Origin: Selaginella tamariscina
Lineage: Eukaryota; Streptophyta; Lycopodiopsida; Selaginellales; Selaginellaceae
Assembly (NCBI GenBank): GCA_003024785.1
Contig: PUQB01000317.1
Coordinates: 179,560-243,559 of the forward strand
Direction: 5' to 3'
DNA: 64,000 nucleotides
The translations under genes and the position numbers were made by a program. Shown in pieces: positions 1 through 64,000 of this stretch (positions are counted from its first letter, which is position 1; every line of letters begins with the position of its first letter). A model generated the notes under the pieces. The model saw only the letters and a list, made by a program, of their open reading frames with translations. It was not told the origin of the DNA and searched no databases.

Positions 1-3000
1 TCAAGAAAAAATAAATTTGATTAGATTTATATGTGATAGTTTTTTTTTAACATGTTCAAATATGGAACACATATTACGGAGCATAGTGATACACATATGG
101 AGTAATGACCGAGGTATAAAAAAAAGAAAAATAAAAAAAATTATAATATTTTTGATGGCAAATGACACTTACAATTTTCAGATGTATGTCAAATAATAAT
201 ATGTTATTATTATTCCTTTGTCATGTATTCTTATATACTTCAACCTAATTTATATTTTTCTTTTCTTCCTTTTAATTTTAATAGAAGCAAAATATTTTTA
301 TTAAACCTCCTTATATAACAACTTAATTTTTAATGACTTGATTTTCATTTTCTTAATTTCATATTTTAAATTTTTTATATAGATGAATCATAAATGAAAT
401 AAATGTTTAAATAATTATTATTTATTCAATTAGTTAGAGAATGTAATAATAACTTTAAAGATTATAAAGTCATTATTTTGAGTTTATTGTTATAATTAAA
501 ATGGTAATAAGATTTAAACTAGTGTTTCTAATTATTTAATTTATTAATCTAATGGTAATTATTATACATATAGTAAGATTAATTGAAATGAGAGTTTAAA
601 TAGTAATTGCATCATATTGTTTACTTTATGAAAATTCTTATTCAACCATGAATAAACATCTTATAAACAATAAGATATTAGATTTAAATTTGTTTTATTA
701 AAAGGGTTGAAAAATTGACACGATAATGAGTTGATTTTCATTATTTACATGCATTAACACCTTAATTTTTTATTGTTCACAAACATTTTTAATATGTTAC
801 TTAACAAATTTTAATTAATATAATTTATTCTTTGTTTAATTTTAAAATGTTTTCACGTTATAATAACAATTAGTCTTTTCATATTAAGGTTTTAAATGTA
901 TCATAAAACATAATACCTCATTTATATTATACTTAATAAATTTTAATTACCTTGTGTGTTAAGAAAAAAAAATATTAAAATTATAATATAAATGTTCAAT
1001 TAAATTTTTGAGGTGTATGAGCTTAATTTTTCTCAAGAATAATGATTCATTATATAAAATAATTCTTATTATTTGAATATGCATATGTGATAAAACTTAA
1101 AAATTGATTCTTTATAAAATGATTTTTGTTATATAAAGTATTTGCTCACCTCTTTTATAAAATTTAAAAATGATTTTTATATAATGATTAAATTTTAAAA
1201 ATGGGTGTATACACATCTTAATAAAATTTAACGGTGAGATGGTCTTTATTATTTAAGGTATTAATATATTTGTCCATGTTTTTAATGAAATATGAAAGGT
1301 ATTTCTTATAAAATATTTATAATAAATATTTTTTAAGAGATTCAAATATTAAATTATAAAATTATTGTCTTCTAACAATAAGATTGTTAAATTATAAAAT
1401 GAGATGGAATGACTTGAATATTAATTAAATATTTTAATTTTGATATAAATTAAACTCAAGTAAATAACGCTCTTTTATTAAGGCTATTATTTATAAGTTA
1501 ATAAAATTATGAATTTATCTTTTTTTGTTGAAAAATTATGAAGCACTATGAGTAAAAAATTAAAAATAAATTTTTATTTAATAAATTAGTGAAAAAATTA
1601 TTTAGAATCAAAGATTGTGTACAAAAACATAATAAACCCTTAATAATTGTGATACTACTTTTTGATTAAATAATTTGATTTAATATTTATTTATAATTTT
1701 TAAAAATAAAGTCGACGATTAAGGAATCTAGCTGTGTTTTTAACGGATAATAAAATTATCTTTTTAATTCATTTGTGCATTAACCTTTAAAGTTAATAAC
1801 TCAATTATTAATTGCAAAACTTTAATCACCATAACCTTATATTAAAAATGAGTCTTCTTTTGTACTATTAAATTGGAAGATAAATATACACACAAAAACA
1901 TAAGCAAACATGCACACATGCAATTAATGCACCATAATAAAATTTTAATATAAACCTTCAATGATTTTAGTTTAGTATTTTCATTTTTTTTAAAAATAAT
2001 TATTTATTATTAAATAACTCATTTATTAAGATTGTCTGAAAAATTCGTTAATGATGATTTGGCGATTTACAAAATGCATTAAATAATAATTAATAATGTC
2101 ATCACTATATAATCAAACATAATAAAACTTAAATTATTAACGTAATTTCTTAATTTCAATCATTTATAACTTATTTTGTTAGTTAAAGAAAATAATTATG
2201 CTTTGATAAAAATAAAATCACCTCTTTAATATTTTAACATATAATACATTATACCAAAAATTATGTCACAAAAGTAATTATATATATGCATATAATACAT
2301 AAGTATATTCATATATGTATACTTTGAAAAAATATATACATAATGACTTTTCTAAAATATACATAAATGAATGGTTGCATACGACTCCCTCATATTACAC
2401 ACACATACACACATAAATATTTATATACATCTTCATGTATTTAGTTAGATAAGAGGGTAATCATTACATATTTTATTTTACATAAAATAGTTTAGTTGAG
2501 AAATTAACTCTTAAATTTGAATTTGCATATTTTAATTGAATTGAATATAATATTAAGAACTAATGAAAGAGTATAAATAATTAAATAAAAAAGAAAGAAG
2601 GGAACCATAAAAAAATATCTTGTTTATATTATTTTACAAAGTAATTATTTGATTTGTTAAGAAACTTTTGAAGTTCCTATTAAAAACTTTTCAATATATT
2701 TTATATTTCAATTATTTTAAATAACATTATTTAGCTTATACAATGAACTATTATTTGGTAAAAAGTTTTGGTTGAATTTAATAACAAATTTTTGATGTTT
2801 TGATTTTATTATAAAAAATACTAATATGTGCTTATAATTTTCTGAATGTGTGTTAAAATATTAACAAAGCTAATTACTTCATCTTATTATTATTATTTAA
2901 AATATTAAATTTAGATGAATATAGTTAATATACAAGAAATAAATGTAAATCATTCTTTAATGAATCAAAATATTAGTGTTTCATATCTTTATACATGTAG

Positions 3001-4940
3001 AAAAGTAAATAGATAATTTAATAAAATACTATTAACTCTTAAAATGAAAGAGATAAATACATGTAAAAGTAACCTCTTTAAGAATTAACATTTTTTACAT
3101 TAATTTCATTCTTTAATCTCCTTTGTTTTTATTTCACATTTGTAAAAGTAAATTAAATAATAATACTTAATGCTTATTATGGCATCTACAAAATTGCTTT
3201 ATAAAAACAATATTTTATAAAATTAATATGATTTTATCAATCATTTAAATGATTATGATTTATTAATTAATTAATTTATTTATGTCATTATATAAATACT
3301 ATTCATCATTTTATCTTCTGGCACACCACATGCACAAAATGAGAGGCTAAATTTCAATTCAACCCCTTCCTTAATCATATTTAATTAAATTAATTATTTA
3401 AATGATTTATATGTATTTAAAGGATATAAATTAAAAAAAATCCTTTCTGGTTAATGTATTTTATTTGTGTACATGATTTGTTATATATAATTTTTTCTTA
3501 AATACATCCTTAGTTTTTAGTATTTATTAATTAATTAAATATTAATTAATTACCACCAATAAAAGGATTGTTAATCATTATAACGAGAGTTTTTGAATTC
3601 ATTCAACTTTATCATTAATTAAATATACTTTATTTAGAATTTGTATGTGCTTGTGTAGGCAAGTTAATTTAAATTATTATATTTTAAAGCGTTATTTATT
3701 TTTTATATGTTTTTAAAACAAATCTCAATTATAAACTTTCACACAAGAGTTAAACAATATGGTAGACTTTTTATATTAATTAATTAACCTTTTTTAATTA
3801 ATTAAGGCGAATTACTAATTAAAAAAATGAATGAGATATATTGGTGAGGTAGTAATGAGCTTCCATATTAATTGAAAGTGTTAATTAATCTCAAAAATAT
3901 TAATAAATTTATATTAACTTGGAATTACACAACTGTTTGTTTCAACTTATGTTTCATAATCAACAATTTCGAGCTTGATTAAGAATTCGATTGCCTTAGT
4001 ATAACAATCTTTAATTTTTCATTTTCTTTTCTTTAAAGGAGGCCACATAATAAACCCAGATATAATAGAACAAAAATAATTTTTAAAGAATAAAATGAAA
4101 TTTTCTTTTAAATAATTAAAATAAATGAATCGTGATAAAGTAATAATATTCAAATGTATTAATGAATATGGTGTTAACTTAAATTTTTTAAGGTGAACTG
4201 AGTAAATAAATGTTACATAGTATATGTAAAAGGTACGATCTAAAATAATTATAATTAAAATGAGAATTCAAATGATTTTATTAAATTTATTGAAATGTGA
4301 ACTTGAATAAATAAATGTTATAATATATGTAAAAAATGGATATGAAATAAGGAATGAGAATTCAAATGAATAATGATTATTTTATTAAATTGGTCAAGGA
4401 TAATAAAAGTTCTAAGTTTATATTTTGCCCTTATTAATTTGACTATTGAAATTATTAATCTCATTAATTATATCAAAAAATTTCAATAAATTAATTTACA
4501 TATAAAATATACATATATTTTATGTTTAATTTTGATTTTACTTTGTGATGCAGCTTCTAGTGTTAGTCCATACTAAATCACATCTCTCCACACATACACA
4601 TGTACTTACGTCTACATGGTCTAGATGGATACACACATGCAACATGTATACACAACTGTATGTAAATGCATATACAGCTAACTATGAAAGCTTATGTTGT
4701 CATTATCTTTTTGTACATTATTCATATAACATACACAATATTTGCAACGAATAAATTTACTCACAAACTAGTACATTTAAACGAATAATGCATATACAAA
4801 TGCATAGGAACACGTATGTAGCATGCGATATATACACGTATTTGTAAAAGGAAATGTATATAACTTATAGATAGAAATATTAAGTTACACTTGCGCGTGC
4901 GCGTGTGTGCGTGTGTGTGTAACCTTAACCGATGAGATTA
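1..4940. other. AT-rich intergenic DNA
   Basis: Almost five kilobases of very AT-rich sequence with dense stop codons on both strands. I find no exon with plant-like codon content, no RNA gene and no recognisable transposon protein. The short open frame near 4545-4754 is rich in histidine, threonine and tyrosine from CACA/TACA tracts and looks like chance. Scattered ATTAATTA and TATAT runs are low-complexity only. Confidence 0.7.
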
Positions 4941-4949
4941 AACAGGCAT

Positions 4950-5210
4950 TGATTAATTAACAAGTACTGTAGGCTCCAGTACGGACTTCTGAACCGGGTA
5001 CACCTCGAGCACGACCGTGTCCGATACACAAATCCGATCAATGTGAGCTGGTCTGTGCGTTCCGGCGCTTCGAAAAGGAGGTAGCGGACTTCCACGGTAC
5101 GGAGCGGGCTCGTTGGATATACCGTTCAGAAGTGGATGGAGAAAATGCAAAGTGCAAATGCTTCTTTATGCAAATGATTAAACATGCAGATTATTACATG
5201 AAAACATGGA
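4950..5210. other. GC-richer island of unclear coding status
   Basis: About 250 bp with clearly higher GC than its surroundings. It is open in more than one frame: 65 codons on the minus strand, and on the plus strand two adjacent frames that would join with one indel. The plus-strand reading includes an RFEKEVADFHGTERARW-like stretch. I cannot assign a family. It may be an exon or relic of a broken gene just downstream of the WAT1-like gene. Flanking splice sites were not resolved. Confidence 0.25.
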
Positions 5211-5426
5211 TTATTGAGTTAAAAAATAATAATAAAAACATAATGAGATAAACCTATTCAAGTTTAACAAGCTACTAAGTTATACAGAAAGTAAAAAAAC
5301 ACACTCATTGGTCCCCCCACGACCTAGACACAGGCAGTTGCGTTACACCCTTGGGGTCTAGTAACCTGTACAAAGACCCGTTAACGGAATATCCCCTTTA
5401 GGATACCTCCACCGGTTATCTTTCTC

Positions 5427-5540
5427 TTATGAGAAATCGCCAGCTTCTCTGTCTGTTACTCTTCCCCACGTCACACAATACAGTCCTGTAATTATAAGTC
5501 CCCTCCAACAATGCTGGGAAAAAAAAAAATCATATTTCAT

Positions 5541-5611
<71 letters not shown>

Positions 5612-7187
5612 TGTATATAAATACCTTCCGAAGTAGATTGGACTCCCCGTAAGCAAATATGCAAAAATAGAAGAAGCAAAAGGTTGTAGAGGTATATACA
5701 ATGCCACCAAGGAAGGTCCTAGCTGCTTGTTCGTCCATGTTAGCAGTCCGTAGTTCAATGCAGATGCAATTGCTCCCTGTCATATATGTACAAGTATTGT
5801 GTAAGTTCATACGCAAATCTGATTGTATATTATAATACAAATGTAATACATTATAAATACACATATGTATGACTTACAGCATAGAGGACACAGAAAATCT
5901 CAGAGTTCGTTAAGATCCAGTTTGATGGCTCACTTGCTAAAAGCATAGCGGCAAATCCCATCAGTCCTGCTCCGAAGAAGTAAGAGTAAGCCGTCACAGA
6001 CAACGGTGCAGGATATCTTGCTAGTAGCAAAGACTGCAATGAACTTGGCAAGTTTATAGACAAACTGAACACATCATATTTAAATATATGCTTTTGTGTG
6101 TGTATACACACTATATACAAATTTATTGCACATAATGTATATGATTACCTGGAAAACGATATAAACTGACATACACAAGCAGTTTCCTATAAGGCAGAGG
6201 ATGCCAATATGCCACAAATCAACACCAAGCTCGACGAGGACAGTCAATAGCCATCCAACTGGCTCTGGTGAAGGCCTGCCTTCCATTGCCGTTTGAAACT
6301 CGACGCTTTGAAATCCTCCTGCAACTGCTGGGCCTACATACACACACACACATGTACATGTACATACATATAATATCCATAACACAGGCAGGCACACACA
6401 CACACAAGTTAAAGCTAAAACTTTAGAAGACGGTTTTCTTCACTGAATTATGATGGATATATATTTGGTGATAGTTTTGTGTAGTGATATTAATATATAA
6501 CTTTGAGTTACCTTTGTACCATGTCATAAAGAGCGCTCCCAAAGTGCATATTATCACTCCTCCAAGCTTCGCTCTGCCATCGTATCTTTGCCAGTTTACA
6601 CTCTCTGTTCTGCATAAAACATAAAAATTAAATTAGTGTGAAACTTTACAAACTTACGAATGCATATACACATGTGTGTGTATATGACATGCACATACCT
6701 CATGAAAGAGCTAACGCAAACGTGAAGACGGGAATTGCAGGTTGTAGAGCAGCAGCATAAGCAGGAGATGTCAACTTAAGTCCAAGTGTAAAAAGAAGCT
6801 GATTTCCAAAGACCCTGTAAAAAACTTTATTCATAAACTATTCTGAATAATTTTATATATAAGCTCACCCTGTCATTCCAAGGAAGAAAAACGATAATAG
6901 GAGCTGCCGAGTCAGTGGCGGCCTGATTTTCCTGATAAACACTCCACATTATGCATAATGTATCATTTCATATATGATACACACACGCACGCACGCACGC
7001 ACGCGAACCTGTCCTTGTAGAACGCAATTGGAGCAAGAATGGTGATGGCAACGGCATCACGGAGCATACAGAAGACGATCTGATTCATACCGGCGCTTAA
7101 TGCGAGCTTGGTGATGACATGATAGCCACCATAGGCGAGCTGCACAAGCACAAGCGCCGCATGCGCCTTCCGTGATTCCCCTGTCAT
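5427..7187 (-). CDS. WAT1-related (EamA / nodulin MtN21-type) transporter
   Basis: Multi-pass membrane transporter of the plant drug/metabolite superfamily; relatives move auxin, amino acids or other small metabolites. Exon 1 (7187 to about 7010) encodes [20 protein letters not shown] followed by a [17 protein letters not shown] segment, the N-terminal EamA signature and closest to the At4g19185/At5g45370 subgroup. Further exons lie near 6930-6870, 6815-6700, 6610-6510, 6335-6150, 6035-5875 and 5780-5632, each carrying hydrophobic helices; [18 protein letters not shown] marks the second EamA repeat. The last exon (about 5515-5427) ends in a [13 protein letters not shown] helix and a short tail. 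That exon changes frame at the C run 5500-5503 and stops early as written; one missing base would explain it. Introns are short and hold CA/GT or GA tracts. Substrate cannot be predicted. Confidence 0.85.
5541..5611. repeat. (GT)n(GA)n compound microsatellite in WAT1 intron
   Basis: An uninterrupted GT run followed by a GA run on the plus strand, inside the last intron of the WAT1-like gene. On the transcribed strand this is TC then AC. It produces the long serine-leucine and threonine-histidine open frames across this spot, which are not genes. Confidence 0.95.
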
Positions 7188-8483
7188 CTGCCCTAGATTT
7201 TAGGGCAGACTGCACATTTTGATATCATTACCATATATAACGTTTGGACATTAGAAAAAATGAACATAACTATACATCTTTACAACAACATTTGAGTATG
7301 AAATTATTTCGAATATTTCACATTAGGTATTTATTGCAATTATAAATATATGAAAAGTATAAACTTTACATACATTTATAAAACCTCTACTCACAGTATA
7401 AACTTTATACTATAAGTGAGAGTACAGGTGAACACATTATTTAATAAATATATGTATAATTTCTAACGATGGTATTAAATTTCAAAAGTTTCTCTTTATC
7501 TTATATAAATAAATATTTCTTTATAAAGAATTTTTATTAATAACTTAAATATTTAAGATTAAGAAAGAGAGCAATAATAAAAATAAAAAAGAATTAAATA
7601 AAAAGGAAATAGATTATGAGAAAAAGTAAGTTAAAAGTAATAATAATGAATTCATTATGACATTAACAATATTATTTATAAAAATATGAATTTTTATATT
7701 TTTAAATTTTAATGGCTATATCAACAGTAGGATTTATGTTTGAAGATAAAAATCCCACTGCTAATTTTAAATACAAATTAAAATATTTAGATTATAACTT
7801 AAACAATTGTAAGATTACTAAGTGAGTGTGAGTAATCTTATCAATGGCTATAAAGAATTTAATTTCAACAGTTGTAAAGGATTCAAAAAATTCAATTTCA
7901 AATTCAGTTTCAACTGTAAATCTCGCAAACAGACTTAGTATAATCAAAAATCATTATGGATATAATATATATAATGTAATGTCTTTAATATAATATTTTA
8001 AATTAAACTATGCAACTATGGTTTAAAATTTAAAAAATACACTCTCTTCCTAAATTTTGAATTATATTTTAAAAATAATTATAAAATCAAAATATATACG
8101 TGACAAATCTGAATAGTCCAATTAATAATAAGTGGTAACAAATTAAAATTTACAGTTATGGCTTAAATTAGGTTAAATTAATCTATTTAAACTATATTAA
8201 ACTACACTTAATTAAATTCAAACTTAATTAATATAAATACAGTTTTTAAATTTAAATCACGGTCACGACATGTCGGCATGAAGCTATAAAAGTTCCAATA
8301 CCAGGTATTGTAACGTCGACCTACTCAATTTCTCATATGGTAAAAAATACAATTTATTTAAAACATTTTAAACTTTTAGTTGTATTCTTGCGTGTTAAAC
8401 CCAGTTATTCACATATATAACGATCTAAATTTTTATACACATACGTAGTGCAGTCCACAGATTTATAATAAAAAAACATTAAT
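7188..8483. other. AT-rich spacer
   Basis: About 1.3 kb of AT-rich DNA between the 5' end of the WAT1-like gene and the 3' end of the minus-strand Fic gene. No exon, RNA gene or transposon protein was found. It should hold the WAT1 promoter on one side and the Fic 3' UTR on the other. Confidence 0.6.
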
Positions 8484-9485
8484 TTACATAAGAGTATGCA
8501 TAAGAGATGGGTGAATAATAAACGAACCAACAAAGAAAAAAGTGTTCATTTCACGATAAGAGACATATACAAGTAGTAACTTGCGAAAGTAAAGCTGTAT
8601 TGAGCTCAGTGCTGGCTCCCAAGCACAGTCGATGAGGAAAGCAGTGAAGAGTGCCGGGTCACCTTCCGTCTTGTCCATATCATCAGGTAACGAGCTACAG
8701 ACATCTCAGCCATTGTGTTCCTTGTCTGCTTGTCTGGCTCAGGGAGCTTCACCATGAAACCGATGTCTCTCCACAGCATCCATCCTGTTGCACCTGTTAA
8801 AGATCCAAATGTAGAGACATGTTGCTTACCAGCTAGAGCCCGGCTGCAGCGTCCGTTCCCGTCAAAGAAGGGGTGTATCTGGAGAAACTCGAACAAAAAC
8901 TGGCCACTGGCTTGAAACTTCCGCATCAACCGCTCTATGTCCATGTCCTCGCTCTCGTAGTAGAGCCACTACATACATACAGAATTATCTAATCGTATAT
9001 GTATACATGTATGTTAAGAGTTAACATACCTTGACTATCAACTCTCCCACTGAGGCATAAAGTCCATCACGTATTGTCTCCGGTGGGTTGAAGTAGAGCT
9101 CACGCTTGCCGTCCAAGGTAACAGTTTTGGCTGGTAAAACACGCCAATACAGAGGTTCGTCTCCGAGAGCAAGAGCACAAGCAGTAGCCAGATCGTCCAC
9201 CGTAAAGTTCCCGGCATCTAACTTGTCCAGTATTACAGCGGCAAGCTGATGAGGGACCGCACTCTTTCTTGCCTTGACAAGGTCCTCCAGCATTTGCGAT
9301 GTAGTGATCCCAACGTGCCATTCTGCTTCATGTCCTTCAACCCTCCACGGTGGCAACTCCGGCACTCCCATAAGAGATCGTGAATCTGGATGAGCTATGT
9401 TGAGGATGATGAGCACAAGCAATCCTGCTGTGAGACAGCGAATGATTCCACGTACATTGCCGTTTCCACGGGCTACACATCGCAC
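8484..9485 (-). CDS. Fic-domain protein with intact catalytic motif, membrane-anchored or secreted
   Basis: Fic enzymes transfer AMP or other nucleotide moieties to hydroxyl side chains; the metazoan member FICD sits in the ER membrane and modifies BiP. Exon 1 (9485 to about 9028) starts MRCVARGNGNVRG and then has a hydrophobic stretch (GLLVLIILNIA), a likely signal anchor near residues 15-35. Exon 2 (about 8970-8840) encodes WLYYESEDMDIERLMRKF, then QIHPFFDGNGRCSRALAG. This is a complete HxFx(D/E)GN(G/K)RxxR Fic motif with the catalytic histidine. Exon 3 begins at about 8805 after a small intron and carries the rest of the domain. Its C-terminal helix (TAFLIDCAW) is in another frame; the paralogue at 9837-10697 has TAFVIEKAW at the same place, so a one-base shift near 8674-8680 is likely. 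A clear inhibitory (S/T)xxxE(G/N) helix was not found. The start and N-terminus are tentative. Confidence 0.75.
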
Positions 9486-9836
9486 ATGAAAACAAGTTAA
9501 GGAACCGCAGGGAATGGAGATTTACCAGGAAGAGTCGCAAGAGATCCATCGCCCTGCGTTGCCGCTTCTCTCCTTCCTCGTCCTCCTCTCCGCGACATTC
9601 AAACTTCGTCCAAGGGCGCGCAGAATTCGCTTCTAAAAATAGCTTGTACATTTCAAATTCAGGCGGGAATCGCAATCGCCAACATCGCCTGTTCGAAACC
9701 CGTTTCCTTTCAAACAAGGTATAACATCGTGTTACCATCTGTTAACCCTAATAGCAGAGCCCCTGTTATAGGGTTTGTACAGAATTTTAGTATTTAAATT
9801 GCTCGAAACAATTTTGCCCTAGATAGGGTTTTTGGT
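9486..9836. promoter_or_regulatory. Shared divergent promoter of the Fic gene pair
   Basis: 351 bp separate the two predicted start codons. Near the plus-strand gene there are TTAACCCTAATAG and TAGGGTTT elements at about 9742-9832, similar to plant telo-boxes, and TATTTAAAT at about 9790. The minus-strand 5' part is GC-richer and could include a 5' UTR. Co-regulation of the two genes is an inference from the layout. Confidence 0.4.
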
Positions 9837-10697
9837 ATGAGACTTCTGGTGTCTCTGCTTTTGCTCTTGGGGTTGTATAGCGATTCCACTCTGCTGGAGA
9901 GGCCATGGTGGAGGTCGGGCAGCGAACCAACTACGTCACAAATGGTAAGGGAGATGCAAAATTTACACACAACAGGTAAAATAGCTAGTTTTCACCCATC
10001 ATGGCGACTCCTTCATTTTGTTGACACATCTGGAGAGCTCATTAAGCATACGAGAATACCACTCCATCCTGTCAGCGAGACAGAATTCATCAAGGGATGC
10101 ATTCCAAACGTTAACTTTCCCGAGGAGGACATGAATGAAGTCATGCAACTCTACGATGCCATGTCTTATGCCCGAGAACGTCTCTTGCTACCTGTTCCAT
10201 CCGTAAGCTTGGACGATCTCCTTCAGATTCAGCTCAAAGTTGTTGGCAATTCATCAACAACAGCAGGTAAGCTTCTTGGGTTCAATCACACACACACACA
10301 TACATATTGCATGACAGGGTACAGAGACAAGGAAGCGGAGGCTCAACTGATGGGCTACTTGGCCAAGCTGAATATGGAGATGGCAAGGATCCATAAGCTT
10401 CCAGTGAGAGACAGATTTCTGCCTGCCTGCGAGCTTACAGCGTGGTCCATATGGTCCATCCGGCGTCTTCAGCCCTTCTTGGATGGGAATGCACGAGTAT
10501 CTGAAGTCATCAACTCTGTTATTTTGGGAGGGAGTGGAGTCACACATTTCCCTTTTAGGATTTTCAATGTTTGGTCAGAAGCAGGGTATCATTATGCTCT
10601 AATATCCATGAAGCTAACTGCCAATGCCCCCACTCTCAAGGAACTCACCGCCTTTGTCATCGAGAAAGCCTGGTTAGCTTCCAAGTACGGGGGTTAA
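9837..10697 (+). CDS. Fic-like protein with degenerate active site (predicted pseudo-Fic)
   Basis: Paralogue of the minus-strand Fic gene. The N-terminus MRLLVSLLLLLGLYSDS is a clear signal peptide or anchor. The core has RRLQPFLDGNARVSEVI where an active protein has HxFx(D/E)GNGRxxR: the catalytic His is Gln, the second Gly is Ala and the last Arg is Glu. Both proteins share a TTSQM patch near the N-terminus and a TAF(V/L)I..AW C-terminal helix, which supports common ancestry. The frame is open throughout, but 10266-10316 has GTAAGC at its start, TGACAG at its end, is 51 nt long (a multiple of three) and encodes HTHTHT from a CA repeat. It is probably a frame-neutral mini-intron. The protein ends WLASKYGG. 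A non-catalytic partner or regulator of the divergent Fic protein is possible but not shown. Confidence 0.7.
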   Translation: MRLLVSLLLLLGLYSDSTLLERPWWRSGSEPTTSQMVREMQNLHTTGKIASFHPSWRLLHFVDTSGELIKHTRIPLHPVSETEFIKGCIPNVNFPEEDMNEVMQLYDAMSYARERLLLPVPSVSLDDLLQIQLKVVGNSSTTAGKLLGFNHTHTHTYCMTGYRDKEAEAQLMGYLAKLNMEMARIHKLPVRDRFLPACELTAWSIWSIRRLQPFLDGNARVSEVINSVILGGSGVTHFPFRIFNVWSEAGYHYALISMKLTANAPTLKELTAFVIEKAWLASKYGG

Positions 10698-10829
10698 CTC
10701 CAATATGTACTCAAAGTTCTTATATGCAACAGTTGAGTTCTCTCATATATATGTACTTATTTATTAAAACATTCGTTAAAGTTTAACATTTTTCTTTTAG
10801 CAAAAAATCAATTAAACTCCGTACTTTCT

Positions 10830-12308
10830 CTATGCGGAGTCATCCAATGCAGCGACCCCAGGGAGCACTTTGCCTTCAAGAAGTTCCAAGCTGGCACCAC
10901 CCCCAGTTGATATGTGGCTCATTCTGTCTGCAACACCAGCCTTCTCCACAGCAGCCACTGAATCTCCACCACCTATGATTGTAGTCACGCCCTTGTCACT
11001 CAACTCCGCAAGCTTAAGTGCGATTGCCTGTAACAATCCACACATATGTTAATATGTGTTAATACGTGTGTTATGTACACTTACGTCTGTGCCAACAGCG
11101 AAGTTCTTAAACTCAAACACTCCCATTGGACCGTTCCAGATGATGGTCTTTGTGGTATCCAGTGCCTCCTCAAATGTCTTGATCGCATCAGGTCCGATAT
11201 CAAGTCCCATCCATCCCTCAGGGATGGCAGAAGCCGAGACAATCTGTAAGAAAACACATCAGTCTCTGTGTATGTGTGTACTGATATGTATGTATACCTT
11301 GCTAGATGCATCGGCTGCGAACTTGTCAGCAACTACGACATCAGTGGGCAAGAGAAGCTTAACACCCTTAGACTTGGCTTTCTCCATGAGCTCCGTGGCC
11401 AGCGAAAGCTTGTCATCCTCCACGAGAGAGGATCCGACAGACATGCCTTGTGCTTTAAGGAAAGTGAAGATCATTCCTCCTCCGAGAAGGAGAATGTCAC
11501 AGTTTTCCAACAGAGACTCAAGCACTCCAATCTTCGTCGACACCTTAGAGCCTCCAACATGGCTGCAAACGGCCTCTTTGGGCTCGAGACTGCTCCCACA
11601 AGGTAATCCAATTCCTACACAAGTAGGAAAGTTAGATATGTATGTTCACACACACACGCGCGCGCTAACACACACCTTCTGAAGAAGGAAACCTGCAACA
11701 GCAGGTTTGATGAACTTGGTGATGCCCTCAGTGGAGGCATGAGCCCTGTGGGCAGTTCCAAATGCATCGTTCACATACAGATCGGCAAGGCAGCCAATTT
11801 CTTGGCATGCTCCACGTCGTTCTTCTCCTCCTCTTTATAAACCTCAGGTTCTCAAGTAGCAACACACCACCCTCGGGTAGCTCTGCTATTTTCTTCTCTA
11901 CCTCGGGGCCGACTGAGTCCTCCGCTTGCTCAACCTGTATATATTCATATCAGTACTGTATATACAATATATAAATAATATTATACCTTCAAACGGAGAA
12001 GTTCTGAGAGCCTCGGTACAAGAGGTGCAAGGCAGCAGCTCTTTGTGTAGCCCTTAGGTCGTCCCTGTAAAGCACACAAAAGTTAGCCTTCCGTGTGTGT
12101 GTGCGTGGTATCTTACAAGGTGGCTGGCGAGGATGACTTTGGCACCGTATTTGACGAGATACTGAATCGTAGGGACAGCAGCGCGGAGACGTGTATCATC
12201 CGTGATCGCTTGATTGGCATCAAGCGGAACGTTGAGATCCGCTCTCACGAACACGCGCTTCCCCTTGAGATCGGCCTCCTTCAAATCCCCAACACTCCTC
12301 TTCGTCAT
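10830..12308 (-). CDS. PGK: Phosphoglycerate kinase, cytosolic type
   Basis: Catalyses 1,3-bisphosphoglycerate + ADP to 3-phosphoglycerate + ATP in glycolysis. It begins [20 protein letters not shown] without a transit peptide, hence a cytosolic call. Exons, in transcript order: 12308 to about 12118 (VRADLNVPL, the substrate-binding N-domain), 12062-11988 (GRPKGYTK...RLSELL), 11937 to about 11676 ([20 protein letters not shown]), 11615-11299 (PFAAM, then [16 protein letters not shown] and [10 protein letters not shown]), 11244-11085 ([22 protein letters not shown]), and 11030-10830 ([33 protein letters not shown], ending ALDDSA). All classical PGK blocks are present in order. Three single-base losses, near 11557, 11784 and 11841, shift frame inside very conserved blocks. 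Each is a shortened homopolymer and probably an assembly error. Introns are about 50-60 nt or slightly longer. Confidence 0.95.
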
Positions 12309-13245
12309 TCTGCTTAAGCTTTTTTGATAAAAATTAACCCTATAAGGTTCCTTATAGAACCTTTTATCTATATATCACGCATAAAAAAGGCTCCTTTACT
12401 TAGCCTCCAAGGAAACTTAAATTATCCGTGTGTGCGTTATACTGGTTAATTTACATACATGAAAACTAAAGAACTACTTAATATGTTCTACAGAGAACCA
12501 AGAAACTGTGCGTACAGGGTTTTTTGAAATTATTTCAAATATAGAAAACCAATAATAGAATGAATCAATCATTCAATTCAATCATAGAGGAGATATAACT
12601 ACGCGATTACGGATAAACACAGTGTGCATTGTTGAATAACAAAGCCTGTTTAGATTGACTAGGCAAAATGTATGTATTTGTGTGGACTATGTATTTTGAA
12701 TAATTGTTTTGATTATTTTCTACGGTAGACAAACCTGGAGAGTTCCTGTGGCAAAGAGAGGCGCTTTCGTGTTGGACCCCGTGAATAATATCTTCTCACG
12801 AGTTTACATTAAGATGGTGACGTAATAAACACACACAACAAGAATCCCATGACTTCCCAGAGAATCCCCAAAAGAGTACCCACTTATTCCCATGAAATCC
12901 CACAACGGGATCATCGTTGAGACCTCGTTGGTGCAATGTACTGTGCACAATGCAACAAGGAAAACTTGTGTCGTGTTGTAGATTTTTCCCTCCTGTAGAT
13001 GCCCATACTGGGCAAATGCAGTAAGACGACTCCGGGAATTTGTACAAGATTTGGATTCTTTTGCTCATCTAATCACTCAGTTGAAATTTAATGCCTTGAT
13101 ATATGAATTCAATCTTTTTATCGTGAATTACTGCCCTTTGAATCATCTAACGAAAGAGATTTCTACAAACAGTGAATGCCATGTAAATTTCAGTTAGCCC
13201 TAGAATTATGCTCTGTTTTTAGGGTTCTTCACTGCGAGTGGATCG
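12309..13245. other. PGK promoter and spacer
   Basis: Contains the PGK 5' flank with a TTAACCCTATAAGG-like element just upstream of its start, and the region before the RecX gene. A 90-codon minus-strand open frame at 12796-13068 shows no recognisable domain and no supporting splice context. A TTTTTAGGGTT element at about 13217 precedes the RecX start. Confidence 0.5.
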
Positions 13246-13489
13246 ATGGCGCTAAATCCTTGGTAATTCATGTGCATGTGTGTGTGTGTGTGTGGTATAC
13301 TACGTCGCACATCCACATACATGTCAGTAATACATCATTTATTTGAAAATATATGATATTGCATGCATATATATATATATTATATACAACCATAGAATTT
13401 TGCACACACATATAGAAACACATGTAACAATGCACATTGGGACAGAGGCAGTAGAAAATACCTTTCTACTTTCTATTAGAAAATACATC

Positions 13490-13520
<31 letters not shown>

Positions 13521-14237
13521 ATGTGTCTCTCTCACACACACACATGTCTCTCTCTTGTGTGTGCATAAGTACATACATCTGTATAACAATGCATATAGTT
13601 ATGATATACGACCGTAACTGGACACTGTTACAGATATTTATGCAGATTCAGTGGAGATGCTCCTAGTTTCTTAGTATATGGCACACGTACACACAAGCGG
13701 GTGGTGTGTGCTGGGAGGACGACACTATGCACAAGGTATGTAAATTCAAATATCAAGGAAAGTATTATAACAATATTAACAGACTTAAGCAAATGCCCGT
13801 TCCAGGCATCTGCTGTTAACCCAGGATATTAAGAATTCATGATGTAAATTTTGAATTCACAGCTTTCTTCAAGTGGAAGAAGACCTGTAGAATACAATCT
13901 AGGCTGTATAATAGCGGTAAACCATCCAAGCTACCAAAACTGATGCGGTATATACCCAAAGAAGCAAGAACGGCCAACAATGTAAGACTCGAAAGTGTTC
14001 GTTTCCCACCAAAGCATTTTGTTGACAAGAAAGTTGCTGAAGAACATGAATATTCCAGCTCACAGGACTCCGAGAGTGATTCAGACACGTATGGAGGTAT
14101 TTTATAGGCATGCGTGTGTGTGCCTGATTCCGTTGCATACGTCTATGTATGTGTGTGCCTGGGAGTGTCACACACTCACACGCACACACAAATTCTTGTC
14201 GTCATATTAGAAGTTTCGAAATTCACTGCATGGTCTG

Positions 14238-14321
<84 letters not shown>

Positions 14322-15836
14322 GATGCGTTCTATCGTGCTGTGTGTGCATGTGGGTACAAATTCATAGATATAGAACATTATATTTGCTATTGTACATAGG
14401 TTATTGTATATTCATATTTATCTTTTATATTTTGTAGGAATAACCTCCGTCTCCAAGGAAAGCGAGCTTGCAGAAGCCATAGCATCATTTAGGAAGCAAA
14501 ACCCTAGTGCTCTTCGTTCTTATTCGGCAACTGAAGGTTTCACAGGCAACAGACAGAAGAATGTTTCTACTAGGGAGGATCTTCTAGAGATTGCAGCTCT
14601 GAATTTAGTTCCAGCATCGCAAATTACTTCCAAGCCAAAACATGAAAGTAAGGAGGAGCCTAAAACTACGAGGTAAATATATATACATGTATATCTGTAT
14701 ACACACACATACTTTCGTCGTATGTATGTAGTCCGGAAGTATACGCAGCAGAAAGATTGGGCTGTGATAATTTTGAGACGGAAGACGAGGAGTTTACTAG
14801 TGAACACAAATCTGAAGAATTTGAGGACGATGATGACATGTTTGCTGAAGGTATATAGACACACACACACAATGTATTGATGTATCTTTTATTATGCGAA
14901 AGAATGAGGAACAAAAGATGCCAAATGCATCCGATAGTCCTGGTGACATATCTTCTGCTAAGAACTATTCCATCTTTCTGCTCGGTCAATGGTAAGCCTT
15001 CTCCCCCCCCCCCCCCCCCCCCTCTCTTTCACACACACACACACACAGTTCCATGTAGGCAAAGATCAAGTTCTGAGCTCAAGAAGAAACTTAGTGCAAA
15101 GAACTATTCTTCGCAGGTGATAGAAAGCACACTTCGTGAGCTAAGGAAGGAGTAAGTCTCTGTATTATTTAACTATTTAATAAGCTATATTAAAAAATTA
15201 TTATTATATTCGTTCAGTACTAAGATAATTGTTTTAAGCATTTCAATTGCAGAGGTTTGCAGAGTGACACTTCATATGCGGAAGTATTTGCGCAGTCGAG
15301 GTGGAACGCTAAAGGCTGGGGCCAAAGCGCATCAAATACGTAAGAGAGAGACACTATATACATAGACATGTCTCTCTCTCTCTCTCTCTACACATACACA
15401 TCGCACACATCTCTCTCTCTCTACACACACACGCACACAGACGCACGCACACATTTGTTTACAAATACGACAGACATATACACAAACATATGTGAATTTT
15501 TGTACAGGAGCTCACTCGCAAAGGGATTGACATGCGGAACATAGAGAGGGCACTTAAGCGAGTGTTTAACACAAACAGCATGGAAACATTAACGAGGACA
15601 TTGAGGAAACGAGATGGGGTATGTCAAAGGAAGCAGAAGAACATATTCTTTTATTAGCATCAAAGAAATGGAAGTGCGGTGGGAATATCACCATAGATGC
15701 TAGGAAGCGGAGATTGGCTGGCTGGCTTCAACGGCGAGGATTCAGCTGGAAAGCTATCAATGGCATTATCAGTACCGTACAAGGAAACAAAACAACAACG
15801 TACGGTTGTGATGAATGGGAGGATACCACGGTTTAG
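13246..15836 (+). CDS. RecX family regulatory protein, probably organelle-targeted
   Basis: Bacterial RecX binds RecA filaments and limits recombination; plant homologues are nuclear-encoded and thought to act with organellar RecA. A possible first exon at 13246 (MALNP...) is uncertain. Later exons: about 13870-14090 (basic, then acidic SSSQDSESDSDTYG), 14438-14673 (GITSVSKESELAEAIASF, Ser/Lys-rich linker), about 14732-14850 (acidic EDEEFTSEHKSEE), about 14905-14992, 15058-15151 (QRSSSELKKKLSAKNYSS), about 15253-15340 (SYAEVFAQSRWNAKGWGQ), 15508-15619 (LTRKGIDMRNIERAL) and 15620-15836 (LAGWLQRRGFSWKAINGII, then stop). The three-helix RecX repeats are clear: a RSxxELxxKL helix, a YAEVFxxSRxxxGWG block and a C-terminal RRGFSW helix. 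The frame changes at the G run 15616-15619, consistent with one lost G. Confidence 0.75.
14237..14318. repeat. (TA)n(GA)n microsatellite in RecX intron
   Basis: A TA run passes into a long, once-interrupted GA run, within the intron that precedes the exon at 14438. It accounts for the arginine-glutamate-rich open frame over this place. Confidence 0.95.
15003..15048. repeat. C20 homopolymer with CT and CA tracts
   Basis: Twenty consecutive C residues (15003-15022) followed by CTCTC and a CA run, in a short RecX intron directly after a GTAAGC donor (about 14993). In effect the intron is a donor, a pyrimidine/CA tract and an acceptor. Confidence 0.95.
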
Positions 15837-15852
15837 TAATTCTATTAGCACC

Positions 15853-16140
15853 TGTTGATTAAGGTACACTCCGTGTGCGTGTGCCTTGTGAATTATGGAT
15901 ATATACGTTTCTCTCTCTCTCTCTCACACACACACACGCACACACGCACGCAAGTCTAATGTATGGTACATATATGGAGACTTATGACATACCTTCATGT
16001 TGATTAAGGTACACTCCGTGTGCGTGTGCCTTGTGAATTATGGATATATACGTTCTCTCTCTCTCTCACCACACACACGCACACACGCACGCAAGTCTAA
16101 TGTATGGTACTATATGGAGACTTATGACATACCTTCATGG
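15853..16140 (+). repeat. Two-copy tandem duplication, about 145 bp per unit
   Basis: The segment starting TGTTGATTAAGGTACACTCC at 15853 is repeated from 15998. Both copies contain the same CTCTC/CACAC/GCACGCA tract and end with GACATACCTTCATG. The copies differ by a few bases, mostly run lengths. It lies just past the RecX stop codon, so it is in the 3' UTR or downstream DNA. Confidence 0.9.
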
Positions 16141-16588
16141 TGATAATATCACTTAGCGAATAAAGTGCTTGACTAAAAGAAAAAAGTAGTCATTTCTGAA
16201 GTGGAACTCGCACACGCACACGCACACGCACACGCGTACGTGTGTGTTGATATATAAGCACATATAGGAAGTTACAAGTAGAAGTACATTAAATGACGAC
16301 ATTCAATGACAGGCAATGTAAGAAATGTAAGGATATATGAGGATACACTTGTAATAAGTAATTGTAAGCAACCGTCAGACAAAAACAAAAAAATTCGGAT
16401 TTCTTCTCCTTTTTAGGGCAAAAGCAGCGCTTCAATCTCAAGGTGGGTCTCTGCAATCTTGAAGAAAAAATCATGGATTCCATATAAATCTCACCAAAGA
16501 TCATACGGTATTTCATGGTTAATACAGGATTTGATCATAATTCAGATGAGTTTAAGCAGCATTTGATTGGAAATTAAGGGTTTTATGT

Positions 16589-17135
16589 ATGGAAATTCCA
16601 GACAGTGGATGGATTGAAAGCTCCTTGTTATCTGATCAAGAACAAGATCATGCTTTGTATGCCACAGATTTGCCGCCTTTACACAGCCAACACAGTAATT
16701 TGCTTGCTCAAACTCTGCATCAGTTTGAGGAGGACCTTCAGCAATTTCCTCAACCCGAGCAACACCAACAAGGGTATTTACTTAAGTAATTATTAATAAA
16801 ATTCTATTTATTTTGAAAATTTATTCAGGTTGAGAGGTGGATCATCTGGAACGATGCATCTGCTAGAAGGGTTCACAAGGCAGACAGAGAGAGATTGAGA
16901 AGGGATAAGCTTAATGAACAGTTTACAGAGCTGGCCAGTGCTTTAGGTGAGTACAGTATGCATACTAATTTGCATATGAAATTTGGTATGTATTTTTTTC
17001 TAGACCCAGACAGGCCAAAGAACGACAAAGCTACGATTCTAAGTGATAGTGTTCAAGAGCTTAACGAACTTAGGGCCGAAGTTAAGAGGCTTAAGACGGA
17101 ACATGCAGCACTATTAGATGAATCCCGCGATGTAA

Positions 17136-17205
<70 letters not shown>

Positions 17206-18224
17206 TTGTGTACAAGAACAGACGTACATATGAAACGCACTTTGTGAGTGTACTATAGACACACACACACATTAAGGTTTATTATCGAGGTATGCCCACA
17301 TGTATATGTGGGCTTATATACATACACAAGTATACAGACAAACATGAAAGACATATGGTATATGTGTGTGTGTGTGTGTGTGTGTTGTGTGATACTCACA
17401 TGAGATATATATATCTATGTACATTTTGTACACCTACTTACATACATTTATGTGTATATGTTTTGCAGCTGACCCAGAGCGAACTTAGAGAGGAGAAAGC
17501 ACTACTCAAGTCAGAAACAGGAACTACAGTCCCAACTACAACAAACTCCGTCTAGCTCTTTCATGGCCCGTAGATCCCACACTCATGTTCTCTTATCCGT
17601 CCCACTCCCAACACCGCCACCGGCACCTTCAAATCCTTCCTCGCCGTCTTCAAATCTTCTACATCTCCACAAATCCCACAACAGCTCCCACAAATCCCAC
17701 AAATGCCATATCTTCCCCTTCCTCCACCTTATGGAATGCATCCTTACGCAACCATGTATGCAAACAGGCCACCAACGGGGACCCCAAATGTGCCTTACTT
17801 TCCTTACTTCCCTCCCCATGCCATTGTTGCTTCTACAAATAATACTTCGAACGTGGACAGGCCGTTTCCGCATTTTCCCACTCCTGTTCATGCCATGCCA
17901 GGTGCCCCTCCTTTCTTTCCACCATCAGATGCCTTGTTTAAGGCTTCCTATCAAGCTCCTCCAGACCACGGAAGAAAGCACAGAGCAGCCTAGGCCGGAC
18001 TCCCCCAACGGCAACCAGAATCTGCCGAGGATGCCACAAATTCCTCACAGGTAACGCATCTTAGTTATACTCGTTGCGTGTGCGTGTGCGTGTGCGTGTG
18101 CGTGAGAGAGATAGTGTTAAATGACAATATGTTTGTATCACTCATACTCAGACGCGCATCCTGCGTAAGGGCGTGTCACACACACACACACAAGCTTGCT
18201 TATAAACACAACTCGTTATATTCA

Positions 18225-18301
<77 letters not shown>

Positions 18302-18494
18302 GAGAGATATTACATGCTTGTGATGTGTGTGTGTGTGTGTGTTTCTTGTATGATCTATATAGAAAGGACTAATGTATATACAGGTTGAAAGTAGTGGGGT
18401 GAAGCAGGAGGCTCCTCAAGTGCAGTCTTTGGTGAAAAGCTTAAGCCCAGTTGCTGATGTTTCTAGCGATGTAGGTTATTCGGCTGCTGCTTAA
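16589..18494 (+). CDS. bHLH transcription factor, bHLH121/URI-like (subgroup IVb)
   Basis: Nuclear DNA-binding factor; the Arabidopsis relative bHLH121 (URI) is an upstream activator of iron-deficiency genes and pairs with subgroup IVc bHLH proteins. Exon 1 (16589 to about 16775) encodes MEIPDSGWIESSLLSDQEQD and a Gln-rich segment. The basic region follows (about 16850-16945): VHKADRERLRRDKLNEQF, with E-box-contacting Glu and Arg. The loop and helix 2 (about 17005-17130) read DPDRPKNDKATILSDSVQEL, then a leucine-zipper-like stretch AEVKRLKTEHAALLDE. The next exon (from about 17470) has QSERELREEKALLKSE. The C-terminal part is Pro/Tyr-rich (PYLPLPPPYGMHPYA, PNVPYFPYFPPHA), as in bHLH121, but is spread over frames, again from small indels. 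The last exon (about 18385-18494) ends VADVSSDVGYSAAA. DPDRPKNDKATIL distinguishes this from the ILR3 type (PPKTDKAAIL). Confidence 0.85.
17131..17203. repeat. (TG)n(AG)n microsatellite beginning at a splice donor
   Basis: The intron of the bHLH gene starts GTAAGTGTGTGTG, so the donor itself merges into the TG repeat, then a long AG run follows to about 17202. Such a layout may let slippage alter the distance to the branch point. Confidence 0.95.
18223..18298. repeat. (CT)n(CA)n microsatellite in last bHLH intron
   Basis: CT runs with two TTCT interruptions, followed by about fifteen CA units, inside the last intron of the bHLH gene. A further TG run follows at about 18322-18342. Confidence 0.9.
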
Positions 18495-18975
18495 AACTCT
18501 AATTAACAAAGTGAAAATTTTCAAATATTGCATTTTCATATTTGAGATATATTCATTTGTTGATTTTATTAAGTATTTTTGTTATTAATTTAAGAGAAAA
18601 TTACATTTATACCCCTGAAATTTATTGTATTTACATATATATCCCTGAAACTATAATTTAAAACTTCATGAATTTTAAAATTAAAAATCAAAAAACATTT
18701 TTAAAAAATTAATTAAAACTTATAAAATTTGTATATTATTATATTTAGGTCCAAAATACAACTTATTAATCATATATATCACAATATAATATAATTATTA
18801 TAAAAAATATTTCATTTTTACTATGACAAGTTTTTGACATTTAACACTTAATAACTTCATATTATGAATTGAAAATATATTCTAATTAATATTGTTATTT
18901 TAAAAATCAAAATATTATAATTAAAGTTTTTCAAGGTTAAAGGGTATATATATGAATTTATAATATTTAAAAGGG

Positions 18976-19174
18976 TGAAAGAACAAATATATATTCAGAT
19001 GTCATATATATTCATCTATAAAAACCCTGTTTATATACAAAAGACTTCTTGCCGGCGTACATGCGACACGTGGTGTTGACACATGGGGCCATATCACCAC
19101 CCATGTGTCACTATGCATGTGTGTATATACACATGTGTATATATAGTATATTACATAATATACAGTATCTTACA
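18976..19174 (-). repeat. 3' LTR of element 1 (shortened)
   Basis: Begins TGAAAGAACAAA and ends CAGTATCTTACA, thus TG...CA. It matches the right LTR over most of its 199 bp but lacks an internal block of about 130 bp containing a CT tract. The sequence just outside it, on the element side (19175-19190), is purine-rich on the coding strand, as expected for a polypurine tract. Confidence 0.85.
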
Positions 19175-19537
19175 TTATCCTTCCTTCTGTGGCTATGTAG
19201 ATGTGATGGATCTGATGGTCCTAGATTTGTGTGAGCTGGGCCATCTAAAGTATGACCGAATGTATTCAACGAGTCTCGAACGACAAATGTTTTATTCGAA
19301 CTATGTGAACTATCTTAACCTCATGAGATCCCACCAACTGTACTTGATACACATGAGGACCAACCTTTCGAAGTACTCGGTAGGGACCAAGCCACTTATG
19401 TAATAAACTAGTTGCAAGCCCAGGTGCAATCAGCTTGGGAAAACGTACCAGTACTAATCACCATCAACATAGTCTGGTGGAATTTGATGTCATGCATTGT
19501 AAAAGATTGTTGCCGTATTTGAGCTCAACCAAGATGT

Positions 19538-22400
19538 TCAGCAGACTCTGCACGCAAAAGAGACAAGACAACATCCAAATGTCGAGCCCACATTTTGCAT
19601 CCTCGGCACGTGGCAAATTCGATGATAATCCCAATTCACTAGGCAACTTAGGATCATATCCATACAATGCCTTGAATGGAGAGTACCAATCGAACTCTGA
19701 ATGCCTGTTACATAAGCAAATCTCAAGCATCGCAAATACCAATCCCAGTCAGTGTGATTGAAGTTCACATACTTCGAGATCATACCCTTGAAGGTCCGAT
19801 TCAATCGCTCCACCAAACCATCAGTTTGTGGATGATATGGAGAGGCAAATGAGTGTTTTACCCCTAACCTCTCACACACACGGAATACCTCTGCAATGAA
19901 AGCGGGGCCATTATCTGATAACATCCGCTCTGGACAAGAATGCTGCAAAACCACATTATCGAACAAAAACAAAGCTGTTGACAGGCAGTTGCATCCGGAA
20001 GAGCACCAACCTCCACCCAACGAGTTAAATAATCAGATACGACAATGATGTACTGGTTACCTTGAGAAGAACGTGGAAAAGGTCCCATTAAATCCACTGC
20101 AATTAACTCAAAAGGGCGAGAGACATTGATGGATTCTAACACCCCCATGGCCCGAGTCGTAGAGGAATTCCGAGTTTGACAAATGGGACAGTTTGAATAT
20201 ACCTGATCACATCACCACGCATGCTGGCCAATAAAAGGATCTGCGGAGCTTCTCCAACACTCGTTGGTGACCAAGATGACCTCCAACAATAGGTGAATCA
20301 TGAAGAAGGTGTGGAACATATGTAGAGGGCACAGCCAAACGCCATCTGTCTTTATTTGTCCCAATAAAATACAATAAACCATCCTGAAGTCGAAACTGAG
20401 CATGATATTGTCGAAACTGAGGTTCGGAAGAAGGATTGCAAACGCATCCCGTAATTGCCTCGTCCATGGTTCATGTTTTTGGGCATCCTGCCACTGTTCC
20501 AAGGATGGTAAGTCGGCATCGAATACCTGAGGGGCTTGTATCAAACCGAATGCTGCAGCGACTGCATGAGCAGGCAAAGTGGAATCAGAAAGGGGTGCTC
20601 GAGAAAGTGCATCCGCATCCACCATTGTTCGCCCAGGCCTGTGCACCACCTTAAAGTTATATACTTGGAGACGTAATGCCCATCTGGCTACACGACCCAC
20701 TAAATTCTTCCGTTTTAAAAGGAAGTGACAGCAGCATGATCACACTGTTTCACTCCCATGTAAGTAGGCATGAAGTCGTTCAAAACCCCAAACAGCAGCA
20801 AGGCATTCTTTTTCAGTAGTGGAATAATTCCGCTCAGCCGGCGTGAGTACTCGACTAATGTAAGCCACCGGGTGTCGAATTGAAGAATCCACAGCATCAG
20901 TTTGCATCAATACACCACCAATACCAACATCTGAGGCATCTACTCGTAAAATGAACGGACGAGTAAAATCTGGGTATTGAAGCAATGGTGGAGTTGTCAG
21001 GAACTCTTTTAACTGGTCAAATGCCTGCTGACACCTGCGAGTCCACCTGAAAGATACCTGTGGACGAACTAACTCCCGAAGAGGGGCAGTTCGATCAGTG
21101 AGATGATCGATGAATCGACCCAAGTACTGCACCTGCCCAAGAAACGCTGGACTTCCTGTACTGTACGGGACGAGGAACTCTCGAACAGCTCGCAACTTCA
21201 TTGGATCCACCTGTAAACCCTCTCGAGATATACGGTAACCCAAGTAAGTGGTGTCGGTCGAACCAAACACACACTTTTCAAGTTTCAACTTCAGGCCAAC
21301 TTCTCGAAATCGATCAAGAACGCGCCGTACATCACGAATGTGATCCTCCCAAGAACCAGACCCATGAATGAGCACATCGTCGATAAAATCGGCAGTGATA
21401 TCAGGCATATCGGAAAGAAGCTCATCCATCATGCGTTGAAAGGTGGCAGGAGCTGAAGTCAATCCAAAAGGCATGACCAAAAACTCGTAAAGACCAAATG
21501 GTGTCCGGAAGGCCGTTTTTGGAATATCCTCCTCAGCCATAGGAACCTGCCAATATCCTGATGCCAAATCCAACTTAGTAAACCATCGACTCTGACCCAA
21601 ACGATCTAATAGATCGGCAGAGTTCGGAAGTGGATAGACATCTTTGATGGTAACATCGTTAAGAGGTCGGTAATCCACACAAAATCGGAGAGATCCATCA
21701 GGCTTGGGAACCAAATGAGGTTCACATGCCCATGGACTCCGTGATGGACGACACACTCGCTTACCATCATATCAGTAACAGCTGTTCGCATGGCTGATAA
21801 CTCTTTGGTGACCTGCGTCGAACCGGGACTTTGAAAGGCTTTGCATTGCCGTGGGTATACAGTGTCGAGTCTTCACACGTGCACCTTGGGACAGATCAAA
21901 TTTGAACAAACTTGCATACTGCTCTTAAGTTGTTCGATGCATGCATTGCTCGATACTCAGGTGACGGATCCGGCATTTGAACCTGTTGAGATGAACACCA
22001 CCCCAAGACCGGAATCAAAGGAGCTGTATGCGTGATACAAACAGCAACAAGCTTCTCTGGACGTAAAGGAACAGACTGCAGAAACAGACTCCAAGCGTAA
22101 TACAGGAGGAGAGAGTGAAAAATCACACATACCTTTCGACTGCTTTAACCAATCACATCCCAGAATAATGTCAAAGACCTGGGAAGGGACAACCCTAAGA
22201 GACCCAGAGGGAAACGATTATCACCCAAAACCAGCGTAGTCGAAGTGGTGTACTGTGATACTGCACGAGTGCCCATTACCATATAAAATGTGCAAGACCT
22301 TATCTGCACGTCTTAAGGGTAATGAGCACCGATGCGCTAGAGAAGTAGTTATGGAAGACATACTGGATCCTGTATCCACAAGCATGTGACTGAAAGATCA
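19538..22400 (-). pseudogene. Pol polyprotein of Ty3/gypsy element 1 (protease-RT-RNase H-integrase)
   Basis: Protease: LVDTGSS near 22390-22340 and an ILGCDWL block near 22160. RT: 21756 to about 20950, with VDYRPLNDVTIKDVYPLP, DLASGYWQVPM and the catalytic FIDD box (a Phe in place of the commoner Tyr). RNase H: about 20950-20640, with RVDASDVGIGGVL, TEKECLA and a VDADALSR end. Integrase: a zinc-binding HH-CC-like region near 20290-20200, then the core with VDLMGPFPR, LSDNGPAF and DGLVERLNR, giving the D, D and E residues. The longest intact piece is 338 codons (21756-20740). Several shifts break the polyprotein, so it is annotated as decayed, though some breaks may be sequencing errors. Confidence 0.85.
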
Positions 22401-22879
22401 TTCACTCATGTAGAAAATGTGAAAACTGGAATGATTGGTGGAACTTGCAAACCTTGATATGCATAGCGGAAAAAGCATGGAGGTGAAGTCTCATCGCACG
22501 GGATCCCTCCATCGCCCGTATGATTACTGGTTTTCCGCAACAGATCCATCTGCAAGAGAGGCTTGTCATCTGGAAGCTCCATCAGACATAATGGCCGCCA
22601 CAAGCACACCATCCGGAACATATGGTCGCCAGCTGGATGTGGTGGACGCCAATCAGGATACACATCGCATGCCCGCCAAGTATGTCTAGGTGCCCAACAG
22701 CCAACAATGAACTTGATTGGGTCGACCTACATTGTTCCAATTCCTCCTGTTACAAATCCGTGGATTTTGACCACCACGGGCAGGAACTGGAGCAAGTGCA
22801 AGACGATTTCATGGAGGTGGTCCACGGGGTGGGCCCCGAGGTCGACCACGAAAGGCTTGTCGTGCAGGGACATATGCAG

Positions 22880-23615
22880 TAGCGTAAACCTCCATTGATC
22901 AGCACGCTAAATAAGAGGGTAACCCAAGGGACCACGGCCTCACCAGGCACCAACTCAAATTGTTGAGCTAGTGCAAAAGCTTCCTCCAATGTGGTAGGAC
23001 AAGAGCCCGAACAAAGTTCGGGTGTTAGCCATAACATACCGAGCTTAATGGCTCAGGCATTAGGATATGCACGCCGAGCTAAGTCCCCGAACCTAATACT
23101 GAACCGCATAACATACTCACCAGGATGTTATCGTATCGCATGCAGTTGTTGGAAAATCATTTGAATCCTCAACTTTGCCAAACGTACATTTGAGGCATTC
23201 CGTCAACCGATTACTATTGGCTTGAATCTCCAGCCAATCCATTATACCACTTGAGTGCAGGACCTTCCAAACATGTAGGGAATTCTCTGAGAGCACGGGC
23301 CTTCCCAACCATGGTAACGAACAATAATTGGAAATGATCAAACCAGTGGTATACATCATCTTCCCAGATCACCACAAAAGATCGGGGTTGAACCCTCGAT
23401 TTGTGGCCTGTGAAGAAATGAAGAGTACTAGAAGCAGATTTCCCGGAAAGAGGCTTAGGCGGGGAAGAGGAGAACGGACCCTCAACAAAGCGCTCCAACA
23501 ATTTAGTTTGTGCATCAATAACATTAGCAATAATGTTAAAAGCCGTCTCCATATTCATTGTCATGAAACAAGAAAAGAAAAGGCGGAAAAAAGGAATACT
23601 TAACTTCTCCACCAA
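22880..23615 (-). pseudogene. Gag of Ty3/gypsy element 1
   Basis: Open from the minus-strand start at 23615 to 23214, then continued in shifted frames. It has a retrotransposon Gag core with DDVYHWFDHF and FPTCLEGPALKWYNGL. The same blocks occur in element 2 (60566-60276), which shows they are related families. A Cys/His-rich knuckle region toward 22700 is only partly readable. Confidence 0.7.
23599..23614 (-). other. Primer-binding site of element 1
   Basis: One base inside the 5' LTR, the coding strand reads TGGTGGAGAAGTTAAG. TGG is the complement of a tRNA CCA end, so this is a normal tRNA-primed element. Element 2 has the near-identical TGGTGGAGGTGACC at the same place. I could not name the tRNA with confidence; it is not the initiator-methionine site common in plant elements. 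Confidence 0.65.
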
Positions 23616-23941
23616 TGAAAGAGCAAAATATATTCAAATGTCAAATATCAACTACAAAAACCCTGTTTATACAGGAGACTTCCCGCCATATGACATACAT
23701 GCGACATGTGGCATTGACACATGGGGGCTAGATCACCACCCAGGTGTCACTACGCATGTGTGTATCTTGTCCGTAGATATTATGCATACATGCACAAGTG
23801 TTTGTGCGTCTCTCTCTCTCTTAAGGTTCTATATCTATGTAATATTAACTATATTAAAAGATACGAGTGTTTTGTTTATAGAGAGAACTTCAAATATACA
23901 CATGCCTATATATAGTATATACATAATATACAGTATCTACA
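23616..23941 (-). repeat. 5' LTR of element 1
   Basis: 326 bp, begins TGAAAGAGCAAA and ends CAGTATCTACA on the plus strand. Shares blocks such as AAAAACCCTGTTTATA and CACATGGGG with the left LTR. It contains a CT tract and a TATA-rich segment missing from the left copy. Confidence 0.85.
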
Positions 23942-24109
23942 AGGGTATATACTTATAAATATAAAAATTTTAGGGGTATAAATGTAAATTTTCCTTAATT
24001 TGAATTTTAGTACAGTTTTAATAATGACTATACTTTCAAACTACATGCAGTTATAGGAATTAACTAAGGGTAATTAGCATTTGTCTAGGGTTTGTGAGTG
24101 TGCAGTGCC

Positions 24110-25623
24110 ATGGAAGGGAATGAAACGAGGAAAAGGAGCAATATGTGCTGCGGATCTCCTGGATCTAGCTCACTTGGACGAAGTATTCTTGGAGAAGGGA
24201 TTCTCGAGAAGCCCTCAAATCCAGGAATCCATAAGTCTCGAGAACCGTATGAAATCGATCTTTCTAAGCTGCTCTTAAAGACATTATTGCTCATGGACTT
24301 ATGGGATTGTTCACCGTGGTGTTTATGATGGACAAGATGTTGCAGGTAAACACAATGTATGTTAACAAAACACACACACACACAAAAACACATGCGCTCA
24401 CGCACATACACAAATTCATAATTGATTTAGTTAAACTATTGGAATTTGGAGAGGAGCAAAGAATGTCACATGCAAACGTTACTAGTTTAAGAGCAGCCTT
24501 TAAGCAAGAGATCGCTGTGTGGCAAAAGTTGGACCACCCGAATGTTAGTAAGGTGTGTAACACTTTAGATTATTGCAAGTGTGTATGTGATTGATTAACA
24601 TACAAGTGCGTGTGTCTGTGTATGCGTGCATGTTTGTCTGTGATATACTATGCAACAGTGCAAGTGCAAATGAAGAGAACTGCAGCACGCACTCATATGA
24701 GTTACTGTTATCTACAGTGAAAACAAGAATACATGGACTAGATATATATCCTTAAATGAGTATGTAGTACACTTATATACATACTGAGATTAAGAGTGAG
24801 TGCAGTTCATAGGGGCATGTGTGGGAAGGCCAGGACTCCAAGTTGCATCTTCAACAGCTGGGAAAGATGGTTTTTTCAACATCCCATCCACAATCTGTTG
24901 CGTTGTTGTAGAGTATCTCCCTGGGGGAACCCTCAAGAACTTCCTCATTAAGCACTCTCGTAAGAAGCTCAGCCTCAAAGTCGTCCTCCAGCTCGCTTTA
25001 GACCTCTCCAGAGGGTACTCTTCTGGCACACACACACACGCTCACGCACGCACATGTTTATGTGTTTTCTTGTTTGTAGATTGGACTATCTTCATTCACA
25101 GAAGATAGTACACAGGGAGATGTGAAATCTGAAAATATGCTTTTGGATAGCCAAAGAAGAGTTAAGATTGCTGATTTTGGTGTGGCACGTTTTGAGGCTC
25201 AGAATCCTAAAGACATGACCGGCGCCACTGGCACCGTAGGATATATGGCTCCTGAAGTACGTATCACTAAATACATGCACACACGTATGTGAGTGTTCAT
25301 GTGTACACAGGAGATATAACATGTATATATGTACGCATAGCTGTGTGTATATATGTGAGTATATATGGTCACGTGTGTGTATAACTTATTTTCCTTTGAT
25401 TCAGGTGTTGGAGGGGAAGCCATACAACAGGAAGTGCGACGTATATAGCTTTGGAATATGCCTGTGGGAGATTTTACTGTTGTGACATGCCGTTTGCGGA
25501 CTACAGCTTCGCAGAAATGACTTATGCCATTGTTCACCAGGTACGCGTGTGTGTGTGTGTGGCGTTTCTTTAGTCCTGGCATGAAAGTCACTCTCCATAA
25601 CTACATACATACATACATACATA

Positions 25624-25662
<39 letters not shown>

Positions 25663-25909
25663 TGTTATGTTTATATACAACATACACACACGCACGCACA
25701 TGTTTTTTAAACAGGATATGAGGCCTCATATTCCTAGTGTTTGCCCACATGCACTAGCCAATGTAATGCGGAAGTGTTGGGATGCAAATCCCAACAAGAG
25801 GCCCAACATGAGCGAGGTTGTGCAGATGCTTGAGGCCGTTGACACAAAGAAGGGACGCAGTATGACGCCTACTGATGATCAACGTGGTTGCTTTTGCTTC
25901 CGAATGTAA
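24110..25909 (+). CDS. Raf-like MAPKKK, group C (At3g01490-like) protein kinase
   Basis: Cytosolic Ser/Thr (dual-specificity type) kinase. Exon 1 (24110-24345): MEGNETRKRSNMCCG, then EPYEIDLSKL and the glycine loop. Exon 2 (about 24437-24552): VKLLEFGEEQ with the ATP-binding Lys, and AFKQEIAVWQKLDHPNV. Exon 3 (24807-25016): FIGACVGRPGLQV and CCVVVEYLPGGTLKNFL. Exon 4 (25078-25257): YLHSQ, HR and the DFGVARFEAQNPKDMTG activation segment. Exon 5 (25405-25541): CDVYSFGICLWEI and DMPFADYSFAEM. Exon 6 (25715-25909): RPHIPSVCPHALANVMRKCW, ending DDQRGCFCFRM, the usual end of this subgroup. Frame shifts occur near 24296 (glycine loop, A lost) and 25472-25475 (one T too many). Around 25117-25125 the catalytic HRD is read as H-R-E-M-stop, so two or more bases are wrong or the enzyme is dead. 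Otherwise all subdomains are present. Confidence 0.85.
25627..25661. repeat. (GT)n microsatellite in kinase intron 5
   Basis: About fifteen GT units, preceded by a short (TACA)n tetranucleotide run at about 25601-25624, in the intron between kinase exons 5 and 6. Confidence 0.95.
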
Positions 25910-25977
25910 ATAAGCTCAGTTAGTTGGATTTTGTTACTTCAGGCCCCCTCTCTCTCTCTCTCTTTCACACACACACG

Positions 25978-26060
25978 AGTGATATGGTAGAACTACAGAA
26001 TTTCATAGATCCGACAGCGCTACACAGTTTATAGATCCGACGGCATCAATTTACCGGTGG
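25978..26060 (+). repeat. Short run of the 30-bp AGATCCGACGG minisatellite
   Basis: Downstream of the kinase stop codon, two or more degenerate units with the core ATAGATCCGAC. Related copies lie at 27418-27605, 28232-28310, 29668-29838 and 30320-30460. Confidence 0.7.
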
Positions 26061-26194
26061 AAGCATTTTTACCGTGCTATATAAACTTGTGGCTTTCTAG
26101 GGTTCACATATAAGTGGCGTGTAGGAGACCCTCCATCAGAAGTCACAACCGAAGCCGCACGTCTTCAAGAGGACAATAGAAGAACATCCCGCCA

Positions 26195-26819
26195 ATGCAT
26201 TCTAATATTATTAATCCAGCAAACTATGCTGCAAATAGTTTATCAACTAATCCACCATTGTATTTTATTCCATCCAACTATAATGTTAATAATGTTCAAT
26301 CACAATACAACTTCAACGTTCGTCCGCAAGTACAAGTTTCTGGATTCGGCGAAACCTGGTGGTTCCCATTGGGTGCACACATTGACTTTGCTGTCGGTAA
26401 TATGTGCGGACAAGGGGGAATATAAAGGCAGGTTTGTGCTCGGCTGTTAAGCAAGGGACACAACCTGTTCCCTGTGGATCGCTGTTGCTTCCAGCCAATG
26501 GTTGGGATTTTGTAGTCAGGGCCAGTACTCCACAGTTAGACAACTTCAGAATAAGGTCTGTGGTTAACAAGATGTGCTGTGTGTGTTGGGAGATGCCAAG
26601 AACACATGTTATAACACCATGCAACCATATGATGTGCGGCGAGTGTGCAAGCAAATGTGTAAGATACGAGAGCAATGCCCCATCTGTTGCCATGGTACAA
26701 TTGAAGGCACCATGGAGATTCAATGCCCATACGAACCACAGTTTTCTCCAGTTACTCGAAGACACGAAGAAGAGCAAAGTCTAGGCGCTACTCTCAATGT
26801 AAATATAAATGAATTTTAA
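26195..26819 (+). CDS. RING-HC finger protein, copy 1 of the cassette
   Basis: Probable E3 ubiquitin ligase. Asn-rich N-terminus MHSNIINPANYAANSLSTN, then VQVSGFGETWWFPLGAHIDF, a linker read as GSLLLPANGWDFVVRAS, and a C-terminal RING: MCCVCWEMPRTHVITPCNHM, CGECA and CPIC, with spacing CxxC...CxHxxxCxxC...CPxC (C3HC4). It ends ATLNVNINEF. The copies at 28449 and 30590 differ from this one mainly by synonymous or conservative changes in the GSLLLPANGWDF frame, which supports that frame as coding. Frame changes lie near 26400-26450 and about 26645. Its place directly downstream of the Raf-like kinase, in the same orientation, is repeated three times. An upstream exon at about 26100-26190 is possible. 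Confidence 0.65.
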
Positions 26820-27039
26820 GTTATGTCAAACAAAGTTTCTCTCTCTATGTAAGGGAAAATTTTAAGAATATATATATTTATTTATAAAGATATTATAAAT
26901 CAGATATATCGAATATGAAAGGTGTCTTGTATATTTGTGCTTGATGTTTCTGGGGGTGTCAGAGTCCAATATGTAGATCAGTACACACAAACACCCACAC
27001 ATGCGCACACACACACGCACGCACGCACACACAAATTCA
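26820..27039. other. Cassette junction 1
   Basis: AT-rich 3' flank of RING copy 1, then TGCTTGATGTTTCTGGGGG and a CA/GCAC tract that recurs before the next copy of the kinase fragment (see 29200-29290). This is the joint between cassette copies 1 and 2. Confidence 0.5.
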
Positions 27040-28149
27040 GAATGGGTTTAGTTAGATTATTGGGTTTTTTGGAGAGGAGCAAAGAATGTCACATGCAAAC
27101 GTTGCTAGTTTAAGAGCAGCCTTTAAGCAAGAGGTCGCTGTGTGGATAAAGTTGGATCACCCGAATATTTATAAGGTGTGTAACAGTGTGTAATGTGACT
27201 GGCTATCATACAAGTGCGTGTGTATGTGTATGCGTGCGTGTGTGTTCCTGTCATATGAACTGCAGCACGGACACAGGCATAAGAGTTACTTCTATCTGAG
27301 TACAGTTATAATGAAAACAAGAATACATGGACTAGAATGGTAGTACACTTACGTACTGAGATTAAGGATTAATTGCAGTTCATAGGGGCATGTGTGGGAT
27401 CCATCACACACACACACACACACAATTTATTTATCCGATGGTGGAATCACACAGTTTTGCAGATCCCACGGTGTTACTACAGGTTTTATAGGTCCGACTG
27501 TGGAACTACAAAAGTTTTATGAATCCGACGGGGAATTACACGGTTTTATAGATCAAACGGTGAGACTACACTCTTTTATAGATCCGACAGCACGAATCTT
27601 ATTGGTGAGGATGGTTTTGGTTGTCAAAATGTTAACGTTATTAATCCATTAAACTATGCTGCAAATAGTTTATCAAACAATCCACCAGTGTGTGCTTATG
27701 TTTCTAATCCATCCAACTATATGTGTCTGTGTCAGTGAAATATGCCGTAGATACAAAAATATTTAATTATTAATTTATTTTATTACTATTTAGTTTAATT
27801 CTTAATCTATAGTATTTTTCAACTACGGTGTTTTTCATCGGTCTGTGTATGGTGTTTCTTTTGGTCCTGGCATGAAAGTCACTCTCCATAACTATACATA
27901 CATACAAAATACAAATATGATATATACAACATACACACACGCACGCACATGTTTTTTAACAGGATATGAGGCCCCATATATTCTTAGTGTTTGCCCACAT
28001 GCACTAGCCAATTTAATGCGGAAGTGTTGGGATGCAAATCCCAACAAGAGGCCCAACATGAGCGAGGTTGTGCAGATGCTTGAGGCCGTTGACACAAAGA
28101 AGGGACGCAGTATGACGATCAACGTGGTTGCTTTTGCTTCCGAATGTAA
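27040..28149 (+). pseudogene. Decayed Raf-like kinase, copy 2
   Basis: Contains kinase exon 2 (about 27046-27175, EERSKECHMQT-like reading of the same DNA as VKLLEFGEEQRMSHAN in copy 1), the first 20 or so bases of exon 3 (CATAGGGGCATGTGTGGG at 27380), and the whole last exon (27961-28149, SVCPHALANLMRKCWDANPNKRPNMSEVVQ). Exon 1, most of exon 3 and exons 4-5 (catalytic loop, DFG, substrate segment) are missing. A 30-bp minisatellite and AT-rich DNA are there instead. No kinase could be made. Confidence 0.85.
27418..27605 (+). repeat. 30-bp minisatellite block A
   Basis: About six degenerate units of roughly TTTTATAGATCCGACGGTGG plus AACTACACAG, 30 bp each (some 26-29). It begins directly after the broken start of kinase exon 3 and a CA run. 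In one frame it reads as decapeptides like FIDPTVELHS, because 30 is a multiple of three. Confidence 0.8.
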
Positions 28150-28231
28150 ATAAGCTCAGTTAGTTGGATTTTGTGTTACTTCAGGGCCCCCCTCTCTCTC
28201 TCTCTCTTTCGCCACACACACACGTACAAGT

Positions 28232-28310
28232 GATATGGTAGAACTACAGAATTTCATAGATCCGACAGCGCTACACAGTTTTATAGATCCGACGGCATCA
28301 ATTTTACCGG
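28232..28310 (+). repeat. Short 30-bp minisatellite run after kinase copy 2
   Basis: Two to three units with ATAGATCCGACAG and ATAGATCCGACGG cores at the same position relative to the last kinase exon as 25978-26060. Confidence 0.75.
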
Positions 28311-28448
28311 TAAGCATTCTACTGTGCTATATAACTTGTGGCTCTCTAGGGTTCACATATAAGTGGCGTGTAGGAGACCCTCCCATCAGAAGTCACAATC
28401 GAAGCCGCACGTCTTCAAGAGGACAAGGAAGAACATCCCGCCAATGCA

Positions 28449-29025
28449 TTTTAATGTTATTAATCCAGCAAACTATGCTGCAAATAGTTTATCAAATAAT
28501 CCGCCATTGTATTTTTCCATCCAACTATAATGTTAATAATGCTCCATCACAATACAACTTCAACGTTCCTCCACAAGTACAAGTTTCTGGATTCGGTGAA
28601 ACTTGGTGGTTCCCTTTGGGTGCACACATTGACTTTGTACTGTCGGTAATATGTGCTGACAAGGGGGAGGATTATAAAGGCAGGTTTGTGCTCGAGGCTG
28701 TTAAGCAGGGACACAACCCGTTCCTTGTGGATCGCTGCTGCTTCCAGCCAATGGTTGGGATTTTGTAGTCAGGGCCAGTACTCCACAGTTAGACAACTTC
28801 AGAATAAGGTCTGCGGTTAACAAGATGTGCTGTGTGTTTGGGAGATGCCAAGAACATGTTATAACACCATGCAACCATATGATGTGCGGCGAGTGTGCAA
28901 TGCAAATGTGTAAGATACGAGAGCAATGTCCCATCTGTTGTCATGGTACAATTGAAGGCACTATGGAGATTCAATGCCCATACGAACCACAGTTTGCTCC
29001 AGTTACTCGAAGTCATGAAGAATAG
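28449..29025 (+). pseudogene. RING finger protein, copy 2 (damaged)
   Basis: Same order as copy 1: MHFNVINPANYAANSLSNN, SGFGETWWFPLGAHIDFVLS, VKQGHNPF and a C-terminal RING (ITPCNHMMCGECA, CPICC). The first RING Cys pair is disturbed by a shift at about 28838 (CCV then FGR), and a TAG ends the frame at SHEE about ten codons before the copy 1 stop. With corrected run lengths it could still encode a shorter RING protein. Confidence 0.65.
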
Positions 29026-29290
29026 CAAAGTCTAGGCGCTACTCTCAATGTAAATATAAATGAATTTTTAAGTTATGTCAAACAAAGCTCTCTCTCTCTA
29101 TGTAAGGGAAAATTTATAGGGATATATATATTTATGTTTTATAAAGTATTATTAATCAGATATATGGAATATGAAAGGTGTCTTGTATATTTGTGCTTGA
29201 TGTTTCTGGGGGTTCAGAGTCCAATATGTAGATCAGTACACACAAACACCCACACATGCACAAACACACGCACGCACGCACACACAATTC

Positions 29291-30240
29291 AGAATGGGTT
29301 TAGCTAGATTATTGGATTTTTGGAGAGGAGCAAAGAATGTCACATGCAAACGTTGCTAGTTTAAGAGCAGCCTTTAAGCAAGAGGTCGCTGTGTGGATAA
29401 AGTCGGATCACCCCAATGTTTATAAGGTGTGTAATGCGACTGGCTATCATACAAGTGAGTGTGTCTGTGTATGCGTGCATGTGTGTTCCTGTCATATAGA
29501 TCTGCAGCATGCACATACGCATATGAGTTACTTCTATCTAAGTACAGTTACAATGAAAACAAGAATACATGGACTAAAAGGTAGTACACTTACGTACTGA
29601 GATTAAGGGGATTAAGTGCAGTTCATAAGGGCATGTGTGGGATCCATCACACACACACACACACACAATTTATTGATCCGATGGTGGAATCACACAGTTT
29701 TGTAGATCCCACGGTGGAACTACACAGTTTTATAGGTCCGACTGTGGAACTAAAAAGTTTTATGGATCCGACGGGGAACACGGTTTATCGATCAGACGGT
29801 GAGACTTCACTCTTTTATAGATCCGACAGCACGAATCTTAAATTATACAGAATTATTTAATTATTAATTTATTTTATTACTAATCTAGTTTAATTACTAA
29901 TCCATCTACGGTGTATTTCATTGGTCTGTGTATGGTTGTTTCTTTTAGTCCTGGCATGAAAGTCACTCTCCATAACTATACATACATCCAAACATACATT
30001 ATAATGTTAGGTTTATGTACAACATAACACACACGCACATTGTTTTTTAACAGGGTATGAGGCCCCATATTCCTAGTGTTTGCCCACATGCACTAGCCAA
30101 CGTAATGCGGTAAGTGTTGGGATGCAAATACCACAACATGAGTGAGGTTGTGCAGATGCTTGAGGCCGTGGACACAAAAAAGGGACGCAGTATGACGCAT
30201 CCTGATGAGCAACGTGGTTGCTTTTGCTTCCGATGTAAAT
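29291..30240 (+). pseudogene. Decayed Raf-like kinase, copy 3
   Basis: Same architecture as copy 2: exon 2 (about 29297-29425, MSHANVASLRAAFKQEVAVW), the broken beginning of exon 3 at about 29620, a minisatellite block, AT-rich DNA, then the last exon (about 30054-30240, RPHIPSVCPHALANVM). The last exon has an internal loss (the PNKRPNMSE part is shortened around 30120-30140) beyond those in copy 2. The identical missing middle in copies 2 and 3 shows they come from one already deleted ancestor. Confidence 0.85.
29668..29838 (+). repeat. 30-bp minisatellite block B
   Basis: Five to six units, the counterpart of block A in the third cassette. Well-kept units are TTTTGTAGATCCCACGGTGG + AACTACACAG and TTTTATAGGTCCGACTGTGG + AACTAAAAAG. 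Confidence 0.8.
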
Positions 30241-30319
30241 AAGCTCAGTTAGTTGGATTTTGTTACTTCAGCACCATCTCTCTCTCCCATCCGCACACAC
30301 GCACACACGTACAAGTGAT

Positions 30320-30460
30320 TTAGAAGTACAGAATTTATTATAAATCCGACGGCGCTACATAGTTTTTGTAGATCCGACGGTGAAACTACACAGTTTTATA
30401 GTTCCGACTGTGGAATTACACACTTTTATAAAATTCAACGGCATCAATTTAACCAGTTAG
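30320..30460 (+). repeat. 30-bp minisatellite run after kinase copy 3
   Basis: Four degenerate units (TAAATCCGACGG, TAGATCCGACGG, TAGTTCCGACTG, AAATTCAACGG) between the last kinase exon and RING copy 3. This downstream run is longer than in copies 1 and 2. Confidence 0.7.
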
Positions 30461-30589
30461 GATATGACGGACCCTTTTTTTTATTGCTATAATAAACTTG
30501 TGGCTCTTTAGGGTTCACATATAAATGGCGCCCTCCCGTTCGAAGTCACAACCGAAGCCGCACGTCTTCAAGAGGACAATCGAACCAAT

Positions 30590-31185
30590 GCATGTTAATG
30601 TTATCAATCCATCAAACAATGCTGCAAACAGTTTATCAACTAATCTACCAGCGTATGCTCATGTTTCTAATCCTGCCAACTATAATGTCAATATTAATTA
30701 ATTATTGAATGCCGCTCAATCACAATACAACTTCAATGTTCCTCCACAAGTACAAGTTTCTGGACTTGGCGAAACCTGGTGGTTCCCATTGGGTGCAACA
30801 CCTTGACTTTGTATTTCAGTAATATGTGCAGACAAGGGGGAGGAATACAAAGGCAGGTTTATGCTCGAAGCCGTCAAGGAAGGGATGCCCCCCCGTTCCC
30901 TGTGGATCGCTGCTGCTTCCAGCCAATGGTTGGGATTTTGCAATCAGGGCCTGTACTCCACTGTTAGACAACTTCAGAATGAGATCTGTCGTTAATAAGA
31001 TGTGCTCCGTGTGTTCGGAGATGCCAAGGACACATGTTATAACACCATGCAACCACATGATGTGCGGTGAGTGTGCAACGCAAATGTGTAAGATTCGAAC
31101 AATGTCCCATCTGTTGTCGTGGTACAATTGAAGGCACCATGGATATACAATGCCCATACGAACCACAGTTTTCTCCAGTTACTTG
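30590..31185 (+). pseudogene. RING finger protein, copy 3 (damaged)
   Basis: Reads MHVNVINPSNNAANSLSTN, VQVSGLGETWWFPLGA, GSLLLPANGWDFAIRAC and the RING start MCSVCSEMPRTHVITPCNHM, CGECA. After CKIR the frame is lost by a two-base difference at about 31095, which removes the last Cys pair from the frame (CPIC to SHL). The N-terminal linker also has a stop. This is the most decayed of the three RING copies. Confidence 0.65.
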
Positions 31186-31189
31186 AAGA

Positions 31190-31690
31190 CATGAAGATTA
31201 GCAAACTCTAAGCGCTACTCTCAATGTAAATGTAAATGTAAATGAATATAGTTTTCTCTATAAAGGAATTTTTTTAGAGATATATAAGTATATTTATGTT
31301 TTGTAAAGATATCCTTTGAGGAAACAAAGACCTTAATGAAGTCTTACTGTATTAATAGAGATCAAATTCAGTTAACTTAAAATGTATTAGCTAATAGTTA
31401 CGCATAGTTCTAACGTTTCTAACAAGCTCCTTTGTAATTTCTACAGTGTGCGCATGTGTGTTTGTTGATATGATGTATTCTTGTATATGCATCTGACTCT
31501 GACTGGAATGCCACGTAGTTGTGGACGACGTGCACATCACCTGTATCACCTGTATGCGAGATTGTCTTCTTCTATCAAACAGCATCTTTGGCATTGGCGG
31601 TTTGTAGTTGCATCGTTTTCAAAGAAAAGTGTTTCCTTTGGTATTCCTCATGAGGGTTAATCTCGTTTGCTAAATTTAATACTCTCACTC
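31190..31690. other. Spacer after the cassette array
   Basis: AT-rich. A 67-codon minus-strand open frame (31391-31594) shows no domain. No further minisatellite or kinase fragment was found. Confidence 0.5.
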
Positions 31691-31696
31691 ACTGGG

Positions 31697-32817
31697 ATGC
31701 AGATCGTACATAGCTTGAAGGTTTTCAACACTGTTAAATCTTTCATCCACATACACTTCCTTTACCATGTCCAGCAGTGGAAGAAGAATGATCCTCCTAA
31801 GGTACGCATTACGATTTAATTTCTTTGTTTCTCAATTAATTTTGCACTAAATCATGAAAGATCACTCGAATATCCAGAGCATATCCTAACTCTTTAAAAA
31901 ATTCAGGCGCAAGTTGTTCATTCCACCCTACATGGTTGCTGAGGCAATGTCCACATTACACGGTGCAGACTTGAGGTGGTCAAGTCCGATAACACCGTCT
32001 GAGATGCAATACGTAGAGCAGTACGTGCGCGCACGTATCCATCCTTCTTCGAGGGAGGCACCCGACGGCAGCAGCAACGCAGCAGCCTCACTGTGGTGAC
32101 GGAGGAAATGGAGTACGAGGACAGGAACCACCCGCATGCTGCAACACGCCCAACGGGAGGAGATCGCCCTCGAGCGGACAGAAGGAATGGAAGTCGAAGA
32201 TGCCACTCGAACCGTCGCGTTTGCTGGACATCCTCGCGCGAAGGCGACCTCGATTGCGACCGACACGGACAGTATGAGTTCTATCCCGGAGATCCACGCG
32301 AGAAACACGCTGCTGAAGCACGTGGGAGTGAGTGATGAAGATTACCTGGTTGTGTTTACGTCCAGCCTCAAGGAGGCGATGATGATGGTCGGTGAGAGTT
32401 ACCCGTTCTTCAGGTACAACTGCTTCATGACAGTTCTGGACGAGGGGATTTTCATTAGGGAGTTTGCTTCGTTCAAGGAGGCCAAGGTAATAGTCGCTCC
32501 ACCCAGCTGGCTGGATCTCAGGATAGCAGGATCACAGCTGAGCCAGAACTTCAGGAAGAAGACCACAGCACAGTCCCAAAGGGTTGTTCGCATATCCGGC
32601 TCTGGGGAGCGCCGCCAGAAACTCTCTCCATTGGGTGTCCGAGGCACAGCGAAACTCGTGGCATGTTCTTCTCGATGCCTCCGCTCTCCGGCTCTGCGAC
32701 GACGAGCTCAACCTCACGTTCCATCGCCCGGACTACGTCGTCTGTACGCTCTCTCGCGTTGTCGGATGCCCACAGCATGTGCTGTCTCTCGTCCGTAGGA
32801 GCTCCTTCGGATCATGA
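31697..32817 (+). CDS. Molybdenum-cofactor-sulfurase-like protein (class V aminotransferase fold)
   Basis: Related to plant MOCOS-like PLP-fold proteins (At5g51920/At4g22980 type). A possible first exon (31697 to about 31800, MQIVHSLKVFNTVKSF) and second exon (about 31905-32097, IPPYMVAEAMSTLHGADLRW) are conserved-looking but unassigned, and may be a separate gene; a TGA at about 32097 separates them in frame from the rest. The main part (32136-32817) has EIHARNTLLKHVGVSDEDYL, VVFTSSLKEAMMMVGESYPF, a WLDLRIAGSQL block and, after a one-base shift at about 32578, LFAYPALGSA, WHVLLDASALRL and FHRPDYVVCTLSRVVG. In homologues the last block has SFYKVFG, whose Lys would bind PLP; here it is TLSRVVG, with Arg. 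The protein is short compared with relatives and lacks a usual N-terminal LDYTGxG segment. Confidence 0.6.
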
Positions 32818-32819
32818 TC

Positions 32820-33549
32820 TCTTCATACATAATATATATATATATTATTATATACATTTCAGTTCATACACGTACGGGACCATAAGCTATCATCACATGT
32901 TGAGTTCATGTACGGTACTTGGAACTATCACGAGTGTATGTTTCACGTCATTCTCTACGCAGAGGATGTCTTTGAAGGCCAGAAAGGTTTTGATTAATGC
33001 CTAGGGTTTGTTGTTTACTAATACAGTTTAGTGTTCTCACAATCATGTGTCACTTTCGGATTAGAAAACACTAAAATGTTGACCCCTCCGTACTTTACAA
33101 CTATTAGATTCGATCCCGAATGCACGGCAGGAATATTCATAGTCGTGCAAATAATATCTTTGTTAGATGGCCGATCGCTGCCGTTGAGATTAGGTCACCT
33201 GACAGAATATTCTCTGGACTTCCACTTTCCTACTGTTGGTCCCCTTCCAGCTGTTGCGATTGAGAAGCAGAGGAAAGAGCTGGAGCAGGGGCGATGGCGA
33301 CAAGAAGCTCTCAGGAGATCCATGGCGGTCTGATCTTGCGGTCGGATTCCTTCCGGTGCTTCTCTCTTTGTGCAGAATCCGAAGAACAAATGCAGGCAAT
33401 TGCGCGATTCATTCCCCTAAATCTCTGCAAGAATCACTGGTGCGAAGCTAAGCTTGAGAATTCATCCAAGAAAGGAGCGGTTTTTCTCTGCCAGATGTGG
33501 CAAATCTACAGAATTCTAAGCGGCATTCATAATTCTCTAGGATTTTGAT
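32820..33549. other. Spacer and probable SCAR 5' UTR
   Basis: Between the sulfurase-like gene and SCAR. 33220-33460 is GC-richer and open on both strands (for example 33294-33548, MATRSSQEIHGG), but none of the frames resembles a known protein. It most likely is promoter and 5' UTR of the SCAR gene. Confidence 0.4.
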
Positions 33550-35007
33550 ATGCCTCTCGTCCGCTACGAGATTCGGAGCGAGTATGAGCTCGCGAATCGC
33601 GAGCTATACAGGTCGGCTCCCAAGAATGATCCAGAGGCTATCCTTGAGGGAGTTGCGATGGTCAGTCTGGTGGCATTGTGCGCCAGCTGGGAGATCTAGC
33701 AGAGTAAGAATGCTTTTCTTGGTTCTCTGTAGTAAAATCATCTGAATTATACAGGTTTGCTGCGGACATATTCCATGATCTGCACGAGGCGGTCATGGCC
33801 ACGGCTTCCCGCAGCCATGATCTGGTTTTACGTGTGGCTCAGTTGGAGGCGGAATTGTCTTCTGTGGAGAAGAATTTCCTCCAAGAAGACTAATCCGCTT
33901 CAGTTTGCATATTCACCTGGTAAGTCTCTTCAACACTCGCATTTAGTATATGTATGTACATTGATATTATCGAAAACTACAGTACAGTCTACAGATAAAT
34001 AAATGTAGGAATATAACAATGTATAATCCTACTGGGTTTTAGGTGTGGAGTTTCATGCGAATATCCAGATCGATCAGAACCATTGTACGCAGGGAGATTT
34101 ACCGCGGTTCATTAGAAGCTCATACGAAGAATGCAGGGGTCCTCCTAAACTCTTCCTCCTTGACAAGTAAGTTAAAACGTAAATACATATTCATTAAACT
34201 GTCTATATCCACTATTATTGTTATTACTCGTATTTAATGTATGATCATTAAATATGTTGATGCGCTATTTAATATCAGGTTTGATATTGGTGGAGTCGGA
34301 GCTTGTCTTAAGCGGTATACAGATCCGTCTTTCTTCAAGATGGAGTGGGCTAGTGCAGAACTCATGAAGGCTGAAAAAGCACAACAAGATAAGAAAGCAC
34401 GGAAAGCAAAAGGTATCAATACGTACAGATACTGTATAAATGTACATACGTACATATACGATGAAATTCACTCGTTTGTTGCATGTGGAACTCAAGAAAG
34501 CTCGCCGTCGAAAGGATACAGAATCGAAGGATGCTAGACCAACTATACATCTTCAACCAAGGTGCTAATTTCATTTTTGACATGTGTGCGTGGTGTCTGT
34601 GTGTGCGTACTACGTACATTTCTAGATTGTCCTTGCGAGATTCTTTCACGGGTTTCTTATATTTTCTATGCTTTTACGTACGTACATATGCGTATTATAA
34701 TTTGCTTTTGTTTGTCTTTCAGAATGCGATACTCAACGATCAGCACGTCAAGTGTGGATGCATTATCAGAAAGCACGACGCCATTGGGTACCATGATGGT
34801 TGATAATGATGAAACCAACAAGCCATATCCCTTCACCACTTTCTTGGGAGGCTCACAACACGGTTCTAGAGATGGCAAGTCACCACTCAAATCAGTCAGG
34901 AAATCAGAGTTGGATAAGGATGTTGCACATGTCAAAACAGCACCTCCAGAGATAGAAGGTAGCATACACCGTTGCTTAGGAAATGTGTGTGTGTGTGTGT
35001 GTGACAG

Positions 35008-35038
<31 letters not shown>

Positions 35039-35574
35039 GTGTGTTTAATAAGCTGCTGATTGACTTATACAGAGGTGACTGAGATGGGACCACAAGAAGA
35101 CGCAGCAAAGGAGAATGAAATTATGATGATACAATCTAATGAAGTTCATGAAGATGTTTTGAGCGAACCTGAGCAGTTCATGGATGCCAGGGCAACAATA
35201 GACTCTGAATCAGATTCGGAACCAAGGTGGAGACGGAGATGGGCTGACACTAAACTGGCCATACCTACAGCATCACGGTCAGATAAAGAGCTGAAAGTAC
35301 AAGAACCGGAGGATGACACGGATGCATTCTTTGAGGATGCCAGAAACTCGAACATGGATTCTGAAACAGAGGCAGAGTCCAAGTATAGTGTCGACTTGAC
35401 CCCTATTCCTATTCCTGTTCAACATGGAGATATTCAGCATGATAGCATTGAGTTGGCAAGACATGACGGATATGATGAACAGGCGAGTAGTGTTCCAGAG
35501 GAGCTAAAACATGAGACTCAACTGACATGAAAGGTATTGCATCTTGTGTATGTTGTTCTCTAGATTTTGCAATG

Positions 35575-35636
<62 letters not shown>

Positions 35637-38600
35637 TACATACCAGTCGTAGTCATTGGCTATGTACACATCCATACGTACATCCTTGTCGTAGATGTGG
35701 GCATGTCTTTACTATGGATTTATTCTACACAGTATATATTGCTTTTATTATTGTACCAGACAAAGAAATTGCAGGTGAATTGCGAAACGAGCATGTTGTT
35801 TCCCATGAGGACATGAATGGACAGGCCTCTAAAGACTTGCAGCCAGAGGATGATGTACGCGTAGATAGAACTACTGACCGGCAATCCAATGACTTCGAGC
35901 AAAATATAAACATACAACAATTGGTATGCCCAACGTATCCTATATAAAAACAATATAGTAGCTTGCATCCTGGTTAAGTATACATATTGAAGTGTTTTAT
36001 TTTTTTATTTTATTTTTGTTTTCTTTTATTAGGTGAGGGCATCCTGGAGAAAGAGGTTAACAATGAATTGCATGAGCATGGTCGAGAGGGCATATTACAT
36101 CCGGTACAAAGACAAGAGGTCTCTCTCTCTCTCTCTCTCACACACACCACCCACACAACTGTCTTATGCAGAAGTCAGAGACAAAAATAAAGGCCAACTC
36201 AGATGTTGATGAGGATGAGCCATTTGACGTGGAAGTTATTCAAGTCATTGGGGATGAACCAAAAGAAGTGGAGTTTGAGCAGGTAGCTATGTCGGAGGAT
36301 GAACCTGAGCCCTTGGATAAGGAAGTTGAGCAAGATCAAGTGGTCGTTGAGAAAGAACCTGCAACGGAGACTTTATCTTCTGTTAATGAAACTGAAAGTG
36401 AGGAAGTTAAAGAACCATTGACAACTTTCAAAGTCAAGGACTCAGGTACTGAAATATATATGTTTTTATATACTTGCATGGTATGTGATACGTAATAACA
36501 TATACTTAAGACATTATAGTACATAATTAAGTAATACTACATAACTACAACATTTACTACTCGATAGTTTATGTATATTACTGTATAGATCGTATGTATT
36601 GGATAAGTATAGTATTTTATAAAGTAGAATTTGGCATTGCAGGTACTTTGCAAGAAACACAAGAGTACGACAGGTTTACTGCTGAAGAGTTGAAAGAGCC
36701 AGTAGTACAAGAGGAGAGACAAGAGCTCGAGTCAGAAGAATCAAAGGAACTGGTGCAAGAATCAGATGTGCATAATCTTGTTGAAGATGAACTTAAAGAC
36801 TCTCGAGGATCTGCTGCATTTCCAAAGACTCCCACGAGTTCGGAGGTAAATTATGTACACATATCTGATTAGCATAACTACACGTAGGGTATATATAGAG
36901 GGGTTAGTAAAACTGCTATGCCGTTCTTACTTTATATGACTTACAGGCTGAAGTAGAGGACCGGGAGGTAGGAGGGAGGATGATTTCGAGTCAGCAAGCA
37001 GCCAAGACGATTTCTTCCAGAGCTCATCTAGATTCAGTGACGCTGGCTACTCTGATGCCATTAGCTTTGCTAACGATCAGATGGGAGTGGCAGATGACGA
37101 GGACGGGTATTCAGGAGATGACGAGTCAACTAAGAATGATCATTCAGGGGAGGCTTCTGAACCGCATTCGCCTGTCGCAGGTGAAGGACAGGAAGATCCA
37201 CACGTAAGTCATGAACATGTAAGTCACGTCGAACCTGTAGTACTCCAGAATGTTCTTCTTCAATCCAAAGAAGAGCTTCTCGACGAGAGTGTTCGTCTTC
37301 AACCGGAGAACGAAGAGATTTTGAGCAAAATGTTGGTATTCAACCGCACAAAGAGCTGGAAGTTCAGGACGAGGATGATAAACACTATAAACTTGAAATC
37401 TTGTGGCTGATGAACAAAATGGAGAACAAGAGCATGAACTGTCTCGTTCTTACGAAGACTTGGCTACACAGCCTTCTTGTTCTTATGAAGACGTGTCAAG
37501 GTTGGAAGTGAACAAGGAACAACAGGTACATTCTATAATACATACGTGTGTGTTGTGTGCATATCTATATAGTTTATGTCTATGTGTTAAGGTTCAGCAG
37601 TACTTTGAGCAGAAGGTTGAGGATAAGGTGCAAGGTGAAGAACTTAAAGATGAGGGAAGTGAGTCGCATGTTCGTGAGCATCCGGATGGTTACAACATCA
37701 ATATACATTGGACGAACAAAACCAGGAGAGTATTCCTCCGCTTGTGGATGAGGAGATTGCAGAGAAGCAAGTTGACACTGAGAGCAGGAGCATTGATCTT
37801 CAGATTGTGCCTGAGCCATCTTCGGTGCCATTAAGTATTGCGATTCCAGAGACCTCAGATGAGGATCTATTATATTCAGGTTTTCTCCACTTGTGTGTGT
37901 GTGTGTGTCCTGTGTGCTAAGTAGTTAATATTTCAGAGTTGGAGAAGTCAGACAGCACTGAATCTTCTCCAAGGTCACCTGTATTCAGTGCTCTACAAGC
38001 ACCAATGTCACCAGTTCAGTCACCTGACACTACAGCGGACTTCACAACCATGTTGGCACCAAATTCACCAACAGCAGGTTCAATTCCGATGCTGGATGAG
38101 TTAACACCAACAGCCGGTGCAATGCCCATGACACTGGATGATTACCACCTGCAGCAAGTTCATTGCCCACACTGGATGAACTACCACCGCTGCCTCCACT
38201 GCTCCATTGAGGTGGAGAATTCACATTCACCAAGACAGCCTTTGCATTTAGAATTCCAGGACTATCGTCAGAAGTACCCCAGCAAAGCGTACTGTCTGAT
38301 GCACGTCCAGTAATTGCTGACAAACAAGTACATCGGAGGTAGCAGCGACCCACAGTGTGGCACTACCAGAGGTATATGTGCAAAGCTCACCAGTTAGTGA
38401 CAAGCAAGCAGAACTAGAGTCGGCACCAGAAGTTCTTCCACCAAGGATGAGGGAACAGCAAGTACCTCCGGAGGTAGCAGCGACCCACAGTGTGGCACTA
38501 CCAGAGGTATCTGTGCAAAGCTCGCCAGTTTGTGACAAGCAAGCAGAACTAGAGTCGGCACCAGAAGTTCTTCCACCAAGGATGAGGGAACAGCAAGTAC

Positions 38601-41566
38601 ATCCGGAGGTAGCAGCGACCCACAGTGTGGCACTACCAGAGGTATTTGTGCAAAGCTCACCAGTTAGTGACAAGCAAGCAGAACTAGAGTCGGCACCAGA
38701 AGTCCTTCCACCAAGGATGAGGGAACAATCACATCCAGAGTCAGCACCAGTACCAGAGGTGTCTGAAGTCGTTCCAAGGATTGATGAGCAAGAGCCACAG
38801 CAACATCCAGAGTCAGTATTAGAAGCGTCAGAGGCACCTGTTGATAAGCAAGCACATCTGGAGCCAGTGCTTCAAGCACCAGAGCAGTGACAGAAGTGCT
38901 TGAAGCACCTGAGTCACATCCAGAGCCAGTGACAGACGTGTTTTGAAGCACCTGAAGCACATCCAGAACCAATACCAGGTGTCCAAAGTACTTCATGAGC
39001 CGGAGCCAGTACAACATCCAGAGGCGTATTAGAAGTGTTAGAGGCACCTGGTGATAAGCAAGTACATCCAGAACCAGTGACAGAAGTACCTGAAGCACAT
39101 ACAGAGCTAGTGACGCAAATGCCTGAGGTAGCTGAATCACATCCAGAGCCAGTGACAGAAATGCCAGAAGTGCTTGAAGCACACTCAGAGCCAGCACCAG
39201 AAGACGAGTCAGAGCCAACAACGGAAATCTCAGCACACCCTGATGATAAGCAAGCACATGCACCAGCAACAGAGGAGCTTCAGGAAGTTTAGAACCAGGA
39301 AACACTCAACCAGAAGAGTCATTACCACCACTCAGTGACAAGCAAGTACAAGCACATGCAGAACCAGCACATTCACAAGTACAAGCACATCCAGAACCAG
39401 CACCTTCACCTTCAGAAAATTCAAGCTCACTGACTCAACGTTTACGAAGTCTGTTCTTTGGTGACAAGGAAGTACATTCAGAGCCAGCAGCTGGAGTCTC
39501 GGAAAAACCTTTGGAGAGCTTGCAAGTTGGTGACAGGCCCAAAGCAGCAGATCAAGGAGCTCTAGAGGGATCTGCACGGAGTTCACATGAGCCATCTCAA
39601 CCGGTCGATGACGATCATGCACATCCAGAGCCAGCAGTTTCAGAAAGCTTACGTGTTGATGAAGGTCCAGAAACAGTAGTTTCTCATCCTGAGGTACCTT
39701 TGCAAAGGGTGTCAGTTAGTGACAAGCCAGAAGCATCATCTTCAGAAAGTTCACTGACTGGACGCCTGAAAAGCTATCTGTTTGGTGACAAGAAAGCAAA
39801 CTCAGACTCGGCCTCACGAGGTGGTGACGATCTACAAGCAACAGTGCACCAACCTGAAAGCGTACAACCTGGTGATGTAAAGGTTTCAGAGGGGTCTACA
39901 TTGAGTTTAGAAACTCCTGAAATGTTACAGGCTCAGTCGGAAGTTGTAGAACAACGCTCCCCAGAGCCAGCAGTGCATCAAGCAGAGCTTTCAGAGGAGG
40001 AATCTCCTTCGAAGCAAACTCTAGAAGTATTACAACCTGAGCTGGAAGTTGTAGAACAAAGTTCACCACCAGAGGATGTAGTACTGGAACAAAGTACACA
40101 AGCTGAGGATGGCATTGAAACGTATGAGAAGATCTTACCAGTTACGCAAGCTCATGCAGAACCAGTACTGGAAACATTACATACACCTTCAGATGCAGAG
40201 GAGGATATTCAATGGCCAGGCCTAGCACAGCTAACTGCAGAGCGAAGTCCACCAGCTGATGAAAGGAGTGTTCACCCAGAACCTGAGGGTGTTGGAGAGT
40301 TAGGATACCATGAACATCACAACTCGGCACTGGAAGTTTTGGAGGTGTCTTCAGTTCCAGAGAGCTGGCTGCTCGACGACTTCCAGAGCCCAGAGCCGCC
40401 GGCACAGCCAACTTCACGTCGGCGGAAGTGGACAGACTCTGAGATCTTCGAGGCAAGTTTACGAGTTTTGGAGCACGAAAGCGGTGAGGAAGCAGAGGAG
40501 GATTTACCTGTGTCTTCTGCTCCAGAGACTTACCTTGAGCTTGAACAACCAACACAGCCTCAAGCATCTCAAGGCTTGCCAGTTGAGGAAGATCAAGGTG
40601 TATGTTCGACTCTGAAAGATCTACCAGTTGATGAGTTTGAGCATCCAAGACAACCAGGAGTGTTACAAACTCCAGCTGTACATCTTCACAAGCCTCCAGA
40701 GACTCTGAGAGATAACAATGAGCAAACGAGTCCGGAAATACTAAGTCCTCCAGCTGAGAATGGTCAACGGCATTCAGGCACAACTCCGGTGCCTTTCCTC
40801 CCAACTATCCCATTGTTTGCAAAAAAGGATGGATCTCTACTACAAGCGATCACAGAACATGACAAAAGCAAGGTGCGTGCACGTGTCTTTTGTGTGTATG
40901 TGTGTGTGTGTGTGTGAGAGAGAGAGAAAGAGAGACGTACAGAAAAACTAGTTTCTAAGGTATGGTATACTTGAATACACATTAGGTGGCATACGTGTGC
41001 GTATGTATGTGTGTTAGTCACATTATATCTACAACTCGCTGCATAGCATGCATATATACAATATGTATGTTGAAGACCAAAAATGCGCGTCCACTACTCT
41101 CACATACCCATCTTCACGGGATGTATGATTTATAGGGAGAAACACACATACCTCATAAGTGTAGACATACTCAAAGCTAAGGACATGTATAATGTGTATG
41201 GGTGTCTATTGATGTATACAAAGTTTATTATATGGAAAGTATGCAGTCACACAGAAAATACACAGACACTAGCACACGCGCACATGCATGTATTAACAGT
41301 GTATTATGTGTGTCTGTGTGCATGTACTTACTCTGTATTGATGTAAACAGAGTTTATGTAAATGGATATTATGTACGGTACGGTACACATACACAGATAT
41401 CCATGTTGTGGCTTGTGTGTGCTGTATATAAACATACTGACTGTGTTTGACGATGTTTTAGATGAAAAGGGTGCCTTCAGATCTCCGTCCAAAAGCTCTA
41501 GATGAACGGGGTGATCTACTTGAGCAGATTCGAGCACAGGTATGGACACTGTTTTTGTGGGTACGC

Positions 41567-41605
<39 letters not shown>

Positions 41606-41919
41606 TATATATAATATGGCAATACCTTGCTCTTCCATTGCTTTCAGTCCTTCAACCTCCGACACACAGTAGTCGAAAAGAAGCAACACAAGGAAGCAGC
41701 AACTCCTCCTCGTCTTGTCAATAACATTAACGTCGCTGCCATTCTGGAGAAAGCAAATGCCATCAGACAGGTACCCCCTCTAAATGCATACACACTCACA
41801 CACACGCACACGTACACGTGTATGTGTTGCACGTGAACTAGTAAACTGAAGACATGTTCATTTCTGCACAGGCATTTGCTGGTAGTGACGATGATCAAGA
41901 CGATGACTGGAGCGATTGA
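33550..41919 (+). CDS. SCAR: SCAR/WAVE protein, activator of the Arp2/3 complex
   Basis: Subunit of the WAVE regulatory complex, which turns Rac/ROP signals into Arp2/3-driven actin branching. The N-terminal SCAR homology domain is spread over small exons: 33550 to about 33710 ([32 protein letters not shown]), 33755-33918 ([20 protein letters not shown]), 34044-34170 ([23 protein letters not shown] in shifted frames) and 34280-34413 ([17 protein letters not shown]). A long acidic, Pro/Glu-rich middle follows (34723-40870), with one large exon from about 37935 and a 45-residue tandem repeat at 38336-38735. The C-terminal VCA end is complete: WH2 in [19 protein letters not shown] (40825-41480), [12 protein letters not shown], central helix [17 protein letters not shown] (about 41715-41770) and acidic tail [10 protein letters not shown] before the stop. 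The middle evolves quickly and contains several frame changes; exon edges there are approximate. Confidence 0.9.
35581..35634. repeat. (GA)27 microsatellite in SCAR intron
   Basis: Twenty-seven perfect GA units. A related GA tract follows a GT run at 34985-35039, in the preceding intron. Confidence 0.98.
38336..38735 (+). repeat. 135-bp coding tandem repeat, three copies, in SCAR
   Basis: Units start at 38336, 38471 and 38606 with GAGGTAGCAGCGACCCACAG. They are nearly identical in DNA and encode 45 residues each: [32 protein letters not shown] and PRMREQQ. The period is a multiple of three, so copy number can change without loss of frame. Further degenerate [15 protein letters not shown] units run on to about 39290. 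Confidence 0.95.
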
Positions 41920-42089
41920 ATATATTATACAGGAGGGATACTACTTGTGAATATTACCATATATATATCTTGTAATAATGTTTATTTAATAAACAAGGAT
42001 GAATATTTATTCTTTCGTAATGTTGATGTTCTACTTGTCATATATATATGACAATCAAACAAACAAAAAAGTATATCATATTTATATTC
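41920..42089. other. SCAR 3' flank
   Basis: AT-rich; includes AATAAACAAG near 41990, a possible polyadenylation signal for SCAR. Confidence 0.4.
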
Positions 42090-42207
42090 TTGGTTGACTT
42101 ATTTAATTCGAAAGGAATGGTGATCTGGCAGTAGATTTTGCCTACCATGTCTGAAGCACAGTCTTTGACTCCGTGATATATAACGTTCATAATACATATA
42201 CATATAC

Positions 42208-42270
<63 letters not shown>

Positions 42271-43790
42271 CGTGTGTTTTGGTTAAATGCCACTGTGGTA
42301 TGAAAAGACCAGCATAACCACCGCCGGTAGCTGAGCAGGACCCATCTCCAACCCAGATAAACGTGTCTACTTCTGTGTGTGATGGGAAATATGTGTACAT
42401 TTTAAAATTTTAGAAGTAACACACACACACATATATGCGTGTGTATACACACACAGGCATATGTATATATGTAAGGATGTACCAACGAATGGAACCTGAC
42501 TAGAGTGATGCCATGAATCTGTGCGGAGATTACACCGTGCGGTTCCATGCAAACATTTGGAAAATCTAAAGTCTCAGAAAAGTTTAGTATTTGGTACACT
42601 GTATAGTTTACATTAGTACATATACGAAAAAATAAATATATTTTTACACAACCAATGACATCTGACATCCGTGTGACAAAGCCGATTTTTACTACGTTCT
42701 ACATGTTAGTTTTACATGTTTGAACTTCAGTGTATGGTCGTCTGCTTTGCTGTGTATACTACTGTATAATTATTATATTAAAACAATACAGTATACGAAC
42801 GTGTATTACTGTGGTATATACTATATGCTACAATAATATAATATATATGTTTAGATTAATATAATAATTATTCCCAACTAAGCAATCTAAGAGATATATA
42901 GCCTGTTTTTTTTATGTACCTTGTGGACATGATTGGGATTTGGTGGAATTGGCGGTGCCAATCATCCCCCCCAACTGCACAAAATAAATCAAATAAAAAT
43001 TAGTAATAAATTTAAATATCAAGTTAAAGACAAGTTAATCACCAAGGAAAGACTTGTCTCACTAATTCCCACCACACACCAAAAAACTAATGCGAGTTGA
43101 GTCGAGTGCGAACCAGTTGTTTGTTTTATGTACTGTATATTACGCGCACCCATATACACATATACTATTTTTTGAGATAGTGCAGAATGTCCAGATTGGC
43201 ACGTAAGTTAAAATAAATGAGACATATAAACAATTGTGTGTGTAGTAAAATGTAAATGGCTTACAATGTGTGGTGAAGGGCAACGGACAGAGTGGTCACA
43301 TCTTGGACAGAGATCAACTTGAATGGTGGGATGTTACCGTCGATTGGTGAGTCATTGTTGCGTTTTCCTTAAAAAAGAGAGAAAAGAGTGTCGGTTGCTC
43401 AAATAATTCATATACAGGTTCTCTATTTTATATATCGCATCGTTCGATATATATATATTTAAAGCAATCCCGTTCACAGCAGAAACTTACCAGTGATACG
43501 TTCATTTTTGATTGCAACTATCGTACACTCTGACCCAAGTCCCCGTACACAAGCCTGCTGGAATTTGGTGACAGTAACCCATCTGCAGCACAGAGCAGCA
43601 ACATAAAAGCTTAACAACGAAAGGGAAGTATTAAGTATAAAGGGGAAAAGGGGAAATTCAAACCTGCATTGTGTGTGTGGGAAGTGTAGTTATAGTGTAT
43701 AGATTGCAGAGCTGGGCATGAAAGACAACCACTTGTTGCCTTCGAAACGTGTCCGTTGCTTTCAGCATTCCTGTAAGGTAATTATCCCCC
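42090..43790 (-). other. Possible multi-exon gene of unknown family
   Basis: On the minus strand several GC-richer blocks are bounded by good splice sites. A block near 43775-43676 follows a TTACCTTACAG acceptor (TGMLKATDTFRRQQVVVF). A block at 43581-43492 has a GTGCTGCAG acceptor and a CTG|GTAAGT donor (WVTVTKFQQACVRGLGSE). Next come about 43372-43265 (SPIDGNIPPFKLISVQDV), 42974-42922 (DDWHRQFHQIPIMSTR), 42568-42486 and 42380-42290 (EVDTFIWVGDGSCSATGGG), and about 42185-42100 (VIYHGVKDCASDMVGKIY). The phases are uncertain and I recognise no family. It ends close behind SCAR in tail-to-tail orientation and starts just upstream of the LRR kinase. It could be a real gene with indels or a relic. 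A (TA)n(TG)n microsatellite lies at about 42209-42276. Confidence 0.3.
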
Positions 43791-43876
43791 ACTTGATCAT
43801 GTTAACCACCTGAAGGATTAGTATCATGATATGAAGAACTAGCCTGAGCAAGCACGCACTCTCACCTGGAGTTTCC

Positions 43877-46800
43877 ATGTTTCCGAAGGTAGCACTCTTT
43901 CTAGTCGCATTTGGATCTCTCCTCCACTCCCTCAATGCAGCTGATCAGCTTAGCCTACTCCTCAAGTTCAAGTCTGGCATCTCCGATCCCCTTGGGCATC
44001 TGCAGAACTGGGGGAAGACGCCGAATTACTGCTCATGGTCAGGTGTCGCATGTGATTCCTCAAGTTTCATCACCGGCTTGGAGCTTCAAAGCAGGAACTT
44101 ATCCGGTGAGATCGACTCAATCATATGTAGTCTCCCTCGTCTCACAAAGGTCTCCCTGAGAGACAACAACTTCACGCAGACGTTTCCCTTTGGCAACTGC
44201 AAGCGCCTCGTGTTCCTCGACCTCGGGGTGAACAGCTTCTTTGGTCAACTCCCTGATAGCATATCAGGACTTCATTCACTGCAGTACCTTGAACTCGAGT
44301 TCAATGACTTCACTGGTCCTATTCCCGATGGCATCGCGAATCTCACCGAGCTCCGATACTTTAGTGTGTGGTCCAACTTCTTCACAATGGTCCCTCGTCT
44401 CTCGGAAATCTTCCCAATCTCGCCAATCTCACGTTGTCATATAATCCATACAGGACTGGTCTCCCAGAGGAGCTCAGGAATCTGTCCAGCCTACAGTCGC
44501 TCAAGTGTGGGGGTTGTCAGCTGACAGGGAGCATCCCTGAGTGGCTGGGAGAGCTTAAATCACTGGACTTCCTCGAGTTGACATTTAATTCCCTCACAGG
44601 AGTCATTCCAACCTCCATAATGTACCTTCCAAAGTTGACTTCCCTGGAGCTATACAGCAACATGCTTTCGGGTCCAATACCGGACGAGATAAGTAACTTG
44701 GTATCTCTCACTGATCTCGACCTCAACAGCAACTCGCTCAACGGTACAATTCCCGAAGGTATTGCCCAGATACCCCGCCTTGGCCTCCTCCATCTCTGGA
44801 ACAACAGTCTCACAGGGAGAATCCCTGAGGGACTCTCAAAACTTGATAACCTCTACGACTTGTCCTTGTTTGCAAACCAGCTCACGGGAAGCATACCGAG
44901 CACACTTGGACTCGTCTCACGGCTTGAGATATTCGATGTGTCCACCAACTTGCTCACGGGGCCTGTCCCAACTGGACTTTGTACCGGTGGTCGGCTGTGG
45001 AAACTCATTCTCTTCAACAACAGCTTCACTGGAGAGTTCCCGTCAGCTTACGAGAGTTGTAAGTCCCTCATTCGTGTCAGAGTGTATGGTAACAGCTTGT
45101 CTGGGGAGCTCCCGAGTGGTATATGGGGACTTCCACAGATGACCATTCTGGAGATATACAGCAACAGATTCAGTGGACCAGTGTCTGCAAAACTCGGACA
45201 AGCCGCTCAGCTCCAGACATTACGTATACATGACAATCTCCTCTCAGGTGAGCTTCCAGAAGAGATAAGTAACCTGCACCTCCTGGATGAGTTCACTGCA
45301 TATGAGAACAATCTCTCAGGCACCTTACCAAGTGGCATCTCCGAATGCTCTGCACTGTCGAAACTCCTGCTCGGATCAAACAGCTTCCAAGGTGATATCC
45401 CAGGTGATATTGGCAAGTTGGCCAACCTTAAGTTTCTCGACTTGTCAAACAATGGATTCTCCGGTTCCATTCCTAAATCCATTGGCAGCATGGCGTCTCT
45501 CATTTCGCTCGATCTCTCAAGAAACAAGCTCACAGGTGATATCCCAACAGCTCTCTCAAGACTCAAGGTGCAGGACTTTGTGTTGTTCAATATGTCGTAT
45601 AATGACCTCTCTGGAAAGGTTCCTTCTGAGCTCAGCATGCCTCCGTTCGACTCAAGCTTCATAGGTAACCCAAGGCTTCAGGTGGCAGAACATTCATCAG
45701 TGTACAGGGAGCAACGGAAACCTGGGACAATGGCATGGATAGCTGGTGCTGTCTTGGCATCTGCGGCAGCATTGTCTGCATTCTTTTCCTATGTCCTGTA
45801 CAAGAGGTGCCATGAACAGCCCGAGAAGTACGAGAACGAGTTCGTGGAGACTACCTGGACGATGGTACCCTTCCAGAAGCTCTCATTTACTGTGTACACA
45901 TAGTAAACTCGCTCGAGGAGGAGAATGTCATTGGAAGAGGTGGAGCTGGAAAGGTCTACAGAGTGACCTTAAACAATGGTACAAATGAACAAAGTTACCT
46001 TGCAGTGAAGAAGCTGTGGGGCTGTGAAGAACGAAGAACTGACCTGGGGTTCAAGACGGAGGTTGAGATACTGGGGAGAATCAGACACTTCAACATTGTA
46101 AAACTTCTGTGCTGCTGCTCAAACGGACGTGTAAACTTACTGGTGTATGAATACGTATCAAATGGTAGCCTCGGAGATGTACTCCACAGTAGCTCGGTGA
46201 AGGTCTCTCAAGTTTTGGATTGGCCAACAAGGTACAGGATAGCAGTTGGTGCTGCACAGGGGCTGTCATATCTGCACCATGATTGTGTTCCACAGATACT
46301 ACACCGAGATATCAAGTCAAATAATATTCTTCTGAGTGACGAGTATGATGCTCTGCTTGCTGACTTTGGGCTTGCCAAGCTCGTTGGGAGTTCCTCGGCT
46401 GACGAGTTGTCCATGTCTGTGTTTGCAGGATCACACGGCTATATTGCTCCAGGTATGTATTTTCATCTATCTGCGTAACTATACGTGTCTATATGTGTAT
46501 ATCTAAAACACGCATTACACACACACATTATCATATGAAATTGTATGTACACACACATAAGTGAACATTTGTGTCTGTGTATACAATAGCTATATTGTTG
46601 GTATGTTTGCAGTGTATAATAAACATACGATCTAAATACAATTTAAGAATGTAATTGGTGCAATATGACTATATATACTTTCTTACTTATAAGTGCTCTG
46701 TATTGCATTGTTCAGGTAGACAGTTTCTACACACAGATAAACAGTATAGTGGTAAATTGCTCAATATAGTTTAAGTGCGTGTTTATTACGTGTCCCAAAC

Positions 46801-47187
46801 ACACACGCACACGCACACCATTAATTATACCTGGTTTGAGCAGAATACGCACATCGGATGAAGGTGAACGACAAGAGCGATGTATATAGCTTCGGGGTGG
46901 TGCTTCTGGAGCTTGTAACAGGGAAGAGAGCAATTGGAAGCCCCGAATTTGGGGAAAATGGGGACATAGTGACCTGGGTTCGCGGAAGCATTAAAAGCAA
47001 GAAGGGCGTGTCGGGTGTGATCGATCCGTGCATATCCACCTCGTCCGATGTGTTGCTCGTCCTCAAGATCGGCCTCCGTTGCACTGCTGCCCTATCCACT
47101 TCCCGCCCATCCATGCGTGAAGTAATTCAAATGCTCACGGAGGCTGAACCTGGTTCGAGTCCCACCAAGGACAAATCCCTAATATAA
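43877..47187 (+). CDS. LRR receptor-like kinase, subfamily XI (HAESA/HSL-like)
   Basis: Plasma-membrane receptor kinase; subfamily XI members perceive small peptides such as IDA, CLE or CEP. Signal peptide [24 protein letters not shown]-terminal domain ([11 protein letters not shown]), about 20 LRRs with typical LxxLxLxxNxLxGxIP, then a transmembrane helix ([18 protein letters not shown], about 45732-45790). The kinase domain has [13 protein letters not shown] (glycine loop), AVKKLWG (ATP Lys), [13 protein letters not shown] (HRD with Arg, so an RD kinase), [10 protein letters not shown] and GSHGYIAP. An intron of about 390 nt (46454 to about 46845) splits GYIAP from [19 protein letters not shown], the conserved intron position in this subfamily. 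The end is SPTKDKSLI. Frame shifts at about 44386 (one A lost) and 45897 (one C lost, between transmembrane and kinase parts) are single homopolymer losses. The ligand is unknown. Confidence 0.92.
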
Positions 47188-47322
47188 TGATATGTACATT
47201 TGAAAAATCTGAACTACATTAACGTTTAACACGTGTAAATGTGTGTGACTATGCGAGAAGTATAATCAAACTGTCAAATTCCATAGAGAGAGAACGTGTA
47301 AGGTGAGCCTTAAACCAAGCAT

Positions 47323-49297
47323 TCAAGATTTAAGGGCAGTTTTTTTTACAGCTTGTGCAAACGCATCAAGGTTCCTAGCCGAGCTGCCACCTTCCATAAC
47401 ACTGGTACGTGCAGCCTCACGCAGCTCCCTCGCCCTTATACGCAGCTCCATCCCCTCCTCTCCCACCATGTACCTCGTCACAACTCGTTCTATTTCCCCA
47501 CTCTCCACAATCCCCTCCTTATTTCTCCTCAGCCTGCATCCCACCTTCCAGTCCATCTCCGCATGCTTGCAGTTGAGGTTCTGCTCCGCTACACATGGCA
47601 TCCCGATTATTGGCACTCCCATTGAGATGCTCTCCAATGTTGAGTTCCACCCGCAGTGTGACAGGAATCCCCCTACTGACGGATGAAATAGCACCTGCAC
47701 ATTGTTTATCCACAATAACTACCAGAGCCGCACATATATACACATAATACACCCACTCGTGGACATGTATTCTACTTTTATAATACCTGACTACTCTATA
47801 TGAACTGACATTGATATGACATAAGATGTTACTGTAATAGAAACAGCACCTGTAGCTGGGGAGCCCATTCCACAACTAGTCCCCTGTCTTTTGTCCGCTC
47901 CACAAACTCATTGTAGGAACGCTCGAAGTCATCTGCAAGAAGCTCCCGACGAATCACCCACAGGAAAGAGTGCTTCATGTTTCTCAAATCCCCCGTGCAA
48001 TTTCCTGTATATAAAGTTAAAATATACATCTCTCTATACGCACAGATACACACTTACTGTTAGTTCGACGGATGTAAGTGGAGCAAGGCTGCCAAAGGAC
48101 ACATATAGAACAGAAGACGGAGTTTGCTTGTCAAGCCAATCCATACACCGGATCTTCATTCACAGTCCAGTCCCGACTCCCACATCCCCACCAAGTCCCA
48201 AGAATCCCGCGGGCAACAATGGACCCACAGCCGAGACCTTCCCAATCTCCCGCTGCATAGCAGACACTGCTCCATATTCCAAGTCCTCAAATGTGTTAAC
48301 TAGAACCCATGCAGCCTCTTTAAGCCTCCTAGCACGCTCCGCACGCTTCTTGAACCCAGGATCTGTGGGGCTTTCTACTTGTAGAATGGAAGGCAGGTCC
48401 CTCGGATGCAAAGGAGGCACACCCTCTAAGAATGTGATCGTGTGGTTGTCATCCTCAAGTATGCTTTTATCTGAACAGCAAAGGTAGGTAAGTACACACA
48501 CACGCACACGTGTACGCACGCACGCACAAACCAACTAGCTAGATTCTGAAAATCTGGGATACTGAAAAAAGACAGGGAGACTTTCACTTCATACACAAGC
48601 TAAGCACCTGAAACTCGGAAAGTATGTGGCCCAACACATTAAAGACAGGCATACAAACCATCTCAAAATGCAGACAGAGATGACAACATACACCCTGTTC
48701 AACCTTTATATCCTCTGTTGATAAAGTATACAACTTAACATATTCTCTCTCAAAAAGTATAGAAACGTACATACCTCGAATAGGCGCATATCCTCGCTCG
48801 TTGAGAAGAGGCAACTGGTAGTTTATCACAGCATAGGCCGCGGAGGAGCACCACAACGCAACAAGAGGGATCTTAAGCCTCTTCACAGCATCCTGAACCC
48901 AACCAAGGAACGCATCAGCAATAATGAAATCCACTCTCTTCCCTCTCCTCAAGAATTCCTCGAGTAGCTCCACAAAACGCCCCTCCATCTTCTCGGCAGC
49001 AATTAGTGACTGCTGTATAGCCTCATCTGCACCACCTGCGTGATCTGTAGAGTCCCCTTCTTGATCCGACATAGCCACCATCTCTATGTCGAATCCCTGC
49101 TCCTGTAGAGTTGCGGTTGTTGCAATTATCCTTCTGTGGTTCACCCCAGTGTTCACCAGCGAGATTGAGAAGCCATATATAGATGCGAGCCTCTTGCAGA
49201 GATGAACCATAGGGTTTATGTGCCCCTGCATTGGATACGCCAGTGCGACCCCATGGATCTTTCTGCTTCTTGTACCAGGTATTGCTATCTGTTCCAT
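47323..49297 (-). CDS. Family 1 UDP-glycosyltransferase (UGT)
   Basis: Cytosolic enzyme that moves a sugar from UDP-sugar to a small acceptor. Exon 1 (49297 to about 48775): MEQIAIPGTRSRKIHGVALA, with the catalytic His in KIHGVAL, then YPMQGHINPMVHLCKRLA; VDFIIADAFLGWVQD holds the helper Asp region. Exon 2 (about 48472-48060): VPPLHPRDLPSIL, WVLVNTFEDLE, KVSAVGPLLP, then in shifted frames MDWLDKQTPSSVLYVSFGSL. Exon 3 (about 48005-47850): KHSFLWVIRRELL, GLVVEWAPQLQ. Exon 4 (about 47697-47323): HPSVGGFLSHCGWNSTLESI, GVPIIGMPCVAEQ, ending VKKTALKS. The PSPG box (WAPQ to the acidic end) is split by an intron but complete in its key W, HCGWNS and E residues. Frame shifts near 48165-48135 and 47986 (one A lost) look like run-length errors. 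The acceptor cannot be inferred. Confidence 0.88.
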
Positions 49298-50612
49298 GGT
49301 GAATTACTGGCACGAAGGAAGAACCTACTCCAAATCTTGCAGGATTTCGACTTCCTTCCTCATGTTTAAGATTGGAATTCCTAGATCGGAGCTTACCAGA
49401 TCAGATCTTACCGCAGAGAAATTCATTCTGCCCGGCTCAATTTCTTCCACCAGGAAAGAAACCCAGCGAGAGACAACCGGGCAGACATGAGAATGAGAAA
49501 GAGCGGTGTGTCCGACCTAGAAAGCGGATTTTTATTTTTTTCTTGTTTTTTTTTCAAATATTTTGAAATCGCATTTATAAATTTCGAATTTGGAGAGGAA
49601 TATTCCCAAGAAATGGTCCAGGCTGCGACAGCACATCACTCTTTAGAACATGCGCATGCAAACGAAGACGGAATCTTGGAATGCTACGTGTTGTCATCGG
49701 TGAACACCTGTCTGTTGAGTGTGGCTTCTCCTGGTTTTACGTTAAATTTATATATATAATCACATATAATATATATACACGTATACGATGTAGGGTGATT
49801 GATACAGTCTACATGTATGATGCATGATTGATTGCATAGGTTTGGACGTGGCGGGTAGTTGCTAATATCTATGCTTTTGGAAACATTAAGGAAGCTAATT
49901 TTTTTTAATTAATCGGGCGTAATTTTCTAACTCAATGTCTATGCCACGCTGTCCTTCTGGAAATGCATAGTGCTTGATTATAACTTACTTACCCGTTACA
50001 TATAAAATATCTGTAGTGTTTGATTCTCAAGTACACATTGTTCTTTACATACACATGCACATACACGTGTTGAAATACTGTGTTGTCCTACAAATGCATT
50101 ACAGTCAGGTTCTATTTTGATCCGTATATGTGTGTTCAATCATGCTATTCACCTTTACATGTAAACACACATTTCATATGTATGCATAGGGCAAACTAAT
50201 ATATTTGAGTATATTTCTAGAATATTCTCATTGATTAAAATTGATTAAATCGTGTCATTGTTTAAAATGGACTGAAATACTTTATTTCTTTTGTTTATAC
50301 AACATATGTTGGAAAATATATTATTATATTTCCATCTTAAGCCTGATAAGGTAAAAAGAATAATATCCTTACAGAATCTAATCTAGGATTAAGTGGCCTA
50401 TATAAATGTGTGTTATAAATTTATGCATATATATAAACTATATAAAATGTATAATACTTAACATGTAATAGAATATAAATGATATTATTTATACATATAT
50501 TAAAAATTTATGTATTTAATAATAATAAAGAATTAAACTACAATACATGTCATGACTTAGAAGAGAAATTAATTTAATTTTATTAAGGAAGTGTATTATT
50601 TACAGAAAGCAT
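49298..50612. other. Spacer upstream of the UGT gene
   Basis: 49300-49500 is GC-richer and probably UGT 5' flank. From 49760 the DNA is AT-rich with no gene found. Plus-strand open frames at 49218-49759 show no domain. Confidence 0.5.
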
Positions 50613-50825
50613 TCATTTGCCATGCCCAAAGCAAGAAAACAGGCTATGGAACCATGCAAAGAATCCATTCTGTTGGGAGGCCTGATCTACTCGATCGTGG
50701 TCGTCATGGTGCTCATGGAATTCCTGCGTAACAGCTTCGACTTCTTCCTTCACCCTCTGAATAAATCCCGGAGCTCTCACCTCAGAATTGTCCATGTCCC
50801 CACTCATCTCCCTCGAGTGCACCAT
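50613..50825 (-). CDS. Small conserved-looking plant protein, function unknown
   Basis: Single-exon, 70 residues: starts MVHSREMSGDMDNSEVRAPG, then FIQRVKEEVEAVTQEFHEH, a His/Asp-rich hinge, and an aromatic end FFAWFHSLFSCFGHGK. The F(I/V)xRVKEEVEA helix resembles short plant proteins with one or two such amphipathic acidic-basic segments and no known function. Only one copy is seen here. The Cys in the tail could allow lipid attachment, but this is a guess. Confidence 0.55.
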   Translation of the reverse strand: MVHSREMSGDMDNSEVRAPGFIQRVKEEVEAVTQEFHEHHDDHDRVDQASQQNGFFAWFHSLFSCFGHGK

Positions 50826-50829
50826 TGTA

Positions 50830-51329
50830 CCTTAATTCACTCCAACCCTAGCCCAGTAACTTTAAATTCAAATTTCAAATTCAAATGCTGGTTTTTATAG
50901 CCGGAATTATATACAAGTAATAACATTAGTTCTATAACTACAAAGAAATGCAAAGACCTTGGAAGAGCATATACTAGCCTTCAAACCTGCATAGAGCCTC
51001 AAGGGTCAAAGGACAAGTTACGGTTTAATAGGATGAACATATATAAAGTATAGCAGACATGTACTATTGCTTGCATCAAGTGCTTATTAAATAAGAAATT
51101 GACAGGCACAACATCTAGTACTTATCCAAACATGTTGTCTTACCATCAAATGCTGACTTTATATAAATACAACTTAGAAAGATACAACAAACAACCATCA
51201 TGTCAAGTATATGTATAAACTAGCAAATATATAAGAAAGGAGCTTCCCCCTTGTGCTTGTTGCTTGCCTTCAGGCTTAACCTCGTTTACCTTAATCCTAT
51301 CTGTTAAATCATCCCACCAAAACTGATCA
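50830..51329. other. Spacer before the EBS-like 3' end
   Basis: AT-rich, likely the promoter of the small gene at 50613-50825 on one side and the 3' UTR of the BAH-PHD gene on the other. No gene found. Confidence 0.5.
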
Positions 51330-52402
51330 TCATTTCTTCCTTCTCTTTGGATCCACCTGTATACAAAACTTAGTACACATCTCTCTCCCTCTCTCTCTCA
51401 CACACACACCTTCATGTCTTGCGGAGAAGCTGCTTTTTGAGGTAGTTTCTTGTTCGGTCCTTTCTGACCCTTATCTGCTTGGGGAGAACAATCTGGACAG
51501 TAATAACTCTCCATCTTCTTCACTTGATCAACTGGTAAACCAATGCAAGCTGGATGAAACCTGGAACAAAAGATAAAATATATACATAACACCTAACTTC
51601 CACACGTATAAAGACTTGACATGTATATTTGGTCAGAAAATCTTTAAATCCCAGAGAAATATTCTTGGTATCCAAGAAAATCTGTCCTTCACATATGACT
51701 TTTATGTAGCTCATATCTTTATATCATTTCACACTTACATTCCCATTATAAAACATTCTGAAAACTAAGTACAAAAACTCACACACGTACACACAGACGA
51801 CCACTTACCAGTCTTTGCATTCCTCGCATTGCACCATCAAGTCGTCAGGATTATACGGCATCTCGCACTTGCAGTAACTAAAAGATAAAGCAACATTATG
51901 TCATATCAGCACTCTAAGTTTATGTGAGAGAACTTACACAGCAACTCTGTCAGGGGTGAAGCTACCAGTAGCAGCCTTATACTCAAAGCGACAGAAGTAG
52001 TCCTCAGAAGCAACACTTTCAAGTTTAGTGTAGTTCTTGAAAGTATGAACAACACACTTGCCTTCAATAGTGTCTGCACTCTGAACATCATAGTGATCGG
52101 ACAAGAAGAGCTCCTTGAACCCATGAAACTGCCTCCTCCCTCCCATCGATTCCTCGGGCCTGTAGTACCATCTCACTCTGACCTTGGCATTGTTCTTGTT
52201 GTCCGACTCTATCTGCTCGACCCTCGCTACATACGGCGGCTTCTCTGGTCCTGTGCACGCATCAATACTGCATCTCCAACTGCAGTGAAAGAAATAGTGA
52301 GGATTGCTATTCTGCTATGAATGACCGAGCGCTACCTTTGATGACCTTGTTTGTGCCCTTGATGGTGTAAGAATCCAGGACTTTCTTAGTCTTGGTAACC
52401 AT
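51330..52402 (-). CDS. EBS: BAH-PHD histone reader, EBS/SHL type
   Basis: Nuclear chromatin reader; Arabidopsis EBS and SHL bind H3K27me3 through BAH and H3K4me2/3 through PHD and repress flowering genes. Exon 1: [20 protein letters not shown], the EBS-type start. Exon 2 (about 52285 to 51935): VGDAVLMRA, then after a one-base shift at 52253 [75 protein letters not shown]: a full BAH domain. Exon 3 (about 51880-51810): [20 protein letters not shown], the first half of the PHD finger. Exon 4 (about 51560-51410): [10 protein letters not shown] and YYCPDCSPQ, completing the Cys4-His-Cys3 pattern. The last exon ends [19 protein letters not shown] and [14 protein letters not shown] favour EBS over SHL. 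It faces the ERD15-like gene head to head, about 660 bp apart. Confidence 0.93.
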
Positions 52403-53066
52403 ATTGCAGGAGTTCGGAAAAGCCAGATTCTACTATCTATGTGTAGAGAATGTGCCTGTTCTGGAAAGCCCACTAACCTCTTGCGCTTCAAGAGACCGCC
52501 ATCGCCCGAATAACAACAACCCTAGTTAGAAATCAGGCTGCGACCAGCCTCCACGTGGACGAGGAATTAGATCGCCTTAATCTAGAGCTCGCCTTGGCCG
52601 TCTGATTGGCAGCTCTCTGAATCGAAATCTCGAGGAAGAAGATCCGCCATGGCCGTGCTTGGAGGTGGCGAAAAACAATGAACAATGAGACATTGAGCCG
52701 ATCTGGGTCGTCCGATCAGAAACATCTCGATTGTTCGATTGGACTATGATCGACGGTCGGGATTATGCCCTCTTTTGCCCGTCCGATTTAACGGTCACCA
52801 TCCTCACTGTTTGGAGCCGTTGACGACCTTGGATCGACGGCTTCGACTAGGTTAGAAAGATATAACGTCTATACGTTCGAAATACGCACAATGTGTATCT
52901 GATAACATGCATTTGATAATTTAGAAATTGGCACGTTGGATGAATACTTTTCCGACCCAGACGGAATATTCTTCGACAAACGCTAACGGCATTTATAATG
53001 ACCGACGGAATGTGCTTTCCGGATATATTAGCGTTTAGTGATGTTCATCTTTTAGGGTTCTTAGCG
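52403..53066. promoter_or_regulatory. Divergent spacer between EBS-like and ERD15-like genes
   Basis: 664 bp, of intermediate GC, with ACAACAACCCTAGTTAG (about 52513) near the EBS-like start and TTTTAGGGTTCTTAG directly before the ERD15-like start, both telo-box-like. A bidirectional promoter is plausible. Confidence 0.4.
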
Positions 53067-53490
53067 ATGGCAGTGAAATCGCCGGTTGTGTCGACGCTCA
53101 ATCCGAATGCGCCGCTGTTCGTGCCGGCCGCATACATAGCGACGGAGGATTTCTCGCCGGAATGGTGGACATTGGTGCACACTTGCCCGGCTTTTCGGGA
53201 TTATTGGCTCCATGAGAGGTACTGTGACTTAGATGATGTAGAGGAGCTGGAATTCGGGGAGATCTGCATGGATCAGGACATTGAGGATCCACAGGCTGTC
53301 GAAACCGACAGTGATATCGCTGTTAATGGTAATATATATTAATATATATCTTCGTGTGTATGTATAGATATATATGCGCGTTGTGTGTGTGTGTGTTGGG
53401 ACAGATGTTGAGCAGAAGCATGAACTGGTGCAAGCTATGGATTCTTTGGAGCTTAATGAAGTGGATAAGGATCCGCCGAAGGTGTCGTGA
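53067..53490 (+). CDS. ERD15: ERD15-like protein (PAM2 motif, CID1/2 type)
   Basis: Small acidic regulatory protein linked to dehydration and ABA responses; its PAM2 motif binds the MLLE domain of poly(A)-binding proteins. Exon 1 (53067-53330): [20 protein letters not shown] with the PAM2 core [15 protein letters not shown], then [20 protein letters not shown], which is the ERD15 signature, and an acidic [16 protein letters not shown] part. Intron about 53331-53404, containing a GT run. Exon 2 (to 53490): [20 protein letters not shown]. An in-frame ATG lies 23 codons upstream at 52998; I chose 53067 because the family begins a few residues before PAM2. Confidence 0.9.
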
Positions 53491-54044
53491 TTAGTGTGAT
53501 AATCTATCTACTAGAGGTTAGAAAAGGGTAAAAAAAAGGGTTTGCTTATTTCTTATTTTACGGTTTTGTGTGTTTAAGTATATACCAGCTAAACATACAG
53601 CCATATGTACAGTGCTTTTTAAGTGATATAAACAAAAGTTAATAATTGTGATAATTTCTTTTGTTTTAAATAAACACATTCTATACTAATATATGTTATG
53701 TTTATTATATATATGAAGAGTTTCATAATGAGATGTATACCCACGTTTATGTTTATGTCTCTGTTTGTTTGTTGTCGGTAAACTTATTGTACGTGATTGG
53801 TAGTTAAAAATGAAACTTAATCATAGAGTTAAATACCTGTTTGCTGTGTCCAAGTTTATGTATACTGTTTAATGTTACAATCATAGTATAAAGATATCAC
53901 GCACACACATACGCACGTGTTAAGCAAGGAGGTCAAAGGTGGCAAATATGATTGACATCTGGACCACAACATACTCAAGAACGAGGCCTTCTTTATCACC
54001 GAGTGGAATGGTATTGCCAGAGGTACATTTCTATCTTTTTGTTA

Positions 54045-54078
<34 letters not shown>

Positions 54079-54470
54079 ACGTGCCAAGAACAGTCTCTAC
54101 ATATCGTTAAATCTTTACATATGTCTATATTCTTTTTCTTCTCTCATAGGCAATGTGTGTGTGGTGTGTGTGTGTGTGTGTGTGTGCGCAAAGGCTTTGC
54201 AGTGAGAACGGCATGAACATGAACACCCGAAGTATGATTTTATAACTGTGAAAAAAAAAAATACTATATCTTTCTCCGTTAAGAGTGCAATCAATTTCTC
54301 TATGTTGGCCAAAAGTATGTGTTGATCAGTATGCTTTTATTTTTAACCATTAGTGAAGTACTTGTGCTTTTCCCTTTGGTTCAAAAAAGTTCATCACACT
54401 CATGTGAATATCAATATAAATGGTCTATTGAATATAAAGAATTATCAGAAAATTTATAAATATAACATTG
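53491..54470. other. Spacer
   Basis: AT-rich with two GT/TG tracts (about 54046-54074 and 54156-54184). The 54150-54205 region and the short frame at 53939 do not form a convincing gene. It ends at the LTR of element 2. Confidence 0.5.
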
Positions 54471-54612
54471 TGAGAGCTCTGAATATAGAAAATGTGTATA
54501 TCATTAGTTCAGAAACCCTAACTTATATATAAAGAGCCAGTGGTCTAGATTAAATCCAATTTGACGGTTAATAATAATATGTGCACATGCAGTTGTACAT
54601 GTGGATGTTACA
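54471..54612 (-). repeat. 3' LTR of element 2
   Basis: TGAGAGCTCTGAATATAG to GTGGATGTTACA, 142 bp, TG...CA ends. Shares AAATGTGTATAT and AAACCCTAACTTATATA with the right LTR. It is unusually short. Confidence 0.8.
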
Positions 54613-55544
54613 TCATCCCATCTCAGAAGGATATAAGTTGGTTAGGGTTCTCTTGTAGATGGGCCAAAATCTGGAGGAACATCAAGAGGAGGCACTGATG
54701 GATCTGTAGGCGGCACAACTTATTCTCGTTGCACAAAATGCTTCAATCGTTACACATGTAAAATCTCCGGAAGATCAGGTTGAATGTCGTGTCGAACCTA
54801 TGGCCCTACTTGCCGTAGCACTCGATATGGTCCTTTCCATTGGGGAAGGAGACTCTTAGTTAAACTGCTTACCATAAGCTTGGGAAAATGAACCAACACT
54901 AGTTCATCAACCTTATACTTTGCAGAAGGATGATGATGTGAGTGTAGCGTTGTTTTGTCCTACTTGTACGCGGCCGAAGTGTTCTGCTGACTCTGCACAA
55001 ACTAATGGAAGAATGCTTGTCAGATACCGATCCCACGACCTAGCATCAGTAGCTCGTGGTAACCCAACTTTGTTGGCAACACCGGGTCGTGACCATACAA
55101 GAGCTTATATGGGGAAGTACCAATAGAACTTTGTACTCTAGTGACATAAGTATATCGGAGAGACGATAGATAACCATCTCAATTCCGAATGCTGAAAGTT
55201 CACATACTTTGCAATCATCCCCTTGAAGGTTCTGACAAGTCGTTCCACTAAATCATCTATCTGAGGATGATAAGCACTTGTGAAAGTGTGGCGTTCCCTA
55301 GTCAAAACATTAAAACATGAAATGCCTCAGTCATAAATGCAGGATCATTATCTGAGAGAATTCGCTCTAGACAAGAATGCTGAAACACGACCCGATTAAG
55401 GAGAAACTGACCAACTGCAGAAGCAGTCGCACTAGCAAGAGCACCAACTTCTACCCAATGAATTAGGTAATCAGAAGCAATAATAATGTACTCATTGCCA
55501 GCAATTGACCGCGGAAAAGGTCCATCAAATTAAATACCATCAAT

Positions 55545-55946
55545 TCAAACGAACGAGAAACTGTAATTGACTCCAATCGTCCTTCCGAAGCATATGGGGA
55601 TTATTGCGAGCTTGGCACCACACACACTATGCACATACCGAATCACATTTCCTCGCAACTCTGGCCAATAAAAAGATCTGTGCAGCTTTTCCATCACACG
55701 ACGATGTCCTTTGTGCTCGCCAAGAATAGGAGAGTGGTAAGCATGGAGGAAGAGTGGAATGAAGACTGAAGGCACCACCAACTGCAAAGGATCATCTGGA
55801 TCAGTCCCTACAAAATAAAGAAGGTTGTCCTGAAGGCGATACTGCGAATGTAAATGCCTGAAAGGCAAGTCATCAGCAAGTGATGCAGGATTCTCAAACC
55901 CATCACGAAGCCTTCGAATCCATGGCTCAATTTTTGAGCTTCCCAA
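55545..55946 (-). pseudogene. RNase H end and integrase zinc region of element 2
   Basis: 133 open codons. LQDNLLYFVGTDPDDPLQLV, then HAYHSPILGEHKGHRRVMEK and FYWPELRGNVIRYVHSVCGA: the H-H...C-type zinc-binding region in front of an integrase core. The remaining core to about 54950 is in broken frames. Confidence 0.8.
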
Positions 55947-56715
55947 ACTTCATCCAAAGATGGCAAATCTAACTCTGCATTTTACGAATATTGAATGTCA
56001 AGCACAACAAGTACTAATGGTATGGAAAGAGCATCAGCATTAGCCATGGAACTTGAACAATTTCAAAGTCGTAAATTTGAAGTTTCAAATCCCACCGAGC
56101 AGTACGACCAAACAAATTCTTCCGCTTCAACAACGAAGTGACTGCTGCATGATCATCCTTTCCAACAACGTCTGCGAACCATGCAAGTAGACATGGAGCT
56201 TCTTAAAACCCCAAACTGCTGCTAAGACACTCTTTTTCTGTTGTGGAGTAGTTCACCTTTGCTGGTTGTAATGTACGGCTGATGTACGCAATTGGGATGT
56301 CGTTAGCCAGGAACACTTGTACTCTTCTGCATCAATACGCCCTCGAGACTAATGTCAAAGCATCTACACGCAAGATGAAAGGATGGTGTAATCCGGGTAC
56401 GCGCAAATGCCTACTTGCAATCCTTAGACCAAACAAAATAAGTCATTTACGACTTCAACAATGCCCGCAACGGTGCAGTACGATCTGAAAGATGATCCAC
56501 AAAACGACCCAGATATTGCCTTGCCAAGAAAGCGTTGCACATCATTCACACACTTTGGCGTAGGAACTTCAAAACTGCAACTAGTTTGTCAAGATTGACT
56601 TGCAAACCTTCACGTGAAATGCAATAACCCAGATAAGTGGTTTCCTTTAATCCAACACACACTTAAATGACTGCCTGCAAACCGATCCAAAACTTTGCGT
56701 ACATCATTGACATGC

Positions 56716-58511
56716 TGTCAGAGTTTTAACCCAAAGGGCCAACACATGGCAACACGTGGCTGCCAGGTGGCCATTCGGCATCATCACCCTGTGTGAACAA
56801 TGCTAAGTTTCCCAGAACAACCCCAACGACCCCTAGGGTTAGACTCTAATGCCCAAGTGGACAGAAGACTTAGGGTTTAGCCTAAGTCTTCCTAGAATGT
56901 CTGCCCCCAGAACCCTTGAGGGATAACCCTAGTTAACTTAGGGTTTAGCCTAAGTCTCCCTAGAGTGTCTACCCCCAAAACCCTTGAGGGATAACCCTAG
57001 TTGACTTAGGGTCTTGCCCTAGAAGACCTAGACAGGCTCATGCCCTAACCCCCATCAAGGAGACGTGTGTTCCACACATGCCCCCGTGACAGAGCTAAGG
57101 CATCGTCACTTACCCTTGAGGAATCACCCTCATCCGGGAGTACAACCTCTTAGGGCAACAAGGGGTACCCTAAACCACGACTAACCCCTAAGGGTTTGAG
57201 TGGCTAAGTCATACCCTAGACCTAGGGCTAGTACTTAGTGAGGACACGAGTGTGCGCCGTAGGCGGACACGAGTGTTCTGCTAAGCAAACTCCCTAAGGC
57301 TAGGTTTGGGATAACCCTAAGCACATGACCTTGCGAGTGCCTCACGAAAGGGCTCCTGCTAACATGTTTAAGTTGTTCAACCCTTGAATTCCAAGGAGAA
57401 CACTCCCTAGCCAAGTGTGCCAAAGCACACCTAGTTATGAGACCAACCTCCCTTGAGCGGATGCCCAAGGCTTAGCACCCTAGTGCAAGCACAAGCATGT
57501 CTGTTTGCTAGAGTATCCAACCCCTTAGCAACAAGCCCATAACATAACCCCAAAGGGCGTGCCTTAGGCATTGTACCATGTGACGTTTAGCCTAGTGTCA
57601 CATCTCCATGTGACACTGCCTTCCTCGATGTGGGCTATCATGCCATAGCCCTTAGATTCAAGAGTTGCACCAAGTGCCACAAACGTGGCTCTTAAATGCC
57701 AACTGTAGAACCCCTCAATTATCCCTCAAGACTCAGTAAGGAAACCCTGTCAATCAAGAACCACACCCACAGTTAGGCAAGGACACGAACGTGCCCTGGT
57801 TAGCTGTGAGTGTTGCTCCTAGCTTGACATGGAGAAGGAGGCTGGAGACAAGCCTCAACCTCTGCTTCTTGGAATGTGCATCCCGACAAGTCCTCCCAGG
57901 CATGGATTCGCCAACGTTAAGGGTAAGCTACCCCGAAGGTGGGACGTACCCCTGTCGTCTGGAAGTTAGGGCGGTACAACAGAGGGTTGTACCTTAATGA
58001 CATAAGCTGAAGCTTGCACGACGAAGAGCAACGAACTCAGTCATGAACCCAGGAGCTCTCCTACGTATACTCTACCTTATTTATGTGACAGAGCCCCCCC
58101 CTCTTTTCCTATATGTGTTAGTGGGCTGGCACTAAATGCCAGCCCCTTAGTTAATGAGATGAGTTTGCACACTAACCCCTACCCTAAACCCTAACCAAGG
58201 GGGTGGGGTTTTAGGGCGTGGGTTAGGGCAACCCTAGGGTTAGGTCAACCCTAGGGGTGTTCTTAACCCTATTAACATGCCAAACTCATCTTAACTAGGA
58301 CGTCAAAATCGGGGGGGTTTTCTAGAAGGTAAGTGCTACCTTCGCTTAGAGTTTCTCGTGACATCTAAAGAAGCGGCCGGACTACCCTTAAACACCTAAG
58401 TGCACTAAGCGGGGCTATTTCTCACTACATCTAGGGTCCGTCAACATAGTACAGTAGGTAACCACAGTCAACGTCCAAATAAAGGGTCGAGTCATAGTAA
58501 AAACTATGACA
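56716..58511. mobile_element. Solo LTR (1,796 bp) inserted in element 2
   Basis: Begins TGTCAGAGTTTT and ends AAAACTATGACA (TG...CA with TGTCA/TGACA inverted ends). It is flanked by CATGC at 56711-56715 and 58512-58516, a 5-bp target duplication. Removing the insert and one CATGC would bring the two RT halves of element 2 back into one frame, so the borders are exact. There is no coding capacity, much higher GC than the surroundings, and many CCCTAG/AGGGTT motifs. Open frames inside it (57235-57468, 57791-57997) show no domain. It is a large LTR left by recombination of a different, longer element. Confidence 0.85.
56871..57006. repeat. 68-bp tandem repeat, two copies, in the solo LTR
   Basis: TAGGGTTTAGCCTAAGTC recurs at 56871 and 56939, each followed by AACCCTTGAGGGATAACCCT. 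The copies differ at a few positions. Confidence 0.9.
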
Positions 58512-58742
58512 CATGCTCCTCCCACGTTCCATCCGAATGAATCAAAACATCATCGATGAAATCGGCAGTCACCTCCGGCATGTCAAAAGAACCTCGTCCA
58601 TCATACACTAGAAAGTTGCTGGAGCATTGCTCAAAAGAAAGGCATCACCAAGAACTCGTACAGGCCAAATGGTGTCCAAAAATAGTCTTGTGAATGTCCA
58701 TGTCAGCCATCGGAACTTGCCAATATTCAGATGAGATCTAAC

Positions 58743-60566
58743 TTAGTGAACCAACGGCTCCGCCCCAGTCGATAAAAGGTCTGCAGTATGAGGAAGTGGG
58801 TACACATCTGAGATGGTTACCTTATTTAATGGGCGATAGTCAATGCAGAATCGAATGCTCCCATCATGCTTTGTCACAAGATGAGGTTCGCACATCAAGG
58901 ACTTCGAGATTTCGGATAACACCCTTCTCCACATCTCTTTGACATTTGCTCATAAGATCTTGAGCTCCTTTGGTGACCGACACCGAACAGGTACCTTGAT
59001 TGGCCTAATATCTCAAGTTGGAATAGGGTGGTGTCGCAATCTTCACCCCAAATGACAAGTCAAAGTTGAAAAGATCAGCATATTCTTTCTTGAGTTAATC
59101 AACAACTGCAGCACGACGATCATCTGATGGTCCAAAGAAGAAAGGAAGAGCATGAAGGGAAAATGGTTGGAAGTAGGGGTGAGACAAAAGTGATGAAAGC
59201 AGAGGTGGAAACAGATGAACGAAGTGGAATAAAAATAAGAGGAATGGAAGAAAGACGAGGGAGAGTCAAACAGGGGGAGACTTTTCAAAGTCACACTTAG
59301 CATGATTGTGAGTCAACCAATCCATACCAAGGATAAGGTGCACCATCCGCAAAGATTAAAGCTAAGCTCACGATCGTCCACACGAACAACAATGTTAACT
59401 TCATCCCACGAATAAGCATGAGTGTGTTATTGCCGTATAGAATGAAGACTAGTTCTACCGCACGGCACAAATGAAGGCTACAACGTGTAGCAACAAATTG
59501 AGAAATAGAGGACAAACTTGAACCTGTATCCACCAACACTGAAAGGAAAATAGGATGTGACGTGTGATTAAATCGAGCTTAAAAAGTGAAGACCGGATGA
59601 TTTGGTGCTAAGTGAACCTTGATGATACTCCCGAAAGAAAGACAGAGGGGTCACTAATTTATTCGCACGAGGACCCTCCTGTACTTGTGCGATTCGTCGT
59701 TTCTCGGATCCACCGCATCACGACCTTCCACTGCAGCAGCACCAACCAGACGTTGTTGATGCCATGGCCTCCACCCTGGAAATGGGGGACGCCAATCGGG
59801 AAACTGTTGATAGCGCCGATACGTGTGTCCAACCTCATCACACGCTCAACAACAAACTACACGTCCGTCCTCGTCCACGGGCCCAACCTTGTGCTGGTAC
59901 ACGAGTAGCAACAGCCTCAACCTCCATTAGAATAGGTCCATCCCCAACATGAAGTGGAACGAGAGCACGTGAAGGTGCAAGTGGGAGAGGTGACGACTCA
60001 TATCATTGTGCCAGCCTCAAAGCATCGTCAAGAGTCACTGGAGCTAGTGCATGCACAAGCCCCACAAGGTCTTGACGAAGTGTTGTCCACAACATACCTA
60101 ACTTGATGCGTTTTGACATGTTAGGTTCTGCACACAGCAAAAGGCTTCAAAAGCGAACATCAAACTGTATCACCGACTCAAATAGCTCTTGACGAATACG
60201 ATGCAACTGTGGAAAAGCATCATCACAGTCGTCCGCATGCCCAAATGCACGTTTGAAGATCTCTAGAAAAATACTTCAATCTCCACGAGTTGCAACGTGC
60301 AGACCATTGTACCACTGCAACGCCATCCCTTGAAGACAAGTAGGAAACTCACGCAAACACTGAGCACCGTCCCACGAATGATATGTGGCAACCACAGTGA
60401 AGTGGTCAAACCAATGGTACACATCATCTTTAGTATTTTCGCAAAAGAAATTTGGTTGGACGCGGGGGTTTGCAACATGAACAAGAGGAGTACCTTGGGT
60501 TGTGAATGCTGCCATCAGCTGAGAGTGATTGTTCAATTGCATACGCATGGCATCCAACAACTGCAT
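58743..60566 (-). pseudogene. Gag, protease and RT start of element 2
   Basis: Gag (60566-60276) has DDVYHWFDHF and REFPTCLQGMALQWYNGL. Protease (59539-59297) has LVDTGSS. The RT start (58934-58743) has [16 protein letters not shown] and [17 protein letters not shown]. All lie in different frames with stops between, so no polyprotein can be made as written. Confidence 0.8.
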
Positions 60567-60737
60567 GAGTAACTACTCCACAGACAAAGGATTTACCTGT
60601 TATGGATTCATGGACAAAAAAAAGACAAAATCTACAAAAAAAGGAATAGATCTAGACAATGGAAAAGCTAGATCTAAGAAGACAAAGAAAATTTATAAAA
60701 AGACACAAATCCGAGCACTCCGTAAGGACAATTAAAG

Positions 60738-60751
60738 GTCACCTCCACCAA
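60738..60751 (-). other. Primer-binding site of element 2
   Basis: The coding strand reads TGGTGGAGGTGACC just inside the 5' LTR, after a short spacer. It agrees with the element 1 site over its first eight bases. Confidence 0.6.
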
Positions 60752-60753
60752 TA

Positions 60754-60913
60754 TGAGAGCTCAGAATATAAAAATGTGTATATCCATTAGTTCAAAAACC
60801 CTAACTTATATACAAGAGTGAGTAGTCCCAGATTGAATCCAATCTAACAGTTATCAAAATCCACTACGTTAATAATAGTATGTGCATATGCAGCAGTACA
60901 CGTGGATCTTACA
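60754..60913 (-). repeat. 5' LTR of element 2
   Basis: TGAGAGCTCAGAATATAA to GTGGATCTTACA, 160 bp. It is longer than the left copy by about 18 bp around AAAATCCACTACG. Confidence 0.8.
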
Positions 60914-61667
60914 ACATATGATATGAAGGTGAAGAAATATGTGCCCTTATGCTAGTGTTGGATGCTCAGGTCAAAGTTACCATTGCATGTAGTGTCCCCT
61001 GTGTAAATATATTTGCATAGATGCTAGCCACTAGAATATGTTATAGAACCTCATCTTCCACATGTCCGAGGCAAAGCTTCCACGTTAGCGCTGTTCTAGA
61101 GATCTTACAGTCCAACCATAGTACACTTGTTTATTTTCTAATAAAGATGGAGACCCTTGCTCTTATTAATCCATGTTTATGAGTTACTAATGAAATTCAT
61201 CTCAGCCTTTTCTCTTTTTATACTCAATAAATTGGAACTACAAACGTACCTCTAGACTGTCACTATATCTCGGGGTTTTTTTCAGGAAGTATAGGTGCAG
61301 GTCTAACAGTGCCATCAGGGATTTCTCTACTTGCACCACCAAAAGGAACTATCGAGACTCACTCTAATGTGTATGAATGGAAGTCAAAATCGCAACTAGA
61401 TCTTTTAGTATGCCCTTTGCTCCATCAATCAGCTTCCAAATACCATAGTATTGGCATTCTGCTTGCGTATGTTTTGGAAGTGCGATGTTGCCACTCGAAA
61501 TTTCATATTGCAATGGTATGCAAGTACCTATTATGCATAATGCAAACACGGTAGCTCAAGAATGAAAGCACTATAAGTTGGAGTATCGTGGGTGTGGACG
61601 TAGTAACATAGCACATTGGCCAAAGAGGTGAAGGTCGAAGTTATAGAGGACGTGGTTACGGTAGTAT
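60914..61667. other. Spacer between elements 2 and 3
   Basis: Mixed sequence. An 81-codon plus-strand frame at 61309-61554 and its antisense show no domain. No gene called. Confidence 0.5.
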
Positions 61668-62248
61668 TGTCACGACCCGATACAGGATACAGGATACGGG
61701 TTGCAGGATATTCCTACAAGGATTCCGATTGCAAGATATTCCTATAGGATATGCCTAGAGGATAAGGGACATGTGGACTCATCTTAGCCTCTGCATGCAT
61801 GCAGCCACTTTTAGATGCATGCAACCACTTTTAGCACTCATGCCTAGATTAGCTCTTGGAGTTGTGAGCATAAAAGCTCCGACCTAATTGTTGTACAATC
61901 AGTTACTATCAACACCAGTCTTACTACGATCAATCTTGTCTTGTCTTGTTCTTGTCTTGCTCCTTGCTTCTTGTTCTCTCCTGTCTCGCTCTGATCCTGT
62001 CCTGCTCCTGTCTTGCTCCTGGATCCTGTCTTGCTCATGTCTTGCTTCCGGATCCTATCTGTTCCTGTCTTGCTTTGGATCCTGTCCTGCTTCCTGTCTT
62101 GCTCCCGGATCCTATCTGTCCTGTTTGCTCCTGGATCCGTCCTGTTCTCCTGAGTTCCTAGTTCCTGTCCTGCTCTTGTCCTGTCCTGAGTCAAGCCTTC
62201 TGTTCTTGGAATCCTACTCTTTCCTGGTTCCTGGATCGTGGCTTGACA
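61668..62248 (+). repeat. 5' LTR of element 3
   Basis: Begins TGTCACGACCCGATACAGG and ends GTGGCTTGACA, 581 bp, with TGTCA/TGACA inverted ends. The GGATA(C/T)-rich start is followed by a promoter-like ATAAAAG at 61870-61876. The second half (61920-62235) is a CT-rich series of CTTGTC, CCTGTC and GCTCCTGGATC units. The 3' border is inferred from the CA end and the adjacent primer site, as the other LTR is outside the window. Confidence 0.75.
61870..61912 (+). promoter_or_regulatory. LTR promoter and predicted RNA 5' end with self-primer
   Basis: ATAAAAG at 61870-61876 is a TATA-like box. About 30 bp downstream, where transcription should begin, lies CAGTTACTATCAA (61900-61912). This is the exact reverse complement of the sequence two bases behind the LTR (62251-62263). 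In Tf1 the first 11 nt of the RNA pair with the primer site in just this way. Confidence 0.6.
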
Positions 62249-62250
62249 GT

Positions 62251-62263
62251 TTGATAGTAACTG
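62251..62263 (+). other. Primer-binding site of element 3, self-primed type
   Basis: TTGATAGTAACTG, starting two bases after the LTR. It does not start with TGG, so a tRNA CCA end cannot pair. It is perfectly complementary to 61900-61912 over 13 bases. Confidence 0.6.
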
Positions 62264-62342
62264 CTTTCATAGCTCTCCGTTTTCCAGCTACTTTTTTCCT
62301 TGATTCTTTTCCTTCGTTTTCCTCCTTTTTCTTTCATAGATC

Positions 62343-63310
62343 ATGGCTGATTTTGAGCACTTTCAACGCGAGCACCAAATGTTGCTTCATGAGCTGGCCA
62401 CTTTGCGCCAAGTGGTCACCGATCTAAGGTTCCACCAATGCGGCACATGCAGCTGCTGATGCATCCTCCAAGGCTGCTGCGCAGGCTCTCTCTCAGGCAT
62501 CGGTGGTTCCCTCTTCATCGAACTTTTCTTCGGAGCCGAAGATTAGCATGCCAGAAAGTTCAGTGGCAATCGTGCCGATTTCCAAGGTTTCCTGAATCAG
62601 ATCCGGCTCTTGATCCGCATGCAACCACGCCGCTACTCGACTGATGCACAAAAGGTGGCCTTTTGGCATCCTTACTAAGTGGATCTCCACGGGCTTGGGT
62701 TGCCCCCTTGCTGGAGCGTGACGACCCATTGATGGAAGACTTTGAAGGTTTCGTGGCTGCCTTTGAAGCCTGCTTTGGAGATCCTGATAAGTACCGTTCC
62801 ATGCACGAAGTTACGGAAGCTCACTCAAGGATCCCGACCAGCTTCCGTTATGCATCCGAATTTCAGCAACTTTGCACGAACATTCCATGGGACGAGACTG
62901 CATTGATCGAACACTTCCGTTTTGGGTTGAGGGATGACGTGAAGGACCTTCTCCTTACGTTACCGGATGCCCAAACATTAGCGGAGATCATGCAACAAGC
63001 TGTTCGTTGCGACAACCGTTTGTTCGAGCGTCGTCAGGAAAGATCCCGTCAGCAGTTCCTGCAAACCAATCCTGCAGCTGTGGTACATGTTCCTGCACCA
63101 CCTTCTGGAGTAGTTCCTATGGAGGTTGAGAAATCCAAGCGTGGCTCTCTTTCCGCTGCTGAGAAGCAACGTCGCGCAGTGAGAACCTATGCTTGTATTG
63201 TGGTGAGCAGGACACAAGGTGGCAGATGTCCTATTAAAGCCAGGAAGTTCAAGACGCGTGAAGTTGAAGCTGAAGTTCAGTCGGAAAACTTCAATGTCCA
63301 CTTCGTCTAG
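62343..63310 (+). CDS. Gag of element 3 (frames broken)
   Basis: Start MADFEHFQREHQMLLHELAT at 62343, a coiled-coil-like helix, then an Ala/Ser-rich linker in shifted frames. From 62663 the frame is open for 215 codons: SLLSGSPRAWVAPLLERDDP, FVAAFEACFGDPDKY, SEFQQLCTNIPWDETALIEH, FRFGLRDDVKDLLLTLPDAQ. This is the capsid core of Tf1/sushi/RTL-type Gag. A CCHC zinc knuckle lies at about 63190-63235 but is divided between frames by two one-base losses. Confidence 0.8.
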
Positions 63311-63321
63311 GAGCCGCGAAG

Positions 63322-63774
63322 TTGGACGTAGGTGCAGGCTCCATTGGTGCTGCTCATACCATTCCATCACTTAAGTTTCCTGTACACATTCATCTTAATA
63401 ATCGAGAGCTCAAGGAGTTTGCCCTGTTAGACACTGGTGCAAATGCATGCTTCATGGATGACACTTTTGCAACTCAACATGGCATTTCGGTGGTGAAGTT
63501 GAAGCGTGCAGTTCCTGTAGAGGTGGCCGATGGGCGTCTGATTGCTTCTGGCGCAGTTACCCATGCTACCGAACCTCTCTCTTGCAGTCATGGCACATTC
63601 AACTGTTCAATTTCCTTCAACTTGATCAAGACTCGGTCGACTCCCATCATTTTGGGCATGCCATGGTTCGTTGTTGCAAATCCGCAGATCGACTGGAGGT
63701 CTAGGACGCTCACGTTTTCCTCTCCACAGCTAGGATCAATCCTGTACCTTCCTGCGTGCAGGATACATCCTTAG
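63322..63774 (+). CDS. Retropepsin-type protease of element 3
   Basis: 150 open codons. FALLDTGANACFMDDTFA carries the DTG active-site triplet, and PIILGMPWFVVANPQIDWRS is the C-terminal ILG block followed by the NPxIDW motif typical of Tf1/sushi-type elements. The frame ends at 63774; the following Pro/Ser-rich sequence (VPVPVPV...) continues in another frame as a linker to RT outside the window. Confidence 0.8.
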   Translation: MDVGAGSIGAAHTIPSLKFPVHIHLNNRELKEFALLDTGANACFMDDTFATQHGISVVKLKRAVPVEVADGRLIASGAVTHATEPLSCSHGTFNCSISFNLIKTRSTPIILGMPWFVVANPQIDWRSRTLTFSSPQLGSILYLPACRIHP

Positions 63775-64000
63775 TATCTGAGGCAGTACAAGCTACAGGA
63801 TTGACCGTGCCTGTTCCTGTACCAGTGTTGAAGACTCCTCCTCGACAGGATTCACCTCATGTCAGTTCCTCAGCACATCCGCAGGCTCTCTCCACTCCTG
63901 TAAGTTTGCGGTTCCTGTACAGGGTTCTTCCAATCCTGTATCAGTGTCGAAGGTTCCTCCTCAACAGGATCCACCTCCTGTTGATTCGTCAGCACATCGC

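Follow-up and report, generated by a model that had tools for sequence, protein, structure and literature searches.

A divergent pair of Fic and His-less Fic-like genes in the genome of Selaginella tamariscina

Fic enzymes modify other proteins by adding small groups to them. FICD (HYPE), the metazoan AMPylator of the endoplasmic reticulum (ER), has an N-terminal hydrophobic anchor topology, to which the putative anchor and signal of the proteins described here can be likened, and its inhibitory motif is TVAIEGN. VbhA and EcFicA, the second members of the class I Fic toxin-antitoxin pairs VbhT/VbhA and EcFicT/EcFicA, are small proteins. As these pairs are presented in the relevant part of PMC5651007, the Fic enzyme lacks an inhibitory motif of its own and the second gene adjoins it. 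The same part describes adjacent Fic paralogues in Campylobacter fetus, Fic1 and Fic2, one of which has a degenerate motif and one of which controls the other; the toxin there is the degenerate Fic2, which still has its His, and it is countered by the canonical Fic1, an antitoxin by virtue of its inhibitory motif (PMC5651007). In eukaryotes, protein AMPylation by Fic enzymes has been described chiefly for metazoan FICD, the enzyme that tunes BiP, an ER chaperone (PMC12974487). Fic proteins of eukaryotes have been reported in metazoa and a few fungi (PMC2686095) and fall into four separate groups (PMC4454073), and a land-plant Fic is not named in the portions of these two surveys that we draw on.

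In agreement with the original remark that no characterised land-plant counterpart of FICD is known, we found no paper on plant Fic enzymes or pseudo-Fic proteins in the open-access literature. Fido-domain proteins are annotated in Selaginella moellendorffii. Here we describe a locus of S. tamariscina in a stretch of 64,000 nucleotides (the window), which appears to be one head-to-head pair from a Fic family that has expanded in this plant. Our tentative reading is that an anchored Fic transferase stands next to a non-catalytic paralogue which is under selection and may regulate it, partnership, location and activity all being predicted.

Structure of the divergent gene pair

The two genes of the pair are divergently transcribed, with the phosphoglycerate kinase (PGK) gene as a neighbour. 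Features of the locus are as follows.

8484 to 8784, minus strand: HPF-type Fic exon 4 and 3' end, with a one-base shift near 8680 between ...VARYLM and ...GDPALFTAFLIDCAW
8830 to 8968, minus strand: HPF-type Fic exon 3, active-site motif HPFFDGNGRCSR; Pfam PF02661
9030 to 9472, minus strand: HPF-type Fic exon 2, predicted signal anchor, ELPPWR...TTSQM, flap hairpin RELYFNPPETI; flanked by GT-AG introns of 53 and 61 nt
9526 to 9598, minus strand: HPF-type Fic exon 1, MSRRGGRGRREAATQGDGSLATLP, basic N-terminal tail; from the reading frame, with a phase-1 splice into exon 2
9599 to 9836, no strand: intergenic region of 238 bp, possible bidirectional promoter, with exact teloboxes at 9769-9776 and 9824-9831
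9837 to 10266, plus strand: pseudo-Fic exon 1, hydrophobic N terminus, PWWR...TTSQM, FVDTSG
10267 to 10317, plus strand: pseudo-Fic intron of 51 nt, in frame, GT-AG, stop-free; predicted splicing
10318 to 10697, plus strand: pseudo-Fic exon 2, QPFLDGNARVSE, TAFVIEKAW, stop; Pfam PF02661 below the cut-off, modelled Fic fold
10833 to 12308, minus strand: PGK gene, aligned to the solved PGK 7zy7 (603 bits)

Reading frames and splice phases give the minus-strand gene four exons and an ATG at 9598. Exon 1 is followed by an intron at 9525-9473 (53 nt) and then by ARGNGNVRGIIRCLTAGLLVLIILNIA; the other two introns lie at 9029-8969 (61 nt) and 8829-8785 (45 nt). A start codon near 9485, which had placed the two starts 351 bp apart, was rejected, as it is a GTG inside a frame that runs through the phase-1 splice to the ATG at 9598. 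The ATGs are separated by 238 bp. The telobox AAACCCTA occurs 11 times in the window against 2.04 expected, and two of the 11 are inside this intergenic region. The short distance and the two teloboxes make a shared promoter possible.

The complete Fic motif first noticed on the minus strand is borne out. The protein matches HPFx[DE]GN[GK]RxxR, catalytic His included, and Pfam Fic was found both on the ORF at 8606-8944 (E 7.2e-8) and on the spliced protein up to the frame shift (E 1.1e-8, 36.2 bits, over the curated cut-off of 24). By its motif the protein is a putative AMP-transferase. The plus-strand gene (9837-10697) has one intron and encodes 269 residues. Its frame is open over the 269 spliced codons, and none of 2000 first-order Markov sequences was open. 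The motif is altered as originally described, with the catalytic His missing, and the Pfam Fic match (E 7.2e-4, 20.8 bits) is below the 24-bit cut-off. The predicted structure of this protein contains the Fic helical core, and its closest structural and sequence match is FICD/C. elegans Fic-1. By sequence and predicted fold it is a Fic relative, though under the Pfam cut-off. FICD and C. elegans Fic-1 share the Fic fold with it; unlike FICD, the window has two separate genes and TPR repeats were not found in either product, where no Pfam family but Fic was detected at E <= 1.

TTSQM is common to both window proteins, as had been reported. Both were also said to begin with a hydrophobic signal or anchor. 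Each has a hydrophobic stretch near its N terminus, but only that of the plus protein is N-terminal (residues 4-20, mean Kyte-Doolittle 1.77); that of the minus protein is internal, after a basic tail (residues 34-50, mean 2.41). By this hydropathy measure, used in place of a dedicated predictor, residues 4-20 may be a signal peptide and residues 34-50 an anchor, and the minus protein may have a type II anchor and a luminal Fic domain. The 51-nt intron of the plus gene was likewise recovered as first proposed. Left unspliced, the 51 nt would add residues that are not matched in any of the five motif-degenerate paralogues aligned; two family A rows (see below) have the flap there. We infer that the intron is removed by splicing.

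The minus-strand gene contains a one-base frame change near 8680, after ...MAEMSVARYLM, and its unshifted frame stops at 8606. The shift puts the TAFLIDCAW helix outside the frame of the HPFFDGNGR Fic exon, so the TAF(V/L)I..AW helix thought to be shared by the two genes is present in the plus gene as TAFVIEKAW but is out of frame with the Fic exon in the minus gene. The PGK gene gave a local gauge of indel errors in the assembly. It has five introns (52, 52, 61, 54 and 57 nt) and lacks one base at three places (11837, 11790 and 11559); its alignment with 7zy7 is gap-free at these three deletions, with two one-residue gaps elsewhere. Single-base gaps are thus frequent in this part of the assembly, and because of them an assembly error is the simplest and probable cause of the Fic frameshift, the alternative being gene decay. 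A 29-nt intron that would restore the frame, sought by eye, was rejected: it is too short against the other introns, and it would delete VARYLM, which is present as VSQYLM in a decayed copy on C760 (contig handles; the window lies on C635). C236 and C1336 carry probable alleles of one His-less gene (96% of the codons compared are identical), and their frames are broken at different points.

The Fic family of the genome and its His-less branch

When all six frames of the genome (300.7 Mb, 1391 contigs) were searched with Pfam, Fic matched 23 times, on 19 contigs. This number is a lower bound, and it includes matches on contigs that duplicate each other or are allelic (for example C760/C927 and C236/C1336). 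Bacterial contamination was rejected on account of GT-AG introns (45-61 nt in the Fic genes, 52-61 nt in the PGK gene) and of the 19 contigs with Fic matches. A tree of 15 rows fell into three groups: family A, with HPFxDGNGRxGR (six rows: C169, C655, C202, C760, C472 and C1193; support 85/93); clade B, the anchored HPF-type proteins (window minus, C438 and C604; 98/97); and a motif-degenerate group of six rows, with support 88/92 without C438 and 54/0 with it. The tree omits, as near copies, fragments or broken models, C621, C870, two places on C1359, C1060, C324, C521, C455, C927 and C1336, a second place each on C655, C1193 and C604, and the C236 neighbour of HPF type. The HPF-type B copy on C760 is decayed and adjoins a family A gene. 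At C521 (258500-266000) a copia-like reading frame was seen by eye immediately upstream of a Fic copy of the HPF type.

The window pair, the HPF-type proteins of C604 and C438 and five of the six family A rows have a P.WR...TS.M-like motif at the N terminus, the C472 row beginning after it. Family A resembles the window proteins in this N terminus and in the Fic domain. It differs in that none of the rows examined, most of which begin near P.WR, has an N-terminal stretch of strong hydrophobicity, and in keeping an inhibitory-like K/NIE.EG.DT together with the canonical HPFxDGNGRxGR. The HPF-type proteins of the window and C604 keep motif and flap and lack the segment that carries the inhibitory-like helix in family A.

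Pattern scanning for the inhibitory motif [ST]xxxE[GN] found it in neither window protein, and FICD's motif has no counterpart with Glu in either. The pattern is strict, and family A proteins also miss it at that place (V for S/T). Among 17 rows scanned there were two matches: the degenerate protein of C438 has TLTREN, and C472 has SLVIEG close to its C terminus. Supply of this motif in trans within the window pair was therefore rejected, the pattern being absent from both proteins; other modes of inhibition are possible.

Motif-degenerate members occur at seven loci: C635, C438, C604, C236, C441, C704 and C455. The catalytic His is replaced by Arg or Gln at six of them, and PF.DGN.R is kept in all five His-less rows aligned. 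The flap is missing from the aligned motif-degenerate rows, that of the window taken as spliced, which sets them apart from AvrB, a bacterial effector with the Fido fold and no Fic motif, which keeps its beta-hairpin as treated in PMC4454073. The one locus without Arg or Gln in place of the His is C438, whose degenerate protein, HTQAASNSRVAE, retains little of the motif; counted without gaps, and in the tree alignment, a His stands in register (HTQAASNSR), and other alignments put a three-residue gap at the place of the catalytic His. Pfam does not detect this member, BLASTP links it only weakly with the window pseudo-Fic (23.1 bits, E 0.004), and its placement in the tree is unsure. More His-less copies, with many frame breaks, lie at three places on C704 (792-810 kb) and on C455 (142-143 kb).

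Comparison of the window plus gene with C604, C441 and C236 (153, 187 and 175 aligned codons) gave silent-site divergence at saturation (0.78, 0.80 and 0.91 differences per site), dN of 0.785, 0.798 and 0.743, and amino-acid identities of 33, 29 and 31%; only 4 of 23 fourfold sites are identical with C604. As 29-33% of amino acids are kept at saturated silent divergence, and all these copies are His-less, the lineage has been constrained after the loss of the His. The simplest reading would be that loss of the His came first and that selection maintained the protein afterwards. Closer His-less pairs had dN/dS of 0.56 (C604-C704), 0.54 (C604-C455), 0.58 (C236-C1336) and 0.96 (C704-C455), and family A pairs 0.46 and 0.53 (0.17 over a short piece). 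The C704-C455 comparison, at least, looks relaxed, and some copies are decaying.

Recurrent adjacency and the possible role of the His-less protein

An HPF-type gene lies within about 2 kb of the degenerate gene at four of the seven motif-degenerate loci, or at three of six if strictly His-less loci are counted. The pair is head to head in the window and also at C438, where the HPF-type gene model is incomplete. At C604 HPF-type copies lie at about 0.7 kb and 2.1 kb from the His-less gene and are mutually inverted. The C604 region (241000-250900) is palindrome-like, near-identical inverted HPF-type copies flanking the His-less gene, and may be real or an assembly artefact. At C236 the genes are tail to tail, and the neighbour has HPFMNGNGR, with Asn for Asp/Glu. 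No HPF-type neighbour was found at C441, C704 and C455 within the 13, 9 and 9 kb fetched, and no degenerate neighbour of the HPF-type B copy at C521 within 7.5 kb. Random proximity is negligible: with seven loci and 23 matches in a genome of 300.7 Mb, about 0.005 cases would be expected within 5 kb. Fic matches elsewhere are close to one another too, with spacings of about 1 kb on C1193, 17 kb on C655 and 40 kb on C1359, which makes local duplication a possible source, and a partial explanation, of the adjacency. Such duplication can yield neighbours without function. The recurrence of neighbours suggests, but does not prove, that the inactive relative has a job of its own.

We propose that the minus gene would encode a membrane protein of type II topology whose Fic domain is luminal and has a complete HPFx[DE]GNGRxxR and a substrate-docking flap, but not the inhibitory-like segment of family A. 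This anchored enzyme is predicted to modify a target in the secretory pathway with AMP or some other nucleotide-linked group. The plus gene would give a secreted or luminal Fic-fold protein lacking the catalytic His and the inhibitory Glu, and also the flap, provided that the 51-nt intron is spliced out. On this reading selection has kept it as a non-catalytic protein, most likely acting with the anchored enzyme, as a hetero-dimer, a substrate adaptor or a brake. Because the inhibitory segment is missing, the HPF-type proteins of the window and C604 would be uninhibited unless something acts in trans, and the degenerate neighbour would be the obvious candidate; the C. fetus pair is a precedent for one Fic paralogue restraining the Fic protein next to it (PMC5651007). 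The earlier idea of an enzyme-regulator system is upheld in part: it is favoured by the recurrent pairing and by the second head-to-head pair at C438, and weakened by the three unpaired loci, the varying orientation and the lack of a canonical inhibitory motif in the window pseudo-Fic.

Such a partnership is the likeliest single explanation, although we hold it with reserve. Next comes the somewhat unlikely case that the His-less group was selected for a binding role of its own (to a nucleotide, a peptide or a microbial ligand, as scaffold or receptor) and that adjacency is a remnant of local duplication. Three of the seven loci have no partner in the 9-13 kb fetched, the paired loci differ in orientation, Fic matches on C1193 and C655 are also neighbours, and PF.DGN.R is conserved throughout the aligned His-less rows, all of which this reading would accommodate; in the tree, however, the partners at C635, C438 and C604 belong to two groups that are deeply separated and are not recent tandem copies, and chance hardly brings such genes together. 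Because C438 has a His in register, we set the partnership slightly lower and the independent binding role slightly higher. An improbable alternative is that both genes are degenerating, without present function, in a fast-duplicating family. The frameshift of the minus gene and the degenerated copies at C760, C704 and C455 agree with it, but the plus frame is intact over its 269 codons, its amino acids are conserved where silent sites are saturated, and the three similar gaps in the adjoining PGK gene make frameshifts poor evidence of decay here.

The conserved PF.DGN.R beside a replaced His could also mean that the His-less protein is still an enzyme, using Arg or Gln for another transfer reaction, much like AvrB, a Fido-fold rhamnosyltransferase (PMC10866546) without the Fic motif. 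We consider this quite improbable, as the flap is missing, the replacing residue is inconsistent (R or Q) and C438 lacks most of the motif. Least probable is a toxin-antitoxin-like or selfish pair, in which the anchored Fic would be harmful when free and neutralised by its degenerate neighbour. This would account for linkage, copy number and fast divergence, and it fits the linkage seen at four loci; the HPF-type proteins of the window and C604 are without the inhibitory segment, much as class I toxins are without the motif, and the C. fetus pair is an adjacent Fic-Fic module of this kind (PMC5651007, in the part cited above). Unlike the class I partners, however, the window neighbour is a Fic-fold paralogue rather than a small helix protein and has no canonical inhibitory motif; unlike the degenerate protein of C. 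fetus it has no His; and there are an HPF-type copy without a partner in the 7.5 kb fetched (C521) and unpaired His-less copies.

Returning to the partnership of anchored enzyme and degenerate neighbour, its broadest form would be a two-gene eukaryotic Fic module at several loci, in which an uninhibited anchored transferase of the plant secretory pathway is neutralised or steered by a linked dead paralogue, so that enzyme and pseudo-enzyme, possibly as toxin and antidote, would share a single fold. We regard this form as unlikely. A plant lineage with many Fic genes, in which an anchored uninhibited subfamily adjoins an old, selected His-less branch, would offer a testable case of pseudo-enzyme regulation in the Fic fold, and would raise the question of what roles Fic enzymes have in plants.
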